Shown here piece by piece: positions 1 through 64,000 of a DNA stretch of 64,000 bases (positions within the stretch are counted from its first letter, which is position 1; the number at the start of each line of letters is the position of its first letter). The DNA is taken from positions 1 to 64,000 of the forward strand of contig DVKD01000039.1 of NCBI GenBank assembly GCA_018716285.1, written 5' to 3'. The notes beneath the pieces are model-generated. The model saw only the letters and a list, made by a program, of their open reading frames with translations. It was not told the origin of the DNA and did no database searches. The position numbers and the translations under genes are program-made. Origin of the DNA: Candidatus Merdivicinus faecavium. GTDB taxonomy: Bacteria > Bacillota > Clostridia > Oscillospirales > Ruminococcaceae.

Positions 1-15
1 GTAATTCTCTGCCAT
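1..15 (-). CDS. 5' end of a minus-strand gene running off the left edge (starts MAENY...)
   Basis: Reverse complement reads TAAGGAGGGTCCAT-ATGGCAGAGAATTAC: strong SD followed by ATG. Only five codons visible, so product cannot be assigned. Confidence 0.6.
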
Positions 16-87
16 ATGGACCCTCCTTACCCCATCCCGGACGGGACGGATCTTGCATTTTCCGGCGTAAAGCACGCCAACACTTTA

Positions 88-116
88 ATTGTATCGTAGA
101 TTAACCGCAAAGTCAA
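88..116 (-). promoter_or_regulatory. Sigma-A type promoter for the left-edge minus-strand gene
   Basis: Minus strand TTGACT (111-116), 17 nt spacer, TACAAT (88-93). Confidence 0.65.
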
Positions 117-184
117 GCATATTTTGTAAAGCTTTTGTTTTGAGAAAATGAACTAAGTTTTTTCAACTTTTTTGAAAAATACTA

Positions 185-213
185 TTGACAACGTCTGCAT
201 CCCGTGCTATACT
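185..213 (+). promoter_or_regulatory. Near-consensus sigma-A promoter driving the ORF-poor region
   Basis: TTGACA (185-190), 17 nt spacer, TATACT (208-213). Confidence 0.8.
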
Positions 214-266
214 ATAACCATAGAAGATAATCAAATATCTTCAAAGAAACAGAAAGGGTGATTCCG

Positions 267-317
267 ATGGACAATATTGAATCTTGTTTTATCCGAATCA
301 GCGGAGACCGTTCGTAA
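267..317 (+). CDS. Candidate 16-aa ORF (MDNIESCFIRISGDRS) at the 5' end of the candidate transcript
   Basis: Preceded by AAAGGGTGATTCCG, about 50 nt downstream of the predicted transcription start. Confidence 0.4.
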   Translation: MDNIESCFIRISGDRS

Positions 318-598
318 AACCTTTCGATGCAGATTTCTGAGAGAATTTTTCTTAAGTGAATCGATCCGTGAAAGCTTCCAGAAAATCATTTCAGCCAATG
401 CTTTCGTTAGAAGATCAGCGAATCAAAAAGGTAAATTCCAGAAGACATCTCATGTTTGGAGGACTTCCCTCATTTGAATTTTACGAAACCGTTTGATTAT
501 TTTCTATTTGAAATAATCCGCTGATTCCGGATAAACGACATCGCTACAATTGAATAGCCCAGACGGGCAAAACCAAACATTCTGAACCAGACAGCAAA

Positions 599-993
599 CA
601 GGAGTGAGTCCAATGGAGAAGGATCCCTTCCCCAAATAACCGATGTCATCGTTTTCCCTATCTGACGTACAACCGTTCCCATTCGAAATTCGGAGCGAAC
701 AGCGTAAGACAGAAAGCCGAAACGCACGATTCATTTGCAGGAGTGAGTCCCATGAAATAGTCATTCCCTCTTTCCCGCTTATCATTCGCAGAAATGAAGC
801 ATAAGAAAAGGAATGAGTCCCATGTACGCATGACCCTGTTGATAAAGAGATTTATCGTCTGATTCAGGAGTGAGTCCCATGCAGTAATCAGTCCTTATCA
901 ATAGAAACCGCTTTTCGAAAATTATCCGTGAATGTCTCTTCGCAGGATATCTAGGAAAACGGAACTGAAATTGATGCAGGAGTGAGTCCGATG
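599..993 (+). repeat. Five dispersed copies of a 17-nt SD/start motif (CAGGAGTGAGTCCCATG)
   Basis: Copies at 599-615, 738-754, 808-824, 865-881, 977-993; a diverged relative at 253-269. Each ATG is followed by a short ORF: MEKDPFPK*, MK*, MYA*, MQ*, MK*. Confidence 0.85.
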
Positions 994-1307
994 AAGTAGT
1001 ATTTCTCCTTTCGCCGCAAGCAGAAAACGGTCTTACTATGAAAGCAAAAAGGCAGTCAGAATCGTGAGTGCAAAAGCGATCGCAGATGACCGAAACAAAA
1101 GCTGCGGGCAGAAACAGGAGACCGATCCCGTTCCAGATAGAAACAGTCATTTTCCATAATCTAGCCTGTCCGGAAATTATCCCGAAACAGTGAAAGCAGA
1201 CGATGCAGTTTTAGATGACAGAAATTGCATAAGCATTGAAAAGACTGATGGAAACTGGAAAGGAAATCATTATTCGTGGAGGAAATCATTGTTGATTAGT
1301 GAGATGT

Positions 1308-1338
1308 AGCGCCGCCTTTCGTTGGAAAAGGCGGCGCT
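1308..1338. terminator. Hairpin at the end of the ORF-poor region
   Basis: AGCGCCGCCTTT-cgttgga-AAAGGCGGCGCT, 12 bp perfect stem; following U-tract is weak, so termination is uncertain. Confidence 0.5.
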
Positions 1339-1435
1339 TGTGGTTATATTTCACATCCTCCCCCCTTTTTTGCGGTATATTTTTCCGGTTTTGGGAAAAG
1401 CTATGGGCAAACAAACCGCAAAAGGGGGATTTTTC

Positions 1436-2773
1436 ATGCTTCATATCCGCACCCGCGTGCGGCTCGTCACCTTTGCCGCCGCCGCGATCCTGGTCTGCGG
1501 CGGGATGGCGTGGCAAAACTACCGGATGGCCCAAAAGTACAAAAACGCCCTGGAGGTCTCTTACCTCCGGGCGATGGAGGATCTCTCCTCCTACACTGAA
1601 AACATCTCTTCCGCCCTTATCAAGGGGATGTACGCCGGCACCCCGGAGCAGCTCAACGCCCTGACCGCCAAGCTCTGGAAGGAAGCCTCCGCCGCCAAGG
1701 TCGCCCTCTCCCAGATCCCGACCAGCCGCTACAACCTCGAAAACACCTACAAATTCCTCTCCCAGGTCGGCGAATACGCCGTTTCCCTCGCGAAAAAGTC
1801 GGAAAACGGGGAGCAGCTTTCCGACGAGGACCGGGAAAACCTGAAAGCCCTGTCCGGCTACGCGCAGGGCCTTGAGGAGAGCATGCTCATCATCCAGGAC
1901 GAGGTCCGCAGCGGGCGGATGAGCATCGGCGCAGCCGAGGAGATGGCGGACGGCATCCAGGCGGACGCCGCCTCCGACCTGGCCGAGGATCTCGCCGAAT
2001 TCGAGGAGGGCTTCACCGCCTACCCCACCCTCATCTATGACGGCCCCTTCTCCGACCACCTGCTCGAGATCGAGCCCCGCCGGCTGGAGGGCGAGGAGGA
2101 AATCACCCTCGCAGAGGCGCGGGAAAAGGCCGCCGCGGCCTTTAACGTCGATTCCGGCCTCATGTCCAACGAGTCGGAGGAACACAGCAGCATGCCCTCC
2201 TTCACCTTCTCTTTTGAAAACCGCTCGGCTGCCGTGACCATGCAGGGCGGCTACCTCAGCTACCTCACCGACCCGCGCACCCCCGGCGAACGCACTCTCA
2301 CGCCGGAGGAGGCGGTGGCCAAGGCGGAGAATTACCTGGCCTGGCTTGAGATCCCCGACATGCAGGTCACCTACTATGAAATCGCCGACAATGTCCTCAC
2401 CGCAAACTTCGCCTACACCGAGGGGGATGTGCTCTTCTATCCCGACCTCATCAAGGTGAGCGTCGCGATGGACAACGGCGGCATCCTCGGCTTTGACGCC
2501 CGGGCCTATCTGACGAGCAACTGCGAGCGCGGCCTTGCGGCGCCCCTGATCTCAGAGGAGGAGGCGCGCAAGTCGGTGAGCCCGGCCCTGGAAATCCAGA
2601 GCACCCGGCTCGCGGTCATCCCGTCGGACGGGAAACAGGAGCGCTACTGCTACGAATTCCACTGCCTGGCGGAAGACGGCGAAGAGCTCTTAGTCTACGT
2701 CAACGCCGATACCGGACGGGAGGAGCAGATCCTCATCCTCATGATCGACGAAAACGGGACCCTCGTCATCTGA
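1436..2773 (+). CDS. ypeB: Germination protein YpeB
   Basis: Translation from ATG 1436 (AGGGGG SD) has an N-terminal TM segment and YpeB-like sequence and PepSY-like repeats (MLHIRTRVRLVTFAAAAILVCGGMAWQNYRMAQKYKNALEVSYLRAMEDL...). Confidence 0.85.
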   Translation: MLHIRTRVRLVTFAAAAILVCGGMAWQNYRMAQKYKNALEVSYLRAMEDLSSYTENISSALIKGMYAGTPEQLNALTAKLWKEASAAKVALSQIPTSRYNLENTYKFLSQVGEYAVSLAKKSENGEQLSDEDRENLKALSGYAQGLEESMLIIQDEVRSGRMSIGAAEEMADGIQADAASDLAEDLAEFEEGFTAYPTLIYDGPFSDHLLEIEPRRLEGEEEITLAEAREKAAAAFNVDSGLMSNESEEHSSMPSFTFSFENRSAAVTMQGGYLSYLTDPRTPGERTLTPEEAVAKAENYLAWLEIPDMQVTYYEIADNVLTANFAYTEGDVLFYPDLIKVSVAMDNGGILGFDARAYLTSNCERGLAAPLISEEEARKSVSPALEIQSTRLAVIPSDGKQERYCYEFHCLAEDGEELLVYVNADTGREEQILILMIDENGTLVI

Positions 2774-2785
2774 CCCACGCGCAAA

Positions 2786-2826
2786 AACCGCCCGCTTCCC
2801 TTTTGCCGAATGGGAAGCGGGCGGTT
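2786..2826. terminator. Bidirectional intrinsic terminator between convergent ypeB and pcrA
   Basis: AACCGCCCGCTTCCC...GGGAAGCGGGCGGTT stem with A/T-rich flanks. Confidence 0.85.
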
Positions 2827-2828
2827 CT

Positions 2829-5195
2829 TTATACTTTTTGCAGCTTTGCGAAGTTCGCCATGATCTTTTTGGTGCCGACCCGGTCGAAGGCGGTCTCGAC
2901 GAGGTTGTCGTTGCCCATCGGGGTGATGGAGAGGACGGTCCCCTCCCCGAAGACCTTGTGCCGCACCCGGTCGCCGACCCGGAAGCTGACCGCGGCCGCC
3001 GCCTTGGGCCGGGAGGCGCCCGCCACTGCCGCCGGCCGCGCGGGCGGAGGCGGGGGGGCCTGCCGCTGCCGGGACGCGCCGAAGGAGCGGTACTGCGAAA
3101 TGGTGTCGTCGATCCGCTCGATATTTTCCGCCGGGATCTCCTCCGCGAAGCGGGAGACGCGGTTGCGGTTGGTGGTGCCGAAGACCATCCGGGCCGCCGC
3201 ATGGGTGATGTAGAGCTGCTGCTTGGCCCGGGTGATGGCCACATAGGCGAGGCGGCGCTCCTCCTCAAGCTCAGCGGTGTCGTAAAGGACGCGCGGCGAC
3301 GGGAAGATGCCGTCCTCCATCCCCGGCAGGAAAACGACCGGGAACTCGAGCCCTTTGGAGCTGTGCATGGTCATCAAAACGACGGCGTCGTCGGCGTTGT
3401 TCATGCTGTCAAGGTCGGTGTAGAGGGCGATCTCCTCGAGGAAGCCGGAGAGGTTCCCCTCGGGGTTCTGCTGCTCGTACTTGACCAGGGTGGATTTGAG
3501 CTCGCCGATGTTCTCGAGGCGGTTCTTGCCCTCCTCGCCCTGGGCGCTCAGCATGGCGCGGTAGCCGGTCCTGTCGAGCAGGTCTTCCAGCAGGATGTCG
3601 AGCGGCTGGGTGAGCGCCTCGTCCCGCAGCTCCTCGATCATCCGGGCAAAGTCCATCAGCACCCCCGCCTTGCGGGAGAGGACGGTGTAGGCGCCGGCGT
3701 TTTTGAGCACCTCAAAGACGCTCTGCCCGCTCTTGGCCGCGATTTCCTCGGCGGAGAGCATGGTCGCCTCGCCGATGGAGCGCTTGGGCTCGTTGATGAT
3801 GCGGCGCAGCCGGATGATGTCGCTCGGGTTGTTGATGACGCTCAAATAGGCGACGAGGTCCTTGATCTCCTTGCGCTCGAAGAACTTGGTGCCGCCGAAC
3901 AGCCGGTAGGGGATGCCCGCCTTGATGAAATACTGCTCAATGACGCCGGACTGGGCGTTCATCCGGTAGAGGACGGCGTGGTCGCCGTAGCGCATCCCTT
4001 TGGAGACGTCCTCCTCGACAGTGTCGGCGATGAATTTCGCCTCGGCGTGCTCGTCGGAGAGCTTGCGCAGCTGGATCTTCTGGCCCGCGCCGTTCTCGGT
4101 CCAGAGGTTTTTGCCCTTGCGGGCCATATTGTGGCGGATGACCTCGTTGGCGGCGTCGAGGATGTTCTGGGTGGAGCGGTAGTTCTGCTCGAGCCGGATG
4201 ACGGCCGTGCCGGGGAACTGCTGTTCAAAGCTCAGGATGTTCTCGATGGTCGCGCCGCGGAACTTGTAGATGCTCTGGTCGTCGTCGCCGACGACACAGA
4301 GGTTTTTGTGGGCGCGCGCCAGCAGGCTCACCAGCTTAAACTGGGCGTGGTTGGTGTCCTGGTACTCGTCGACGAGGATGTAGCGCCAGCGGTTCTGGTA
4401 GTACTCGAGGACGTCGGGGTACTGCTCGAAGAGCTCGACCGTCTTGCAGATGATATCGTCGAAATCGAGGGCGTTTGCCTGTAGAAGGCGGGACTGGTAG
4501 CGCTGGTAGACCTTGGCGATCTCCTGCTTGCGGTAGTCGCTGCCGACAGTCAGGAGGTAATCCCGCGGGGAGATCATATTATCCTTGGCCCGGCTGATCT
4601 CGCCCAAAATCGCCTTGGGCTTGAAGAGCTTGTCGTTTAAGTTCAATTCGTTCATGCAGTCCTTGATGAGCCGCTGGCTGTCGTCCGCGTCGTAGATGGT
4701 GAAGCTCCTGCTATAGCCCAGCCGCTCGATGTCCCGCCGCAGGATGCGGACGCAGCAGGAGTGGAAGGTCGAGGCCGCGACATCGAGCGCCTCCTCCCCC
4801 AGCATGAGCTGGAGGCGGTCCTTCATCTCATTGGCTGCCTTGTTTGTAAAGGTGATGGCGAGGATGTTCCAGGGGCGGACCGGGTAGCGCCCGATCAGCT
4901 CGCTCAGGATCTCGTCCGGGACGTTTTCCCCGTCCAGATAGGCCTGCAGGACGGAGAGCTGCTCCTCCCCGATCCCGTCCGGCATCCAGGCGGAGGGCTT
5001 CGCGTTGCCGAAGCGGATCATATAGGCGATGCGGTTGATGATGACGGTGGTCTTGCCGCTCCCCGCGCCGGCGAGGATGAGGACGGGCCCGTCCATCTGG
5101 AAAATCGCCTCCCGCTGCATGGGGTTCATCTTGGAAAAGCGCTTTTCGAGGACCTTGTCCTTGAGCGCCAGATATTGTTCCTTAAGTTCCAGCAT
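2829..5195 (-). CDS. pcrA: ATP-dependent DNA helicase PcrA/UvrD
   Basis: LAGAGSGKTTVIINRIAYMI Walker A, ILAITFTNKAANEM, VDEYQDTNHAQ, VVGDDDQSIYKFRGA, LEQNYRST; SF1A helicase motifs and PcrA-like C-terminus. Confidence 0.95.
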   Translation of the reverse strand: MLELKEQYLALKDKVLEKRFSKMNPMQREAIFQMDGPVLILAGAGSGKTTVIINRIAYMIRFGNAKPSAWMPDGIGEEQLSVLQAYLDGENVPDEILSELIGRYPVRPWNILAITFTNKAANEMKDRLQLMLGEEALDVAASTFHSCCVRILRRDIERLGYSRSFTIYDADDSQRLIKDCMNELNLNDKLFKPKAILGEISRAKDNMISPRDYLLTVGSDYRKQEIAKVYQRYQSRLLQANALDFDDIICKTVELFEQYPDVLEYYQNRWRYILVDEYQDTNHAQFKLVSLLARAHKNLCVVGDDDQSIYKFRGATIENILSFEQQFPGTAVIRLEQNYRSTQNILDAANEVIRHNMARKGKNLWTENGAGQKIQLRKLSDEHAEAKFIADTVEEDVSKGMRYGDHAVLYRMNAQSGVIEQYFIKAGIPYRLFGGTKFFERKEIKDLVAYLSVINNPSDIIRLRRIINEPKRSIGEATMLSAEEIAAKSGQSVFEVLKNAGAYTVLSRKAGVLMDFARMIEELRDEALTQPLDILLEDLLDRTGYRAMLSAQGEEGKNRLENIGELKSTLVKYEQQNPEGNLSGFLEEIALYTDLDSMNNADDAVVLMTMHSSKGLEFPVVFLPGMEDGIFPSPRVLYDTAELEEERRLAYVAITRAKQQLYITHAAARMVFGTTNRNRVSRFAEEIPAENIERIDDTISQYRSFGASRQRQAPPPPPARPAAVAGASRPKAAAAVSFRVGDRVRHKVFGEGTVLSITPMGNDNLVETAFDRVGTKKIMANFAKLQKV

Positions 5196-5259
5196 AGTCA
5201 TTTCCTTTTCTGTCATAATGTCATGGGCAGATTCATTATACACCAGACGGCGGAAGATT

Positions 5260-6447
5260 TCAACGGGGAAGTTCCGCTCCGGCCTCCGCCTTCATATTTC
5301 CCCGGAAAAGCCATGCCGCGAGGAGGACGGTGATCGGCACCGAAAACAGAATGCCGATGCTGCCGACGATGGCCTGCACCACCTCGACGACGATCATCTC
5401 GAAGTTTAACATCATCAGCGGGTTGCGGTTGTAGGCGGTGAAGAGCAGCACCACCGCCATCGAGCCGCCCAGATAGGCGAGGATCAGGGTGTTGGTCATG
5501 GTGCCGATGGCGTCGCGGCCGATGTTCATCCCCGCCGCGATCATCCGCTTCGTCCCCCCGGGCCCGCCGACCTCAAAGGAGAGCTCGTACATCGCCGAGG
5601 TGATGGACATGGACACGTCCATGATCGCCCCGAGGGAGCCGATGAGGATCCCGCCCCAGACCACCCCGCGCAGGTCGATGGAGACGTCGCCGCTGAGCAT
5701 CATGAGGAAGGTGTATTCGGTGTCGAGGATGCCGGTGATCTTGAGTGCGCTGTTGACAATGAGCGCCAGCACGCCGGCCACCGCCACCCCGCCGCTATTG
5801 CCGGCCACCGCGCAGAGGGTCTTGCGGTTGAGTCCCCCCAGCAGGGCCAGGCTCGACAGGATGACAAAGAGGCTGACGACGATGGTCGAGGCGTACACAT
5901 TGCGGCCGGTCAGGATGGCGGGGATATAGACGCAGAAAAGGGCGGCAAAGGTGATAAGAAGGGCGATGACGGTCGCGGCCCCCTTCCACCGGCCGATCAC
6001 GACGACCAGAAGCAGGAAGGCCGCCGCAAGCCAGATCATCCCGGGGATGCGGTTCTGCCCGCCGTAAATCCACTGGTACTCGGTGTCAAGCCCCATCTGG
6101 TAGGCGTCGAGGACGAGGATGCGGTCCCCTTCCGCAACGGGATCGGGCTTTGGCAGGACCATCGGCTCGATGGTCTGCTGCATCTCGAGCACCTGCCCGT
6201 CGTACTCCCCTGAGGTCATCCGCGCGCGGAAGATGATGACCTCGGTGGCGGAGCCCTCCACAACGCTTTGCTCATACCGGTCGACCACCTCGACAACGGT
6301 GGCGGTCTCGCACTCCTCCTCGACGGCGTCGGTCGGCTGGTACCGGCAGACCCGCCAGCCGATGAGCAGAAAGAGGGCGGACAGAAGGAGCACAAAGGCC
6401 CGTTCCACAGCGGGCCAGATGCTTTTCCGCGGCTTTGTTTCCATCAT
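5260..6447 (-). CDS. YibE/F family membrane protein
   Basis: Multi-TM protein with YibE/F-like sequence (GRNVYASTIVVSLFVILSSLALLGGLNRKTLCAVAGNSGGVAVAG, GSLGAIMDVSMSITSAMYE). Confidence 0.85.
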   Translation of the reverse strand: MMETKPRKSIWPAVERAFVLLLSALFLLIGWRVCRYQPTDAVEEECETATVVEVVDRYEQSVVEGSATEVIIFRARMTSGEYDGQVLEMQQTIEPMVLPKPDPVAEGDRILVLDAYQMGLDTEYQWIYGGQNRIPGMIWLAAAFLLLVVVIGRWKGAATVIALLITFAALFCVYIPAILTGRNVYASTIVVSLFVILSSLALLGGLNRKTLCAVAGNSGGVAVAGVLALIVNSALKITGILDTEYTFLMMLSGDVSIDLRGVVWGGILIGSLGAIMDVSMSITSAMYELSFEVGGPGGTKRMIAAGMNIGRDAIGTMTNTLILAYLGGSMAVVLLFTAYNRNPLMMLNFEMIVVEVVQAIVGSIGILFSVPITVLLAAWLFRGNMKAEAGAELPR

Positions 6448-6499
6448 GCGTCTCCTTTCTCACAATGATGTGCGGCACAGCATGTGCAGCACAGCAAAA

Positions 6500-6520
6500 C
6501 GGGCCGTTCTCGACGGCCCG
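6500..6520 (-). terminator. Intrinsic terminator-like hairpin
   Basis: CGGGCCGttctcgaCGGCCCG, followed on the minus strand by TTTTG. Confidence 0.6.
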
Positions 6521-6547
6521 GATATTTTATACAATCAAAGGGAGGCA

Positions 6548-7435
6548 TTACTCCACCGGGATGCCGTGCCGCTCGAGCAGCGCGCGGGAGACGTCGGCCA
6601 CCAGCTTGACGGCCGTTTCGGCGGCTTCCGGCGGCAGCAGCTCGGAGGTAGAAGTGGCTTCCGAGGAAAACTCGCCCTGATACCCAATCTCCTTGAGGGT
6701 TTCGAGAAACGCGTCCCAGTCGATGTTGCCGTAGCCGCAGACGAGGTGATCGTCCCGCTCCGACCAGTTGTCGTGGACGTGCAGGCATTTGAGCATCCCG
6801 CCCAGCTTGCGGGCGGCCAGGGAGGGCGATTCGCGGTGGATGTTGGAATGCCCGGTGTCGAGGCAGACGCAGACCCACTCGCTGTCAAGCCGGCGGGCGC
6901 ATTCGAGCATCTCCTCTATTGTCGAAAAGGTCGTCCGGCAGAGGCGCTTGACCGCCGGGTCCCAGCCGAACATATTCTCCAGCGCGATGGAGACCCTGTG
7001 CTTTTCAGCAAGCGGGAGCAGCTCACGGTAGAATTCCACATTGAGGGAGAGGTACTCCCCTGCCTTTTCCCCATTGATGCCGTCCGGGAACATGCGCGGA
7101 TGGATGACAAGGTACGGCGCGCCCAGGATCTCGCAGACCCGGAAGAACCGCCGCGTGACCTCCATCTTCCGCTGTACGACGGCCGGCGCGTCGCCGTAAA
7201 ACAGCATCGGCGCATGCGCCTGGGAAAAGATGATGCCGCTCTCATCCGCCGCCTTGCGGAGGGAATGCGCATACTCCTCCCAGCCGTCCTGCAGGTAAAT
7301 GCTGTCCGGCCCGTCGTGCAGGTAGCCGCTGTAGTCGAGGGCGCTGACCCCCAGCTCCGCGTAGCGGGCGACGGCCTGCCGCTCATCGCGGTACACCTTC
7401 CGCAGCATGTCCGAGCATACTCCAATTCTCATCAA
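6548..7435 (-). CDS. Sugar phosphate isomerase/epimerase (xylose isomerase-like TIM barrel)
   Basis: Motifs IHPRMFPDG, IALENMFGWDPAVKR, VCVCLDTGHSNIHRE, LKCLHVHDN typical of AP endonuclease 2 family. Confidence 0.85.
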   Translation of the reverse strand: MMRIGVCSDMLRKVYRDERQAVARYAELGVSALDYSGYLHDGPDSIYLQDGWEEYAHSLRKAADESGIIFSQAHAPMLFYGDAPAVVQRKMEVTRRFFRVCEILGAPYLVIHPRMFPDGINGEKAGEYLSLNVEFYRELLPLAEKHRVSIALENMFGWDPAVKRLCRTTFSTIEEMLECARRLDSEWVCVCLDTGHSNIHRESPSLAARKLGGMLKCLHVHDNWSERDDHLVCGYGNIDWDAFLETLKEIGYQGEFSSEATSTSELLPPEAAETAVKLVADVSRALLERHGIPVE

Positions 7436-7444
7436 AAAATCCTC

Positions 7445-8317
7445 CTATCTTTCGGCGCCGAAAAAGAACAGCGCGATGGTCCCCGGCCCCGAATGGCTGC
7501 CGATGACCGGACCGATGGTGCTGTAGACGATCTCCTTGACCTTGCACCGGGAACGAACCTGCTTGCCGACATATTCGGCGTCCTCGCGCGCGCCGCCGTC
7601 GCTGATGAAGATGGTCTGCCCCTCTTTCGGGTCGCAGGTCTTGACCATATGGTCGACCAGCGCGTCGAGGGAGCGGCGGCGTCCCCGCACCTTTTCCATC
7701 GGGATGAGGTGGCCCTCATTGTCGACGTGCATGACCGGCTTGATCCCCAAGGCGGTGCCGATGACGGCGACGGTCGGGCTCACCCGTCCGCCCCGCTTGA
7801 GATGGAAGAGGTCGTCGACGGTAAACCAGTGGCAGAGGTGCAGGCGGTTGTCCGCGACCCACTGCGCGAGCGCGTCGATGTCCATCCCCTCCGCCTTTTT
7901 GCAGGCGGCCGTATAGACGAGGAGGCCCTCGCCCCCCGACGCGGCCAGCGTGTCGACGCAGACGATCTTCGCCTCAGGGTAACGGCTCCTCAGCTCCTCC
8001 GCGGCCAGAAGGGAACTCTGGTAAGTGCCGCTCAAGCCCGAGGAAAAGCCGAGGTAGAGGACGTCCTTCCCCTCCCGCAGGATCGGTTCGAAGACCTCGA
8101 GGAAGGTCTGCTGGTTGATCTGGGAGGTGGTCGAGGTCTTGCCCGCCTTTAAGCCGGCGTAAAACTCCTGCATGTTGTACTCCCGCTCGTCGGGATAGTT
8201 GTGATAGGATTTGCCGTCGATGTGGAATTCCATCGGAATCACGGTGACGTCGATCTTTTCCAGTACGGAAACCGCGAGGTCGGCGGTGGAATCGGTGACA
8301 ATCTGGTAATCGCGCAT
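7445..8317 (-). CDS. DegV family fatty-acid-binding protein
   Basis: IVTDSTADL N-terminus, TSQINQQTFLEVFEPIL, LYLGFSSGLSGTYQSS, VNHIGPVIGSHSGPGTIALFFFG-type C-terminus. Confidence 0.93.
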   Translation of the reverse strand: MRDYQIVTDSTADLAVSVLEKIDVTVIPMEFHIDGKSYHNYPDEREYNMQEFYAGLKAGKTSTTSQINQQTFLEVFEPILREGKDVLYLGFSSGLSGTYQSSLLAAEELRSRYPEAKIVCVDTLAASGGEGLLVYTAACKKAEGMDIDALAQWVADNRLHLCHWFTVDDLFHLKRGGRVSPTVAVIGTALGIKPVMHVDNEGHLIPMEKVRGRRRSLDALVDHMVKTCDPKEGQTIFISDGGAREDAEYVGKQVRSRCKVKEIVYSTIGPVIGSHSGPGTIALFFFGAER

Positions 8318-8421
8318 AAAATGACCCCCTTCATCTTTCTGGTATTATTATACTCGATTCCCGGCCCAAAAGCAAGGAAAAGGCCCCGGAATTTTTACTT
8401 TTTGGTGAATCGGCACAAACA

Positions 8422-9009
8422 TCATGACAGCGACTGCTGCTCGTCTAGGCTCATCGAGAAGGCCGGGATGAATTCCCGCAGAAAATCCGCGACCTCGGGC
8501 AGCCCCATCTCCTCGAGGGCGGCGCGCTGGCTTTTTAAAGCGCTGTCGAACTCCCGGTTGCCCCCCGCCGCCTCCTGGAGGCACTTGACATAGGCGGCGA
8601 GCCGGTCGGCAGCCTTCAGATAGGGCAGCAGCTCCTCCTCCTTGCCCGGGAGAAAGAGGGGACGGTATTCCTCCCGCAGGTCTTCGGGCAGGCGGGAAAT
8701 GAGTTCCGCGGCGGCTTCCCGCTCCACTTCCTTGTAAAGGTCGCGCAGAGCGCTGCTGCGGTACTTGACGGGGGTCGGCATATCGCCGGTGAGGATCTCG
8801 CTCGCGTCATGGTAGAGGGCGAGGAGGGCGCAGCGCCCCGCGTCGAGCTGCCTGCCGTACCGCCGGTTGCCGATCGCGCAGAGGGCGTGGGCGAAGACGG
8901 CGGTATCGAGGCTGTGCTCGGCCAGGTTGTCGCCGAAGGTGTTGCGCATCAGTCCCCAGCGTTCGATCCATTTCATCCGCAGGATCAGGGCGAAAAAGCT
9001 GCTTGCCAT
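8422..9009 (-). CDS. YfbR-like 5'-nucleotidase (HD domain)
   Basis: RWGLMRNTFGDNLAEHSLDTAVFAHAL...LALYHDASEILTGDMPTPVKY; HD motif. Confidence 0.9.
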   Translation of the reverse strand: MASSFFALILRMKWIERWGLMRNTFGDNLAEHSLDTAVFAHALCAIGNRRYGRQLDAGRCALLALYHDASEILTGDMPTPVKYRSSALRDLYKEVEREAAAELISRLPEDLREEYRPLFLPGKEEELLPYLKAADRLAAYVKCLQEAAGGNREFDSALKSQRAALEEMGLPEVADFLREFIPAFSMSLDEQQSLS

Positions 9010-9157
9010 AGAAAATCACTCCTTATTTTCCATCTTACCAGAAAAGTTTGCATTTGTCCATTTAAAAAACAGAACAGATGTGGTATACTAGGTGTGTATA
9101 TACCCGGTTTTGCCTGCGCAATACCAAAATAATACCTTCCACAGGAGTTGACCCCGC

Positions 9158-11638
9158 GTGAATTTGTACAAAAAAAGTGTCCTGCGGCAGTACGGAGCCG
9201 TATTTGGTCTCGGGCTGCTGACCAGTTTTCTCTTCTTCCTCCCCTTCCTCATCTGGGACAACGGGCTGTTTATCTACTACGGCGACTTCAACGTCCAGCA
9301 GATCCCCTTCTACCAGATGTGCCACGACTCCATCCTCTCCGGCAACTGGATGTGGAACTGGTACACAGACCTTGGCGCAAACTTCATCGGCTCCTACTCC
9401 TTCTACCTGCTGGGCAGCCCCTGGTTCTGGCTGACCCTCCTCTTTCCGAGCGAGGCGGTGCCCTACCTGATGGCGCCGCTGCTCATGCTCAAATTCGCGA
9501 CCGCGGCCGTCACAAGCTACGCCTATATCCGCCGCTTTGTCAAAAACCCCGGCTACGCCGTCATCGGCGGGCTGCTCTACGCCTTTTCGGGGTACAGCAT
9601 CTACAACATCTTCTTCAACCATTTCCACGAGGTCATCGCCATCTTCCCCCTCCTCCTCATCGGGATGGAGGAATTCATGGTCAACAACCGCCGGGGCGCC
9701 TTTGCGCTGGCGGTCGGGGCCTGTGCCTTCATCAACTACTACTTTTTCTTCGGAGAGGTCATCTTCGCGGTGATGTACTTCCTCTTCCGCGCCGTTTATG
9801 ACCGCAAAAACCCCTACGGGTTTTATGTGACCTGGCGGAAATTTCTCCTGCTCGCCTTCGAGGCGGTGCTCGGGCTGCTGCTTTCGGCCTGCCTGCTGCT
9901 GCCGTCGCTGATGGCGATCGTCTCCAATCCCCGGACCTCCAACTTCCTCTTCGGCTGGAACGGCATTTTCTACGGCAACGTCCAGCGGTACGGGCTCATC
10001 CTCTCGAGCTTCTTCTTCCCGCCCGACATCCCCGCCTACCCGAACCTCTTCCCGGATTCCAACGCGAAATGGTCGTCGGTGTCGGCCTTCCTCCCCCTCT
10101 TCTCGATGAGCGGGGTGCTGACCTTCTTCAAATGCGCCCGCCGCCGGTGGGAAAAGGCCCTCTTCGGCCTGTGCATCATCTTCGCCTTCATCCCCTTCCT
10201 AAACAGCTCCTTCTCGGCCTTCAACAACGCCTACTACGCCCGCTGGTTTTTCATGTTCCTCCTGATTATGGCCATGATGACCGCCGTCTCCCTCGAGCGG
10301 TACCGGGAGCATTTCTCCTTTGGCATCAAATGGACGCTCATCATCACAATGGCCTTCACGGTGCTGGCTGTCTTCCCCTCCTACGAGAACGGCGTCCTCA
10401 CCTTCGGCAAGCTCATCAACTACCAGGAGCGCTTCTGGCCTTACCTGATCGTCTCGCTGATGGGGCTGGTCCTCGCCTCCTTCCTCGTCCAGCTCGACGG
10501 CAAGGCGTTTTTCCGGGTCACAGCGGCCGCCGTCTGTTTTGTCGCCATCGTGATGTCGGTGCTCATGCTCGCCCTGGGCAAGGCAAATCCCGCAAACGCC
10601 CACCGCGTTTCGGAAATGGCCCTCAAGGGCTCGGAAAAGTTCTCCTTCCTCAAAGATGACCCCGACGATTTCTACCGCATCGACCTGGACAACTGCATGG
10701 ACAACTTCCCGATGTACTGGAAGATCCCCACGATTCAGGCCTTCCACTCGGTCGTCCCCGGCTCGATCTTTGAGTTTTACGACACCATCGGCTACGACCG
10801 GAGCGTCGGCTCCCGCCCCGAGCTGGAATACGACGGGCTGCGGCTGCTCACCTCGGTCAAATATCTCCTCGCCTATGAGACCGAGACGGAGGACCCCGAT
10901 ATCGCCGGCTTCACCTATGTCACCACCGAAAACGAGCTGAAGATCTACGAAAACGAGAACTTCATCCCGATGGGCTTCACCTACGACTACTACGTCTCGG
11001 AGGAGGCGCTCAATTCCTACACCGAAAAACGGCGCGACCGGCTGATGCTGGCCGGCATCTATCTCGACGACGAGGCGGTTGCCCGCAATTCCGACATTCT
11101 CTCCCCCCTGCCCGACGAGGAATACCCCGTCCTGACCGACGAAGGGCTTGCAGACCTCGCCGCGGCCCGCAATGAGCATACCTGCTCGAGCTTTACAAGG
11201 GATAATACGGGCTTCACCGCGACGATTACCCTCGACCGGGAAAACCTTGTCTTCTTCAGCGTCCCCTACGACGAGGGCTGGTCGGCGACCGTCAACGGCG
11301 TGCCGGTCCTCATCGAGAAGGCCAACGCCGGCTTTATGGCGGTGCGGGTCCCTGAAGGCGAGTCGGTTATCCGCTTTGACTACCGCACGCCCGGCCTCAC
11401 GGCGGGCATCTGCATCACCGGCGGGGCGGCTGTCCTGTTGCTTTGCTACTGGCTCATCATCCGCCGGATGCGGGCCAGAAAGCGCGCCCTTCCCTATCGC
11501 CCGTACGCACACTTAAACGCCGAATACGCCCCGGAGGAGCTGGAAGCCGCCTCCGCCTACAGCCGGCGCATCGCCGCAAATATCCACGCCGCTTCCCTGA
11601 AAGAGGCAAAAGAACGGAAAGGATCGGATGAATCATGA
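9158..11638 (+). CDS. YfhO family membrane protein
   Basis: Large multi-TM protein, YfhO-like N-terminus (YGDFNVQQIPFYQMCHDSI..GNWMWNWYTDLGANFIGSYSFYLLGSPFFW-like) and C-terminal VFFSVPYDEGWSATVNG domain; GTG start. Confidence 0.9.
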   Translation: MNLYKKSVLRQYGAVFGLGLLTSFLFFLPFLIWDNGLFIYYGDFNVQQIPFYQMCHDSILSGNWMWNWYTDLGANFIGSYSFYLLGSPWFWLTLLFPSEAVPYLMAPLLMLKFATAAVTSYAYIRRFVKNPGYAVIGGLLYAFSGYSIYNIFFNHFHEVIAIFPLLLIGMEEFMVNNRRGAFALAVGACAFINYYFFFGEVIFAVMYFLFRAVYDRKNPYGFYVTWRKFLLLAFEAVLGLLLSACLLLPSLMAIVSNPRTSNFLFGWNGIFYGNVQRYGLILSSFFFPPDIPAYPNLFPDSNAKWSSVSAFLPLFSMSGVLTFFKCARRRWEKALFGLCIIFAFIPFLNSSFSAFNNAYYARWFFMFLLIMAMMTAVSLERYREHFSFGIKWTLIITMAFTVLAVFPSYENGVLTFGKLINYQERFWPYLIVSLMGLVLASFLVQLDGKAFFRVTAAAVCFVAIVMSVLMLALGKANPANAHRVSEMALKGSEKFSFLKDDPDDFYRIDLDNCMDNFPMYWKIPTIQAFHSVVPGSIFEFYDTIGYDRSVGSRPELEYDGLRLLTSVKYLLAYETETEDPDIAGFTYVTTENELKIYENENFIPMGFTYDYYVSEEALNSYTEKRRDRLMLAGIYLDDEAVARNSDILSPLPDEEYPVLTDEGLADLAAARNEHTCSSFTRDNTGFTATITLDRENLVFFSVPYDEGWSATVNGVPVLIEKANAGFMAVRVPEGESVIRFDYRTPGLTAGICITGGAAVLLLCYWLIIRRMRARKRALPYRPYAHLNAEYAPEELEAASAYSRRIAANIHAASLKEAKERKGSDES

Positions 11639-12615
11639 CCTTATACCTGGTAATCCCCTGCTACAACGAGGAGGCCGTCCTCCCGGAAACCTCCCGCCGC
11701 CTCGCCGAAAAGCTCACCGCCCTGACCGCCGCCGGCAAGATCTCGGCGGACAGCCGGGTCCTCTTTGTCGACGACGGCAGCAAAGACCGCACCTGGGCGC
11801 TCATTTCCGAGTGCCACCGGGCCGACCGCCGCTTCGGCGGGGTCAAGCTCTCCCGCAACCGCGGCCATCAGAACGCCCTTTTGGCCGGGCTGATGACGGC
11901 AAAGGAGCGCTGCGACGCCGCGATCTCCCTCGACGCCGACCTGCAGGACGACCTCGACGCCATCGACAGGATGGTCGACGCCTTCCATGAGGGCTACGAC
12001 ATCGTCTACGGCGTCCGCTCCAGCCGGGAGACCGACACCTTCTTCAAGCGGACGACCGCCCAGGGCTTTTACAAATTCATGAAGCTCATGGGGGTCGACA
12101 TCGTCTACAACCACGCCGATTTCCGGCTGATGAGCCGCCGGGCGCTGGAGGGGCTCTCCGGCTACGAGGAAGTAAACCTCTTCCTCCGCGGCATCGTCCC
12201 CCTCATCGGCTACCCGAGCACGACGGTCGAATATGAGCGCCACGAGCGCTTCGCCGGGGAGAGCAAGTACCCCCTCAAAAAGATGCTGGCCTTTGCCTTC
12301 GACGGCATCACCTCCTTCTCGGTAAAGCCGATCCGCTGGGTGACGGGGCTCGGGTTCCTCATCTTTTTGGCGAGCATCCTGGCGCTTTTATACATCCTGG
12401 TGGTCAAGCTGCTGGGCTTTACCGTCGCAGGCTGGGCGGCGACGACGGCCTCCATCTGGATGTTGGGCGGCTTACAGCTCCTCTGCCTCGGGATCATCGG
12501 GGAATATGTCGGCAAGATCTACACCGAGGTCAAGGCCCGGCCGCGCTACTTTATCGAGGCGCTGGAGCTGACGCCGGAGGAGCCGGAGGAAACGGCGGAA
12601 AACCAGGCAGAATAA
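11635..12615 (+). CDS. Glycosyltransferase family 2 (DPM1/GtrB-like)
   Basis: LVIPCYNEEAVLPET, LFVDDGSKDRTW, SLDADLQDD, two C-terminal TM helices; overlaps upstream stop by 4 nt. Confidence 0.92.
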   Translation: MTLYLVIPCYNEEAVLPETSRRLAEKLTALTAAGKISADSRVLFVDDGSKDRTWALISECHRADRRFGGVKLSRNRGHQNALLAGLMTAKERCDAAISLDADLQDDLDAIDRMVDAFHEGYDIVYGVRSSRETDTFFKRTTAQGFYKFMKLMGVDIVYNHADFRLMSRRALEGLSGYEEVNLFLRGIVPLIGYPSTTVEYERHERFAGESKYPLKKMLAFAFDGITSFSVKPIRWVTGLGFLIFLASILALLYILVVKLLGFTVAGWAATTASIWMLGGLQLLCLGIIGEYVGKIYTEVKARPRYFIEALELTPEEPEETAENQAE

Positions 12616-12645
12616 GGGCTGCCTTTCCGGAGGGAGGACATCGGG

Positions 12646-13278
12646 TTGGAGATCTTAGTTCGAGCGGAAAAGCCGCAGGATTACAGAGAGGTGGAAGAAC
12701 TCACCCGCAGCGCGTTCGGATATCCCGAGAGAATCGCCCGCGGAGGCATCGGCTGCCCATATGAGCACTGGATGGTGCACGAGCTGCGCAGCCGGGACGG
12801 CATCCCGGAGCTGAGCCTGGTGGCGGAGGAAAACGGCAGGATCGTCGGGCACATCATTTGCAGCAAAGCAGCCGTACGCACCGGCAGCGGGGAGATTCCG
12901 GTGCTGAACTTCGGCCCGTTGAGCGTCCTGCCCGCATTGCAACGGCGCGGCGTGGGCAGGGCGCTGGTGACCGCCATGATCGAAAAGGCAAGGCAGCGCG
13001 GATACGGCGCGATTGTGTTCTTCGGACGGCCGGAGTATTACCCGCAGTTCGGATTCAAGGAAGCGGAAAAATTCGGCATCCGCGACCGGGAGGGCGGCAG
13101 CTGCCCGGCGTTTATGGCGATGGAGCTGATCCCCGGCTATCTGCGCCGGGCGCAGGGCGGCCGGTACTGGGAATCGGACATCTATGACGACGATTTGAAC
13201 CGGGAAAGCGTAAAGGAATTTGACCGGCAGTTCCTTCATCAGAGTGAAACTGTAAAGGAAACCCCCGAAAGAAAATGA
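12646..13278 (+). CDS. GNAT family N-acetyltransferase
   Basis: VLNFGPLSVLPALQRRGVGRALVTAMIEKARQRGYGAIVFFGRPEYYPQFGF; TTG start. Confidence 0.9.
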   Translation: MEILVRAEKPQDYREVEELTRSAFGYPERIARGGIGCPYEHWMVHELRSRDGIPELSLVAEENGRIVGHIICSKAAVRTGSGEIPVLNFGPLSVLPALQRRGVGRALVTAMIEKARQRGYGAIVFFGRPEYYPQFGFKEAEKFGIRDREGGSCPAFMAMELIPGYLRRAQGGRYWESDIYDDDLNRESVKEFDRQFLHQSETVKETPERK

Positions 13279-13285
13279 ATGCTGA

Positions 13286-13329
13286 CAAAAAACATCCCGC
13301 TGTCTGTACATGACAGCGGGATGTTTTTT
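13286..13329. terminator. Bidirectional intrinsic terminator
   Basis: AAAAAACATCCCGCTGTC-tgtacat-GACAGCGGGATGTTTTTT. Confidence 0.9.
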
Positions 13330-13398
13330 GTCAGCTGTTTCGAGAAAGGCCGCGATTTCCTGCGCAGCCGTTTGATTTTGACCTTTCCGGATATTCTG

Positions 13399-13683
13399 CT
13401 ACTCGGCAAAAACGGCGCGGTAGAGGGCGTCCTGCTCCGGCAGGTGGGTAATATATCCCACCGGTATCCGGTTCCCGGTCGCCTCCGCGACTGCCCTCGC
13501 CCCCTCCGGACCGAAGGCGCCGCACAACTCGATACAGCCGGCCCCTTCCGCGCACAGTGCGCGTGCGGCCGCGGCCGCCTCTTCGAGATTGGCAACCCCG
13601 ACGATCTGTGCCGCACCGTCCCGGATGGCGGCGCGGTCGGCTGCATAATGGAAGTCCCCCATGATGAGAAACGCAAATTTCAT
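13399..13683 (-). CDS. DUF6506-like small protein
   Basis: MKFAFLIMGDFHYAADRAAIRDGAAQIVGVANLEEAAAAARALCAEGAGCIELCGAFGPEGARAV...; ATGA overlap with upstream gene. Confidence 0.7.
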   Translation of the reverse strand: MKFAFLIMGDFHYAADRAAIRDGAAQIVGVANLEEAAAAARALCAEGAGCIELCGAFGPEGARAVAEATGNRIPVGYITHLPEQDALYRAVFAE

Positions 13684-14648
13684 CTGATTTCTCCCCTTTT
13701 CTCCAAACTGCTGCAAAAATCCGCAGCTTCCTGCGTAGCCGCCCGATACAAATCAGAACCCGGGTCGGGAAGCATCTGCCATTCGCGGCCGGTAGGACAG
13801 CTCTCCTCCACCTGCTCGCACAGCGCAAGCAGGGCGGCGTTGGCGGCGGCGAGGTCTTCCGGCACATCCCCCGCCTCCACCGCCGCGAACAGTTCGCCGT
13901 AAAGGGCCGGGAGGAGGTCATCGTCCAGCGGCGGGAGGACGTCCACATGGAGGAGGACCGTATCCATCAGCCTGTCCAGCTCCCCGCTCTCCGGCACGGC
14001 GGAACCGGCGCAGAACGCCGCAGCCTTCTCGGCCGTCTGCCGGAGCAGCTCCCACTCCTTGCGGTTATAGTCCGCTTTGGCCTCTTTCGCGTCTTCCTCC
14101 TGCTGGATTTGGAGGAAAGCCTCCGCAAGCGGCTCCTCGTACTCGTCAAACAGGTCGAGGAGCGCCCCGTCCACCTCCCGCGAGAGGTCGGAATCCGGGT
14201 CGGCGAGCTAGAGGCTGTCCGCCTCCAGCGCCCTATCACAGAGGCTGCGGAGGGCGGTGCTGAACTCCGTGAGGAGGGCCTCCTCCTCCGCGCTGCCCCC
14301 TTCCTGGACGCGGATGGCGAGGTTTTGATACGGGATGAGGATCTCCGGCTCCCACCGCCGGAAAGCGCTGCTCGGGCGGGCGGCGTCGATCTTGGCGGTG
14401 GCGATCTCCGCATACAGGGCGAGCTCCTGCGGCGTATTGCTGTCCGGATAGTTGTAGTGGACGGATTCGCCGCAGAGCGCGGCGAACCGGTCGGAAAGCT
14501 CCCAGAGCTCCGCCCAGGCCTCCTGGGTGTTGGCGGCGCGCTCCTAGCGGAGCTCCCGGTTCTCCCGGAAAAGGAAGAAGCAGGCCGCCGCGAGGACCGC
14601 CGCTGCCGCGGAAAGCAGCGAAATGGCGATGACGCCGGATTTTTTCAT
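13680..14648 (-). pseudogene. Membrane-anchored hypothetical protein frame interrupted by two in-frame TAG codons
   Basis: From ATG at 14648: MKKSGVIAISLLSAAAAVLAAACFFLFRENRELR-TAG-ERAANTQEAWAELWEL...RALEADSL-TAG-LADPDSDLSREVDGALLDLFDEYEEP...EKRGEIR*. Frame otherwise open to TGA at 13680. Confidence 0.6.
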
Positions 14649-14678
14649 GGGGATGCCTCCTTTCGGAAGGAAAATCCG

Positions 14679-16727
14679 TTATTTTTTCGGCTTCCTGCCC
14701 ATTTCGAGCACCAGCTCGCCGCCGGAGACGATCTGCTCGTGGGTGAGGAAGGGGCGCTCGAGCGGCACGCCGTTCAGCTTGGCCGACTGGATGTAGCGCA
14801 GCCCGTCCCCCGCGCCTTCGCTGACGACGGTGAAGGTCTTTCCGCCGCCGACCTGGATCTCCGCGCGGTCAAAGAGCGGGGTGCCGATGGCGTACTCCGC
14901 CTTGCCGGGGCAGACCGGGTAGAAGCCGAGCGCCGAGAAGACGAGCCAGCTCGACATCGCGCCGCCGTCCTCGTCGCCGCAGATGCCGGTCGGGGAGTTG
15001 GTAAACCAGATGTCCATCAGGTCGCGGAGCTTCTTCTGGGCCTTCCAGGGGGTCCCGAAGTAGTCGTAGAGGTAGGGGATGTGGAAGGAGGGCTCGTTGC
15101 CCATCGCGAACTGGCCCATCAGGCCGGTGGAATCGGGGAACTGCCCGAGGTAGACGTACTTGCTTTCCGGCCAGGTGAAGCCCTCGCGGAAGACCTGGTC
15201 GAGCCGCTCGGAGGCGGCCTCCCTGCCGCCCATCAGCTCCGCGAGCCCCTCCGGGTCGTGGAAGACCGACCAGGTGTAGGTCCAGGTGTTGTTTTCGGCG
15301 GTGTAGGCGCGGCCGCCCATGCCGCCCGCGAATTTGGGGTTGAAGTCCTCGACCCACTCGCCGCGGATGTCCTTGGGGGCCATCCAGCCGATCGCGGGGT
15401 TGTAGAGGTTGCGGTAATTCTGCCCGCGCTTCTCGAAGAGGGCGGCGTCCTCCTCTTTCCCGAGGGCTTTGGCGAGCTGGCCGGCGCACCAGTCGTCGTA
15501 GGCGTGCTCGAGGGTGACGGCGATAGCCTGGCGGCGCTCCCAGCTGTCGGCGTTTTTGCAGGTCTCCTCCTCCCCTTTGGCGAGGGCGGGGAAATAGCCG
15601 TTCTGCTGATAGCAGATGTCCGGCGCTTCGAGGGGGCGGTTGCAGCACCAGGGGAACATGCTCTCCTCCATCGCGTTCTTGCGGATGCCCTCGTAGGCGG
15701 TCTCGTAGTCGGCTTCGACCCCCTTGGCGAGCGCGTCGGCAAAGAGGGAGGCCGCGTGGAAGCCGATCATGACCGGCCGGTCGCCCTCAAAGGAGGGAAA
15801 GGAGGGCATCAGGCCGCTCTGGCGGTACATGAGGTTGTAGCTTGCGAGGATGTCGCGGTGGCGCTCCCCGTCGATTAACAGCTGGAGCGGGTGCATGCAG
15901 CGGAAGGTGTCCCACAGCCCGTCGCCGGTGTAGAAAATCCCCTCGTGGACCTGCCCGTCGTAGCCGGAGAAATACTGGCCGTATTCGGTGTAGTCGGTCA
16001 TCCGCATGAAGGCGCGGAAGAGGGCGGTGTAGTAGACGGCTTTGCGCTCCTCGGTGTTGCCGGTGACGGCGGCTTTGGAAAGCTGCCTGTCCCAGATTTC
16101 CCGCGCCTCACCGGCGATCCGGCCGAAATCTTTGCCGTCCGTCTCCTTGCGGAGGCTTTCTGCGGCCTTTTCAAAGGAAATGTAGGAGACGGCGCCCCGG
16201 ACGACAACTGTTTCCGGCACGCGGAGAACCCACTCCTCCCCCTCGCGGCGGAGGACCTTGAGCGGGCAGTCGAGGGCGACCAGGATGTACTCGTAAACCT
16301 CGAACTTCGGGTGCTCCCGGCGGATGCGGACGGCGATGCAGCCCTCCCGCTCCTCCGCTTCGCCGTTCGGGAAGCGGAGCCGCAGCTCGTTTGCGCCGGT
16401 GAAGCGGTGAAGGTAGACGTGCCGGGTCACGGTCGATTCGGCGACGATGTCCATCTCCTCCAGCTCGGCGCGGAGGTAATAACAGCGGAAATCCTCCCGG
16501 CTGTGGTCGAGGCTGTTGTCAAACGCGCCGTCCCGCCCGGGCATGACGTTCGCTTTGCCGAGCGGGTAGCCCTGCACGCGGTCGTTGCAGTAATAGTCGC
16601 CGCAGTCGGTCATGACCGGGGTGCTGCGGGCCATGCCGTAGGGGAGCATGACCTCGGGCTTGCAGGAGGCGAGCATGTGGGAGATGCTGCCGATGTAGGG
16701 ATTTATGTAATCTGCGAGATGCTGCAT
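14679..16727 (-). CDS. GH92 family glycoside hydrolase (alpha-mannosidase type)
   Basis: YINPYIGSISHMLASCKPEVMLPYGMARSTPV, GDGLWDTFRCMHPLQ, SDTGICGDEDGGAMSSWLVFSALGFYPVCPG-type motifs; SD GGAGG before ATG 16727. Confidence 0.9.
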   Translation of the reverse strand: MQHLADYINPYIGSISHMLASCKPEVMLPYGMARSTPVMTDCGDYYCNDRVQGYPLGKANVMPGRDGAFDNSLDHSREDFRCYYLRAELEEMDIVAESTVTRHVYLHRFTGANELRLRFPNGEAEEREGCIAVRIRREHPKFEVYEYILVALDCPLKVLRREGEEWVLRVPETVVVRGAVSYISFEKAAESLRKETDGKDFGRIAGEAREIWDRQLSKAAVTGNTEERKAVYYTALFRAFMRMTDYTEYGQYFSGYDGQVHEGIFYTGDGLWDTFRCMHPLQLLIDGERHRDILASYNLMYRQSGLMPSFPSFEGDRPVMIGFHAASLFADALAKGVEADYETAYEGIRKNAMEESMFPWCCNRPLEAPDICYQQNGYFPALAKGEEETCKNADSWERRQAIAVTLEHAYDDWCAGQLAKALGKEEDAALFEKRGQNYRNLYNPAIGWMAPKDIRGEWVEDFNPKFAGGMGGRAYTAENNTWTYTWSVFHDPEGLAELMGGREAASERLDQVFREGFTWPESKYVYLGQFPDSTGLMGQFAMGNEPSFHIPYLYDYFGTPWKAQKKLRDLMDIWFTNSPTGICGDEDGGAMSSWLVFSALGFYPVCPGKAEYAIGTPLFDRAEIQVGGGKTFTVVSEGAGDGLRYIQSAKLNGVPLERPFLTHEQIVSGGELVLEMGRKPKK

Positions 16728-16767
16728 AGAATATTCCTCCAAAAATATCATTTCGCCGCATATCGAA

Positions 16768-16794
16768 AGCCCCGCCGCTTTGCAGCAGCGGGGC
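16768..16794. terminator. Terminator-like hairpin downstream of hpf
   Basis: AGCCCCGCCGCT-ttgc-AGCAGCGGGGC. Confidence 0.65.
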
Positions 16795-16817
16795 AGGATA
16801 TGGGCGTTGTCAGGCGT

Positions 16818-17333
16818 TTATCTGTCGGGCACGATCAGGCCGTAGCCGCCATCGTTGCGGCGGTAGACGACGTTGACAGTACCGCTTTCGGCGTTCAGGA
16901 AGACAAAGAAGCTGTGGCCGAGCATGTTCATCTGCAAGATGGCCTCGTCAACGTGGGTCGGGCGGAGGGTAACCTCCTTGGTGCGGATAACGTCGTAGTC
17001 GGTCTCCTCGGGGATGGGCTCCTCCGGCAGCTCGAAGGCGGATGCCTTGACCTTCTTCTGCAGGCGGGTCTTATTTTTGCGGATGCGGCGGATCAGGTTG
17101 TCGATGGCGTCGTTTAAGGCGTCCAGCTTGTCGATGCTGCGGGCCTCGGCACGGAAGATCATCCCGCCGGCCCAGACGGTGAGCTCGACGGTGGCCATCT
17201 CCTTCTGAGAGGACACGGTGACCTGCGCTTTGACATCGTCAAAAAACTTGTCCAGCTTTTTGAGCTTCTGTTCAGCGCGTTCTTTAAACGAGTCGGAGAG
17301 AGTCATTTTTCTTGCGACGAAAACTGTGTTCAT
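16818..17333 (-). CDS. hpf: Ribosome hibernation promoting factor, long form (HPF/RaiA family)
   Basis: N-terminal S30AE domain and C-terminal IVRTKEVTLRPTHVDEAILQMNMLGHSFFVFLNAESGTVNVVYRRNDGGYGLI. Confidence 0.93.
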   Translation of the reverse strand: MNTVFVARKMTLSDSFKERAEQKLKKLDKFFDDVKAQVTVSSQKEMATVELTVWAGGMIFRAEARSIDKLDALNDAIDNLIRRIRKNKTRLQKKVKASAFELPEEPIPEETDYDVIRTKEVTLRPTHVDEAILQMNMLGHSFFVFLNAESGTVNVVYRRNDGGYGLIVPDR

Positions 17334-17464
17334 AATCATGCCTCCTAATCCATTCGGGAAAGGCGGGCCTTTCCTTGTGATTTCATTATACCACAAATCG
17401 CCAGAAAAATCCAGTCGTTTCCCGAAAAATTAGAGAAATCCGCAAAGATTATTCACATAATTTC

Positions 17465-18625
17465 CTATCCCAGAACCTTTTCCCCATCGATGAAGACCAT
17501 CGCCGGGCGCGCATAGGGGCCGCAGGGATCGTCCCCGTCCCGGTAGATGACGAGGTCGGCGTCCTTGCCGGGGCGGATGGAGCCGACCCGCTCGTCAATG
17601 CCGGCCGCCTCGGCTGCGTAGATGGTGATGGCCTTGAGGGCTTCCTCGTATTCCAGCCCGGCGCCGACTGCCAGCCCGGCGCAGAGCGGCAGGTACTGGA
17701 TGGGGATGACCGGATGGTCGGTGCAGAGGGCGGGTTTGAGGCCCGCGCTGTGGAGGAGGGCGGGGCCCTGGATGTCGAGGTTGCGCATCTCCGGCTTGGA
17801 GCGGTCGCAGAGGATGGGGCCAGCGATGACCCGCAGCTTCTCCCCGGCGAGGAGATCCCGGACCAGGTGCCCCTCAGTGCAGTGGACGACCACCAGGTCG
17901 AGCTTGAACTCCTTGGCGATGCGGACGGCGGTGAAGATATCGTCGGCGCGGTGGGCATGGAAGAAAGCCTTCTGCTTACGGGTGAGGACCGGGATCAGCG
18001 CCTCGCATTTGGCATCGTACTCGGGCTCGTCGAAATCCTCGTCCTCGTCAGCCCGCTCCTTGTCGTCGAGGTAGCGCTTGGCCTTGTTTAACTGGTCGCG
18101 GATGAGGGCGGCGGTTGCCATCCGGGTCATGGGGGCGGCGTTTTTCTCGTTGTAAACCGTCTTGGGGTTCTCGCCGAGGGCAAACTTCATGCCGATCGCC
18201 GGGTCGATGACCATATCATCGATGCGGCGGCCCTTCGTTTTGATGGCCGCCCACTGGCCGGAAATGGGGTTGGCGCTGCCGGGGCCGGTCAGGACGGTGG
18301 TGACGCCGCCCTTCCAGGCCTCTTCAAAGGTCCGGTCGAGGGGGTTCAAGGCGTCGATGGCGCGGAGCTGGGGGGTGACGGGGTCGGTGCTCTCGTTGCC
18401 GTCGTCCCCCTCAAAGCCGAGGCCGTCCTCCCACATCCCGAGGTGGGAGTGGGGGTCGATGAAGCCGGGCAGGACGGTCGCGCCCTCCAGGTCGACGACC
18501 GTTTCACCGGCGGGGACCTCGCTCATGGGGCCGACGCTGTGAATCTTGCCGTTCCGGATGCAGAGATAGCCGTCCGGGTAATTGATGTCCTCCATTGTCA
18601 GGATATTGCCGTGGATGAGCAGCAT
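17465..18625 (-). CDS. Amidohydrolase family protein
   Basis: VLPGFIDPHSHLGMWEDG, VVHCTEGHLV, LCTDHPVIPIQYLPL, GSIRPGKDADLVIYRDG. Confidence 0.9.
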   Translation of the reverse strand: MLLIHGNILTMEDINYPDGYLCIRNGKIHSVGPMSEVPAGETVVDLEGATVLPGFIDPHSHLGMWEDGLGFEGDDGNESTDPVTPQLRAIDALNPLDRTFEEAWKGGVTTVLTGPGSANPISGQWAAIKTKGRRIDDMVIDPAIGMKFALGENPKTVYNEKNAAPMTRMATAALIRDQLNKAKRYLDDKERADEDEDFDEPEYDAKCEALIPVLTRKQKAFFHAHRADDIFTAVRIAKEFKLDLVVVHCTEGHLVRDLLAGEKLRVIAGPILCDRSKPEMRNLDIQGPALLHSAGLKPALCTDHPVIPIQYLPLCAGLAVGAGLEYEEALKAITIYAAEAAGIDERVGSIRPGKDADLVIYRDGDDPCGPYARPAMVFIDGEKVLG

Positions 18626-18642
18626 AGTTTCGTTCCTTTCTG

Positions 18643-20583
18643 TCATTTTGCTTCTTCCTCCGCCTTCTGGGCGTCGAACCAGGCGTTGCGCTGGGTGTAG
18701 GCGAGCTCGCCGCGCAGGATGCGTTCGCGGGTCCTGTCCGCCTCAGCGATATACAGGCGGTGCCAGGTGAGGAAGACCAGGATGGACCAGAGCTTGCGGT
18801 AGTTGTCCGCCTTGCCGGAGCGGTGGTCCTCAAGCATTTGCAGCGCGGCCTTCCGATCGATAAATTCGTCGGCGGTCGAGCGGCTGATGATCTCTCTGGC
18901 CCACTCGTAGAGCTCATTTTTGAGCCAGACCCGCACCGGCACAGGATAGCCGAGCTTGGGACGCATAAAGGTGGCCGGGTCGACATAGTCTTTAAATGCG
19001 TAGCGGAGGAGGTACTTGGTCGTGCCGTTCTGCAGCTTGTCGGAATCCTTGAGGGTCGAGGCGAATGCGAAGACCTCCTTGTCGAGGAAGGGCACCCGCA
19101 CCTCGAGGGAGTTGCCCATGCTCAGGCGGTCGCCCTTGACCAGGATGTCGCCCTTGAGCCAGGTGCCGATGTCGACGTACTGCATCTTGATGAGGGGGTC
19201 GCGGTCGTGCACCTCGTCGAAATAGGGGCGGGTGAGTTCCGTGTAGGTCTGATTCGGGTTGCAGCATTTGAGGAAGGCGGCCTTCTGCTTTTCGTTAAAG
19301 AGGAAGGCGTTGCCGACGTAGCGCTCCTCAAGCGGGTAGCCGGCGCGGAGGAGGAAATTTTTCCCCTTGACCCCGTTGGGGATGAGGTGGGAAAGCCCGC
19401 GGCAAACCGCTTTGACCGCGGCGGGCGCGTCCTCAAACCGCCCGGCGCCGAGGGAGTCGCGGTAGGTCTTGTAGCCGGCGAACAGCTCGTCCGAGCCCTC
19501 GCCGGAGAGCATGACCTTAACATGGCTGGCCGCTTCCCGCGCAAGCATATAGATGGCGACGGTGGAGGGGTCGGCGACCGGGGAATCGAGGTGGAAGACG
19601 GTCTTCTCGAAGGCGTCCCGGAACTGTTCGCAATTGCCCTTGAGGACAATGTGCTCGACGTTCAAATGCTTGGCGATCTCCCGCGCGTCGTCGATCTCGC
19701 TGTAGGCGGCGACGTCGAAGCCGATGGTGAGGGCCTTGATGCCGGGATTTAAGCGGCTCGCGATGGCGGTCACGATGGCGGAATCGATGCCGCTCGAGAG
19801 GAAGGTTCCGACCTCGACGTCCGAGATCATGTGGTACTCGACCGACTCGGTCAAAACCTTGCGGAGCTTCTCCGCCTTGGCCTCAAAGCTCTCCTCGGAG
19901 GGCTTGCCGAAGGCCGGGGTGAAATACCGCTCGGTGCGGAATCCCTTCTCATCCGCGACCATATAGTGCGCCGCCTCGAGCGCCTGGATGCCGGGGGTGA
20001 TGGTATGCGGTTCCGGGACGTACTGGAAGGTAAAATAATGCTGGAGCATCGCGGGGTCGACGGTGAACTCCCCCATCTCTCCGTCAAAGAGGAAGGCCTT
20101 CATTTCGGAGGAAAAGAGGAGGCCGTCCCTGGTCTCGCGGTAGTAGAGGGGCTTGATGCCGAAGTAATCCCGGCCGGCGAAGACGGTCTTCTGCTCCGCG
20201 TCATAGATGAGGATGGCGAACATCCCGCGGAGCATCCCGATGAACTTTTCGCCGTACTTGCGGTAGAGGGCGACGATGACCTCGATCTCGGAATTGGTGC
20301 GGAACTCCACCCCCTCCTCGATCAGCGGGGCGCGGAGGTCGCGGTAGTTGTAAATTTCCCCGTTGAAGACGGCGATAAAGCGGCCGTCCTCCGAGGCAAA
20401 CGGCTGGGCGCCGGTGTCGAGGTCGATGATGGAAAGGCGGCGGAAGGCGATGTGGAAGCCGTCCCGGCGCAGGTACTGGCTGTCGTCCGGGCCGCGGTGG
20501 CGGATGGCGGCCGACATGCCGGTCATCATCTGCTCCGCGTCACACGCGCTGTTTCGGTTAAACATTCCTACAAATCCGCACAA
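18643..20583 (-). CDS. asnB: Asparagine synthase (glutamine-hydrolysing)
   Basis: (TTG start) MCGFVGMFNR, ALRHRGPDD-like IRHRGPDDSQ, FNGEIYNY, SSGIDSAIVTAIA, SGEGSDELFAGY. Confidence 0.95.
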   Translation of the reverse strand: MCGFVGMFNRNSACDAEQMMTGMSAAIRHRGPDDSQYLRRDGFHIAFRRLSIIDLDTGAQPFASEDGRFIAVFNGEIYNYRDLRAPLIEEGVEFRTNSEIEVIVALYRKYGEKFIGMLRGMFAILIYDAEQKTVFAGRDYFGIKPLYYRETRDGLLFSSEMKAFLFDGEMGEFTVDPAMLQHYFTFQYVPEPHTITPGIQALEAAHYMVADEKGFRTERYFTPAFGKPSEESFEAKAEKLRKVLTESVEYHMISDVEVGTFLSSGIDSAIVTAIASRLNPGIKALTIGFDVAAYSEIDDAREIAKHLNVEHIVLKGNCEQFRDAFEKTVFHLDSPVADPSTVAIYMLAREAASHVKVMLSGEGSDELFAGYKTYRDSLGAGRFEDAPAAVKAVCRGLSHLIPNGVKGKNFLLRAGYPLEERYVGNAFLFNEKQKAAFLKCCNPNQTYTELTRPYFDEVHDRDPLIKMQYVDIGTWLKGDILVKGDRLSMGNSLEVRVPFLDKEVFAFASTLKDSDKLQNGTTKYLLRYAFKDYVDPATFMRPKLGYPVPVRVWLKNELYEWAREIISRSTADEFIDRKAALQMLEDHRSGKADNYRKLWSILVFLTWHRLYIAEADRTRERILRGELAYTQRNAWFDAQKAEEEAK

Positions 20584-20638
20584 AATTGCAACATCCTTTC
20601 TGGCGTAAAGATCGGGCGGGCAGGCTTCCCCGCCATAG

Positions 20639-20675
20639 AAAAATATCCTCCCTCGCGCGTTGACAAGGGAGGATA
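20639..20675 (-). terminator. Intrinsic terminator of the dcw/ftsZ transcript
   Basis: TATCCTCCCT...AGGGAGGATA 10-bp stem followed on the minus strand by TTTTT. Confidence 0.75.
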
Positions 20676-20687
20676 CCGGTCAGTCGT

Positions 20688-21794
20688 TTATTTGGAGCCA
20701 AAGATCCGCATGATGTCGCCAAAGTCCGCGTCCAGTTCAGGGAGGGGGGATTTGGCAGACTGATCTGCCGCCGGCTCTTCCTTGCCGGAACCGGCGCCGA
20801 CCCGCGCCTTGGACTTGTCCTCCAGGCCGGAATTGTAATCCTCGTCGAACCCGGTCGCGATGACGGTGACCCGGATCTCGTCGTTCATGCTGTCGTCGAA
20901 AACAAGGCCCCAGAAAATCGCGGCGTCGGGATGGGCCGCCTTTTCGATCATGGTCGAGACGAACTCGGCGTCCTCGTAGAGGAGGTCGTTGGAGGCGGTG
21001 ATGTTGATAATCACAGCCTTCGCGCCGGTGATGGAGGTCTCGAGCAGCGGGCTGGAAATCGCCATATCGGCGGCCGCCTCCGCCTTGTCCTTGCCGGTCG
21101 CGTTGCCGACGCCCATGTGGGCGACGCCGGCGTCCCGCATGACCGAGCAGAGGTCGGCGAAGTCGAGGTTGACGAAACCATCGGTGTTGATGAGGTCGGA
21201 GATACTCTGGATGCCCTGCTTTAAGACCCCGTCGACGACCTTAAAGGCGTCCTTGAAGGTCGTCTTCTGGTCGATGACCTGGCGGATGCGGTCGTTGGGA
21301 ATGATGACCAGCGAGTCGACCACCTCGCTTAAGGCCTTGATGCCCTCCTCAGCGTACATCATCCGGCGTTTCCCCTCATAGCTGAAGGGCTTGGTGACGA
21401 CGCCGATGGTGAGGATGCCCATCTCGCGGGCGATCTGGGCCACAACGGGGGCTGCGCCCGTACCGGTGCCGCCGCCCATGCCGGCGGTGATGAAGACCAT
21501 CTGCGCGCCCTTTAAGGCGGCCGCGATCTCGTCGCGGTTTTCCTCAGCCGACTGGGTGCCGAGCTCGGGCTTGCCGCCCGCGCCGCGCCCGTTGGAAGTC
21601 TTCAGGCCGATCTGGATCTTATACTCGGCTTTGGAGATGTCGAGGACCTGACGGTCGGTATTGATGGCGATAAAATCCACGTCGCGGACGCCGTCCTCGA
21701 CCATGCGGTTGACCGCATTGCCGCCCGCGCCGCCGACGCCGATGACCTTGATCACAACTGTTCTCTGCATATCATTCTCTAATGTAAAAGGCAT
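20688..21794 (-). CDS. ftsZ: Cell division protein FtsZ
   Basis: [35 protein letters not shown] tubulin signature, [14 protein letters not shown]. Confidence 0.98.
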
Positions 21795-21945
21795 GCCTAC
21801 GTCCTCCTGTTTGCTAAGCGTACTATATTTTTTCCTTTCCATTTTGAAAAGGGGGTGCTCTACCTAATATCGTACCAGATTCCGGTCGAAAATTCAATAG
21901 AAAAAAGTGATTTTCTTCTGAAAAAATCCGACTTCTTTTGCCCGA

Positions 21946-23328
21946 TCAGGTCGAATCGGAAACACTGACCTGGCTTTCTCCGCCGCTGTCCCCGTCCGGT
22001 AGGGCGGCGCTGCTGTCGGAAGACGGCTCAGACGGCGCGGAGGAGTCCTCCGGCGTGGAAGAAACGTCCTCCGGCTGAGAGGAGGCGTCCTCGGGGGCGG
22101 TCTCGTCTGCAAGGCCGTCGTCCCAGTTCCATTCCCCCGCCCCGCCGCCCGGGACCTCGATCCCGGCCGCCGGCTGGAAGGGCATGACCGACGAGGCCGA
22201 CTGCGCGTCCAGGATTCCCGCCTCACCGGGCGGGATGATCGCACTGTATTCCTCTCCGGTCAGGACCTCTTTGACAAAGCGCAGCTTGTACTCGAGCTCG
22301 GAAAAGGAGCCGAGGCGAATCTCGATCCGGTTTTGCCAATAGATGGTGAGGGAGACCTCGCTCGAGATATCCACCGCGTTGACCTCGGAGAATTCCGCGG
22401 CTTCCAGCGCGCTGAACAGGGTCTTGAGGCTGGCCAGCTCATCCGGCATTTCCGGCGGGTCCTCGCCCTGTTCCTTGGCAAGAGCGGAGGCTTCCTCCCA
22501 GTTTTTCTGCTGAAGCTTGTCAACATAATCGCCGACCTGGGCGTTTTCGAGGGTGACCCCTACGACGACGACCCCGCTGCCGGAGCGGGCCTCCGCGTTC
22601 TTTTGCAGGATGCGGCCGCTCTGGCTGACGACATAATAGCTGCCGTCATAGAAAAGCTGGGCGCTCGGCTCCCCGTCGGCGATGGTGACGGTTAAGCCGG
22701 AGGGGAAATTCCGGTCGATGGTTACCCGGTCTGCCTGGGGCAGGCTTTCGAGCAGCGCATCCTCCATCGCGCCGGTATTGATGCGCAGGAGGTTGTCCCC
22801 TGTCTCGACGCCGAGGAGCGGGAGGACATCGGAGGCGGCGTATACCTCGCTGCCCTGCACCGTGATGGTCTCGATGTTGAAAAAGACGGTCAGCGAAAGG
22901 ACGATGCCGGTCGCGCTCAGGAAGAAGAAAAGGATGATGTAATAGAGGGTGTAATTGCGCTTGTGCCTGCGCCTGCGGCGGCGCTGGACCTCCCCGATGG
23001 CGGCCGCCCGCTGGTCCTGGGAATGCTGCTGCGGGCGGCGGGCGTTCCGGTCGATGGGGCGGGAGACATTCTGGCCGCTGCGCGGCGTCCATTCAGGCGG
23101 ATGCTGCGGAGCAGGACGCTGCCTGCTCTTTTTCCCCCGCTTTTTTGGCGGGCGCCGGCCCGGCGGGTGCCTGTTCGGCGGGTACTCCTGCGGCGGGCGC
23201 GGCTGCGGCGTCCCCCGGCTGGCGGGAACCGCCTGCTGCTGAGAGGACGGACGGCTGCGGGGAGCCGTCCGCTTCTGGGCAGGCCGTTTCCCGGATGGTT
23301 TTCCGGCCGGTTTTCTGGTCTGCGGCAT
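21946..23328 (-). CDS. ftsQ: Cell division protein FtsQ/DivIB (POTRA domain)
   Basis: Basic Pro/Arg-rich cytoplasmic tail, one TM, VFFNIETITVQGSEVYAASDVLPLLGVETGDNLLRINTGAMEDALLESLPQADRVTIDRNFPSGLTVTI; dcw context. Confidence 0.88.
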   Translation of the reverse strand: MPQTRKPAGKPSGKRPAQKRTAPRSRPSSQQQAVPASRGTPQPRPPQEYPPNRHPPGRRPPKKRGKKSRQRPAPQHPPEWTPRSGQNVSRPIDRNARRPQQHSQDQRAAAIGEVQRRRRRRHKRNYTLYYIILFFFLSATGIVLSLTVFFNIETITVQGSEVYAASDVLPLLGVETGDNLLRINTGAMEDALLESLPQADRVTIDRNFPSGLTVTIADGEPSAQLFYDGSYYVVSQSGRILQKNAEARSGSGVVVVGVTLENAQVGDYVDKLQQKNWEEASALAKEQGEDPPEMPDELASLKTLFSALEAAEFSEVNAVDISSEVSLTIYWQNRIEIRLGSFSELEYKLRFVKEVLTGEEYSAIIPPGEAGILDAQSASSVMPFQPAAGIEVPGGGAGEWNWDDGLADETAPEDASSQPEDVSSTPEDSSAPSEPSSDSSAALPDGDSGGESQVSVSDST

Positions 23329-23351
23329 CCCCTGCCCTCCTTTCCTTCTGA

Positions 23352-24611
23352 TTAATCGGCGATCCGGCGGATATGTGCGCCGAGCGGCGTGAGCGCCTCT
23401 TCGATCCGCTCGTATCCGCGGTCGAGATGGTGGATCTCCCGCAGGATGGTCTCCCCTTCGGCGGCCAAACCGGCTGCCACAAGGGCCGCGCCGCCGCGCA
23501 GGTCGGTGCAGGACACCTCCGCGCCGTGCAGGGCGGGGACCCCTTCGACGACGGCCACCCTGCCTTCCAGCTTGATCTTTGCACCCATCCGCGTAAGCTC
23601 GCCCGCGTGTTTGTAGCGGCTTTCAAAGATATTTTCGACGAACATGCTGGTCCCTTCCGCCACGGCGGCTGCCGCCATGAGCGGCGCCTGCGCGTCGGTC
23701 GGGAAGCCGGGGTAGGGCATGGTGCGGACATCCCCGGCGGCGCGCAGCCGCGCAGGAGCCTTGAGCCGGATGCTCTTTCCTTCCACCTTGACCGCACAGC
23801 CCATTTCCTCGAAAATCGGGAGGATCCCGGCGAGGTGGACCGGCTCGGTTTCGGTGACGAGGATGTCGCCGCCGGTGCAGGCGGCGCAGCTTAAGTAGGT
23901 TGCCGCTACGATGCGGTCGGGGATGACCCGGTGCTCGCAGCCGCGCAGGGCTTCGACGCCGTCGACGACGATCGTCCCTTCCCCCGCGCCGCTGATCTTT
24001 GCGCCGCATTTGTTGAGAAAGTCGGCCAGATCGATGATCTCCGGCTCCCGCGCGGCGTTGGTGAGGACGGTGCGCCCCTCGGCGGTCGCGGCGGCGAGGA
24101 GGATGTTCTCGGTCGCGCCGACGCTCGGGAAGGAAAGGGCGATCTGCGCGCCCTTTAAGCGCCCGTCCACCCGGCAGAGCAGCCGCCCCCGGTCCTCCTC
24201 GATGATCAGCCCGAGCTTTTTAAGCCCGGCGAGGTGCAGGTCAATGGGGCGCGGGCCAAGCTCGCAGCCGCCGGGGAAGCTTAAATCCGCCTGCCCCGCG
24301 CGGGCGGCGATCGCGCCCAGGAAGACGATGGAGGAGCGCATCTCCCGCATGAGCGGTTCCGGCACGCTGTGGCTGCGGATGTCCGCGGCGTCGATGACGA
24401 CGCTCCGCCCCTGCCGCCGGACTTTGCAGCCGAGGTAGGACAGGATCTCGCAGGCCGCCCCCACGTCCGAAAGCTCCGGGCAGTTGTGCAGCACCGTCTC
24501 TCCGCGGCAAAGGACGGCGGCCGCCAGGAGCGGCAGGGAGCTGTTTTTCGCCCCATGTACCTTGATTTCTCCGCGGAGCGGACTTCCTCCGGTAATCATC
24601 AGCCGTTCCAT
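23352..24611 (-). CDS. murA: UDP-N-acetylglucosamine 1-carboxyvinyltransferase
   Basis: LMITGGSPLRGEIKVHGAKNSSLPLLAAAVL and FPTDAQAPLMAAAAVAEGTS. Confidence 0.96.
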   Translation of the reverse strand: MERLMITGGSPLRGEIKVHGAKNSSLPLLAAAVLCRGETVLHNCPELSDVGAACEILSYLGCKVRRQGRSVVIDAADIRSHSVPEPLMREMRSSIVFLGAIAARAGQADLSFPGGCELGPRPIDLHLAGLKKLGLIIEEDRGRLLCRVDGRLKGAQIALSFPSVGATENILLAAATAEGRTVLTNAAREPEIIDLADFLNKCGAKISGAGEGTIVVDGVEALRGCEHRVIPDRIVAATYLSCAACTGGDILVTETEPVHLAGILPIFEEMGCAVKVEGKSIRLKAPARLRAAGDVRTMPYPGFPTDAQAPLMAAAAVAEGTSMFVENIFESRYKHAGELTRMGAKIKLEGRVAVVEGVPALHGAEVSCTDLRGGAALVAAGLAAEGETILREIHHLDRGYERIEEALTPLGAHIRRIAD

Positions 24612-24773
24612 TGAAACACTCCCTTCAAAGGATCGCGCCGTTTTGCGCGTAATACTACAGACCATCCTATGCGCGCCCCTGTTCGGAGGTTCCAAAACAG
24701 CTTGTCCGCTCCGGCGTCTGAAAAAGCTTCCGCCGCAAAACGAGGCGGAAGGCGCATTTTCTTTAACATCCCG

Positions 24774-25907
24774 TTATTTCCCGCCTTTGGCGGCGAGGGT
24801 CGCCAGAATCGACTGGCAGATGCGGTCGGCGGTGTCGTAGACCGCGAGCTTGGCGGCGTTTGCGCCGAGCCTTGCAGTCTCCTCCGGGTCGGAGGAGAGG
24901 GCCTTGACCCGCGCGATCAGGGCGTCGCGGTCGTAGTCCTTTTCCTCGATGAGCAGGGCCGCGCCGTGATCCGCCAGGACCTTCGCGTTGTGGTACTGGT
25001 GGTTCTCTGCCGCATAGGGGTAGGGCACCAGGATGGACGCCCGTCCCACCACCTCCAGCTCGCTGATGGTGATCGCGCCGGCGCGGCTGATGATGAGGTC
25101 GGCCGCCGTCATGCAGAGGTCCATGTTGTCGATATACTCCCGCGTGCGGATCCGCGGGCAGTTTTCGAGCGAGACGCCCCGGTCGGCTAAAAGCCTCGGG
25201 AAATTCTCCCGCCCGTGCTTGCCGAAGCCGTGGATATGGTTGATCTTCCCTTCTTTGCTGTGCCAGGCCATCAGGTCGGCGGCCATCTCGTTGATTTTGT
25301 TGGCGCCGAGGCTGCCGCCCACCGAGAAGATGGTGAAGGCGCCGTCGAGGCCGAGCTTTTTCCGGGCATTTTCCCGGGTGGCCGAGAGGAAGGACTGCCG
25401 CACGGGGTTGCCCACCGTCTCGCAGCGGATGCCGGCCGGCATCCGGGATTTCGCCTCGGGGAAGGCCAGGAAGACGATATCCGCCTTCCTGGCGAGCAGC
25501 TTGTTGGTAACCCCCGGGAAGGCGTTCTGCTCATGGATGAAGGTCGGGATCTTCATCTTCTGGGCCTCCATCACGATGGGGCCGCCCAGGTAGCCGCCGG
25601 TGCCGATGACGGCGTCCGGACGGAAATCCCGCAGGACCTTCCGGGCCTTGAAGTCCGCGCTCGCAAGGTAGGAAACCGTCTTGATATTGTGGACGATATC
25701 GTGCGCCGAAAAACCGCGTGCGAAGCCGGATACCCGGATGTGCGCGACCGGATAGCCGGCACGGGGGACGAGGGTGTTCTCCATCCCGTCCGGATTCGCG
25801 ATAAAGAGGAATTCCGCGTCGGGCAGCCGCGCCTTCAGCTCGTTCGCGATGGCGATGGCGGGGTTGATGTGCCCGCCGGTGCCGCCGCCTACCAGGATAA
25901 ATTTCAT
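24774..25907 (-). CDS. murG: UDP-GlcNAc:lipid I N-acetylglucosaminyltransferase
   Basis: MKFILVGGGTGGHINPAIAIANEL, GTGGYLGGPIV, HEQNAFPGVTNKLL, SRAGAITISEL. Confidence 0.97.
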   Translation of the reverse strand: MKFILVGGGTGGHINPAIAIANELKARLPDAEFLFIANPDGMENTLVPRAGYPVAHIRVSGFARGFSAHDIVHNIKTVSYLASADFKARKVLRDFRPDAVIGTGGYLGGPIVMEAQKMKIPTFIHEQNAFPGVTNKLLARKADIVFLAFPEAKSRMPAGIRCETVGNPVRQSFLSATRENARKKLGLDGAFTIFSVGGSLGANKINEMAADLMAWHSKEGKINHIHGFGKHGRENFPRLLADRGVSLENCPRIRTREYIDNMDLCMTAADLIISRAGAITISELEVVGRASILVPYPYAAENHQYHNAKVLADHGAALLIEEKDYDRDALIARVKALSSDPEETARLGANAAKLAVYDTADRICQSILATLAAKGGK

Positions 25908-25911
25908 ACGA

Positions 25912-27222
25912 TCACGCCTTGTCGTCAGATTTTGTGGGAACCGGCTCCGTTTCCTTGGGCTTCGGTTCTGGTTTCCGCGCATAGCGCGAAATATTGAGGA
26001 TGACCCCCATCTGGGCAAGCAGCATGGTCAGCGCCGTGCCGCCCGAGCTGAAAAAGGGGAGCGAAATGCCGGTATTGGGGATGGAATTGGTCACAACGGC
26101 GATGTTTAGCAGCACCTGCCACCCCACCTGGGCGGTCAGCCCGATGGCGAGCATGCAGCCGAACTTATCCGGCGCCCGCATCGCGATCATAAAGCCTTCG
26201 TAGACGAAGAGGACAAAGAGCAGGATGATGACCATCGCCCCGACGAAGCCCAGCTCCTCACAGATGATGGAGAAGATCATATCGTTCATCGGTTCGGAGA
26301 CGTAGAGGTGCTTCTGGGTCGAGTTGCCGAGCCCCACCCCCATCAGCCCGCCTGAGCCGATGGCGTAAAGGCCCTGCGCCGTCTGCCATTTGGTGCCGGT
26401 GAGGTCGCCCTCCAGAGGGTTTAACCAGTTCTGGAACCGCTCCCCGACGTATGCGAATTTGTCAATGCCGCCTGAAACGAGCAGGAAGAGCGCAAGGCCC
26501 GCCGCGCCGATTCCGGCCAGGGCAAAAAACCAGCGGAGCTTGCTCCCGCCGATGAACATCATGGTGCAGCCGATCAGCAGCACGATGAGAAGGCCGGACA
26601 GGTGCCGCTGCAGGACCAGAAGCCCGAGGACCGGCACAATGATCATCCAAAAGGGGAGAAAGCCGTATTTTATCTGCTTCATCCGCTTATAGTTGGAAGC
26701 GATCAGGTGGGCGCAGAGAATCGCGACGGAAAATTTCATGATTTCGGACGGCTGGAAGGAGATCGGCCCGAGATAGACCCACCGCTTCGCCCCGTGGACG
26801 CCGTCAAACAGCAGGGCGGCGCACATGAGCCCCATCCCGCCGATATAAATCAGCCACTTGAATTTCCGCCAGATATGGTAATCGATATAGGAAGCGATAA
26901 ACATCGCGACCAGGCCGACTACGGCGAAGATCGTCTGACGGGTCACGTAGTAAAGACTGTCCCCCTCTTCCCGCAGGGCGGTCACATAGCTCGCGGAAAA
27001 GAGCATGATGAGCCCGATGGTCTGGAGGACGATGATGAGGAAAAAGAAGGAGACGTCCATCCTCCCGCGCGCCGGGCGTTCCTGCTGCTCCTCATTTTTG
27101 GCGCGGAAGGCGTCAAAATCCAGCCGCTTTCCCTGCGCGGGCTTTCTGCGTTTGACCGCGGATGAGTTCCGCGGGAGATTTCGGGTCCTGGAACTGGCCA
27201 AATAACCCCCTCCTTTCCACAC
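25912..27222 (-). CDS. ftsW: SEDS peptidoglycan polymerase FtsW/SpoVE
   Basis: ILCAHLIA, FQNWLNPLEGDLTGTKWQTAQGLYAIGSGGLMGVGLGNSTQK, GISLPFFSSGGTALTM. Confidence 0.94.
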   Translation of the reverse strand: MWKGGGYLASSRTRNLPRNSSAVKRRKPAQGKRLDFDAFRAKNEEQQERPARGRMDVSFFFLIIVLQTIGLIMLFSASYVTALREEGDSLYYVTRQTIFAVVGLVAMFIASYIDYHIWRKFKWLIYIGGMGLMCAALLFDGVHGAKRWVYLGPISFQPSEIMKFSVAILCAHLIASNYKRMKQIKYGFLPFWMIIVPVLGLLVLQRHLSGLLIVLLIGCTMMFIGGSKLRWFFALAGIGAAGLALFLLVSGGIDKFAYVGERFQNWLNPLEGDLTGTKWQTAQGLYAIGSGGLMGVGLGNSTQKHLYVSEPMNDMIFSIICEELGFVGAMVIILLFVLFVYEGFMIAMRAPDKFGCMLAIGLTAQVGWQVLLNIAVVTNSIPNTGISLPFFSSGGTALTMLLAQMGVILNISRYARKPEPKPKETEPVPTKSDDKA

Positions 27223-27231
27223 AAAAGAATA

Positions 27232-28233
27232 TCAGATGTTGAAAACCGCCACGACCGAGATAATCCCGCCGAGCAGCGTGACCAGGGAGAAAACGCCGAC
27301 GATTTTCTTCTCGCTCCACCCGCACATCTCGAAATGGTGGTGGATGGGGCTCATTTTAAAGATGCGCTTGCCGGTGGTCTGGAAGCTGATGACCTGCAAA
27401 ACGACCGACAGCGCCTCGATCACGTAAATGATGCCGAAGGCGGCGATCAGCACCGGGAGATTGATTCCAAAGCCGAGGGCCAGCACCGACCCGCCGAGAA
27501 ACATGGAACCGGTGTCCCCCATGAAGACCTTGGCGGGATAGAAGTTATAGATGAGGAAGCCGAGCAGGCCGCCCGCCAGCGCGCCGGCGTAAAGGCCCAT
27601 CCCGTCCAGCTGCAAAAGCCCCGCCATCGCGAGCACCGCAAGGCAGACGATAAAGGTCACCGACCCGGCCAGACCGTCGATGCCGTCTGTCAGGTTGACG
27701 GCGTTGGAGACAAAGAGGATGACCAGCACCATCAGCGGGTAATAGAAGAGCCCGAAATCGATCTGCCCGAAGAAGGGGAAAATAACCGTTGTCGAGGTGT
27801 CCCCCGCGAGATAGATGGTGGCAAGATAGGCCGCGGCTGCAAGCAGCTGCATGGCGAGCTTCTGCTTGGCGCGCAGCCCGAGGTTCTGCTTTTTGACATC
27901 CTTGATGTAGTCGTCCAAAAAGCCGATGAACCCGCAGGCGAGCGCAAGCCCCAGCCCCCCGAAAAGCTTCGCGTTGTTGACGACGCTCAGAGAGGCGGCG
28001 CCGTCCGCGGCCAGAAGGATAAAGCCGGCCGCAATTCCCGCGACGGTCCCGAAGATGAACAAAAACCCGCCCATATTCGGGGTGCCCTGCTTTTTCTTGT
28101 GCCAGGTGGGGCCGATCTCCTTGATGGTCTGCCCAAATTTGATCCTGCGCAGAAAGGGGATCAGGAACTTTCCTGTGATCGCGCTGACCGCGAAGGCGAT
28201 AACCGCTGCGGCCGCAATGCTGATATTCTCCAT
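27232..28233 (-). CDS. mraY: Phospho-N-acetylmuramoyl-pentapeptide-transferase
   Basis: GTPNMGGFLFIFG, NAVNLTDGIDGLAG, GFLIYNFYPAKVFMGDTGS, MSPIHHHFEMCGWSE. Confidence 0.97.
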   Translation of the reverse strand: MENISIAAAAVIAFAVSAITGKFLIPFLRRIKFGQTIKEIGPTWHKKKQGTPNMGGFLFIFGTVAGIAAGFILLAADGAASLSVVNNAKLFGGLGLALACGFIGFLDDYIKDVKKQNLGLRAKQKLAMQLLAAAAYLATIYLAGDTSTTVIFPFFGQIDFGLFYYPLMVLVILFVSNAVNLTDGIDGLAGSVTFIVCLAVLAMAGLLQLDGMGLYAGALAGGLLGFLIYNFYPAKVFMGDTGSMFLGGSVLALGFGINLPVLIAAFGIIYVIEALSVVLQVISFQTTGKRIFKMSPIHHHFEMCGWSEKKIVGVFSLVTLLGGIISVVAVFNI

Positions 28234-28264
28234 ACTGTCTACCCTGCTTCCAATATTTTTTCCG

Positions 28265-29635
28265 TCAGTGCTCGAGCTTGATGCCGTGCACCGCCTCGAT
28301 GACCTCCTCGAGCCGCATCCCGCGGCTTGCCTTATACAGGACGGCGTCGCCCGGCCTCAGCCAGACGCGGAGGTACGAGGCCATCTCCTCCCGCGTCTCA
28401 AAGCGGCGGGTGAGGAGGTGGCGGGACGCGAGGGCGCTTTCCTCCATCGCCCCGGCGTGCTCGCCGATGACAAAAAGCGCGTCGATTTGATTTCTGGCGA
28501 CATACCGCCCGACCTTGCGGTGCATCTCCTCGGCAAAGCTGCCCAGCTCGAGCATCTCCCCGAGCACGGCGACCCGGCGCTTGGCCTTGCGGAAGCCGTC
28601 CAGCACGCTCAGCGAGGCTTTCATCGAGTCGGGGCTCGCGTTATAGCAGTCGGCGATCACCGTGATCCCGTTGGGAAGGCGGATGATGTTCTGCCGCATC
28701 GCGGAGGGGGCGTAGGTCCTGAGACCCTCGACGATATCGTCCGGGCTCATCCCGGCCGCCAGCCCGACCGAAAAGGCGGCCAGGGCGTTGTAGACGTTGT
28801 GCCGGCCGAGGACCGGGATCATGGCGGTCACCATTTTGCCGTAAAACCGGATCCCAAAGATGGTGCAGCCGTCCTGCTCCCGGATATTGACCGCCTGCAC
28901 GTCGGCGGTACTGGAATCGATGCCATAATAAATAATATCCCGTTCCAGCTGGTTGTATACCTCGGCAAGCAGCTTATCGTCCGCATTGAGGACGAGCGGC
29001 GCCGTGCTGCTCATCCCTTCGGTGATCTCGAGCTTTGCTTTCAGGATGTTTTCCTTGCTGCCCAGATTCTCGATATGGGAAACGCCGATGTTGGTGATGA
29101 CCCCGACGCTCGGGCGGGCGGCCCGGGTCAGGAGGGAGATTTCCCCCGCGTGGGACATCCCCATCTCGATGACTGCGTTTTTGTAGCTCGAATCCAGCCG
29201 GAAAATGGTCTTGGGCAGGCCGATGCCGTTGTTTAAGTTGCCCATCGTCTTGAGGGTCCGCCCGCTCATCTGAAGGACCGAGCAGATCATGTCCTTTGTG
29301 GAGGTTTTGCCCACACTCCCGGTCACCCCGACCACAAAGGTGTGGAAAAGCCCCCGGTACCACCGGGCCAGCTCGATGAGGGCGCTTCGGGTGGAGGCGA
29401 CCTGCAAAACCGGGATGCCGACCGGGAGCGGGCGTTCGCCCAGAACCGCGGCGGCGCCCAGTTCCTCCGCCTTGGGGGCGAAGTCGTGCCCGTCAAAGCG
29501 CTCCCCTTTGATTGCGACAAAGAGGGCGCCGGGCGTCACCTGCGAGGTATCGGTGACAATGTTTGAAATGGCACAGTCGGCGGGACAGTCGGTCCGGAGC
29601 GCCTGCGCGATCTGCCGCAGCTGAATGGATTCCAA
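28265..29635 (-). CDS. murF: UDP-MurNAc-tripeptide:D-Ala-D-Ala ligase
   Basis: VVGVTGSVGKTSTKDMI, TMGNLNNGIGLPKTIFRL, EMGMSHAGEISLL, ADCYNASPDSMKASL. Confidence 0.96.
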   Translation of the reverse strand: MESIQLRQIAQALRTDCPADCAISNIVTDTSQVTPGALFVAIKGERFDGHDFAPKAEELGAAAVLGERPLPVGIPVLQVASTRSALIELARWYRGLFHTFVVGVTGSVGKTSTKDMICSVLQMSGRTLKTMGNLNNGIGLPKTIFRLDSSYKNAVIEMGMSHAGEISLLTRAARPSVGVITNIGVSHIENLGSKENILKAKLEITEGMSSTAPLVLNADDKLLAEVYNQLERDIIYYGIDSSTADVQAVNIREQDGCTIFGIRFYGKMVTAMIPVLGRHNVYNALAAFSVGLAAGMSPDDIVEGLRTYAPSAMRQNIIRLPNGITVIADCYNASPDSMKASLSVLDGFRKAKRRVAVLGEMLELGSFAEEMHRKVGRYVARNQIDALFVIGEHAGAMEESALASRHLLTRRFETREEMASYLRVWLRPGDAVLYKASRGMRLEEVIEAVHGIKLEH

Positions 29636-29653
29636 CAGGAACCCCCCTTTCTT

Positions 29654-31105
29654 TTACGCTTCCTTCGCCTTGCGGGCGGCGACAGCCTCCGCGACGATCT
29701 CGCGCTCGTCAAAATGGAATTTTTCATGGCCGATGATCTGGTAATCCTCGTGCCCTTTGCCGCAGAGGACGATGGTGTCCCCGGGAAGGGCGGTATCAAT
29801 CGCGCGGAAGATGGCTTCCCGCCGGTTGACGATGACCTCATAGGGGGTGCCGTGCCCCTCGACGCCGGGCAGGATCTCGGCGATGATGGCTTCCGGATCC
29901 TCGGTGCGGGGGTTGTCGGAGGTGACGTAGACGTAATCCGCCCACTTGGCGGCAGCCTCCCCCATCAGGGGGCGCTTGGTGCGGTCGCGGTCCCCGCCGC
30001 AGCCGAAGAGGGCGACGAGCCGCCCTTTGACCGTCTCTTTTAAGGCGGAGAGGATGTTCTCCATCGCGTCGGGGCTGTGGGCGTAGTCGCTGATGACGGT
30101 GAAATCCATCCCGGTGGGGAGGATCTCGTTGCGCCCGCGCGCGCCTGCGACGACCGAGAGAGTCCCGGCGATGGTGTTGAGGCAGACGCCGAGCGCGAGG
30201 CAGGCGCCCATTGCCGCGAGTGCATTTTTCACCGAGAAATTGCCCGGCATCCCGAAGTGGATCCGGCTCTCGACGCCGCGGTAGGCGTAGCGGAAGTCGA
30301 CCGCATCGACGTGGTGACTGACCTCAAAGGCATTGAGCTCCCCCCTCCCCTCCATCGAGAAGCCGAGGACAGGGCAGGAGATCTCGCCGGCCAGGCGCTG
30401 CCCCCAGCTGTCGTCCATGTTGACGACGGCCGTGTCGCAGACCGCAAAGAGCTTCTTTTTGGCCTGGTAATAGGCTTCCATCGTCCCGTGGTAGTCGAGA
30501 TGCTCGTGGCTTAAGTTTGTGAAAACAGCGGCCTCGTAGTGCGCGTCCCCGATCCGGTTCTGGTCGAGGGCGTGGGAAGAGACCTCCATCACGCAGTACT
30601 CGCAGCCGGTCTTTACCATCTCGGCAAAAAGGGCTTCCAGCTCGAGGGCGTCGGGGGTCGTCTTGTCGGCGGGGAGGATTTTGTCCCCGATCTCATTCTG
30701 GATGGTGCCGATGAGCCCGACCTTTTTGCCGGCGGCGACCAGGATCTGTTTGATGAGGTAGGATACGGTCGACTTGCCCTTGGTGCCGGTCACGCCGATG
30801 AGGCGGAGCCTGCGGGAGGGGTTGCCGTACCAGTTTGCCGCCATCCGGCTGTAGGCCGCGTGGGTATCCGGGACAAGGATCTGGCAGGAAAGGCCGAGAT
30901 CCTGTTCACAGACGACGGCCAGCGCCCCCTTTTCGAGGGCGGAGGCCGCATAATCATGCCCGTCGGCTGCCGTGCCGGCGATGCAGACAAAGACGCTGCC
31001 GGGCACGACCTTGCGGGAATCGCTGGTCATTCCGGAAACCTCGCAGCCGGCAAGGGCAGCGGGAAGGTTTCCGGGGATATGCGCAACAAGTTCGGAAAGC
31101 TTCAT
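29654..31105 (-). CDS. murE: UDP-MurNAc-L-alanyl-D-glutamate diamino acid ligase
   Basis: LIGVTGTKGKSTVSYLIKQIL, EVSSHALDQNRIGD, VISDYAHSPDAMENIL, TSDNPRTEDPEAII. Confidence 0.96.
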   Translation of the reverse strand: MKLSELVAHIPGNLPAALAGCEVSGMTSDSRKVVPGSVFVCIAGTAADGHDYAASALEKGALAVVCEQDLGLSCQILVPDTHAAYSRMAANWYGNPSRRLRLIGVTGTKGKSTVSYLIKQILVAAGKKVGLIGTIQNEIGDKILPADKTTPDALELEALFAEMVKTGCEYCVMEVSSHALDQNRIGDAHYEAAVFTNLSHEHLDYHGTMEAYYQAKKKLFAVCDTAVVNMDDSWGQRLAGEISCPVLGFSMEGRGELNAFEVSHHVDAVDFRYAYRGVESRIHFGMPGNFSVKNALAAMGACLALGVCLNTIAGTLSVVAGARGRNEILPTGMDFTVISDYAHSPDAMENILSALKETVKGRLVALFGCGGDRDRTKRPLMGEAAAKWADYVYVTSDNPRTEDPEAIIAEILPGVEGHGTPYEVIVNRREAIFRAIDTALPGDTIVLCGKGHEDYQIIGHEKFHFDEREIVAEAVAARKAKEA

Positions 31106-31136
31106 AATCACTCGTTCCTTTCTGATCCGCGGCGGA

Positions 31137-33422
31137 CTACTCGCCGTCCTCGCCCTCAATGAGGCACTCGATTGTGACGACGGTGCCCCTGGCGACCGAC
31201 GCGCCCGCCTCGGTATCCTGGCTGCTCACCCGGGCGCGGCTGTTCTGGGCGGCGCCGCCGGTGATGCGGATATTTAGGCCCGCGTTGGTCAGGATCTGGT
31301 TCGCCTGAGACGGGGTAAGGCCGACCACGTTGGGAACGGTGGTCATTTCCGTCTCCCGGTCGTCGGTGTAAATGATGATATTGCTGCCGGTCGCAACCTT
31401 TGTGCCGGAAGCGGGATACATGCTGACAACGGTCTTGCCTTCGCCGATGATGGTGCTCTCGAGCCCTTTGACCCGGAGCTTGCTCTGCGCGGCGAGCGGG
31501 TCGGTGCCGATAAGGCCGCCGGGTACGGAGACGTCCTGGGTCTTGGCCTCTTCCTCCGAATACTGCGGCTGGATGCCGAGATACGGGAGCAGGTCGGCCA
31601 TCAGGGAGGCGACGGTCGGCGCAACGACGGTGTTGGCGTATTCCGCGCCGGAGGTCGCTTCATCGACCAGGACGAGGGCCGCGACCTGCGGATCGTCGAC
31701 AGGGGCAAAAACAAAGTAGGAGAAGATGTAGACGTCCTCTTCCTTGTTGAGCTTCTGGGCGGTACCGGACTTGCCGCCGATGCGGTAGCCCTTCACATAG
31801 GCGTTGGAGCCGCCGTTTGCCGCGACGACCTGCTCAAGGGCCAGGCACATCGCCTCAGAGGTTTCCTCCGAAATGACCTGCCGGCGCACCTCGGTGCCGG
31901 TCTCCTCGACGATATTGCCGTCCGAATCCAGGACCTTGCTGACGATGTGGGGGGTGAGCAGCTTGCCTCCGTTGACGACAGCTGCCGCCGCAGTGAGCAT
32001 CTGGATGGGGGTAACGGTGTTGGACTGACCAAAGGAGCAGGACGCGAGGCTGACCGCGTTGAGCTGCTCGGCGGTGTAGTAGCTGTTCTGCGCCTCCGCA
32101 GGGAGGTCAATGCCGGTCTTTTCGGTCAGGCCGAAGGCGTCGAAGTACTTAAAGAAGCGGTCCGCACCCAGCGAGTTGCCGATGGCAATAAAGGCGGGGT
32201 TACAGGAATTGACGACTGCTTCGGTAAAACTCTGGAGGCCGTGGCCGGAATGGTCATGGCAGTGGATTGGGCGGGGCCAGCCGGGCACCATGACCGATCC
32301 GGTGCAGTTATAGCTGGAATTCAGCGTCGCAGCGCCTTCCTCGAGGGCGGCGGAGGCGGTTACCACCTTGAAGACCGAACCGGGCTCGTAAATATCGGTA
32401 ACGGCCTTATTCTTCCACTGCTTCTCCTGGGCGGCGACCCGGGTGGCGTCCTTTTCCTCCCCATCGGGCATGGCGTCGATCTCGGCTCTCGTTTCCTCAT
32501 CAGCGATCACGAGCGGGTCGTTGAGGTCAAAGCTTGGCATCGAAGCCATCGCCAGAATCCCGCCGGTGTTGAGGTCCATGACGATGCCGGCCGCGCCCTC
32601 CTGCGGCGCATGCTGGGCGATGGTCGCGTCCAGGGCCTTTTCGAGGTAGTGCTGGGCGACCTGGTCGATGGTGAGGACGAGGGAATAGCCGTCCTGAGCG
32701 GGGTAGTACTGCTCATATCCGGCGTCAAGCTTTTCGCCGTTTGCGTTTTTGGCCGAGATCTGGCGGCCCGGAGTGCCGGAAAGGTACTCGTCATATTCCG
32801 CCTCGATGCCGTAAACGCCCTGGTTGTCGTAGTTGGTAAAGCCGATGACGCTGGAAGCGAGATCGTCGTAGGGGTAGAAGCGCTTGGTGTTGACCATCAG
32901 GTAGATTCCGCCGATATCGTTGTCGGCGACAAACTCTGACACCTCGTCCGCAACCGATTTGACCACCTTGCGCTTGACCTCGCGGTACATGCTTTCGGTG
33001 TGGCTGAGATGCTCGACGATCGTCTCGGCGTCCACCTCCAAAATCTCGCAGAGCCCGTCGATGAGGGTCTGCTCATACGCCTCCTTTTCGGCGGCGGTGG
33101 CGGGCCGCGTCCCGTTTTCGGCCGTCTCGTCCTCGACTCTCAGCTCGTCCTGCGCCTGATAAAATTCCTTGGGCGAGAGGACGACGTCCCAAACTGTCGC
33201 GCTTTGGGCGAGGACGTTCATATTGCAGTCATAAATTGAGCCGCGGTTGGCAGTGATGGACACATCCCGCAGCTGCTGATCCGCTGCTGCTGCGCGGAGC
33301 TCATCGCCGGTGACCAGCGAGCGGTATACGAGGTTTGCAACAATCCATCCCAAAAAAAGGGCCATCAGACTGCAAAGCACGATCGTCCGCAGCTTGAGTT
33401 TTTTGTTTGCACCGTCAGCCAT
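31137..33422 (-). CDS. Class B penicillin-binding protein with PASTA domain (FtsI/SpoVD type)
   Basis: YEPGSVFKVVTASAALEEG (SxxK), SYNC.. , GKSGTAQ (KSGT), C-terminal TTVPNVVGLTPSQANQIL PASTA repeat; dcw context. Confidence 0.94.
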   Translation of the reverse strand: MADGANKKLKLRTIVLCSLMALFLGWIVANLVYRSLVTGDELRAAAADQQLRDVSITANRGSIYDCNMNVLAQSATVWDVVLSPKEFYQAQDELRVEDETAENGTRPATAAEKEAYEQTLIDGLCEILEVDAETIVEHLSHTESMYREVKRKVVKSVADEVSEFVADNDIGGIYLMVNTKRFYPYDDLASSVIGFTNYDNQGVYGIEAEYDEYLSGTPGRQISAKNANGEKLDAGYEQYYPAQDGYSLVLTIDQVAQHYLEKALDATIAQHAPQEGAAGIVMDLNTGGILAMASMPSFDLNDPLVIADEETRAEIDAMPDGEEKDATRVAAQEKQWKNKAVTDIYEPGSVFKVVTASAALEEGAATLNSSYNCTGSVMVPGWPRPIHCHDHSGHGLQSFTEAVVNSCNPAFIAIGNSLGADRFFKYFDAFGLTEKTGIDLPAEAQNSYYTAEQLNAVSLASCSFGQSNTVTPIQMLTAAAAVVNGGKLLTPHIVSKVLDSDGNIVEETGTEVRRQVISEETSEAMCLALEQVVAANGGSNAYVKGYRIGGKSGTAQKLNKEEDVYIFSYFVFAPVDDPQVAALVLVDEATSGAEYANTVVAPTVASLMADLLPYLGIQPQYSEEEAKTQDVSVPGGLIGTDPLAAQSKLRVKGLESTIIGEGKTVVSMYPASGTKVATGSNIIIYTDDRETEMTTVPNVVGLTPSQANQILTNAGLNIRITGGAAQNSRARVSSQDTEAGASVARGTVVTIECLIEGEDGE

Positions 33423-33579
33423 AGGCAAAATGCTCCTTTCTTCTGATAACAACAAGAGGTCAAGATCTCACATCTCAACCTCCCTGTCAATTGATATGTA
33501 TGGAGGAATCCGCGGTTTTATACCGCTTCCCCGGATTTATCAGGCAAACCAGGGTGCGGCCGTCTTCGGTATTCCGTTT

Positions 33580-34056
33580 TCAGTTCCCGCCTGCGGCCGT
33601 TCCGTCAAAAAGATCCTGCACGTATTCCACGATCCGCTCGAAGAAATTTAAGTCCTTCTCAGCGGCTTCCACCCGGTTTTCACGCTCAAGCTGCACATAG
33701 GTGACCTGCGATCCGTCCGGTTTGACCATCCCATATTCGCCGACCGCTTTTTCCTCGATCTCCTTTAAGGACATTTTGCCCTCAAGGTCGGTCTGCATCC
33801 GCACGTTTTCGGCTTCCAGGACATTCAGCTGCTGCTCAGCTTCGTTGATCGCGCCATTGAGCTCGGTCAGGACCACCTGACTGTACAGAAAGATGAAGCC
33901 CATTGTCAGGGCCAGCACCGCGAAAACAACGATTTTGGCGGGATGGACAGTCTTTTCCTGCCTTTTGACAGTTAAATTAGGACTGGGGTTTGCCGCTGTG
34001 CCGGAAGGCTGCTCGAACCGTTCCAGATCGTAAGCCAAATTGGTGTTCGTTGCCAT
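33580..34056 (-). CDS. ftsL: FtsL-like septum formation initiator
   Basis: Small single-TM coiled-coil protein between rsmH and class B PBP. Confidence 0.75.
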   Translation of the reverse strand: MATNTNLAYDLERFEQPSGTAANPSPNLTVKRQEKTVHPAKIVVFAVLALTMGFIFLYSQVVLTELNGAINEAEQQLNVLEAENVRMQTDLEGKMSLKEIEEKAVGEYGMVKPDGSQVTYVQLERENRVEAAEKDLNFFERIVEYVQDLFDGTAAGGN

Positions 34057-34062
34057 GATGCA

Positions 34063-35037
34063 TCAACCCTCTCTGCATAATTCAGTGGAAGATGGGCCGT
34101 CAGTTTCGCGGTCCTTGATTTTTTCAATCACGCGAAGTTTCGCGCTCTGGCTGCGGCGGTTGCGGGCAAGCTCTTCCTCGGAAGGGAGAAGCGGCTTGCG
34201 GAAGGGCAGCCGCCCCTCCGGGGTATGTCCGCAGACGCAGACGGGGAAATCGGGCGGGCAGATACAGCCTTTGCAGAGGGCCGCAAACTTCTGCTTTACC
34301 ATCCGATCCTCCAGCGAGTGGAAGGTAATGATCGCAAGCCGTCCGCCCGGCTTTAAGGCGTCAAAAGCGGCGTCGATGCCCTGAGAGAGGGCGTCCAGTT
34401 CGGAATTGACCGCGATGCGCAGCGCCTGGAAGGAACGCTTGCAGGGGTTCTTCTCCCGCCTGGCCGCGGCGGGCATCGATGCCTTGATGATCTCCGCCAG
34501 CTCGAGGGTCGTTTCAATCGGCTTCTCGGCGCGGCGGCGCGCGATATTCTGCGCAATCCTCCCGGCGTACCGCTCTTCTCCAAACTCTCTGAAAATGCGC
34601 GAGAGCTCGTCCGGCGGACTTTCATTGACCAAATCGCGGGCACTGATCCCCTCCTTGGACATCCGCATATCGAGCGGCGCGTCTTTCAGATAGGAAAACC
34701 CCCGCTCCGCGGTGTCGAGCTGGTAGGAGGAAATGCCAAGATCAAGCAGCACCCCATCCACCCGGTCGACGCCGAGGGAATCCAGGGCCTGCCGCATATT
34801 GCGGAAATTGATGTGGACAACCTGTGCGTTCGGGTAAGCGGCGAGCCGCTCCCGCGCTGTGCGGACCGCATCCGGATCCTGGTCCAGGGCGATGAGCCGC
34901 CCGGTGGTCAGGCGCTTTGCAATCTCGGAGGAATGCCCCGCTCCGCCGGCGGTCCCGTCCACATAGGTGCCGCCGGGCTTGATATCCAGCCCGTCCATGC
35001 ATTCGTTCAGCATAACCGGGATGTGCTGAAATTCCAT
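34063..35037 (-). CDS. rsmH: 16S rRNA (cytosine(1402)-N(4))-methyltransferase
   Basis: HIPVMLNECMDGLDIKPGGTYVDGTAGGAGHSSEI, DGVLLDLGISSYQLD, RLAIITFHSLEDRMVK. Confidence 0.97.
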   Translation of the reverse strand: MEFQHIPVMLNECMDGLDIKPGGTYVDGTAGGAGHSSEIAKRLTTGRLIALDQDPDAVRTARERLAAYPNAQVVHINFRNMRQALDSLGVDRVDGVLLDLGISSYQLDTAERGFSYLKDAPLDMRMSKEGISARDLVNESPPDELSRIFREFGEERYAGRIAQNIARRRAEKPIETTLELAEIIKASMPAAARREKNPCKRSFQALRIAVNSELDALSQGIDAAFDALKPGGRLAIITFHSLEDRMVKQKFAALCKGCICPPDFPVCVCGHTPEGRLPFRKPLLPSEEELARNRRSQSAKLRVIEKIKDRETDGPSSTELCREG

Positions 35038-35098
35038 ACTGCCTCCTGCTGCCGGTCCGCAGCGGCCGGCGCCTTCTTTTTCTGTACGGCGCGCCGGC

Positions 35099-35521
35099 CT
35101 AGAAGCCGACCATCTGGATGAGCTCTTTGATTCTCTGTGCGCTCATCGCCTGCTTGGTCCGCTCCCACTCCTGCTTGCTCCAGATTTCACAGCGGTTGTC
35201 CGAACCGATCACCATGACCTCCTTTTCGGGGCCGATATGGTCCCGCAGGCCTTGCGGGATGACGATTCTCCCCTGCTTGTCCGGCTCCACTTCGGCAGCC
35301 GTAGAAAACAGGTAACGCTGGAGCTCTGCCGCCTGGTAGGCCGGAAGGGCGCGCAGCTTCTCCCGCTTGCGGTCCCATTCCTCGAGCGGATAGACGCAAA
35401 GGCAGGGATCCCCCAGCCCTTTTGCGACGACAAAACGCTCGCCCAGGTCTTCGCGGAGTTTGGCGGGGAAATTCAAACGCCCTTTGAGATCCATGCTGCA
35501 TGGAAATTCGCCGATCAGCAT
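35099..35521 (-). CDS. mraZ: Transcriptional regulator MraZ
   Basis: MLIGEFPCSMDLKGRLNFPAKLREDLGERFVVAKGLGDPCLCVYPLEEW; first gene of dcw. Confidence 0.96.
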   Translation of the reverse strand: MLIGEFPCSMDLKGRLNFPAKLREDLGERFVVAKGLGDPCLCVYPLEEWDRKREKLRALPAYQAAELQRYLFSTAAEVEPDKQGRIVIPQGLRDHIGPEKEVMVIGSDNRCEIWSKQEWERTKQAMSAQRIKELIQMVGF

Positions 35522-35590
35522 CCCGCCGCACTCCTTTCACGGAAGAAACGCGCCATTCGGCTCATTTTTCCCGCAATTTCGTGGTTGTAT

Positions 35591-35616
35591 TCACCATTTT
35601 ACACCGCTGTTCACCA
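35591..35616 (-). promoter_or_regulatory. Putative MraZ operator: three direct repeats at exact 10-nt period
   Basis: Minus strand TGGTGAACAG-CGGTGTAAAA-TGGTGA; on plus strand tcacca/acaccg/tcacca begin at 35591, 35601, 35611, between the mraZ promoter and CDS. Confidence 0.7.
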
Positions 35617-35626
35617 CTACCATTCC

Positions 35627-35655
35627 ATTATAACGGCTAGCCCGCGATTTTGCAA
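35627..35655 (-). promoter_or_regulatory. Promoter of the mraZ/dcw cluster
   Basis: Minus strand TTGCAA (35650-35655), 17 nt, TATAAT (35627-35632). Confidence 0.75.
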
Positions 35656-35688
35656 TAGTTTTTTTGCGCAAAATCGGAGCTAGCCGTT
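35632..35688. repeat. Long inverted repeat covering the mraZ promoter
   Basis: AACGGCTAGC (35632-35641)/GCTAGCCGTT (35679-35688) and inner CGATTTTGC (35645-35653)/GCAAAATCG (35668-35676). Confidence 0.85.
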
Positions 35689-35838
35689 CTGTTCACAATA
35701 AATTTACATTTTACCTGGCAATCTTTTCCTTTTTTGACGGAATCACGAAAAAGGAAGCGATAAAATCGAGGTTTTCAAATCTTTGCAACAAAGGCTCGGA
35801 TTTTGTCGAAACTATTACTCTTTTTCCGCATCTGTGCC

Positions 35839-37305
35839 TTACCGCCCGAAAATCCGCAAAAATGCCTCCACTTCGTCAATCTGAATATTGTGCATCCGCA
35901 GATGGTAGTGTTTCTCCGAAAAAGTATGCACCACAACATCCGCGCATTGGGACATTTTCTGAAAAAGAGACTGGCGCACCTCCACCCGGGCAATTTTATC
36001 CTTATGAACCGTTACAGTAAAAAAGGCGTAAGCAAAGGTATAACGGAAGGTATAGATATCCTCCTTGATCCCGATGCCGACGTGGAAATAGGCGGCGATT
36101 TTGACAAAAAGCCACCAAACTGCCGGGAGCATCGCCATCAGCCCAAAAAAGAGGGTTGTGCGCCCAAAACGCGGAAATAGAAGATACAGTCCCCCGAAAA
36201 AGAGGACTATCACCAGCATAATCGTCAGCGGCGGAATCAGGAAGCGGCTGAGGGTGCGGAGATAGGGCCGGTATTTGCGGCGGGAGATCCGGTATTCCGG
36301 CAGCAGCAGCCGCAGACTGCGTTTGAGCTCCTCATCCCCGACTGCGGGCAGCAGGACGGCAAGCTCATTGCGTTCCTTCCCGTAGCCGGTGCAGTTGAGG
36401 AAGGCGGAATAAAATCCGCAGAGCCTGGTGATGAGATTCTGGCGGAACATCACGTAATTGATCCGCTCAACCGCAAGGTAATATTCCTTTTTCGTGACAA
36501 TCCCCGCCCGGACCGTCAGGAGGCGCCCTTTGCGCTGTGCGCGGAAGCGGAGGTTGCTGATCAGGGTCATCAAAAAGGCAATCGCCCATCCGCCCAGCAG
36601 GATGGCCGCCGCCATAGCTGCTGCCGGCGGGATATTGAAGGCGAGGATCTGGACGATGCGGGTGAAGGAATTGACCAGCAGCCGCTCGAACTGCTCTCCC
36701 AGCACCTTGCCGCTCTGGGAGAGAAAGGTCGCGGCAAAGAGGACGCCGGTGAGGGTATTGGAAGTGATGAGGGAGAGAATGGCGATATAAAGGGCGCGCG
36801 GATGGTAGCTGCGCGCACCCTCCGGCCCTCCCTTCAGGTCGGCAAGGCGGTCGGCGCCGCAGCCGATGATCTCCTCCGCCTGACCGCGGCTGAGGAGAAA
36901 GGTGAGGTCAGCCTTCTGGGCCGAGCCGCTGTCCGTCTCAAGCCGAAGCCGTGAGATCCGGAAGGGACGCAGATAAAACGGCTCCTCGATCGCGATGGAA
37001 GAAAGGTTTTTGTATGGGATGTACCGTTCTTTCCGGACGAGGATTCCCGAAACGGCAAAAATGCCTTCTTCGCGCAGGGCATATCGGGTAGCCATCCATT
37101 GCGCCACTCCGGCCCCGATGATGGCGAGGAGGACGAGGATGTCAAACCAGGTGCCGCGCACCCAGGTCAGGACATCCCCCCTGAGGAGAACCAGGGAACG
37201 CAGCAGCGGCAAAAGCAGGAGGATGAGGTATTTGGAAAAGGCATGCACCACAAAAACCGGATGCTGCCGCTGGAATTCACGCATGACGCCTCCCTTTCCG
37301 GTCAA
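35839..37305 (-). CDS. Membrane protein with repeated bacterial PH (bPH2/DUF304) domains, YdbT-like
   Basis: MATRYALREEGIFAVSGILVRKERYIPYKNLSSIAIEEPFYLRPF, GRLLTVRAGIVTKKEYYLAVERINYVMFRQNLITRLCGF, VTVHKDKIARVEVRQSLFQKMS. Confidence 0.85.
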   Translation of the reverse strand: MTGKGGVMREFQRQHPVFVVHAFSKYLILLLLPLLRSLVLLRGDVLTWVRGTWFDILVLLAIIGAGVAQWMATRYALREEGIFAVSGILVRKERYIPYKNLSSIAIEEPFYLRPFRISRLRLETDSGSAQKADLTFLLSRGQAEEIIGCGADRLADLKGGPEGARSYHPRALYIAILSLITSNTLTGVLFAATFLSQSGKVLGEQFERLLVNSFTRIVQILAFNIPPAAAMAAAILLGGWAIAFLMTLISNLRFRAQRKGRLLTVRAGIVTKKEYYLAVERINYVMFRQNLITRLCGFYSAFLNCTGYGKERNELAVLLPAVGDEELKRSLRLLLPEYRISRRKYRPYLRTLSRFLIPPLTIMLVIVLFFGGLYLLFPRFGRTTLFFGLMAMLPAVWWLFVKIAAYFHVGIGIKEDIYTFRYTFAYAFFTVTVHKDKIARVEVRQSLFQKMSQCADVVVHTFSEKHYHLRMHNIQIDEVEAFLRIFGR

Positions 37306-37753
37306 AAATCCGGGGCTGGAGCGCCGGAGAGTGCGGCGTGAGGTCGGAAAGCAGCGCTTCTGCGTCCTTCACCGGCAGAAATGGAATCGCCATCCGCGCC
37401 CCCATCGAGCAGACCACCACCGTGCGGGTATTGAGCAGGAGGGACAGCGGCGTGCGGACGACGCTGACATAAAGCACCGACCGCTTGAGGATCCGGGTGC
37501 GGGCAAAGATAATGAGGCCGCGCTGATATTCCACATAATCCTCATTGGAACAATAAAGCTCATTCTCGTACCGCAGCGGCAGGTAGAGGAACTCACAGAG
37601 AACCAGAAAAAAGCCGGTCAGCCAGAGCAGAAGATACCAGAAAAAGCTGCCGTCCGGCAGCAGCAGCCAGATTGCGGCAGCCAGCACGGCGGCAGCAAGC
37701 AGCGCCGCCAGTTCCCAAACGGCCAGCGCTTTTTTCGAGATCTTCCCCTCCAT
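37277..37753 (-). CDS. bPH2 domain membrane protein, YdbS-like
   Basis: LRYENELYCSNEDYVEYQRGLIIFARTRILKRSVLYVSVVRTPLSLLLNTRTVVVCSMGARMAIPFL; overlaps next gene. Confidence 0.8.
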   Translation of the reverse strand: MEGKISKKALAVWELAALLAAAVLAAAIWLLLPDGSFFWYLLLWLTGFFLVLCEFLYLPLRYENELYCSNEDYVEYQRGLIIFARTRILKRSVLYVSVVRTPLSLLLNTRTVVVCSMGARMAIPFLPVKDAEALLSDLTPHSPALQPRIFDRKGRRHA

Positions 37754-37857
37754 AGCTTCCCCTCCGCAGCAATTTTCTTTCCCAAAATGTAATCCGGCAC
37801 AGCATCTGTTTGTTGACAAAGCGGCGTGCTCCGGCCAATTGCCGGCAGCAAACACAT

Positions 37858-37932
37858 CTAGTGTTCCGCAAAACGAGCCGGCCATGCGCCGCGGGCAGAA
37901 GCTTTCTGGCGCGCAAAGCAAAAAAACGGCAT
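37858..37932 (-). CDS. Candidate 24-aa leader peptide MPFFCFARQKASARGAWPARFAEH
   Basis: AGGAGG SD, 8-nt spacer, ATG; lies between the structured leader and the first bPH gene. Confidence 0.35.
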   Translation of the reverse strand: MPFFCFARQKASARGAWPARFAEH

Positions 37933-38040
37933 TGTAAGGCCCTCCTGCAAAACCCGAGATGATACAATGTTTTCAAAGGGAATCCTGCCGGATTCCGAGG
38001 GGAAACGCAGTTTCCCCCAGCTTCCGCCAGGAAGCCTTTG
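37920..38040 (-). ncRNA. Candidate structured 5' leader: four-way-junction fold followed by a terminator-like stem
   Basis: Closing stem CAAAG/CTTTG (37974-37978/38036-38040) around three perfect hairpins (37979-37996, 37999-38017, 38020-38035), then CATTGTA/TACAATG and a T7 tract on the minus strand (37920-37926). Confidence 0.55.
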
Positions 38041-38044
38041 AGGT

Positions 38045-38074
38045 TATTATACCATAAATTCCCGCCCCTGCAAA
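38045..38074 (-). promoter_or_regulatory. Promoter directly upstream of the structured leader
   Basis: Minus strand TTTGCA, 17-nt spacer, TATAAT (38045-38050); predicted start falls at the beginning of the fold. Confidence 0.65.
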
Positions 38075-38103
38075 CCTTTGGACAGGAAAAATTTACATAA
38101 TTG

Positions 38104-38140
38104 AAAAAAACGGCCCCCGGAAATGGACTCCGGGGGCCGG
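38104..38140 (-). terminator. Intrinsic terminator of the solute-binding protein gene
   Basis: CGGCCCCCGGA...TCCGGGGGCCG stem followed on the minus strand by TTTTTTT. Confidence 0.9.
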
Positions 38141-38164
38141 GATGGCGCTGTGTAATCCGGGAAG

Positions 38165-39742
38165 TTATTCGCCGAGCGCCTCATAGGCGGCGGCGTACTC
38201 TTCCTCCATGGCAGCGGCGGCGGGGATGTAGGTGTTGTTGATAAAGTCCTCGAAAGCGGCGCGGTCGATCTCACCGACAACGAAAGCGGTCTCCATCTCG
38301 GAGCGCTCGGTGATGAGGTCGGGGTTGTCCGCATCAAAGTTGTTGACAAGGTTGGACTTGATGGTGGGGGTCTCGATCAGCTCGGTTACAGCTAAGACCG
38401 CATCAAAATCCTTGTTGAACTTCTCAACACGGGCCTCATTGTCGACATTCTCGTAAATAGCCGGGAAGCCGTCCTTCGCGAAGGCAAAGGTGAAGTAGGA
38501 GCTGGAGTAGGTTTTGAGGGTCTCAGCCTGCTCGGTGGTGCGGACAACGCTGTGGGCTTCCGCGTCGTAGGACTCGTAGTCGACGCCCTCGATGCCGAGG
38601 TTCATCAGCACGAAGCCTTCGTCGCCATTGCCCCAGTCGATGAGTTCCAGGCACTTTTCGACATCCGCATCGGCGGAAATCATCCAGCAGCCCCAGATCG
38701 GAGGTGCAGAATAGACAGTGGGCTTGCCGGTGTAGACATTCTCCAGCGGAGCGGCATAGGTGAAGGTCGAGAGGCAGGTCTCCTCATCCATGTAGGCGAG
38801 CTGCTGGTGGACGCCGGTCTGGAAGGAGCTGTAGGCGCCGATGGTCTGCGCGCGGAGCTTCTCTGCGTCTGCCATGTAGGCGTTGGTGAAGTACTCGGGG
38901 TCAAAGGAGCCGTCGAGGTAGCACTCGCGGAGGAACTCGAGGTAGTCGATATACTCGGTGCGGCAGTAGCGGGTGCTCGGGTTGCCGTCCTTATCGACGA
39001 CGTCGCCCAGCCCGAACGCATTGCTGATATAGGGGATATCCACAGCAGTGCCGGTGACGGCGGTGGAGAAGCCGTAGGTGTCGTCTACGCCGTTGCCGTC
39101 GGGATCGTCATAGGTAAAAGCGTGCATGACTTCCTTGAACTCGTCGAGCGTAGTGGGAACCTCGAGATCCAGGTTGTCGAGCCACTGCTGGTTGATGACC
39201 ATGCCCCAGTAGTTGACCATATTCGGCTTTGCAATGGCGTGGATCTTGCCGGTGTTGGTGGAGCGCATCGCCTCCATCATCGACTCGGGGACGTTGGCGA
39301 CGATATTCTCATAGTTGGGGATATAGTCGTCCAGCTCGGCGAGCAGGCCGTCTGCCGCCCACTGCTCATAGTTGGAATCTGCGCCGCCCCAGTTGTAGAT
39401 GATGTCGGGCAGGTCGCCGGAAGCCATCGTGATCTGAAGGCGTTCGTTGTAGTTGTTGATCGGAGGCGCTTCATACTCGATCACCAGGTTCAGGCGGTTT
39501 TCGATCTCAGCGAGCAGGGGGTTGTCCTCTACGGCAACCTCAGCGTTCAGGCGGTTGAAGATGCGAATGGTTGTGGGTTCTTCGCTCTCGCTGCTTTCAG
39601 AAGTACCGGTGGAAGCAGTCGTGTCGCTCCCGGTGGAAGCGGTGCTGGAGCCTGAATCGCCGCTGCAGGAGCTCAGGCCGACAGAAGCCAGCATGGAGGC
39701 CGCGCAGAGGGTCACGAAAACTCTCTTTGTCATCTTAGTCAT
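38165..39742 (-). CDS. Extracellular solute-binding lipoprotein (carbohydrate ABC importer)
   Basis: Lipobox (ASMLASVGLSSCSGD), Ser/Thr-rich linker, LplA-like body. Confidence 0.9.
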   Translation of the reverse strand: MTKMTKRVFVTLCAASMLASVGLSSCSGDSGSSTASTGSDTTASTGTSESSESEEPTTIRIFNRLNAEVAVEDNPLLAEIENRLNLVIEYEAPPINNYNERLQITMASGDLPDIIYNWGGADSNYEQWAADGLLAELDDYIPNYENIVANVPESMMEAMRSTNTGKIHAIAKPNMVNYWGMVINQQWLDNLDLEVPTTLDEFKEVMHAFTYDDPDGNGVDDTYGFSTAVTGTAVDIPYISNAFGLGDVVDKDGNPSTRYCRTEYIDYLEFLRECYLDGSFDPEYFTNAYMADAEKLRAQTIGAYSSFQTGVHQQLAYMDEETCLSTFTYAAPLENVYTGKPTVYSAPPIWGCWMISADADVEKCLELIDWGNGDEGFVLMNLGIEGVDYESYDAEAHSVVRTTEQAETLKTYSSSYFTFAFAKDGFPAIYENVDNEARVEKFNKDFDAVLAVTELIETPTIKSNLVNNFDADNPDLITERSEMETAFVVGEIDRAAFEDFINNTYIPAAAAMEEEYAAAYEALGE

Positions 39743-39919
39743 CAACAAATCACTCCTAAATAGTTTTAGATTGTCGCCGGATCCGGGCCTGCCGGCAGGC
39801 CGGAACCGCAACTGTTTGTGACAACCTCATTATGACAAAAGAGCGGCCAAAAGTAAATAATGATTATGATTGGCCATAACATCAACAGATTCTCCTCAGA
39901 AAACAGGGAGAAATGCGTG

Positions 39920-42091
39920 TTATTCTTGTGCATTTTTGTTATCGTCCATCATTTTGCGATACTGTCCGGGGGTGATCCCCTCGATCCCCTTGAAGGTTTT
40001 GATGAAATAGTGCGCGTAGGCGAAGCCGACCCGGTGGGAAATGGCCTCGACGGTCAGGGCGTGGTCTTTGAGCAGCTCCTTGGCGAGCTGGACGCGCTGG
40101 TGGTTGACATAGTCGTTGAAGGTCTTCCCGGTTTTTTCCTTGATCAGCCTGGCGAGGTAGTTGCGGTTCATGCTGAGCTGGTCGGACATGGTGTTCAGGT
40201 TGAAGTCATTGTCGCAGAGGTTTTCCCGGATATACTGGAAGATGCTGTCCTCGAGGATGTTCTCGTCCCGGGCGTTTTTCCTGCTGATTTCATCGAGGAT
40301 CGTCCGGAGGAAGCCCATCAGCCACTCCTCTATGTCCGAAGCCTGGTAGAAATGGGGTTTTGCGTCCTCCTGGTACAGCTTGATCGAAATGGGGAGGGAG
40401 GTGATCTCCCTGAGGACCGCGTTCTGCAGCTGGTAGGCGTAACTCTCGATCAGGGTGTCCGGCAGGAAGTTTTCCCGGGACAGGATGGTGTCGAGAAACT
40501 TCTGCGCATACAGGAAGCAGCCCTCCGCATTGGCGATCATCATATTATTGAGGATCTGCCGCTCGCAGTTGAGCGGATACGGCACGGGGTCGCCGCCGGC
40601 CAGGCGGTTTCCGGGCTGGATGACGTTGCTGCGGGAGACGAGCTTGTAATCGAGCATCTGGAGCGCCTCGTTGAAGATGGCGGGGATATCGCGGAGCGAA
40701 TCGCTCTGCCTGCCGACGGACAGCCAGACACGAGGGGGGGGTGTAGTGCTCTGTTCGGAAAAGCTTCGGAACAGAGCCTTCAGATAGACGTCCCGCATCT
40801 CCGCAAAACTGCGCGCTTCTTCCTTATTATAGATGAAAAACAGGACGGTCAGCCCCGGGCGGATATCGATCACGCGCACATCCAGCCCGCGCGCCTTTTC
40901 TTTGATGCCGGCGTTGCACTGCTGGATCAGGGCGGAAAGGCTCGCCAGCTCGCCGATATGCTCGATGAGGACGAGGGAGAAAGCGCTGCCGGAAAGGTTT
41001 TGGCTGATCATCGCAAGCTGTTTCCGGGCAGATTCCCCGTCCGGGTCGGAATTCAATAGGATGTCGCGGAAGACCTTTTCATTGTAGGCGAAGATCGCCT
41101 CCTTCAGCGGCCTGGTCAGCCGCCAGATAAAGATGTAGGAAAGGACGAGGAGCAGCAGGAAGAGGAGGAGCACAACGACGGTTGCCGCAAATTGGTCGAA
41201 AAACTCATCGATGTCGAACTGCATCTCGCTGATGAGGTGGAAGTCCCACCCGATGGATTCGATCGCGGAGGAGGACTGCACCGACATCGGGCTGTCGGTC
41301 AGGAAATCCACCCAGAGGGAATCCCCGCTGATTTCCTTGGAGTCGTCGAATACCTCCTCGACCGGCCGGCCGTAAAACGGGGAGTTTGCAGGCGCGAAAA
41401 TCCGCCCCTCGGTGTCGGTGATATAGAGCTCCATCCCTTCGGCCGCGCCGTTTTTCCGGAGCATATCGTCGTAGAGGGACTGGAGGTTGACATTGACGGA
41501 AAGGACGCAGTCTGCCTGGGAAAGGGCAAGCGGGATGAGGATGGAGAAGATGAGCTGGTTGCCGCTCTCATTCGTTGTGCCACGGATGGTGCGGACCATG
41601 CGGACCGGCGACTGCTCGATATGCGTCGTATGGAAATACGGCAGGATCTCCTGGTCGTAGAAATTCGCTTCGGTGAAGGAGCAGCCCCATTCGGTGGCGT
41701 AGATGCGGGAAGTGACGCCGTTGCCGCCGTAGATGTTTTCCGTCGTCGGGAAGTACAGGTACGCGCTGTACAGATACCGGTTGCTCATGACGATGCTGTC
41801 CAGGATGTCGTAAAGGCCGGTGGTCGCGACAATGGAGGTCCGCATATCCTCCAGGACACCGCCCAGCTCGGTGTTATAGACGATGAGGTTGTAGGACTGG
41901 TCCGTGATCTGCTCGACCACCGTTTCAAAGGTGGTCGAGATCTGGTCCACAAAGCGCTGGTTGTTGCTGGTATAGTTTTTGATCAGCACAGACTGCACGA
42001 CCGTATAAAGGAAAATGACAGAAACGATAAGGGTCGCAGCAAGCGTGCCTGCAATGAGCTGCAGCAGCCTTTTCTGAAGCCTTTTTTCCAT
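39920..42091 (-). CDS. YesN/AraC-type regulator with N-terminal extracytoplasmic sensor
   Basis: Two TM segments flank an extracellular domain; C-terminal AraC HTH (LSMNRNYLARLIKEKTGKTFNDYVNHQRVQLAKELL...VGFAYAHYFIKTFKGIEGITPGQYR). Confidence 0.9.
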   Translation of the reverse strand: MEKRLQKRLLQLIAGTLAATLIVSVIFLYTVVQSVLIKNYTSNNQRFVDQISTTFETVVEQITDQSYNLIVYNTELGGVLEDMRTSIVATTGLYDILDSIVMSNRYLYSAYLYFPTTENIYGGNGVTSRIYATEWGCSFTEANFYDQEILPYFHTTHIEQSPVRMVRTIRGTTNESGNQLIFSILIPLALSQADCVLSVNVNLQSLYDDMLRKNGAAEGMELYITDTEGRIFAPANSPFYGRPVEEVFDDSKEISGDSLWVDFLTDSPMSVQSSSAIESIGWDFHLISEMQFDIDEFFDQFAATVVVLLLFLLLLVLSYIFIWRLTRPLKEAIFAYNEKVFRDILLNSDPDGESARKQLAMISQNLSGSAFSLVLIEHIGELASLSALIQQCNAGIKEKARGLDVRVIDIRPGLTVLFFIYNKEEARSFAEMRDVYLKALFRSFSEQSTTPPPRVWLSVGRQSDSLRDIPAIFNEALQMLDYKLVSRSNVIQPGNRLAGGDPVPYPLNCERQILNNMMIANAEGCFLYAQKFLDTILSRENFLPDTLIESYAYQLQNAVLREITSLPISIKLYQEDAKPHFYQASDIEEWLMGFLRTILDEISRKNARDENILEDSIFQYIRENLCDNDFNLNTMSDQLSMNRNYLARLIKEKTGKTFNDYVNHQRVQLAKELLKDHALTVEAISHRVGFAYAHYFIKTFKGIEGITPGQYRKMMDDNKNAQE

Positions 42092-42409
42092 AGCAAATCT
42101 CCCTAAAGCAAAAATATTATGCGGGACTCCTTCTGTTATTCGAACGTTTTGTGTTATTCTGCCGCAGCATATCCGGTATCCTTCCCAGTAAAACGCCCTG
42201 TAACGTGTCTTATTATATCGCAAATTCCGGCAATTGTCCATAACACTCGGCGGATTTTATAACAAAAATGCAACATTTGCGCAAAAAACCGCTGTTACCC
42301 AAGCAGGCTGTTATCAAGCCGCAAGATTTCTATTTACGAATCGGCCTTTTTTCGGTAATATGGAACCAGAGCCAAGCTTTTGAGCAAAACAAACAAGGAG
42401 TTGATGGTT

Positions 42410-43360
42410 ATGACCAAAAAAACTGCTGCCGCCAACGCAGCTCCCGCCAAGAGCCTCCCCAAGTGGCTGCTCTATCTGTCGCGGAAAAAGTACCTGTACA
42501 TCATGCTGATCCCGTGCATCGTCTACTTCATCATTTTCAACTATGTTCCGATGTACGGCGTGCTGATCGCTTTCAAGGATTTCAACTTCAAGCTCGGCAT
42601 CCTGGGAAGCCCCTGGATCGGCTTTGAAAACTTCGAGTACATGTTCGGCCTGTCCGACTTCTACGAAGTCCTCCGCAATTCCATCGTCCTGAGCGTGCTG
42701 CGCATGATCTTCACCTTCCCCTTCCCCATCATCCTGGCGCTGCTCATGAACGACATCGCGATCCCCAAATACCAGAAGACGGTGCAGACGATCATCTACC
42801 TGCCGCACTTCGTATCCTGGGTCGTCATCGGCGGTATTCTGGTAAACTTCCTCTCCCCCACCAACGGCGCGGTCAACAACATCATCAAGTCGATGGGCGG
42901 CGAGCCGATCTTTTTCCTGGGCGAGCCGCAGTATTTCCGCACCCTCACCATCCTCACCAGCATCTGGAAGGATTCCGGCTGGGGCACGATCATCTACCTC
43001 GCCGCGATCACCAGCATCCCGGCCGAGCTCTATGAGGCCTCCACCATGGACGGCGCGAACAAGCTCCAGAACCTGTGGTATGTCACCCTCCCCTCCATCA
43101 AATCCACCGTTGTCATCATGTTCATCCTCCAGATGGGCCGCATCATGAGCAACGGCTTTGAGCAGGTCTTCATCCTCCAGAATACCCGGAACCTGAGCGT
43201 GTCGGATGTTTTTGAAACCTATACCTACCGCGTCGGCATGGTCGGAGGGCGCTACTCCTTCGCAACGACCGTCGGCCTGTTCACATCGGTCGTCAGCATC
43301 ATCTTCCTTCTCGCCAGCAACAAGCTCGCCAACGCGCTCGGCGAGGAAGGCATCTGGTAA
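42410..43360 (+). CDS. ABC transporter permease (LplB/YtcP-type)
   Basis: NYVPMYGVLIAFKDFNFKLGILGSPWIGFENFEYMF; EAA-like motif EASTMDGANKLQNLWYVTLPSIKST. Confidence 0.92.
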   Translation: MTKKTAAANAAPAKSLPKWLLYLSRKKYLYIMLIPCIVYFIIFNYVPMYGVLIAFKDFNFKLGILGSPWIGFENFEYMFGLSDFYEVLRNSIVLSVLRMIFTFPFPIILALLMNDIAIPKYQKTVQTIIYLPHFVSWVVIGGILVNFLSPTNGAVNNIIKSMGGEPIFFLGEPQYFRTLTILTSIWKDSGWGTIIYLAAITSIPAELYEASTMDGANKLQNLWYVTLPSIKSTVVIMFILQMGRIMSNGFEQVFILQNTRNLSVSDVFETYTYRVGMVGGRYSFATTVGLFTSVVSIIFLLASNKLANALGEEGIW

Positions 43361-43388
43361 AGCGCTGAAGGAAAAGGAGGTTTTATCC

Positions 43389-44267
43389 ATGAAAATCAAA
43401 ATGACAAAGCTTGATATTGCATACAAGGCTTTTGTGTATATTTTCTGCACGCTGTTCGCCGTAATCTGCTTCTACCCCATGCTCTGCGTGCTCGCCTATT
43501 CCGTGACCCCTTACATGGAATACCTCGAGCATCCGCTGCGCCTCATCCCCTCGCACTTTGACTTCTCGGCCTATGAGAAGCTGCTCGGCTTTGACCTGGT
43601 CTACAGCGGCTACCGCAACACCATCTTCATTACCGTCGTCGGCGTCCTGCTCAACATCACCCTGATGTGCCTGTCCGCCTACCCGCTCTCCAAGAAGGAC
43701 CTCAAGGGCCGCAACTTTGTCCTCGGCATGATCACCGTCACCATGTTCTTCAACGGCGGCATGATCCCGAACTTCTACCTTGTCCGCACCCTGGGACTTT
43801 ACGACACCATCTGGTCCCTCATCATCCCCGGCGCCCTGGGGGCCTACAACCTGATCCTCATGAAGAACTTCATGACCCAGATCCCCGACAGCCTGGAGGA
43901 GTCCGCGGTCATCGACGGCGCGAACGAATTCGTCGTCCTCTTCCGGATCATCATCCCGCTCTCCAAGCCGGCGATCGCGACCTTCATCATCTTCCACGCG
44001 GTCTCCCAGTGGAACGGCTACTTCAACGCCATCCTCTACACCGTCAAGCGGAGCCTCTGGCCGCTGATGCTGGTCCTGCGCGAGATGGTCGTCGAAGACG
44101 GCATGAACATGGTCAACCAGGGCCAGATTTCGGACAGCAGCCTGACCACCATCTTTACCATGAAGATGGCCATCATCATCATCGCCGTCCTGCCGATCAT
44201 CTGCATCTACCCCTTCCTCCAGAAATACTTCACCAAGGGCCTCATGGTCGGGTCGGTCAAGGGCTGA
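43389..44267 (+). CDS. Carbohydrate ABC transporter permease
   Basis: CFYPMLCVLAYSVT, EESAVIDGANEFVVLFRIIIPLSKPAIATF. Confidence 0.92.
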   Translation: MKIKMTKLDIAYKAFVYIFCTLFAVICFYPMLCVLAYSVTPYMEYLEHPLRLIPSHFDFSAYEKLLGFDLVYSGYRNTIFITVVGVLLNITLMCLSAYPLSKKDLKGRNFVLGMITVTMFFNGGMIPNFYLVRTLGLYDTIWSLIIPGALGAYNLILMKNFMTQIPDSLEESAVIDGANEFVVLFRIIIPLSKPAIATFIIFHAVSQWNGYFNAILYTVKRSLWPLMLVLREMVVEDGMNMVNQGQISDSSLTTIFTMKMAIIIIAVLPIICIYPFLQKYFTKGLMVGSVKG

Positions 44268-44292
44268 TCCAAAAAACTCATATCAAAACATT

Positions 44293-44325
44293 CCGGCATT
44301 GGCGGTACCGCACCGCCAATGCCGG
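44293..44325 (+). other. Perfect 13-bp intercistronic hairpin between permease and GH130
   Basis: CCGGCATTGGCGG-taccgca-CCGCCAATGCCGG, no U-tract. Confidence 0.85.
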
Positions 44326-44372
44326 TTATGGAAATCTGCCGCGGCATTCCCGCGCGAAAGAAGGTTTTGCTT

Positions 44373-45377
44373 ATGCCAAAAATGCTCCCCGAACTCACCT
44401 CCAGCCCGGTCATCCACCGCTACAACGGCGGCGCGCCGGTGCTGTCCGCCAAGGACATCCCCTATGAGGCCACCTGCATCTTCAACGCGGGCGTCGCCAA
44501 ATACCAGGGCAAGTATGTCATGGCCTTCCGCGACGATTTTACGCATACGCCGAATACGGCGGCGTTCCGCGGCACGGTCGTCGGCGTCGCCTACAGCGAC
44601 GACGGCATCCACTGGGACGTCCGCAAGACCCCCTTCCTCACCCCCGAAAGCATGGGAGACCCCGACGTCACGCGGGTCTATGACCCCCGCATCACCGTCA
44701 TCGACGGGAAATGCTGCCTCTGCTTCGCGGTCGACACCCGGCACGGCCTCCGCGGCGGCATCGCGCTGACCGAGGACTTTGAGAAGATCGAGGTCATGAC
44801 CATGAGCGTCCCCGACAACCGCAACATGGTCCTCTTCCCCGAAAAGATCGGCGGCCGCTATGTCCGGCTGGAGCGCCCGATGCCCGTCTACTCCCGCGGC
44901 AAAGACCGGTTCGACACCTGGCTCTCCGCCTCCCCCGACCTGCGCTACTGGGGCGACTCCAAGCTCGTCCTCGCCGTCGAGGACGTCCCCTTTGCCAACG
45001 ATAAGGTCGGCCCCGGCGCTCCCCCCATCAAGACAAAGGACGGCTGGCTGACCCTCTTCCACGCGGTCCATCGGGACGAGAGCCGCGGCAAAAACGGATG
45101 GGAGCCCAAGTGGGCGAAGTGCTACTCGGCGGGCATCATGCTGCTCGACCTGGAAGACCCCTCCAAGGTCATCGGCATGTCCAAAGCCCCGCTGCTCGCC
45201 CCCGAGACCCCCTGGGAGGCAGACGACGGCTTCCGCACCAACGTCATCTTCCCCGGCGGCATGATCCTCGAGGACGACGGCGAGGTAAAAATCTACTACG
45301 GCGCTTCCGACACGGTCGAGTGCCTGGCCACCGCCCATGTCGACGAGCTGGTCGCCCTCTGCAAGGACCCGAAGTAA
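44373..45377 (+). CDS. GH130 family beta-mannoside phosphorylase/hydrolase
   Basis: NAGVAKYQGKYVMAFRDDF, DVTRVYDPRITVIDG, GDSKLVLA, KVGPGAPPIKTKDGWLTLFHAV, YYGASDT. Confidence 0.93.
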   Translation: MPKMLPELTSSPVIHRYNGGAPVLSAKDIPYEATCIFNAGVAKYQGKYVMAFRDDFTHTPNTAAFRGTVVGVAYSDDGIHWDVRKTPFLTPESMGDPDVTRVYDPRITVIDGKCCLCFAVDTRHGLRGGIALTEDFEKIEVMTMSVPDNRNMVLFPEKIGGRYVRLERPMPVYSRGKDRFDTWLSASPDLRYWGDSKLVLAVEDVPFANDKVGPGAPPIKTKDGWLTLFHAVHRDESRGKNGWEPKWAKCYSAGIMLLDLEDPSKVIGMSKAPLLAPETPWEADDGFRTNVIFPGGMILEDDGEVKIYYGASDTVECLATAHVDELVALCKDPK

Positions 45378-45390
45378 CAGAAAAATCCAA

Positions 45391-45427
45391 TGCCCCCGGC
45401 GCCGCAGAAAGCGCCGGGGGCATTTTT
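45391..45427 (+). terminator. Intrinsic terminator
   Basis: TGCCCCCGGCGC...GCGCCGGGGGCA then TTTTT. Confidence 0.9.
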
Positions 45428-45440
45428 CAGGTGGGGCGTT

Positions 45441-46586
45441 CTATTTGGCGTACCGCCCGTAGGTCCGCGCGGTCTCGATCATGGCGAAAATGTTCTCCTC
45501 CGGGGTATCCCGCCCGCACTGGTCGCCGGTGGACAGGATGAACCGCCCGCCCTCGGCCGCATCGTCGATGGCCTGCCTGCTCGCCCGGACGACGTCCTCG
45601 ACCGAACCGTTGAGCATCACGTCGGTGGTGTGCAGGTTCCCCTTGAGGACGAGCTTGTCGCCGTACAGGCGCTTGAGCTCCCGCAGGTTGCAGTCGCCCA
45701 TCGGCGGGATCTCGAGGGGGTCGATGATGGTGAGGTCGGTCTCGTCGTGGCAGATGCGGACCAGCTCCTTCTCCGGCCCGCAGGAATGGATGTGGGAGGG
45801 GACGCCGTACTCCTTACAGAGCTGGGTGACCCGCTTGACGACCGGAAGGGCGAGCTTGCGGAAGGTCTCGACCGTCTGATAGACAAGGGTTCCCGAGCCG
45901 CCGGTGCAGATAAAGTCCGGCCTGGTCTCAAGGCTCATCAGCTTGCGGAAATAAACCTCGGAGTCGTGCAGCCGCTGCCGGCTGCGCTCCTCGTACCGCT
46001 CCGGATAGTCGAAGTACTCGTAGATCTGCTCCTCGGAGCCGATGAAGACCGATCCGCCGCAGGAAACCCCGACCAGGCCGTGGTCCCCCATCTCCTCCTT
46101 GACCAGCTTGAGCAGCGCCTCCCCCTCGATGCCGGCGTAGGGGTTGCGTTTTTCGACCGTTTCAAAATGGTTGGGCGTCGGGTCGACCCCCGCCTTTTCA
46201 ATGGGGACGCCGTGGACGGGCGGGTTGCCGATAAAATAGAAGCTGACATGGTTGTCCCAGAAGATCCTGCCGTTCGCCTTGCGGTAAACGCGGGTGATGA
46301 TCTGGTCTTCCGTCCGCTTGACGATCGCCTCACGGCGGTCGTAGTCGATCTGGCCCAGCTCGTCGAAGCGGATGGGGACGTAGCCATCCATCAGCGAGTC
46401 AAAGCCGAAGTATTTGACGCAGTCGATGTACGCCTTCCATTTCGGGATCTCCTCATAGAGGTAAATATCCCAAAACGGGCGTCCGGTCATTTTGACCGGG
46501 ATCATGTTTGAGGTGTCCGGGGCGACCGGCACGCAGTCCGGGATCTCGCCGCGGATTACGGTCAGAAGGCGTTCGCGGGAAGTCAT
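45441..46586 (-). CDS. Uroporphyrinogen decarboxylase-family protein
   Basis: MTSRERLLTVIRGEIPDCVPVAP N-terminus, IHSCGPEKELV, LKGNLHTTDVMLNGSVEDV. Confidence 0.85.
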   Translation of the reverse strand: MTSRERLLTVIRGEIPDCVPVAPDTSNMIPVKMTGRPFWDIYLYEEIPKWKAYIDCVKYFGFDSLMDGYVPIRFDELGQIDYDRREAIVKRTEDQIITRVYRKANGRIFWDNHVSFYFIGNPPVHGVPIEKAGVDPTPNHFETVEKRNPYAGIEGEALLKLVKEEMGDHGLVGVSCGGSVFIGSEEQIYEYFDYPERYEERSRQRLHDSEVYFRKLMSLETRPDFICTGGSGTLVYQTVETFRKLALPVVKRVTQLCKEYGVPSHIHSCGPEKELVRICHDETDLTIIDPLEIPPMGDCNLRELKRLYGDKLVLKGNLHTTDVMLNGSVEDVVRASRQAIDDAAEGGRFILSTGDQCGRDTPEENIFAMIETARTYGRYAK

Positions 46587-46762
46587 GGCAGCTTCTTCCT
46601 TTCTGTTTGCATAATCAAGGGTGCGCGCCGGCCCCGTCAGCGGATCGCAGAGCCGATTTTCGGGGATCCCGGCGGCTGATTTCATTATAGCAGATTCCCT
46701 CTTCCCTTTCTTCCCCGTTTTTGATATAATATTTGTGATTTTTTGACATCGGAGGTGGCGGT

Positions 46763-47596
46763 ATGCCGCGCGTTATCGAATCGGAAAGCATCTTCTCCCC
46801 CGGGCGGGTCCATTTCCGCCTCATCCGCAGCCTGGCGGAAGCTTCCTCCCCGCACACCCACACCTTTTTTGAGATCTTCCTGCTGATCAGCGGGCAGATG
46901 CGCCACCTGGTCAACGGGGAAGCGGTGCTGCTGCGCCAGAATGCGGCCGTCCTCATCCGGCCGGAGGACACCCACGGCTTTGCACGCGCCGGGGAAAGCG
47001 ACTGCTGCTTTCTGAACCTCGCCTTCCCGGCAGGGCTCCTGGGGGAGGTCTGCGCCTTTTTGGGGCAGGGGCTCTCCGTCGAGGGGTTCCTTACGCAGCC
47101 CACCTGTCTGACGGCGCAGGCGCCGGCCTCCCTCTGCGCCCGGGCCGAACAGGTCTATCGGGAATACTGCCTGCTGCCGCCCGGGGACCGTTCGGCCGAC
47201 GTGCGGGCAAAGCTTCTGCTCGCCGAGCTGCTTGAGGGCTGCTTTCTGCCGGCCGGGCAGACGGGGGACGCGCCCGGGTGGTTTCTCCGCCTGGAGGAGG
47301 AGATGCGGCGCCCGGAGGTCTTCGCGGGCGGCCTGCAGAAGCTCGCCGAGCTGAGCGGAAAGACCCCCGAGCACATCTGCCGCTCCTTCCGCAGGTACCG
47401 CTCCACGACGCCGCACGAGGTCCTCTCCAGGCTGCGGGCCGTCTATGCCGCCAATCTGCTGCGGACGACCTCCATGCCGGTTCTTGACATCTGCCTGGAG
47501 TGCGGGTACACGAGCCTCAGCCATTTTTACAGCCGCTTCCGCGCGGCCTACGGCCTCTCCCCCGCCGCCTACCGCAGCAAGCATCAGGCCATTTGA
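46763..47596 (+). CDS. AraC family transcriptional regulator
   Basis: N-terminal cupin (HTHTFFEIFLLISGQMRHLVNGE), C-terminal AraC HTH (ICLECGYTSLSHFYSRFRAAYGLSPAAYR). Confidence 0.92.
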   Translation: MPRVIESESIFSPGRVHFRLIRSLAEASSPHTHTFFEIFLLISGQMRHLVNGEAVLLRQNAAVLIRPEDTHGFARAGESDCCFLNLAFPAGLLGEVCAFLGQGLSVEGFLTQPTCLTAQAPASLCARAEQVYREYCLLPPGDRSADVRAKLLLAELLEGCFLPAGQTGDAPGWFLRLEEEMRRPEVFAGGLQKLAELSGKTPEHICRSFRRYRSTTPHEVLSRLRAVYAANLLRTTSMPVLDICLECGYTSLSHFYSRFRAAYGLSPAAYRSKHQAI

Positions 47597-47599
47597 CAA

Positions 47600-47636
47600 A
47601 ACGGGGCCGCCCCTTTGCGGGACAGCCCCGTTTTTT
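47600..47636. terminator. Intrinsic terminator between convergent genes
   Basis: AACGGGGC...GCCCCGTTTTTT. Confidence 0.75.
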
Positions 47637-48582
47637 ACAGCCCGAGCAGCCGCTCCGCCTCGTCGGCGATCAGCTTCATCTGGCGCATGACGAGCTCGTC
47701 GTACTCCCCGCACTCGGAAGCCGGCCGGACGCGGGTCTCCAGCGAAAAGCCGAGCCCTTCCAGTTCCGAAAGGTGGTACTTGGCGGTGACCGGGTAATGC
47801 AGGCTCTCGGTAAAGGACGCCAGTGAAAGGAGAGCCGCCAGCTTTTCCGCCTTTTCCGGCTCAGCCTCATAATGCTCGCAGAGCCAGACGTAGAGCTTCG
47901 GGTGGAAATTGGCCATGATCCCGCAGTATCCCGCCGCGCCCATCCGCAGCGAGGGCAGCAGGGTCTGGGCGTTGGCGTTATAAAGCTGCATCCCGCTCCC
48001 TTTGAGCGTCTGCATCCGCTCGCCGATGGCCGGCGCGCTGCAGCAGGTGTCCTTGATGAAAGAAAACCGCCCCGAAGCGGCGCACCAGCGGAGCATCTCC
48101 CCGCTCAGCAGGCGTTTATACGGGGTGGGGCATTCGTAGAGCCCCAGCGGCATCTCCTCCGGCAGGAGCGCAAGCAGCCGCTCGGTGTCCGCAATCCATG
48201 CGGCGTCCCCGCGGTTTGCGAAATCCATCCGGTTGGTGAGGAGGACGACCGCTTCCGCGCCCGCCTCAAAGATAGCCGCAGCCTGTTCCGCCTGCTCCTC
48301 CGCCGTAAGGGCGATGCAGCCGGACGCGACGACCGCCATCCGGCTGCCGTCCGGGCGGCGGTGCGCTTCCGCGGCGGCCTTGACCCGCCGCACCAGTTCG
48401 GCGCTCTCCTTCAAATTCAGCTGGTAGAGCTCGCTTGACTGGCAGACGGCAAAAACGCCGTGGCAGCCGGCTGCGGCGTACCACTCCGTCAGGCGCTCCG
48501 CCGCTTCGAAGTCGACCGACTGATCCGGGCGGAAGGGGGTGATCATTGTCGGGAAGGCCCCGGATGGAAACTGTGCTTTCAT
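47635..48582 (-). CDS. Dihydrodipicolinate synthase/N-acetylneuraminate lyase family protein
   Basis: GAFPTMITPFRPDQSVDFEAAERLTEWY, FAVCQSSELYQLNLKE, GLYECPTPYKRLLS, SFIKDTCC. Confidence 0.88.
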   Translation of the reverse strand: MKAQFPSGAFPTMITPFRPDQSVDFEAAERLTEWYAAAGCHGVFAVCQSSELYQLNLKESAELVRRVKAAAEAHRRPDGSRMAVVASGCIALTAEEQAEQAAAIFEAGAEAVVLLTNRMDFANRGDAAWIADTERLLALLPEEMPLGLYECPTPYKRLLSGEMLRWCAASGRFSFIKDTCCSAPAIGERMQTLKGSGMQLYNANAQTLLPSLRMGAAGYCGIMANFHPKLYVWLCEHYEAEPEKAEKLAALLSLASFTESLHYPVTAKYHLSELEGLGFSLETRVRPASECGEYDELVMRQMKLIADEAERLLGL

Positions 48583-48769
48583 AAAAGTCACCTGTCCTTT
48601 TGCAGTAGATTCGGGCGCCGGGCGGGGCTGCCGCCCGGCTGTCTGTTTTCCATTATACCGCTTTCCCGCCCGTTTGTAAATCGCGCCCGCCATTTTTTCC
48701 GCCGGAAAATGGCCGCAGGCGGGTAATCCCCCGTCTGCGGCCATTCTGTTGTTTTCCCCAAAATGATGG

Positions 48770-49762
48770 TCACTCCTCCACAAATTTGAGGTTGGCAAAG
48801 ATTTTCTGCATTCGCTCGTCGGGATAGTGCTCGTCGACCCAGACCATGAAGCTGTTCTGCGGCGGGTTGCCGGCAGTGCGGTCCATCCAGCGGTAAACGG
48901 TCGCAGCTGTCATCGCCGAATCAAAGATCATAAAGCCGAGCAGCGCCCAGGTCAGGATCTTGCCGAATCGGTTGGGGATCTTGAGGATCCATTTTGCCAT
49001 CCGCGGATAGACCGACTTGATCCACAGCACCCCAAGAATCCCCCAAAAAAGGGAATAAACCAGGCAGATCCGTCCGTTGATGTTGAACGGCATTCCGCTG
49101 TAGTCCCACGAGGTCGAGCCAAAGACCATTTCCTGGAACCAGGAGCAGAGGTACTCCACAACGCTGCCCACCAAAAATCCCCCTACAAAGGACAGAACCG
49201 GGTTGCGGTTGCGGTAGCGGTAAAGGGCGGCGGACAGGCAGCAGGCCCCCACCCCGTAAACCAGGTTGAACGGCCCGTAAATCAGCCCCACCCGGCTTTC
49301 ATAATGCCCGCGGTTGATGATGCACCAGAGCGTCTCGATGACGACCCCGAGAAAACAGCCGATAAAGAACACCCAGAACAGCTTATAGAAGGTGATCCCC
49401 TGCGCAAAATGCTGGCTCTTCTTTTCCTCCAGGTCGATCTGGGCATTGGTGGGCGACGGCGAGAGGAAGCGCGGCCCGATCTTCATTCTGGCCTCGTAGT
49501 TGTAAGACTCCCGCAGCCGGGTCTCGATTTCGTCGGCAAGAGTGGTGCAGCTGCGGTGGATTTTCTGATGGAGCTCCCCCGCCTCTTTCAGGGCCTTGGC
49601 CTCCTCCCTGAGGGTGACGCAGAGCTCGGAGTCCTTGGAAAGCCCGCTGCCGGTGTCCAGCGCAAGCTGGTCAAGCTGGCTTGTGACAACGCGGGCCGTA
49701 TCGTTTTCCAGCATCCGGAGCTGGTTTTCAAGTGAGTGATAGCGAGTCAGGATGGATTTCAT
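48770..49762 (-). CDS. Membrane protein with N-terminal coiled coil, putative ABC transporter permease family (PF06541-like)
   Basis: FFIGCFLGVVIETLWCIINRGHYESRVGLIYGPFNLVYGVG..GSVVEYLCSWFQEMVFGSTSWDYSGMPFNINGRICLVYSLFWGILGVLW. Confidence 0.75.
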   Translation of the reverse strand: MKSILTRYHSLENQLRMLENDTARVVTSQLDQLALDTGSGLSKDSELCVTLREEAKALKEAGELHQKIHRSCTTLADEIETRLRESYNYEARMKIGPRFLSPSPTNAQIDLEEKKSQHFAQGITFYKLFWVFFIGCFLGVVIETLWCIINRGHYESRVGLIYGPFNLVYGVGACCLSAALYRYRNRNPVLSFVGGFLVGSVVEYLCSWFQEMVFGSTSWDYSGMPFNINGRICLVYSLFWGILGVLWIKSVYPRMAKWILKIPNRFGKILTWALLGFMIFDSAMTAATVYRWMDRTAGNPPQNSFMVWVDEHYPDERMQKIFANLKFVEE

Positions 49763-50003
49763 GTGCAGCTCCTTTGATTCGACGGAAATTGAGCAAAGAA
49801 CAGTTCATCTTCTACTATACACGAAAATCCGCCGCTTGTCCAGCCGCAGAGATTAAGAATTGATTAAATCCGAAACAGCGCCCCAAAATCGGAAACCGGG
49901 GCTCCTTTCTGACCAAAAATTCCCGCGCCGTTTAACCTTCTCTGTTCTGCCCATCCTAATCAGGAGCAAACGGAGTCTTCTCCCCACAAAACATTTTGAA
50001 AGG

Positions 50004-50963
50004 ATGAACTGCATGAAATCTGTCAACCCGCGCAAGGCAGCGATCATCGGCTGCGGCTTTGTCGGCTCTTCGACCGCCTTCAGCCTGATGCAGAGCGGCC
50101 TCTTTTCCGAGCTCGTGCTGCTGGACATCGACCGCAGGCGGGCCGAAGGGGAGGCAATGGATATCAGCCACGGCCTCCCCCTCGCAAAACCGATGAAGAT
50201 CTATGCCGGCGATTACGAGGATCTCTCCGACGCCTCCATCGTGATCGTCACCGCCGGGGCCAACCAGAAGCCCGGCGAGACCCGCCTCGACCTTGTCCAG
50301 AAAAACGCCGCCATTTTCCGCAGCATTATCCCGGAGATCACCGCCCGGGATTTCGACGGCATCCTCCTCATTGTCACAAACCCGGTCGACGTCCTCACCC
50401 AGGTCGCGCTCGAGCTTTCCGGGCTCCCCGAAAGCAGGGTCATCGGCTCGGGGACCGTCCTCGACACCGCCCGGCTCAAAAACCTTCTGGGCGAGCACCT
50501 CTCGGTGGACAGCCGGAGCGTCCACGCCTTTATTGTCGGGGAGCACGGGGACAGCGAGTTCCCGGTCTGGAGCAGCGCCAGCGTCTCGGGCATCCCCATC
50601 CACACCTTCTGCGAGATGCGCGGCTATTTTGACCATGACCAGGCGATGGAGGAAATCGCCCGCTCGGTCAAAAACAGCGCCTACGAGATCATCGCCCGCA
50701 AGCAGGCGACCTACTACGGCGTCGCGATGGCCATCCGCCGCATCTGCACCGCCATTGTGCGGGACGAGAAGTCCATCCTCCCGATTTCGACCATCCTGCA
50801 TGGGGAGTACGGCATCTCGGACACCGTTTTAAGCGTCCCGGCCCTGGTCGGGGCCGGCGGCGTGGAGCGGGTCGTCCCCATCTCGATGAGCGAGCCTGAG
50901 CGCAAAATGCTCTGCGATTCCGCCGAAATCCTGCGGGAGACCCTCAAAGGGATCCAGGACTGA
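50004..50963 (+). CDS. ldh: L-lactate dehydrogenase
   Basis: AAIIGCGFVGSSTAFSLMQSGL, VTAGANQKPGETRLDLV, GSGTVLDTARL, VIGEHGDSE-like IVGEHGDSEFPVWS. Confidence 0.95.
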   Translation: MNCMKSVNPRKAAIIGCGFVGSSTAFSLMQSGLFSELVLLDIDRRRAEGEAMDISHGLPLAKPMKIYAGDYEDLSDASIVIVTAGANQKPGETRLDLVQKNAAIFRSIIPEITARDFDGILLIVTNPVDVLTQVALELSGLPESRVIGSGTVLDTARLKNLLGEHLSVDSRSVHAFIVGEHGDSEFPVWSSASVSGIPIHTFCEMRGYFDHDQAMEEIARSVKNSAYEIIARKQATYYGVAMAIRRICTAIVRDEKSILPISTILHGEYGISDTVLSVPALVGAGGVERVVPISMSEPERKMLCDSAEILRETLKGIQD

Positions 50964-50976
50964 CCGCGATAAAAGA

Positions 50977-51009
50977 CAGGGATCCCAGCGTTTCAGGCTG
51001 GGATCCCTG
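50977..51009. terminator. Terminator-like hairpin between convergent ldh and aldolase
   Basis: CAGGGATCCCAGC-gtttcag-GCTGGGATCCCTG. Confidence 0.75.
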
Positions 51010-51030
51010 CTTTCATTATATATGGATAGG

Positions 51031-51876
51031 TTATGCTTTCCCCTCGCTGCCGAACACCTGCATCTTGCGGATCGTCGCCGCCTTGACCGCCTCCGTGATG
51101 GCGGGCATAAGGTCGGTCAGTCCCTTCCCCGCCGCCCAATTGGCGTGAGCGGCGTCCGCCGCGGCGCAGTTGATGTCGGTGAAGATGTTGACCTTGGCGA
51201 TGCCGTTCTGGATGCAGCGCCGGAAATCCTCGTCCGACAGCCCCGAGCCGCCGTGAAGGACGAGCGGCGCGCCGACCAGCCCCGCGATTTTGGCAAGGCG
51301 GTCAAAATCCAGCCGCGGCTTGGCCCGGTAGGCCCCGTGGGCGGTCCCGATGGCGACGGCGAGGGCGTCGACCCCGGTCGCCTCCCAGAAGCGGCGGGCC
51401 TCCTCCGGCTTGGTGTAGATGGAATCATCCGCACCATCGGATTCATCTGTGCCCGCGTTCGCGCCGACATGGCCGAGCTCCGCCTCGACGGTGATCCCGC
51501 GGCTGTGCGCTTCGCGGGTCAGGGCGGCGACCTCCCTGCAGTTGCCGTCAAAGTCGAGGGTGGAGCAGTCGTACATCACCGAGGTGAAGCCGAGCTCCAT
51601 CGCCTGATGGACCCGCTCCCCGGTCAGGCCGTGGTCATAGTGGAGGACGACCGGCACCTTTGCCTTCCGGGCCATGGGGACCAGGAAATAGGCGAGTTCC
51701 TCGAGCTCCGCATAGGGCAGCAGGATTTCGGCGGTGCCGATGATGACGGGGGATCGCATCTCCTCGGCGGCGGCGAGGACGCCTTTGGCCATCTCCAGGT
51801 TTACCGTGTTGAAGAGCCCGACGGCGTAATGCTCCCTGGCCGCCCGGGGCAGGATATCGTTCAGATTTACTAACAT
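51031..51876 (-). CDS. Class II fructose/tagatose-bisphosphate aldolase family
   Basis: VPVVLHYDHGLTGERVHQAMELGFTSVMYDCS, VEAELGHVGANAGTDE, AIGTAHGAYRAKPRLDFDRL, LVLHGGSGLSDEDF. Confidence 0.92.
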   Translation of the reverse strand: MLVNLNDILPRAAREHYAVGLFNTVNLEMAKGVLAAAEEMRSPVIIGTAEILLPYAELEELAYFLVPMARKAKVPVVLHYDHGLTGERVHQAMELGFTSVMYDCSTLDFDGNCREVAALTREAHSRGITVEAELGHVGANAGTDESDGADDSIYTKPEEARRFWEATGVDALAVAIGTAHGAYRAKPRLDFDRLAKIAGLVGAPLVLHGGSGLSDEDFRRCIQNGIAKVNIFTDINCAAADAAHANWAAGKGLTDLMPAITEAVKAATIRKMQVFGSEGKA

Positions 51877-51889
51877 GGGGCTTCTCCTT

Positions 51890-52438
51890 TCAGTCTTCGA
51901 TCTCGGGGATGCGGCGGATGCGGGGGTCGGTGAAGATGTCGTACTCGTCGTAGCTCGGCGTGCTGAACTCCGAGACGACCGCGCCCTCATCGCCCGCCTG
52001 GAACCAGTGGCGGGTGTTCGGGCGGATGGTGTACTGCTCGCCGGGCGCCAGCGCGATCTCGTGCCAGACCGTATAGTGCTCCTCGCTGCCGGCCGGAGGG
52101 GTGCAGGCAGGGGTTTGCGCCGGATCCCCCTCGACGTAGAGGTAGCAAAGGCCGTACCGGCAGCGGAAGGTTTCCTCCTTGCCCGGGTACCCGAGGGAGG
52201 GGATGGGGGCGTGGCGGTGTTCCGGGCAGGTCTGGCGCGGCATGAGGGCCATTTCCTTGGCGCAGCAGCGCTCGGTGTTGACATACACGATCAGCTGCAG
52301 CCCGGTCCGGGCGAGATCCTCGAGTCCAAAGTCGGCGACTTCGAGGTTTTCGATCTCCTCTGGGGTCAGGGTGATATGGGCCTTGTCAAAGAGGGCGAGG
52401 GCCTTTGCTTTTGCGGCTTCATAGTCGGATTTTTTCAT
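51890..52438 (-). CDS. D-lyxose isomerase-like cupin protein
   Basis: KEMALMPRQTCPEHRHAPIPSLGYPGKEETFRCRYG, WHEIALAPGEQYTIRPNTRHWFQAGDEGAVVSEFSTPSYDEYDIFTDPRIRRIPEIED. Confidence 0.85.
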   Translation of the reverse strand: MKKSDYEAAKAKALALFDKAHITLTPEEIENLEVADFGLEDLARTGLQLIVYVNTERCCAKEMALMPRQTCPEHRHAPIPSLGYPGKEETFRCRYGLCYLYVEGDPAQTPACTPPAGSEEHYTVWHEIALAPGEQYTIRPNTRHWFQAGDEGAVVSEFSTPSYDEYDIFTDPRIRRIPEIED

Positions 52439-53400
52439 CACAATACATCCTTTCGCTGTAATTTGGGATGGCGTTCCATAAAATCGAGCACGGCCGGAAG
52501 GGAGGGGATCCCCGTCGAGGCGCCGACGGCCTGGATGCAGTGGGCGCCGACCGCGTTGGCGAGCCGCCCGCATTGTTCAAAGCTCCAGCCCTGCGCAAGC
52601 CCGCAGAGGAAGCCGGCGCAGAAGGAATCCCCCGCCCCCGTCGTATCGACCGGGCGGATTTCGGTATAGGCGGGGAGGAGAAAGCGCTCCTCCCGGCTGG
52701 GGGCGAAATAGGCGCCGTCCCCGCCGGTCTTGACGACGACCTGCCCGACGCCGCAGTCAAAAAAGAAGTCGGCGATCTTTGAAAGCTCCCGCTCCCCGGA
52801 CAGGGCCGCCGCTTCGTCGTAGCTGGGCATAAACAGGTCGAGCCCCGGCAGCGCCTCCCGGATCTTGGGCAGCCAGACGCCGTCAAAGTCGCAGGCGGTG
52901 TCCATGACGGTGAACTTTCCCTGCTCCCGCATCCTGCGCAGCAGCTGTCCGCAGGGCGCGCCGTCAAAGGAGGTCAGCAGCAGCGCGCCGCCGATGAAAA
53001 TGATGCCGCACTCCGCGAGCAGCCCTTCCGGGATCTCCTCCGCGCGCAGCGCCGAAGTCGATCCGGGGCAGTAGAGGAAGGAGCGCTCCCCCTCGGAGCT
53101 CACGCAGACGGCCGAGGTGGTGGTGGCAGCCGACGGGTCGCGGAGCACGCCGCGGGTGTCCACCCCCGCTTCCTCGCAGGTGCGGAGGACGAAATCCCCG
53201 AAGCTGTCCGCGCCGACCTTGCAGCAGAGCAGGGCCGGGACTCCGAGCTTCGCGAGGTCGATGGCGGCGTTGGAGGCGCAGCCGCCGACGTGGGTCGACG
53301 CGCCCGCGATCTTTTGCAGTTTCCCCGGCGCGGGGAGGGCGTCGACCGGCGACAGGATGATGTCGGTCGTCACGCTGCCGATACAGCAGATCTTTTTCAT
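52438..53400 (-). CDS. PfkB family carbohydrate kinase
   Basis: STHVGGCASNAAIDLAKLGV, DTTGAGDSFCAGFLCGLAQG. Confidence 0.93.
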   Translation of the reverse strand: MKKICCIGSVTTDIILSPVDALPAPGKLQKIAGASTHVGGCASNAAIDLAKLGVPALLCCKVGADSFGDFVLRTCEEAGVDTRGVLRDPSAATTTSAVCVSSEGERSFLYCPGSTSALRAEEIPEGLLAECGIIFIGGALLLTSFDGAPCGQLLRRMREQGKFTVMDTACDFDGVWLPKIREALPGLDLFMPSYDEAAALSGERELSKIADFFFDCGVGQVVVKTGGDGAYFAPSREERFLLPAYTEIRPVDTTGAGDSFCAGFLCGLAQGWSFEQCGRLANAVGAHCIQAVGASTGIPSLPAVLDFMERHPKLQRKDVL

Positions 53401-53533
53401 AGAATTCCCCCTTTTTTGTTTGACATCTTATGGAAAATGCGGTATGATGGAGAAAAAGTGCCCGCCTTTTGCGATATGAAGGCGGCTCGCTTTTTCTCCC
53501 GATTAACCACAGTATACACCATTCCGTCCTATT

Positions 53534-53562
53534 TGTAAATAGCATATATAAATTTATTTGCA
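53534..53562. promoter_or_regulatory. Inverted repeat between divergent pfkB operon and ROK gene (possible operator)
   Basis: TGTAAATA-N13-TATTTGCA (one mismatch). Confidence 0.4.
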
Positions 53563-53628
53563 CGCTTCCCTCTATGGGAGGGCAGATGCAAAAACACGGC
53601 TGCCGGCCGCACTGCAAGGAGGATCCCT

Positions 53629-54831
53629 ATGAAAAACCGCGGAATCAACAGCGAGCAGGCCAAACGGACCAACCGTCTGCTGGTGCTGCAAAATCTGAGC
53701 ATGACGGGCGGAGCTTCCCGCACCGAGCTGACCCGGCGGGTCGGCCTGGCCAAAATGACCGTCACGAACATCACGGCCGAGCTGATCCGCAGCGGCATCC
53801 TCCGCGAAAGCCAGTCTCTCGGCCACGACCGGCCCGGCGCAGGCCGCCCCCAGATGCTGCTGAGCTTTACGCCAAAAGCGCCGGCCGTCATCGGCATCTG
53901 GCTTTCCCGCGACGCCTGCACCGGCATCCTCGCGGATATGGCCCTCAAAGTTCTCGAAACCCGCACCCATCCCCTTTCCGCCGGCGAGACCGCCGAAACG
54001 CTGCTGGACAAGTTTGCGGACCTCTGCGCCTCCCTCCGCGGCGCGCTTTCTCCCGGCCAGCCGCTGCTCGGGGCGGGGATCGCCTCGATCGGCCCGCTCG
54101 ATCTGCAAAGCGGCAGTATCCTCAACCCGCCGAACTTCGGCGGGCTCCATGACATCCCGGTCTGCGCCGCTTTGTCGGAGCGCCTGGATCTGCCGGTTTT
54201 TCTGGAAAACGACACCAACGCCGCCGCCCTGGCCGAAAAATATTTCGGCTGCTGCGCCTCCTGTTCAAACTTTGTCTACGTCGGCCTGACCAACGGCCTG
54301 AGCGCCGGCATCGTCCTGCGGGACGCGCTGCTGCACGGCCAGCACGGCTTTGCGGGGGAACTTGGCCACACCGTCGTCGATCCGGCGGGTGCGAAATGCT
54401 ACTGCGGCCGCCGCGGATGCCTTGAGACGCTGGTCGCCGCCTCCCGCCTGCTTCGGGAGGCGGAGGGACGGTTTGGATACCCTTTCCGGGATTTTGCGCA
54501 GCTTTGCCGTTTTTGCGAAAGCAGGACGGAGGGGGAGGAGTGGCTCGCCGGGAAGCTCGAGCCGCTTGCGCTGGCGCTTGCCAACCTCGCAAACCTCGTC
54601 GACCCGGAATGCATCCTGCTTGGGCACGAAGGCGCCTGCCTCCCCGACCGCATTCTGGACCTGCTCGCCCGCCGGGTCAACGCGGAAGTTCTCGCGGGAG
54701 AGCGCGCGGGTATCCGCATCGGGCGCAGCTCCTTCGGCCCGCTCGCGGCGGTCTACGGGGCGGCGGTGGTCGTCCTCAAAAAGGTGTTCGACGGCGAGCT
54801 TGGCTACGCGCAGTTTTTCCGCGAAGCGTGA
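53629..54831 (+). CDS. ROK family transcriptional regulator/kinase
   Basis: N-terminal HTH (SMTGGASRTELTRRVGLAKMTVTNITAELIRSGIL), ROK motifs GHTVVDPAGAKCYCGRRGCLET. Confidence 0.93.
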   Translation: MKNRGINSEQAKRTNRLLVLQNLSMTGGASRTELTRRVGLAKMTVTNITAELIRSGILRESQSLGHDRPGAGRPQMLLSFTPKAPAVIGIWLSRDACTGILADMALKVLETRTHPLSAGETAETLLDKFADLCASLRGALSPGQPLLGAGIASIGPLDLQSGSILNPPNFGGLHDIPVCAALSERLDLPVFLENDTNAAALAEKYFGCCASCSNFVYVGLTNGLSAGIVLRDALLHGQHGFAGELGHTVVDPAGAKCYCGRRGCLETLVAASRLLREAEGRFGYPFRDFAQLCRFCESRTEGEEWLAGKLEPLALALANLANLVDPECILLGHEGACLPDRILDLLARRVNAEVLAGERAGIRIGRSSFGPLAAVYGAAVVVLKKVFDGELGYAQFFREA

Positions 54832-54871
54832 CCGCGCCGCCCGGCCGTTTTTCCACAAAAAATCCGCAAAA

Positions 54872-54914
54872 AACTGCCGCCGGTTGGGGAAAGCCCTTCC
54901 GGCGGCAGTTTTTC
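54872..54914. terminator. Bidirectional intrinsic terminator
   Basis: AAAAACTGCCGCCGG...CCGGCGGCAGTTTTT. Confidence 0.88.
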
Positions 54915-54919
54915 TGAAA

Positions 54920-55414
54920 TCAGGCCAAAAAGCGGATGCCCGCGGCCTCGCTGTATTCCTCGGGGGTCCCGACCAGGACGGTCAGAGTGAGATTTTTCTC
55001 GAGCCGGATGCCGACCCGCCAGAGCCCCTCCGCCTTCGGCAGCGGCAGCTCAACGGAGAAGTCCTTGGCAAGGCCCTTCCCCTCCGCGCGGAGGGAGAGG
55101 CGCAGCGCCGAGCCGTCCTCCAGATCATCGGGCTCGAGGCGGAGGAATTCGGTCTCGCTCCAGACGGTCTGGCCGTCCGCGCGGCCGAGATCGGCCAGGA
55201 CGACAGTCTCCTCCGTCTCCTTGACGCCGCCGTCCCCGTTTTCATAGCGGTAGACGACCGCCTTGAGGGAGCTCAGACTGCTGACCAGCCGGGCGCGGTG
55301 TTCGGCGCAGAAGCTGTCGACCGACCCGCCTCCCCCGAGATCCCCGAGCGCGGGCATCCCGCAGTAGGGGCAGGCTGTCCCCTCGTAAGATGTCTGACAT
55401 AATTTGCATACCAT
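54920..55414 (-). CDS. Small zinc-ribbon protein (CxxC-x7-CxxC)
   Basis: MVCKLCQTSYEGTACPYCGMPALGD..., AGGAGG SD; last gene of the AAA/Hsp70-like operon. Confidence 0.7.
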   Translation of the reverse strand: MVCKLCQTSYEGTACPYCGMPALGDLGGGGSVDSFCAEHRARLVSSLSSLKAVVYRYENGDGGVKETEETVVLADLGRADGQTVWSETEFLRLEPDDLEDGSALRLSLRAEGKGLAKDFSVELPLPKAEGLWRVGIRLEKNLTLTVLVGTPEEYSEAAGIRFLA

Positions 55415-55434
55415 ATCGGAATCCTCCTTTATCA

Positions 55435-56436
55435 TCAGGAATTTGCACTGCGTTCGAGCATCTCTTCACTCGCGGTAACGCCCAGCTGGATCTCCTCCTG
55501 TACGAGGGCAAGCCAGCCTGCGATCTGTTCCAGATCGCCCTTGACGGCGGCGGGGAGGTCCTTCTCCCCTTTGTAAGCCGACTTTTCGGGCAGCCGCGCC
55601 TGAAGCCGCGCTAAAACCTGGGCGCGTTCAGCCTCGTTGCGGTCCCAGAGGTTCTCCCATGCCTTGCGGAATACCTCGGTCCGGGCGGCGATCTCCTGCT
55701 GCGCGCGTTCCAGTTCGGTGCGGGAGGCTTCGAAAGCGTCCAGCTGCTCCTTTGCCCGGCTCGCGCGCTCCCCGGCCTGCTCCATAGCCGATTTGCGGTC
55801 GGCAAGGGTCTTTGTGAGCGACGCTTCCTGCTGGAGGAGGGCGTCCTCCTCGGCCTTGTACCGCGCGATCTCATCGTCCAGGGCCTTTTTCCGGCTGCGG
55901 ACGGAGGCGAGCGTCTCTTCCCGTGTCTTAGAAAGCTCCTCCAGTTCCTGGCAGCGGCGGTCGATCTCCGCGGCCTCCGCTGCCGCCTGGTCCAGACGGC
56001 CGTCCTCAAGCTCCTCGATGCGGGCGCGCTTGCGCTCATTTTCCTTCCGGCGCTCGAGAAGCCCTGCGCGTTCCGGCTCGAGCCTCGCCAGAAGCGCGTC
56101 CAGCCGGCTGCCCTCTGCATCCGCCTCGGCGGCGAGGTTCTGGATCTCATTGAGGGAGGTCTCCGTCTGCTGCGCCTGCCGGACAAAGCCGTCGAGACGC
56201 TGGCGCTGCGCGCCGGCTGAAAAAGCCACGCTGTTTGCCGCGGCGAGGCGGAGCAGGCCGTTGAACAGCGCGCTCAAGCCGGTCGCATCCTGCGGCGTAC
56301 AAGTCAGCCGGTCGACGCCGGAGGGGCTTGCGAATTCCTTAAGCGCTTCGGTGAGGAATCGAACGGCGTCGCTGCCGGTGGGCTGCGCTTTCTGGCCGAT
56401 GACCTCCAGCATATACTGAATATTGCGGGTATTCAT
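55435..56436 (-). CDS. Coiled-coil protein of unknown function
   Basis: Heptad-rich central region; ATGA overlap with upstream Hsp70-like gene. Confidence 0.75.
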   Translation of the reverse strand: MNTRNIQYMLEVIGQKAQPTGSDAVRFLTEALKEFASPSGVDRLTCTPQDATGLSALFNGLLRLAAANSVAFSAGAQRQRLDGFVRQAQQTETSLNEIQNLAAEADAEGSRLDALLARLEPERAGLLERRKENERKRARIEELEDGRLDQAAAEAAEIDRRCQELEELSKTREETLASVRSRKKALDDEIARYKAEEDALLQQEASLTKTLADRKSAMEQAGERASRAKEQLDAFEASRTELERAQQEIAARTEVFRKAWENLWDRNEAERAQVLARLQARLPEKSAYKGEKDLPAAVKGDLEQIAGWLALVQEEIQLGVTASEEMLERSANS

Positions 56437-58307
56437 CTTGATTTCTCCCCTTTCTGATCTGCGGCGGCGGTGCGGAATATGAGAAGGCCGTCGTAAAGCT
56501 CGTGCAGGGTGCCGAGGCGGCGAACCTGCGGCGTGCCGCTTTCCACAAATTTGGGCGTCGGCGGGAAAACGCTGTCATCGTACCGCGATTCGACCGGCAC
56601 GATATGGAGGCTCAGCTGCAGGGATTCGTCGAGCGAAAAGCCGATGAAGAACAGCAGATTGCTGCCGAGGACGTCGCTTCCGAAGGTAAACGCCTTCTGC
56701 AGCTCCTGGGCCACCGGCACCCGCTGGCCGAACGCCGGGTTGTCGGTCAGGTTGATGAGGATCTGGTCGATCTTGCTGGCCCCGCAGGGGAGCGGCGTCC
56801 CGTCGGCGTTTAAGAGGTAGCAGGGCTGCCCTTCCCGCACGACGTCGTCCTTGCGGATGGAATAGAGGTCCACCTGCTTCCCGTCCGGATCGAGGGCGCA
56901 GAAGCCGACCGAGAAGGGGCTGGTCTGGATGACCTCGATCACATGGTTGGCGGCGAGGGTGAGGCCGTAGGAGACGGCCATCGCCCGCTCGCTCTGGACG
57001 AGCTGCTGGCTGAACCGGGGATCGAAGCCCTCGCCCTGCCAGCCCATCTCCTCCTTGACCTGCGCCTCGACCAGCGGGAAGTTGCAGAATCCGCCGCAGA
57101 GGATGATCCGGAAGAGCCCTTCGCCGGAGTTCTCGTTCCGTCCGGCGTCGGCAGCGGTCCAGGGGATGCCTTTTTCGTCCAGGTACTGGCGGACCTCGGC
57201 GATCTCCTTGCGGATGACCGGCGCGATGTGGCGGTCATAGGCCCCCATCAGCAGGCCGTAGCTGATGTCCAGCGTGTCCTCATCCGCCCCGGCCTCGTCG
57301 TCATCCAGGCCGTTGAAGTCGATAGAAAAGGCGGTCTCCTTCATCTCCTCCGCCTCATCCATCCCGCCGAGGTAGTAGATTTCGCGCAGGGCGCGGAGGT
57401 TGTCGCTGATGCTCGTGCACTCCCGCCCCTCTTCCGCGGCGCGGGAAACGAGATTTTCGCCGCTGTCGCCCAAAATGGTCGCCTCGACCGCCCGGACGTA
57501 CTGCTGGAACTTCGGCCCCCGGACGATCTCCTGCTCGCTGCGGCCGGTCAGGGCTGCGAGCGCCATCAAAACGACCATCTCCATATACGCGATGCCGGAG
57601 GCGCCGAGGGTGCGGTCGGTATTCTCGCCGACGCCGTTGCGGAAAACGCCGCGGATCCGGCTGCGGGGACCGTTCTCGTCGGCCTCGCAGACGGTGAGGT
57701 CGAGGGTGCCGCCGCCCGCGTCAAAGACGAAGCAGTGCCCGCGGAAGGGCCGGCCGGCTTCCCGCCGGTATTTGTGGACAAAGTAGGCGCAGGCCGCGAC
57801 CGGCTCGGAAACCAGCCGCACCCGCTTGACCTGCGGGAGGCTTTTGCAGATGTCGAGGAGCTGGGTCCGCGCGTCGTAGGTGCTCTCCTTGCGGAGCCAG
57901 CTTTCCGGCACCCCGATGGCGACCTCCTCCAGCTCGGAGAGGGAAAAATTCTGGGCGACGGCGGAAAAAATGAACTGGTAGTAGCGCCGGCAGATCTCCT
58001 CCGGGGTATCCGGGGCGGTATAGCCGCGCTCGGCGATCATCTCCTGGTTCTCCTCGGCAAGCAGGAGCTTCCAGCCGGTCCAGCTGCGGCAGGGGCGGTC
58101 AGCCGTCGCCTGATTGACAGCAGTCTTTGCCTGGGCGGCAAACAGGTAGGAGGTCTGCCCCTTTCTTGTCTTCGCAGCGACGATGGACGGCAGGTAAGGG
58201 CTGTCCATCCCCTGGGTGATAAAGGGGTGAAGCTGCTCATCCTCCCCGAGGTAGGAGACCGAAAAGTAGGTAGAGCCTCCGTCGACGCCAAATCCGCTGT
58301 ATTTCAT
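56433..58307 (-). CDS. Hsp70/actin-fold ATPase-like protein
   Basis: GVDGGSTYFSVSYLG (phosphate-1-like), VFDAGGGTLDLTVCE (phosphate-2), ILCGGFCNFPLVEAQVKEEMG (adenosine-like), followed by a short beta-domain-like tail. Confidence 0.8.
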   Translation of the reverse strand: MKYSGFGVDGGSTYFSVSYLGEDEQLHPFITQGMDSPYLPSIVAAKTRKGQTSYLFAAQAKTAVNQATADRPCRSWTGWKLLLAEENQEMIAERGYTAPDTPEEICRRYYQFIFSAVAQNFSLSELEEVAIGVPESWLRKESTYDARTQLLDICKSLPQVKRVRLVSEPVAACAYFVHKYRREAGRPFRGHCFVFDAGGGTLDLTVCEADENGPRSRIRGVFRNGVGENTDRTLGASGIAYMEMVVLMALAALTGRSEQEIVRGPKFQQYVRAVEATILGDSGENLVSRAAEEGRECTSISDNLRALREIYYLGGMDEAEEMKETAFSIDFNGLDDDEAGADEDTLDISYGLLMGAYDRHIAPVIRKEIAEVRQYLDEKGIPWTAADAGRNENSGEGLFRIILCGGFCNFPLVEAQVKEEMGWQGEGFDPRFSQQLVQSERAMAVSYGLTLAANHVIEVIQTSPFSVGFCALDPDGKQVDLYSIRKDDVVREGQPCYLLNADGTPLPCGASKIDQILINLTDNPAFGQRVPVAQELQKAFTFGSDVLGSNLLFFIGFSLDESLQLSLHIVPVESRYDDSVFPPTPKFVESGTPQVRRLGTLHELYDGLLIFRTAAADQKGEKSR

Positions 58308-58339
58308 GATTGACCACTCCTTCGCGTATTTTCAGTGCG

Positions 58340-59650
58340 TCAGCCCACCGCCGTAAAGCGCTCGAGGTCGGGGACCTTGCGGCAGTCGTGCTGCGCGTCG
58401 GGCTGCGCGCCGATTTCTTCGTGCAGAAGCTGCCCGATCTCAGCCGACGTCTGGTGGGCGCGGCCGTAATCATCCTCACCGTCATAGACGATGAAATCGA
58501 CATTGGGCTTGCCGGAACCGTCGCCGCCGATGCGGAATGCGACCCGGTTGCCGGAGCCGTCGTTGTAAACTAAGGACATATCCTCCCGCTCATCGCCGCC
58601 GCAGTAGTCGGCGACCTCGCGCTGCCAGCTGCTGCCGGTCATGACGTCGTTGATGGCGAGGGCCTGCCGGAGGGCGGCCTCGGAGCGGATGAGCGCGTCG
58701 GTGGCCTGCTGGGAAGCGACGTGCGCTTCCTCGCGGACGGCAGCCAGAGCGGCGGCGACTTCGTCAAGCTGAGAGAAGCCGACCGATTCGTCTCTGTCGG
58801 CCCGGTCGAGGACGGCCATCTGCGCATCGAAACGCCGGCGCAGGTCGGTCACAGCGCCGCGGGTCCAGAAGTCGACGTCGCAGGGGCGGGTGACCTGTTC
58901 GCCGTCGGATTCAAAGGTCACCTCGCGGCTTCCGAGGGTTTCGAGCTCGGAGAGCAGGGCGCTCGCCTCTTTGCGGAGGAAGAGCAGGGTGTCGGCGAAC
59001 TGGCGGTTCTGGATAGTCAGCCGGCCCTTGAGGGCGTAGGCTTCGGGGACGCAGACATTCGCGGTGCCAAGGGCGGCCTCGGCGTTGCCGGCGCGGAGGG
59101 AGGCTTCACCGGCTTCCAGCTGCTGGCGGAGGGTGGCAAAGCGCTCGCCCTCAAAACGGCCGGGGTGCAGGCCCTGCATCTCCTCGACCTGGCCGCGGAG
59201 CTCTTTCAAAGCGCAGGCAGCGGCCTCATGGGCGCTCTCCTTCTGGGCGGCAATGGCCTGGAACTGGGCGGCGGTCTCCTTCGACAGGCTCTGGACCTGG
59301 TCGCTGATGCCGCGGATGCGGGTGTTCATCTGGCCCATCGCCAGGCGGATGGACTCGAAGCTCTGCTGGGTCTGGGCCTGTTCGGCCTGCTGCTGGCGGG
59401 TGAGCGCATCGATGCGGTCGTTGAAGCGCCGGTTTAACTCTGCCGTCTCCTTGCGGGCGGCGTTTGCCTCCCTGCGGCTGCGTTCGGCGGCGGCCTCCGC
59501 TTCGCGGCGCCTGCTTTCGAGCTCGCGGCTGCGCTGCTGTTCCCGGCGGAGGCTCTCCTGGGCGGCTGCGGCCTGGGCGCGGTTGGCGGCGCTTTCGCGC
59601 ATCTGGCGGTTGTAGTCGTTGCGGTTGACTACCATAGTGTATCCGGACAT
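58340..59650 (-). CDS. Long coiled-coil protein with small C-terminal globular region
   Basis: Ala/Arg/Glu/Gln heptads over first ~170 aa; C-terminal VDFIVYDGEDDYGRAHQTSAEIGQLLHEEIG. Confidence 0.75.
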   Translation of the reverse strand: MSGYTMVVNRNDYNRQMRESAANRAQAAAAQESLRREQQRSRELESRRREAEAAAERSRREANAARKETAELNRRFNDRIDALTRQQQAEQAQTQQSFESIRLAMGQMNTRIRGISDQVQSLSKETAAQFQAIAAQKESAHEAAACALKELRGQVEEMQGLHPGRFEGERFATLRQQLEAGEASLRAGNAEAALGTANVCVPEAYALKGRLTIQNRQFADTLLFLRKEASALLSELETLGSREVTFESDGEQVTRPCDVDFWTRGAVTDLRRRFDAQMAVLDRADRDESVGFSQLDEVAAALAAVREEAHVASQQATDALIRSEAALRQALAINDVMTGSSWQREVADYCGGDEREDMSLVYNDGSGNRVAFRIGGDGSGKPNVDFIVYDGEDDYGRAHQTSAEIGQLLHEEIGAQPDAQHDCRKVPDLERFTAVG

Positions 59651-59771
59651 ACAATACCTCTCCTTCAAAAATCTATTTGGGTTTCTGCGGGATTTTCTCC
59701 CTTTCGCCCTAATAAAATCACGGGAGGATGTTTTCTGTCAGATGGGGAAAAATTTTTTTGGATAGTATCTG

Positions 59772-62700
59772 TCACGCCTCGTCCGCTCCCCCATACGCCT
59801 CGCGGGCCAGCGCCCAGAAGTTGCGGATGTGGGCCATGAAGTTCACCTCATCGCCTGTTTCGCCGAAGGCGCCCTGGAAGATGCCGCCGGCATAGCCGTC
59901 CTCGAGCAGGACGGGGCTGCCGGAGTTGCCGTGCTTGCCTTCGATCTGGAGGTCGACGACCTCGCGCACGCCCCTCGTGCGCTTGATGCCGGCTGCGACC
60001 CTGCCGTCATAGAGGTGCAGGTTGGTCAGCCCTTTCGGGAAGCCCGGCATCCAGACCGGCTCGCCGATGCGGCAGTTGTAATCCGCCGGCGCCAGGGGGA
60101 TGCAGGGGTAGCTGTCGCCCCGCTCCAGCCGGATGACCGCGATGTCCCGCGCCTCATCCGCGAGCAGGACCTGGCAGGGGCACCAGACCGGCTGCCCGTC
60201 CCGGTACCCGATCCGGATCTCGACCTTCACCGCATCCCGCACGCAGTGGGCGCAGGTGAGGACGTCCCCCTCCGGGGAGACAAGGAAGGCGGTGCCGGTG
60301 CCGAGGCCGCCGGCCGTCTGGAGTCTCAGGTAGAGCACCGCGTTCAGCCGCTCTTCCGGGTCGGCCGGAACGGCGTTGTCGGTGGCCTGGGCGATCCGCT
60401 CGAGGGCCTCCCGCGCGGCACGGAGGCCGGCGGGGGTCCGGAAGGTGCGGACTGCGGACGATGCGGCAACGGTGCGGTCTTCCGGGTCGATGTCCTCCGG
60501 CGTCAGGATCCAGCGGTCGGGGAGCTTATCGACATCCTGCCCGGCTTCCGCCGCCTTCTGCATCCGCCGCGAATGGCAGGTGATCGAGCGGTTGATATAG
60601 TTGCGGACCTCCCGCGCGTTGCCGAATTCCGGGTCGTTTTGGGCGATCCAGGCCGCGAAGATGCGCTCGCTTTCGGCTAAGAACTCCTCCGAAGCGCTGT
60701 CAAAATTCTCATTTTTGGTCATCACTTCCGCAATCTGCCGGAGCTCGGAAGCGGCATAGTTTGGGAAGTGCACCTTAGAAAACCGGGACTTTAAGCCCGG
60801 GTTCGTTTTGATGAGCTCATCGAGCTGCTTTTCATACCCGGCGAAAATCACAGTTACCTCGCCTTTATGGTTTTCCACATATTTCATCAGCTCATCCAGC
60901 GCCTGCTCCCCGATGCGGGTATCCCGCAGGGTATAGGCCTCGTCGACAAAGAGGATGCCGCCGAGCGCTTCGTCGAGCTGCTTTTTCAGCTTCCCGATCG
61001 CGTCCCCGGTGAGCAGGCCCTGCACGTCGACCTCGACAAACCGGCCGTGACTGAGTGCGCCGATCCGGCGCAGGATCGGCCCCATCCGTTTGGCGACCTC
61101 ATTTTTACCGGTGCCGGGGTTGCCGACGAAAAGGTACGCCTCCCCTTTCTGGCTGTTTTTCGCGCCGCCGCGGGTGCCGAATTGGATGTTCGCCATCAGA
61201 TCCCTGATCTTCTGCTTCACATTGCCGAGACCGATCAGGCCGTCCAGCTCCTGCCAGGGGTCGGCGCTGAGCGCGCGCTTTTCCCAGTAGGGCTTCAAAT
61301 CCTCGTGGATGATGTCGGGGGTCATGACCTCCTGCCTGCCTTCAAACTTCAGCCAGGAGTCGCTGAGCGGCTGATAGAACTCGTTTTCCATCGTGCGGAT
61401 GTTCGCCCATTCCTTGTCGCTGCTCCGGCGGGTATTGTACCAGTTTTCAAAGAAGGCGGGCAGGCCCTTTTCCAGTTCGGGGGAGAAAGGGATATCCCGC
61501 GCCTTTTTGCGGAAGATGCGGTACAGCTGGTCGGAGGTGTAGTCGGGGATTTCGATTTGGGTGGGGAAACGGCTGTCAAAGCCCGGATACTTCTTAAACA
61601 GGTCGTGCGACTGCTGCTTGTAGCCCGCCAGAACGACAGCCATCGTCCCGCGGCGTTCCAAGGCAACGGTGAGCAGCGCGTCCATGATGTCCTTCTGGAA
61701 GCTGTCCCCGTCCTGATTGTCCCCGCCGTCCATCTGGTAAATCTCGTCGACAAAGAGGACGCCCTGGTCGGCTTCGTCCGCCTTCTGGCGCAGCATGGCC
61801 GAGGAGTGGCCGACGTACTTCCCTTTCAGGTCGGCTTTGGTGACTTTGACGACATGCCCAACCTTTAAGAGGCCGTAGTGGAGGAGCAGCATGCCGTAGT
61901 ACTCGGCGAGGGTAGTCTTGCCGGTGCCGGGAGGCCCTAAGAGGACGAGGTTGAAGTTCGGCGGTTGCCCTACAAACTGAACTTCGCTTCCGAACCGCTC
62001 GAGGGTGAGGGCGTCTGCGGCTGCTTCCTTCCGGCGCGCCCTGTTGGCCTGGCGGACGACTTCGAGAATATGCTTCTCAAGCTTGGCAAAGCCATTGGTG
62101 TCCCGCAGCCGGTCGAGCAGCTTCTGGTGCTTATTTTCCTGCTCCGCATAGGCGGCGCGGAGCAGGGGGCCGAACTTGTCGGGGTTGTCGCGCAGGCTGC
62201 GGCAGAAGGTGAAGACCGGGGCTTCGGGGTCGAAGCTGTAGACCCGCAGCTGGCTGCTGCTCTCCTCGCCGGGCTGCAGATGCTCCCGCAGATAGGCGAC
62301 CAGGACCTTTGCGAGCGCCGCCCGCTCCTCGGCGGTGATGGAAAGGTTATAGAAGACCGCGGCGCGGTCGAGCAGCCTGCCCGCTTCGTCGAGGCCGACG
62401 CTGCGCCCGCGGATCAGCCGGTATCCGAGCGTCTTCTCGAGCCCCTCGAGCGCCTTGCTGCGGGAATCCTGGCTCTTGTATTCCTCGACCTGCTCCTGCA
62501 GAAGGTAGGAGCAGATGGTCTCGTAGAAGGAGCTTTCGTGCTGGTAATCCTCGATCAGCCGCTCTTCGCTCCGGGTTGTAAAAATCATGATGCTGCGGCC
62601 GCGCCGGTATTCCCCGGTGCTGGCAATCAGGTCGCGCAGGATCTCCCGCACGCAGGGGAGGCTGAAATAGCAGAAAGATTCCTCCGGGAAAATAATCGCG

Positions 62701-63161
62701 GTGCGGAGCTTTTCCGACTGCATACAGGGGAGGATGACATTCCGGAAGTTCTGCTCAAAGCTCTTGGCATTGTTGATAAAGGGCTTTTTCATCCGGACCG
62801 GGCCGATTTCGCTGCTGCGGCCCGCATAATCCCCGTCCATTTCGGCAAAGCGGTCCCGTCCGAGCTTATTCTGGGAAGCGTTCTTCGCGCCGTGCTTCTG
62901 CAAAAACTCCTCCTTGCTGCCCGAGAATTTCTCATAATCCGCAGCGAAACGGAAGGCGTACTCGGAGAAGCGGTCGTAGGTCTCGAAATAGAGGATCTTC
63001 GCGTCGTTGACGGCGAAGACGATCCGATCAAAGCCCTGCTCGCGCAGGGTGCGGTAAAGGTAGGCGTTCTGGTCGATGACCTCGAGGGATGGGAGGATAA
63101 AGCGGTCCCGGGTGCAGGCATAGAAATAATAAAGGCTCCGGTTTTCATGAAATTGTAACAT
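59772..63161 (-). CDS. Double CbxX/CfqX-type AAA+ ATPase fused to C-terminal trypsin-like serine protease
   Basis: GPPGTGKTT/GVLFVDEIYQ and GNPGTGKNE/GGILFVDEAYTL in tandem; C-terminus TCAHCV, RDIAVIRL, GKHGNSGSPV (H/D/S triad). Confidence 0.85.
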   Translation of the reverse strand: MLQFHENRSLYYFYACTRDRFILPSLEVIDQNAYLYRTLREQGFDRIVFAVNDAKILYFETYDRFSEYAFRFAADYEKFSGSKEEFLQKHGAKNASQNKLGRDRFAEMDGDYAGRSSEIGPVRMKKPFINNAKSFEQNFRNVILPCMQSEKLRTAIIFPEESFCYFSLPCVREILRDLIASTGEYRRGRSIMIFTTRSEERLIEDYQHESSFYETICSYLLQEQVEEYKSQDSRSKALEGLEKTLGYRLIRGRSVGLDEAGRLLDRAAVFYNLSITAEERAALAKVLVAYLREHLQPGEESSSQLRVYSFDPEAPVFTFCRSLRDNPDKFGPLLRAAYAEQENKHQKLLDRLRDTNGFAKLEKHILEVVRQANRARRKEAAADALTLERFGSEVQFVGQPPNFNLVLLGPPGTGKTTLAEYYGMLLLHYGLLKVGHVVKVTKADLKGKYVGHSSAMLRQKADEADQGVLFVDEIYQMDGGDNQDGDSFQKDIMDALLTVALERRGTMAVVLAGYKQQSHDLFKKYPGFDSRFPTQIEIPDYTSDQLYRIFRKKARDIPFSPELEKGLPAFFENWYNTRRSSDKEWANIRTMENEFYQPLSDSWLKFEGRQEVMTPDIIHEDLKPYWEKRALSADPWQELDGLIGLGNVKQKIRDLMANIQFGTRGGAKNSQKGEAYLFVGNPGTGKNEVAKRMGPILRRIGALSHGRFVEVDVQGLLTGDAIGKLKKQLDEALGGILFVDEAYTLRDTRIGEQALDELMKYVENHKGEVTVIFAGYEKQLDELIKTNPGLKSRFSKVHFPNYAASELRQIAEVMTKNENFDSASEEFLAESERIFAAWIAQNDPEFGNAREVRNYINRSITCHSRRMQKAAEAGQDVDKLPDRWILTPEDIDPEDRTVAASSAVRTFRTPAGLRAAREALERIAQATDNAVPADPEERLNAVLYLRLQTAGGLGTGTAFLVSPEGDVLTCAHCVRDAVKVEIRIGYRDGQPVWCPCQVLLADEARDIAVIRLERGDSYPCIPLAPADYNCRIGEPVWMPGFPKGLTNLHLYDGRVAAGIKRTRGVREVVDLQIEGKHGNSGSPVLLEDGYAGGIFQGAFGETGDEVNFMAHIRNFWALAREAYGGADEA

Positions 63162-63317
63162 ACGTCCATCTCCTTGCTAAATTTTTCACCCTGATAAAGG
63201 TGAAAAAAACCTCTTTCTGTCACCTGAGAGCGCGCAAATTTCCCGTGAGAATTTTGTGGATTGTGCGAAAGCCCGCCTCTTCCAAAGAAAAGGCGGTGCG
63301 TTTCTTGCGTTTCTTTC

Positions 63318-63346
63318 ATTATATCAATTTTTCCGGTGCAATGCAA
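63318..63346 (-). promoter_or_regulatory. Promoter of the AAA-protease operon
   Basis: Minus strand TTGCAT (63341-63346), 17 nt, TATAAT (63318-63323). Confidence 0.7.
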
Positions 63347-63384
63347 TCCATTTTAGATAAAAATCTGTCACAAAACCGCCTCTG

Positions 63385-64000
63385 CTAGCGGAACTCCACC
63401 GGACAGCGGATCCCCGCGTCCGCGATCTCCTGCTGCCGGTTTCTCCAGGAACGCGGCAAGACGGCGCGCTGAAGGCGCCATTGGCTAAAGGCGGATTTGC
63501 CGAGATGCATTAAGCTGTCCGGCAGCTCGATCTCCTTGAGGTTCTCGCAGTCCTCAAATGTTTTCTCCTCGATCGCTTCCAGCCCCTCGGGGAGGGAGAT
63601 GGAACGCAGGGACGAGTTCCGCCAGAAGGCGCACTTCCCGATGACCCGGAGGGTGGAGGGGAGCTTTACCTCTTCCAGTTTTGTGCAGTGGTCAAAGCAG
63701 TAGTTGCCCAGCTCCCGCACCCCTTCCGGGATAAATATCCGGCGGACTGTGCCGCTTTCCCGCAGGGCGTTGAAACCGAGCCTGGTCACCGGCTGTCCCG
63801 CGAAGGTCTGCGGCACGGTGAGGACTTCCGGCGCTGCGGCGCCTTTTTTCAAACACAGAGCGCCGCTGCCGTCCATTTCCCAGAGCCTTTCATCGGCGGC
63901 GGGGTCTGGCTCCGGCCGGTTCCCGCGGGGGGATCGCTCCATCTGCCGGGGCCTGGCGGGATAGACAGGCTCCTGCGCCTGCAGGCGGGCGAGTTCCTCC
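63385..64000 (-). CDS. BspA-type LRR_5 protein, N-terminus possibly beyond window
   Basis: Repeats VRRIFIPEGVRELGNYCFDHCTKLEEVKLPSTLRVIGKCAFWRNSSLRSISLPEGLEAIEEKTFEDCENLKEIELPDSLMHLGKSAF; frame stays open to the window edge upstream of ATG 63942. Confidence 0.8.
   Translation of the reverse strand, partial: EELARLQAQEPVYPARPRQMERSPRGNRPEPDPAADERLWEMDGSGALCLKKGAAAPEVLTVPQTFAGQPVTRLGFNALRESGTVRRIFIPEGVRELGNYCFDHCTKLEEVKLPSTLRVIGKCAFWRNSSLRSISLPEGLEAIEEKTFEDCENLKEIELPDSLMHLGKSAFSQWRLQRAVLPRSWRNRQQEIADAGIRCPVEFR

What the first reader, a model, noticed from the sequence alone, without database searches (positions are those of the whole stretch)
220..1340. Array of SD-ATG minimal ORFs in an ORF-poor, strongly promoted transcript: candidate new RNA system
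Seen directly: five copies of CAGGAGTGAGTCC(C/A/G)ATG (599-615, 738-754, 808-824 as AAGGAATGAGTCCCATG, 865-881, 977-993) sit in otherwise unrelated sequence with irregular spacing (139, 70, 57, 112 nt); a diverged relative is at 253-269. Each has an SD at good spacing (AGGAG-8 nt-ATG), but the ORFs are nearly empty: MEKDPFPK*, MK* (ATG AAA TAG), MYA*, MQ* (ATG CAG TAA), MK* (ATG AAG TAG). A TTGACA-N17-TATACT promoter lies upstream and a 12-bp hairpin closes the region. Knowledge: two-codon minigenes with strong SDs (e.g. phage lambda bar) sequester ribosomes and peptidyl-tRNA. Inference: the transcript may be a ribosome- or initiation-sequestering RNA, or a large structured RNA in which these motifs are conserved loops.
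Basis: partly seen in the sequence, partly recalled or inferred. Interest (0 to 1): 0.88.

Follow-up and report, generated by a model that had tools for sequence, protein, structure and literature searches.

The report
RNA gene of phased two-codon minigenes
Beside a DUF1292 gene in Oscillospirales gut bacteria lies a roughly 1-kb RNA gene that encodes no ordinary protein but carries a row of ribosome-binding sites, each opening a reading frame of only about two codons; the row is conserved across dozens of genera with a spacing near 56 bases, and nothing like it was found in Rfam or the papers searched.

Summary
Window 220-1340 has its own promoter and a closing hairpin, no protein gene, and SD-ATG sites at the stated places. 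Relatives settle the nature of the motifs. All 7 genomes of the genus carry the region, and in the closest relative the motif-plus-minigene columns are 89% identical against 50% for their flanks. Arrays found by motif lie divergently upstream of DUF1292 in at least two families. An unbiased sample of 80 DUF1292-upstream regions has 68 SD-ATG-codon-stop minigenes on the sense strand against 5 on the antisense strand. Codon 2 varies, and TAA, TAG and TGA interchange, so ATG-codon-stop is selected as translation, not as an RNA loop. Successive sites repeat at about 56 nt (1x, 2x, 3x). The "spacer" UGAGUCC pairs with the rest of the 16S 3' tail (start-proximal extended SD). A second class of 10-16-codon ORFs is interleaved. 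Rfam has no match; arrays were not seen outside the order. Best reading: an RNA that docks a row of ribosomes which initiate, make about one peptide bond and terminate in place. Whether this buffers or senses ribosomes, or protects the RNA, is open. Expression is untested.

The parts
1..15 (-). First codons (ATG GCA GAG AAT TAC, MAENY) of the divergent DUF1292 gene, cut by the contig end
   Evidence: Window starts at contig C24 base 1; the genome's DUF1292 lies at the very start of contig C34; L084 orthologue hits PF06949, E=3.7e-17; same divergent arrangement in relatives
185..213 (+). Sigma-A promoter TTGACA-N17-TATACT (TG before -10)
   Evidence: conserved in all 7 aligned genus members
253..317 (+). 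First SD-start site GAAAGGGTGATTCCG-ATG and 16-codon ORF MDNIESCFIRISGDRS*
   Evidence: ORF kept in genus relatives as MDSIENCFIRISGKHS, MDSKESCLIRISSRLS and MDSIECSFVRINGDRS
495..518 (+). Hairpin GATTATTT-TCTATTTG-AAATAATC
   Evidence: sequence; conserved in the genus alignment
601..639 (+). Site 1: GGAGTGAGTCCA-ATG, 8-codon ORF MEKDPFPK*
   Evidence: frame and stop kept in G668 as MERNPLPD*
740..760 (+). Site 2: GGAGTGAGTCCC-ATG AAA TAG (MK*)
   Evidence: identical in G668
810..833 (+). Site 3: GGAATGAGTCCC-ATG TAC GCA TGA (MYA*), weakest copy
   Evidence: not conserved in the nearest relatives
867..887 (+). Site 4: GGAGTGAGTCCC-ATG CAG TAA (MQ*)
   Evidence: MQ* kept in G668
979..999 (+). 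Site 5: GGAGTGAGTCCG-ATG AAG TAG (MK*)
   Evidence: AAG to AAA in G668
1309..1337 (+). 12-bp hairpin GCGCCGCCTTTC-GTTGG-AAAAGGCGGCGC closing the transcript (terminator-like, imperfect U-run)
   Evidence: relatives have CGCCACC/GGTGGCG, a compensatory change
1436..2773 (+). Downstream gene ypeB (spore germination protein); not part of the unit, as the downstream gene differs between genera
   Evidence: Pfam PF14620, PF20769, PF03413; other downstream genes elsewhere

Best explanation
Window 220-1340 is an independently transcribed RNA gene of Oscillospirales whose working parts are a row of ribosome docking sites. Each site has a moderate SD plus a spacer (UGAGUCC) that goes on pairing with the single-stranded 16S 3' tail (5'-GGAUCACCUCC) almost up to the AUG. 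The ribosome starts, reads typically one further codon and meets a stop, so it terminates while its SD contact is still formed and can restart at once. Sites recur at about 56 nt or multiples, so the RNA would carry ribosomes side by side. Shown by comparison: selection for SD-AUG-codon-stop, the phasing, the 16S-tail complementarity, conservation and synteny. Inferred: that ribosomes occupy the sites and that the function is to hold or sense ribosomes (a ribosome buffer or parking RNA, perhaps in slow growth), rather than to make peptides.
For: DUF1292-anchored sample of 80 regions: 68 sense versus 5 antisense two-codon SD-ORFs, shuffles 19.4; motif-found set 77 versus 0, shuffles 7.6. SD-ATG ORF lengths on the sense strand peak at 2 codons (114 of 551) against 2 of 135 antisense; with CCN-ATG, 110 of 260 are two codons long. 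126 distinct sites: stops TAA 68, TAG 36, TGA 22; codon 2 drawn from 32 codons. Phasing: best period 56.5 nt, power 34.5 against a null maximum mean of 4.9, p<1/2000, still so without the two near-identical tandem loci. 16S-tail pairing: extra 4.45 kcal/mol at two-codon sites versus 1.13 when the spacer is shuffled, 2.03 at longer ORFs and 1.88 at 45 ordinary genes. Purifying selection: 89% versus 50% identity against the nearest relative. All 7 genus members carry the locus. A start-proximal extended SD-aSD helix is established for S. aureus ribosomes (PMC13009471). The unit has its own promoter and closing hairpin, and its downstream gene changes between genera.
Against: No RNA-seq or ribosome profiling was available, and abundance is unknown; a ribosome buffer would need a very abundant RNA. 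The total SD-aSD energy of the sites (-12.6) is about that of ordinary genes (-12.0), so they are not super-strong binders. Predicted accessibility of the sites is near background. 41 of 108 regions show no site under the strict definition. Some copies of the core lack the ATG. The loci are related, so part of the phasing may be inherited or come from tandem duplication. Interleaved 10-16-codon ORFs with partly conserved peptides hint that some peptides could matter.
Confidence: 0.42

Rival explanations
1. Ribosome roadblocks in cis. The RNA acts through other, structured parts; the minigenes only park ribosomes every 50-110 nt so that an otherwise untranslated 1-kb RNA escapes RNase J1/Y attack and Rho termination.
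For: Two-codon or short mini-ORFs protect mRNAs in cis: axe-txe, and the LEE4 six-codon ORF as reviewed there (PMC8708949). Initiating ribosomes protect hbs, and STAB-SD stabilises mRNA (cited in PMC7509114). The same minigene sits near the predicted 5' end of a different, solitary RNA of about 300 nt in Oscillibacter-type genomes. Conserved helices exist in the family.
Against: One 5' site should suffice against 5'-3' exonucleases. Between arrays of one genus the minigenes are the conserved part and the rest drifts, opposite to what is expected if the rest were the functional part.
Confidence: 0.28
2. A polycistronic micropeptide or leader-peptide gene: the 8-22-codon ORFs encode functional peptides or stalling sequences and the two-codon ORFs are couplers between them.
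For: Conserved short peptides such as HDLNI*, VRSDSF..L*, SKLKI*, with in-frame length changes; in group R a 13-codon ORF ends directly at the SD of the next two-codon ORF.
Against: Peptides differ strongly between genera; within the window only the 16- and 8-codon ORFs are of this kind; two-codon ORFs are the single most frequent length; no regulated gene follows.
Confidence: 0.13
3. Regulatory or toxic minigenes of the lambda bar type: dipeptidyl-tRNA drop-off depletes particular tRNAs.
For: Same two-codon design with SD; AAA and TAC are the commonest second codons.
Against: Codon 2 is drawn from 32 different codons, so no single tRNA is targeted; the locus is fixed in the genus and not tied to phages.
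Confidence: 0.07
4. Sponge or scaffold whose repeated GGA...UCC elements bind a protein (CsrA-like) or an sRNA, with no translation involved.
For: GGX..YCC positions are complementary somewhat more often than by chance (99 of 157 versus 82 expected, p=0.0006); the core also occurs without ATG.
Against: Does not explain conservation of a stop in frame after one free codon, ATG/GTG exchange, or TAA/TAG/TGA exchange.
Confidence: 0.08

Closest known systems
Two-codon minigenes: lambda bar (from memory), E. faecium axe-txe mg2, B. subtilis ycbK, EHEC LEE1 (PMC8708949)
   Same: SD followed by AUG, one codon and a stop; acts by ribosome occupancy or drop-off
   Different: Those are single elements (or a pair) in leaders of protein genes or phage transcripts; here they form arrays in a stand-alone RNA, phased at about 56 nt and conserved over many genera
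STAB-SD of cry3A and hbs ribosome protection (cited in PMC7509114)
   Same: Ribosome binding at an SD serves the RNA itself
   Different: One 5' site on a protein-coding mRNA; here several internal sites on an ORF-poor RNA
Start-proximal extended Shine-Dalgarno sites of S. aureus (PMC13009471)
   Same: mRNA spacer pairs with 16S nucleotides beyond CCUCC towards the AUG
   Different: Used there for ordinary genes; here shared by arrays of two-codon ORFs
Large bacterial ncRNAs OLE, ROOL, GOLLD, raiA (PMC12286853; OLE-bS21 in PMC12054373)
   Same: Large RNA without a protein gene; OLE carries an SD/anti-SD mimic and binds ribosomal protein bS21
   Different: No Rfam match; no comparable deeply conserved single fold seen; translation sites are the most conserved element
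CsrB/RsmY-type sponge RNAs with repeated GGA (from memory)
   Same: Many short GGA-containing repeats in one ncRNA
   Different: Here each repeat continues into AUG-codon-stop with exchangeable stops

Membership tests
Two-codon ribosome minigenes | SD at working distance, start codon, one codon, stop | tested here: met
   Window sites 2, 4 and 5 and 114 sense SD-ATG sites across 108 regions
Two-codon ribosome minigenes | Conserved because translated (stops interchange, codon 2 free) | tested here: met
   TAA/TAG/TGA 68/36/22; 32 second codons; one orthologous group-R site reads CAG, AAG, CAC, GGT or TAC before TAA/TGA
Two-codon ribosome minigenes | Ribosome occupancy or peptidyl-tRNA drop-off in the cell | not testable with these tools
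   needs ribosome profiling, toeprinting, Pth-limited strain
Rfam large RNAs (ROOL, GOLLD, OLE, raiA, HEARO) | Match to the covariance model | tested here: not met
   No gathering match in the window or over the array in other loci; best permissive hit at 1-1450 is a chance mir-129
cis-acting leader or attenuator | Constant regulated gene downstream in the same transcript | tested here: not met
   Downstream genes differ between genera; closing hairpin precedes ypeB in the window
STAB-SD / ribosome-protected RNA | RNA stability depends on ribosome binding at the SD | not testable with these tools
   needs half-life measurements with SD/AUG mutants
Decayed protein-coding gene | Residual long reading frame or protein homology | tested here: not met
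   16-24 stops per + frame over 1.1 kb; relatives show the same tiny ORFs
CsrA/Rsm sponge | GGA in a hairpin loop recognised by CsrA | tested here: inconclusive
   GGA is in a putative stem, not the loop; weak covariation; protein binding not testable

The most novel reading that the evidence does not exclude
A new class of bacterial RNA gene, a ribosome rack: a stand-alone RNA that lines up ribosomes at about 56-nt pitch on phased two-codon reading frames, where they cycle through initiation and termination without leaving, thereby buffering or reporting ribosome availability in Oscillospirales.
Probability: 0.35. Interest if true: 0.95.

Novelty: categorically new. Interest (0 to 1): 0.86.

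Why it matters
Single two-codon minigenes are known curiosities in leaders of other genes; an RNA gene built from phased arrays of them, kept across a family of gut bacteria and present in at least one further family, has not been described as far as Rfam 15 and the searched papers show. If ribosomes sit on it, it would be, to my knowledge, the first RNA known to hold ribosomes by repeated start-stop reading frames, and a natural system for studying termination, recycling and SD release. Its neighbourhood (divergent DUF1292, with 6S RNA close by in several loci) suggests a house-keeping role. It also warns that ORF-calling and ncRNA-calling pipelines can both miss such genes.

Tried and rejected
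Rfam at gathering and permissive thresholds: nothing real. Viral contigs: 38 single motif hits, no arrays. Class-wide motif search: beyond the order only three isolated single hits in 375 genomes. Chance origin of the motif: rejected by reversed-pattern and antisense controls. Mere hairpin or loop motif: disfavoured by stop-codon exchange, although a weak GGX/YCC complementarity exists. Super-strong SD capture: rejected, total pairing energy equals that of ordinary genes. Unusually open sites: not supported by local folding. A deep common fold: RNAalifold on one conserved block gives one 7-bp helix with a single both-sided change, too weak to claim. The 16S 3' end GGAUCACCUCCUUUCU was confirmed only in three family genomes; the other seven searched, the own assembly among them, gave no exact hit. 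Literature for DUF1292/YrzB with an ncRNA: none.

Full report
OBSERVATION. Four exact copies and one near copy of CAGGAGTGAGTCCNATG lie at 599-993, with a diverged one at 253-269. They follow a near-perfect promoter (185-213, 11 of 12) and precede a 12-bp hairpin (1309-1337) upstream of ypeB (1436-2773; Pfam YPEB domains). Region G+C is 42% against 61% for the window, and each forward frame has 16-24 stops. In the own genome the motif is found nowhere else above background, and no other SD-CCN-ATG-codon-stop site exists on either strand of the 64 kb.

RELATIVES. The motif AGGAGTGAGTCCNATG occurs in 17 of 301 genomes of the family, often in clusters of 2-4 exact copies, with no hit for the reversed pattern. 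All 7 genomes of the genus carry the locus. In the genus alignment the promoter, the first 16-codon ORF (MDxxE..xIRIxxxxS*), a short hairpin, the minigenes and the closing hairpin are conserved in most members; most of the rest is not. Against the nearest relative, motif-plus-minigene columns are 89% identical and the rest of 560-1100 is 50%. The second site is identical (MK*), the fourth keeps MQ*, the fifth changes AAG to the synonymous AAA, and the first keeps an 8-codon ORF (MEKDPFPK / MERNPLPD). The third copy of the window is not conserved.

SYNTENY AND RANGE. Arrays found by motif lie divergently upstream of a DUF1292 (YrzB-like) gene (PF06949); the exceptions among the loci checked are L229 and L115 (and L280, where none was seen on the stretch held). 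6S RNA lies nearby in several. The window starts at a contig end; DUF1292 of the same genome opens contig C34, and the window's first 15 bases read MAENY on the minus strand. The downstream gene varies between genera, so the transcript is not a leader of a fixed gene. Another family of the order (f24, L287) has the same arrangement. Of 375 genomes of the class outside the order, three have one isolated motif hit each and none an array. Family and order are given by the tool as kinship only; record titles of relatives read Oscillospiraceae, Ruminococcus, Clostridia, so 'Oscillospirales' is my reading of those titles.

THE READING FRAMES ARE SELECTED. To avoid searching by the motif, I took the divergent upstream region of DUF1292 from 80 further genomes. 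They hold 68 SD-ATG-codon-stop sites on the sense strand and 5 on the antisense strand (shuffles 19.4); the 28 motif-found regions hold 77 and 0 (shuffles 7.6). Across all, SD-ATG ORF lengths on the sense strand peak sharply at 2 codons (114 of 551) with a second peak at 10-14; antisense has 2 of 135. The two-codon class has the context CCN-ATG (110 of 260 such SD sites are two codons long), the longer class does not. Among 126 distinct two-codon sites, stops are TAA 68, TAG 36, TGA 22, and 32 different second codons occur, AAA, TAC, GCA and GAA most often. At one orthologous site of the Ruminococcus-like group the sequence reads ATG AAG TGA, ATG CAG TAA, ATG CAC TAA, ATG GGT TAA, ATG AAG TAA, ATG TAC TGA. 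ATG is replaced by GTG at one site. A structural loop would not behave so; start, one free codon, stop is what is kept.

PHASING. Distances between successive two- or three-codon sites cluster at 50-60 and 101-123 nt, with further values near 164-176 and 218-227; the best period is 56.5 nt (power 34.5, null maximum mean 4.9, none of 2000 jittered sets as high; 27.2 without L301 and L303, whose units are near-identical tandem copies). Because loci are related and some units are tandem duplicates, part of this may be inherited. In the Ruminococcus-like group two-codon and 11-14-codon ORFs alternate at about 50-63 nt, and a longer ORF often ends on the SD of the next two-codon ORF.

WHAT THE MOTIF IS. 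The conserved 'spacer' UGAGUCC is complementary to the rest of the unpaired 16S 3' tail: GGAG-UGA(G)UCC against 5'-GGAUCA(C)CUCC. Adding GGAU of the tail gains 4.45 kcal/mol at two-codon sites, 1.13 if the last nine bases are shuffled, 2.03 at the longer ORFs and 1.88 at 45 ordinary genes of the window. Total pairing (-12.6) equals that of ordinary genes (-12.0): pairing is moved towards the start codon rather than strengthened. Such start-proximal extended SD helices are real in S. aureus ribosomes (PMC13009471). The 16S end was confirmed in three family genomes only. Weak GGX/YCC self-complementarity exists as well.

MECHANISM. Shown by comparison: conserved sites for initiation and near-immediate termination, phased, in an RNA without an ordinary gene. 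Inferred: ribosomes bind, make one bond, terminate with the SD helix intact and re-start, so that the RNA carries a row of ribosomes. Purposes compatible with this are buffering or sensing of ribosomes (favoured, because the docking sites are the best conserved part and the flanks drift) or protection of the RNA itself (precedents: axe-txe, LEE4, hbs, STAB-SD; PMC8708949, PMC7509114). Peptides from the 8-22-codon ORFs may contribute. Nothing here shows that the RNA is made.

RELATED FIND. The same minigene opens a different, solitary RNA of roughly 300 nt in Oscillibacter- and Dysosmobacter-type genomes: a promoter, GGAGTGAGTCC(C/A)ATGGGCTAG about 10 nt from the likely start, a conserved middle, and a final 7-codon ORF (MDNPINE* and variants) before a terminator; Rfam has no match.

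VERDICT. A genuine, conserved and so far unnamed type of RNA gene. The part of the interpretation about minigene translation is well supported by comparison; the sequestration role is a reasonable, untested inference.

Noticed in passing
L118:1763-2095(+), L070:585-900(+), L107:4388-4722(-), L097:5335-5667(-), L122:195-531(-), L126:1325-1650(-), L074:5142-5450(+): Solitary RNA of about 300 nt with a 5' two-codon minigene (MG*) of the same motif, conserved CCAAAGACGAAACAYACCTCACTATGATGAGCC, and a 3' 7-codon ORF MDNPINE*/MDNPING* (ATG or TTG start) before a terminator; no Rfam match.
   Followed up: partly
L060, L063, L073, L076, L080, L095, L101, L110, L114: Very short RNA (about 110-130 nt) starting GGAGTGAGTCCAATGTACTAA (MY*) with a second tiny ORF (e.g. 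MSDPIIH*) and a strong terminator.
   Followed up: partly
L301:740-1110 and L303: Near-identical tandem units of about 55 nt, GAAATAGGTGTGACC-N-ATGGA(A/C)TAA, the cleanest form of the array.
   Followed up: partly
L229 (reverse strand, about 6860-6980): Array with another SD form, GAGGTA(C/T)(A/G)GTCC(C/G)ATG-codon-TGA; no DUF1292 seen next to it on the stretch held.
   Followed up: no
L220-L224, L102, L105, L094: Interleaved conserved tiny peptides: MxxFxYAYHDLNI*, VRSDSFxAxL*, MKxxxSxLKI*; HDLNI also in L084.
   Followed up: partly
L216:3532-3736, L217:4394-4598, L102:831-1031, L084:2585-2785: 6S RNA (RF00013) lies on the other side of DUF1292 from the array in several loci.
   Followed up: no
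L222:1-320: RNase P RNA (bacterial class A) on the same small contig as an array.
   Followed up: no
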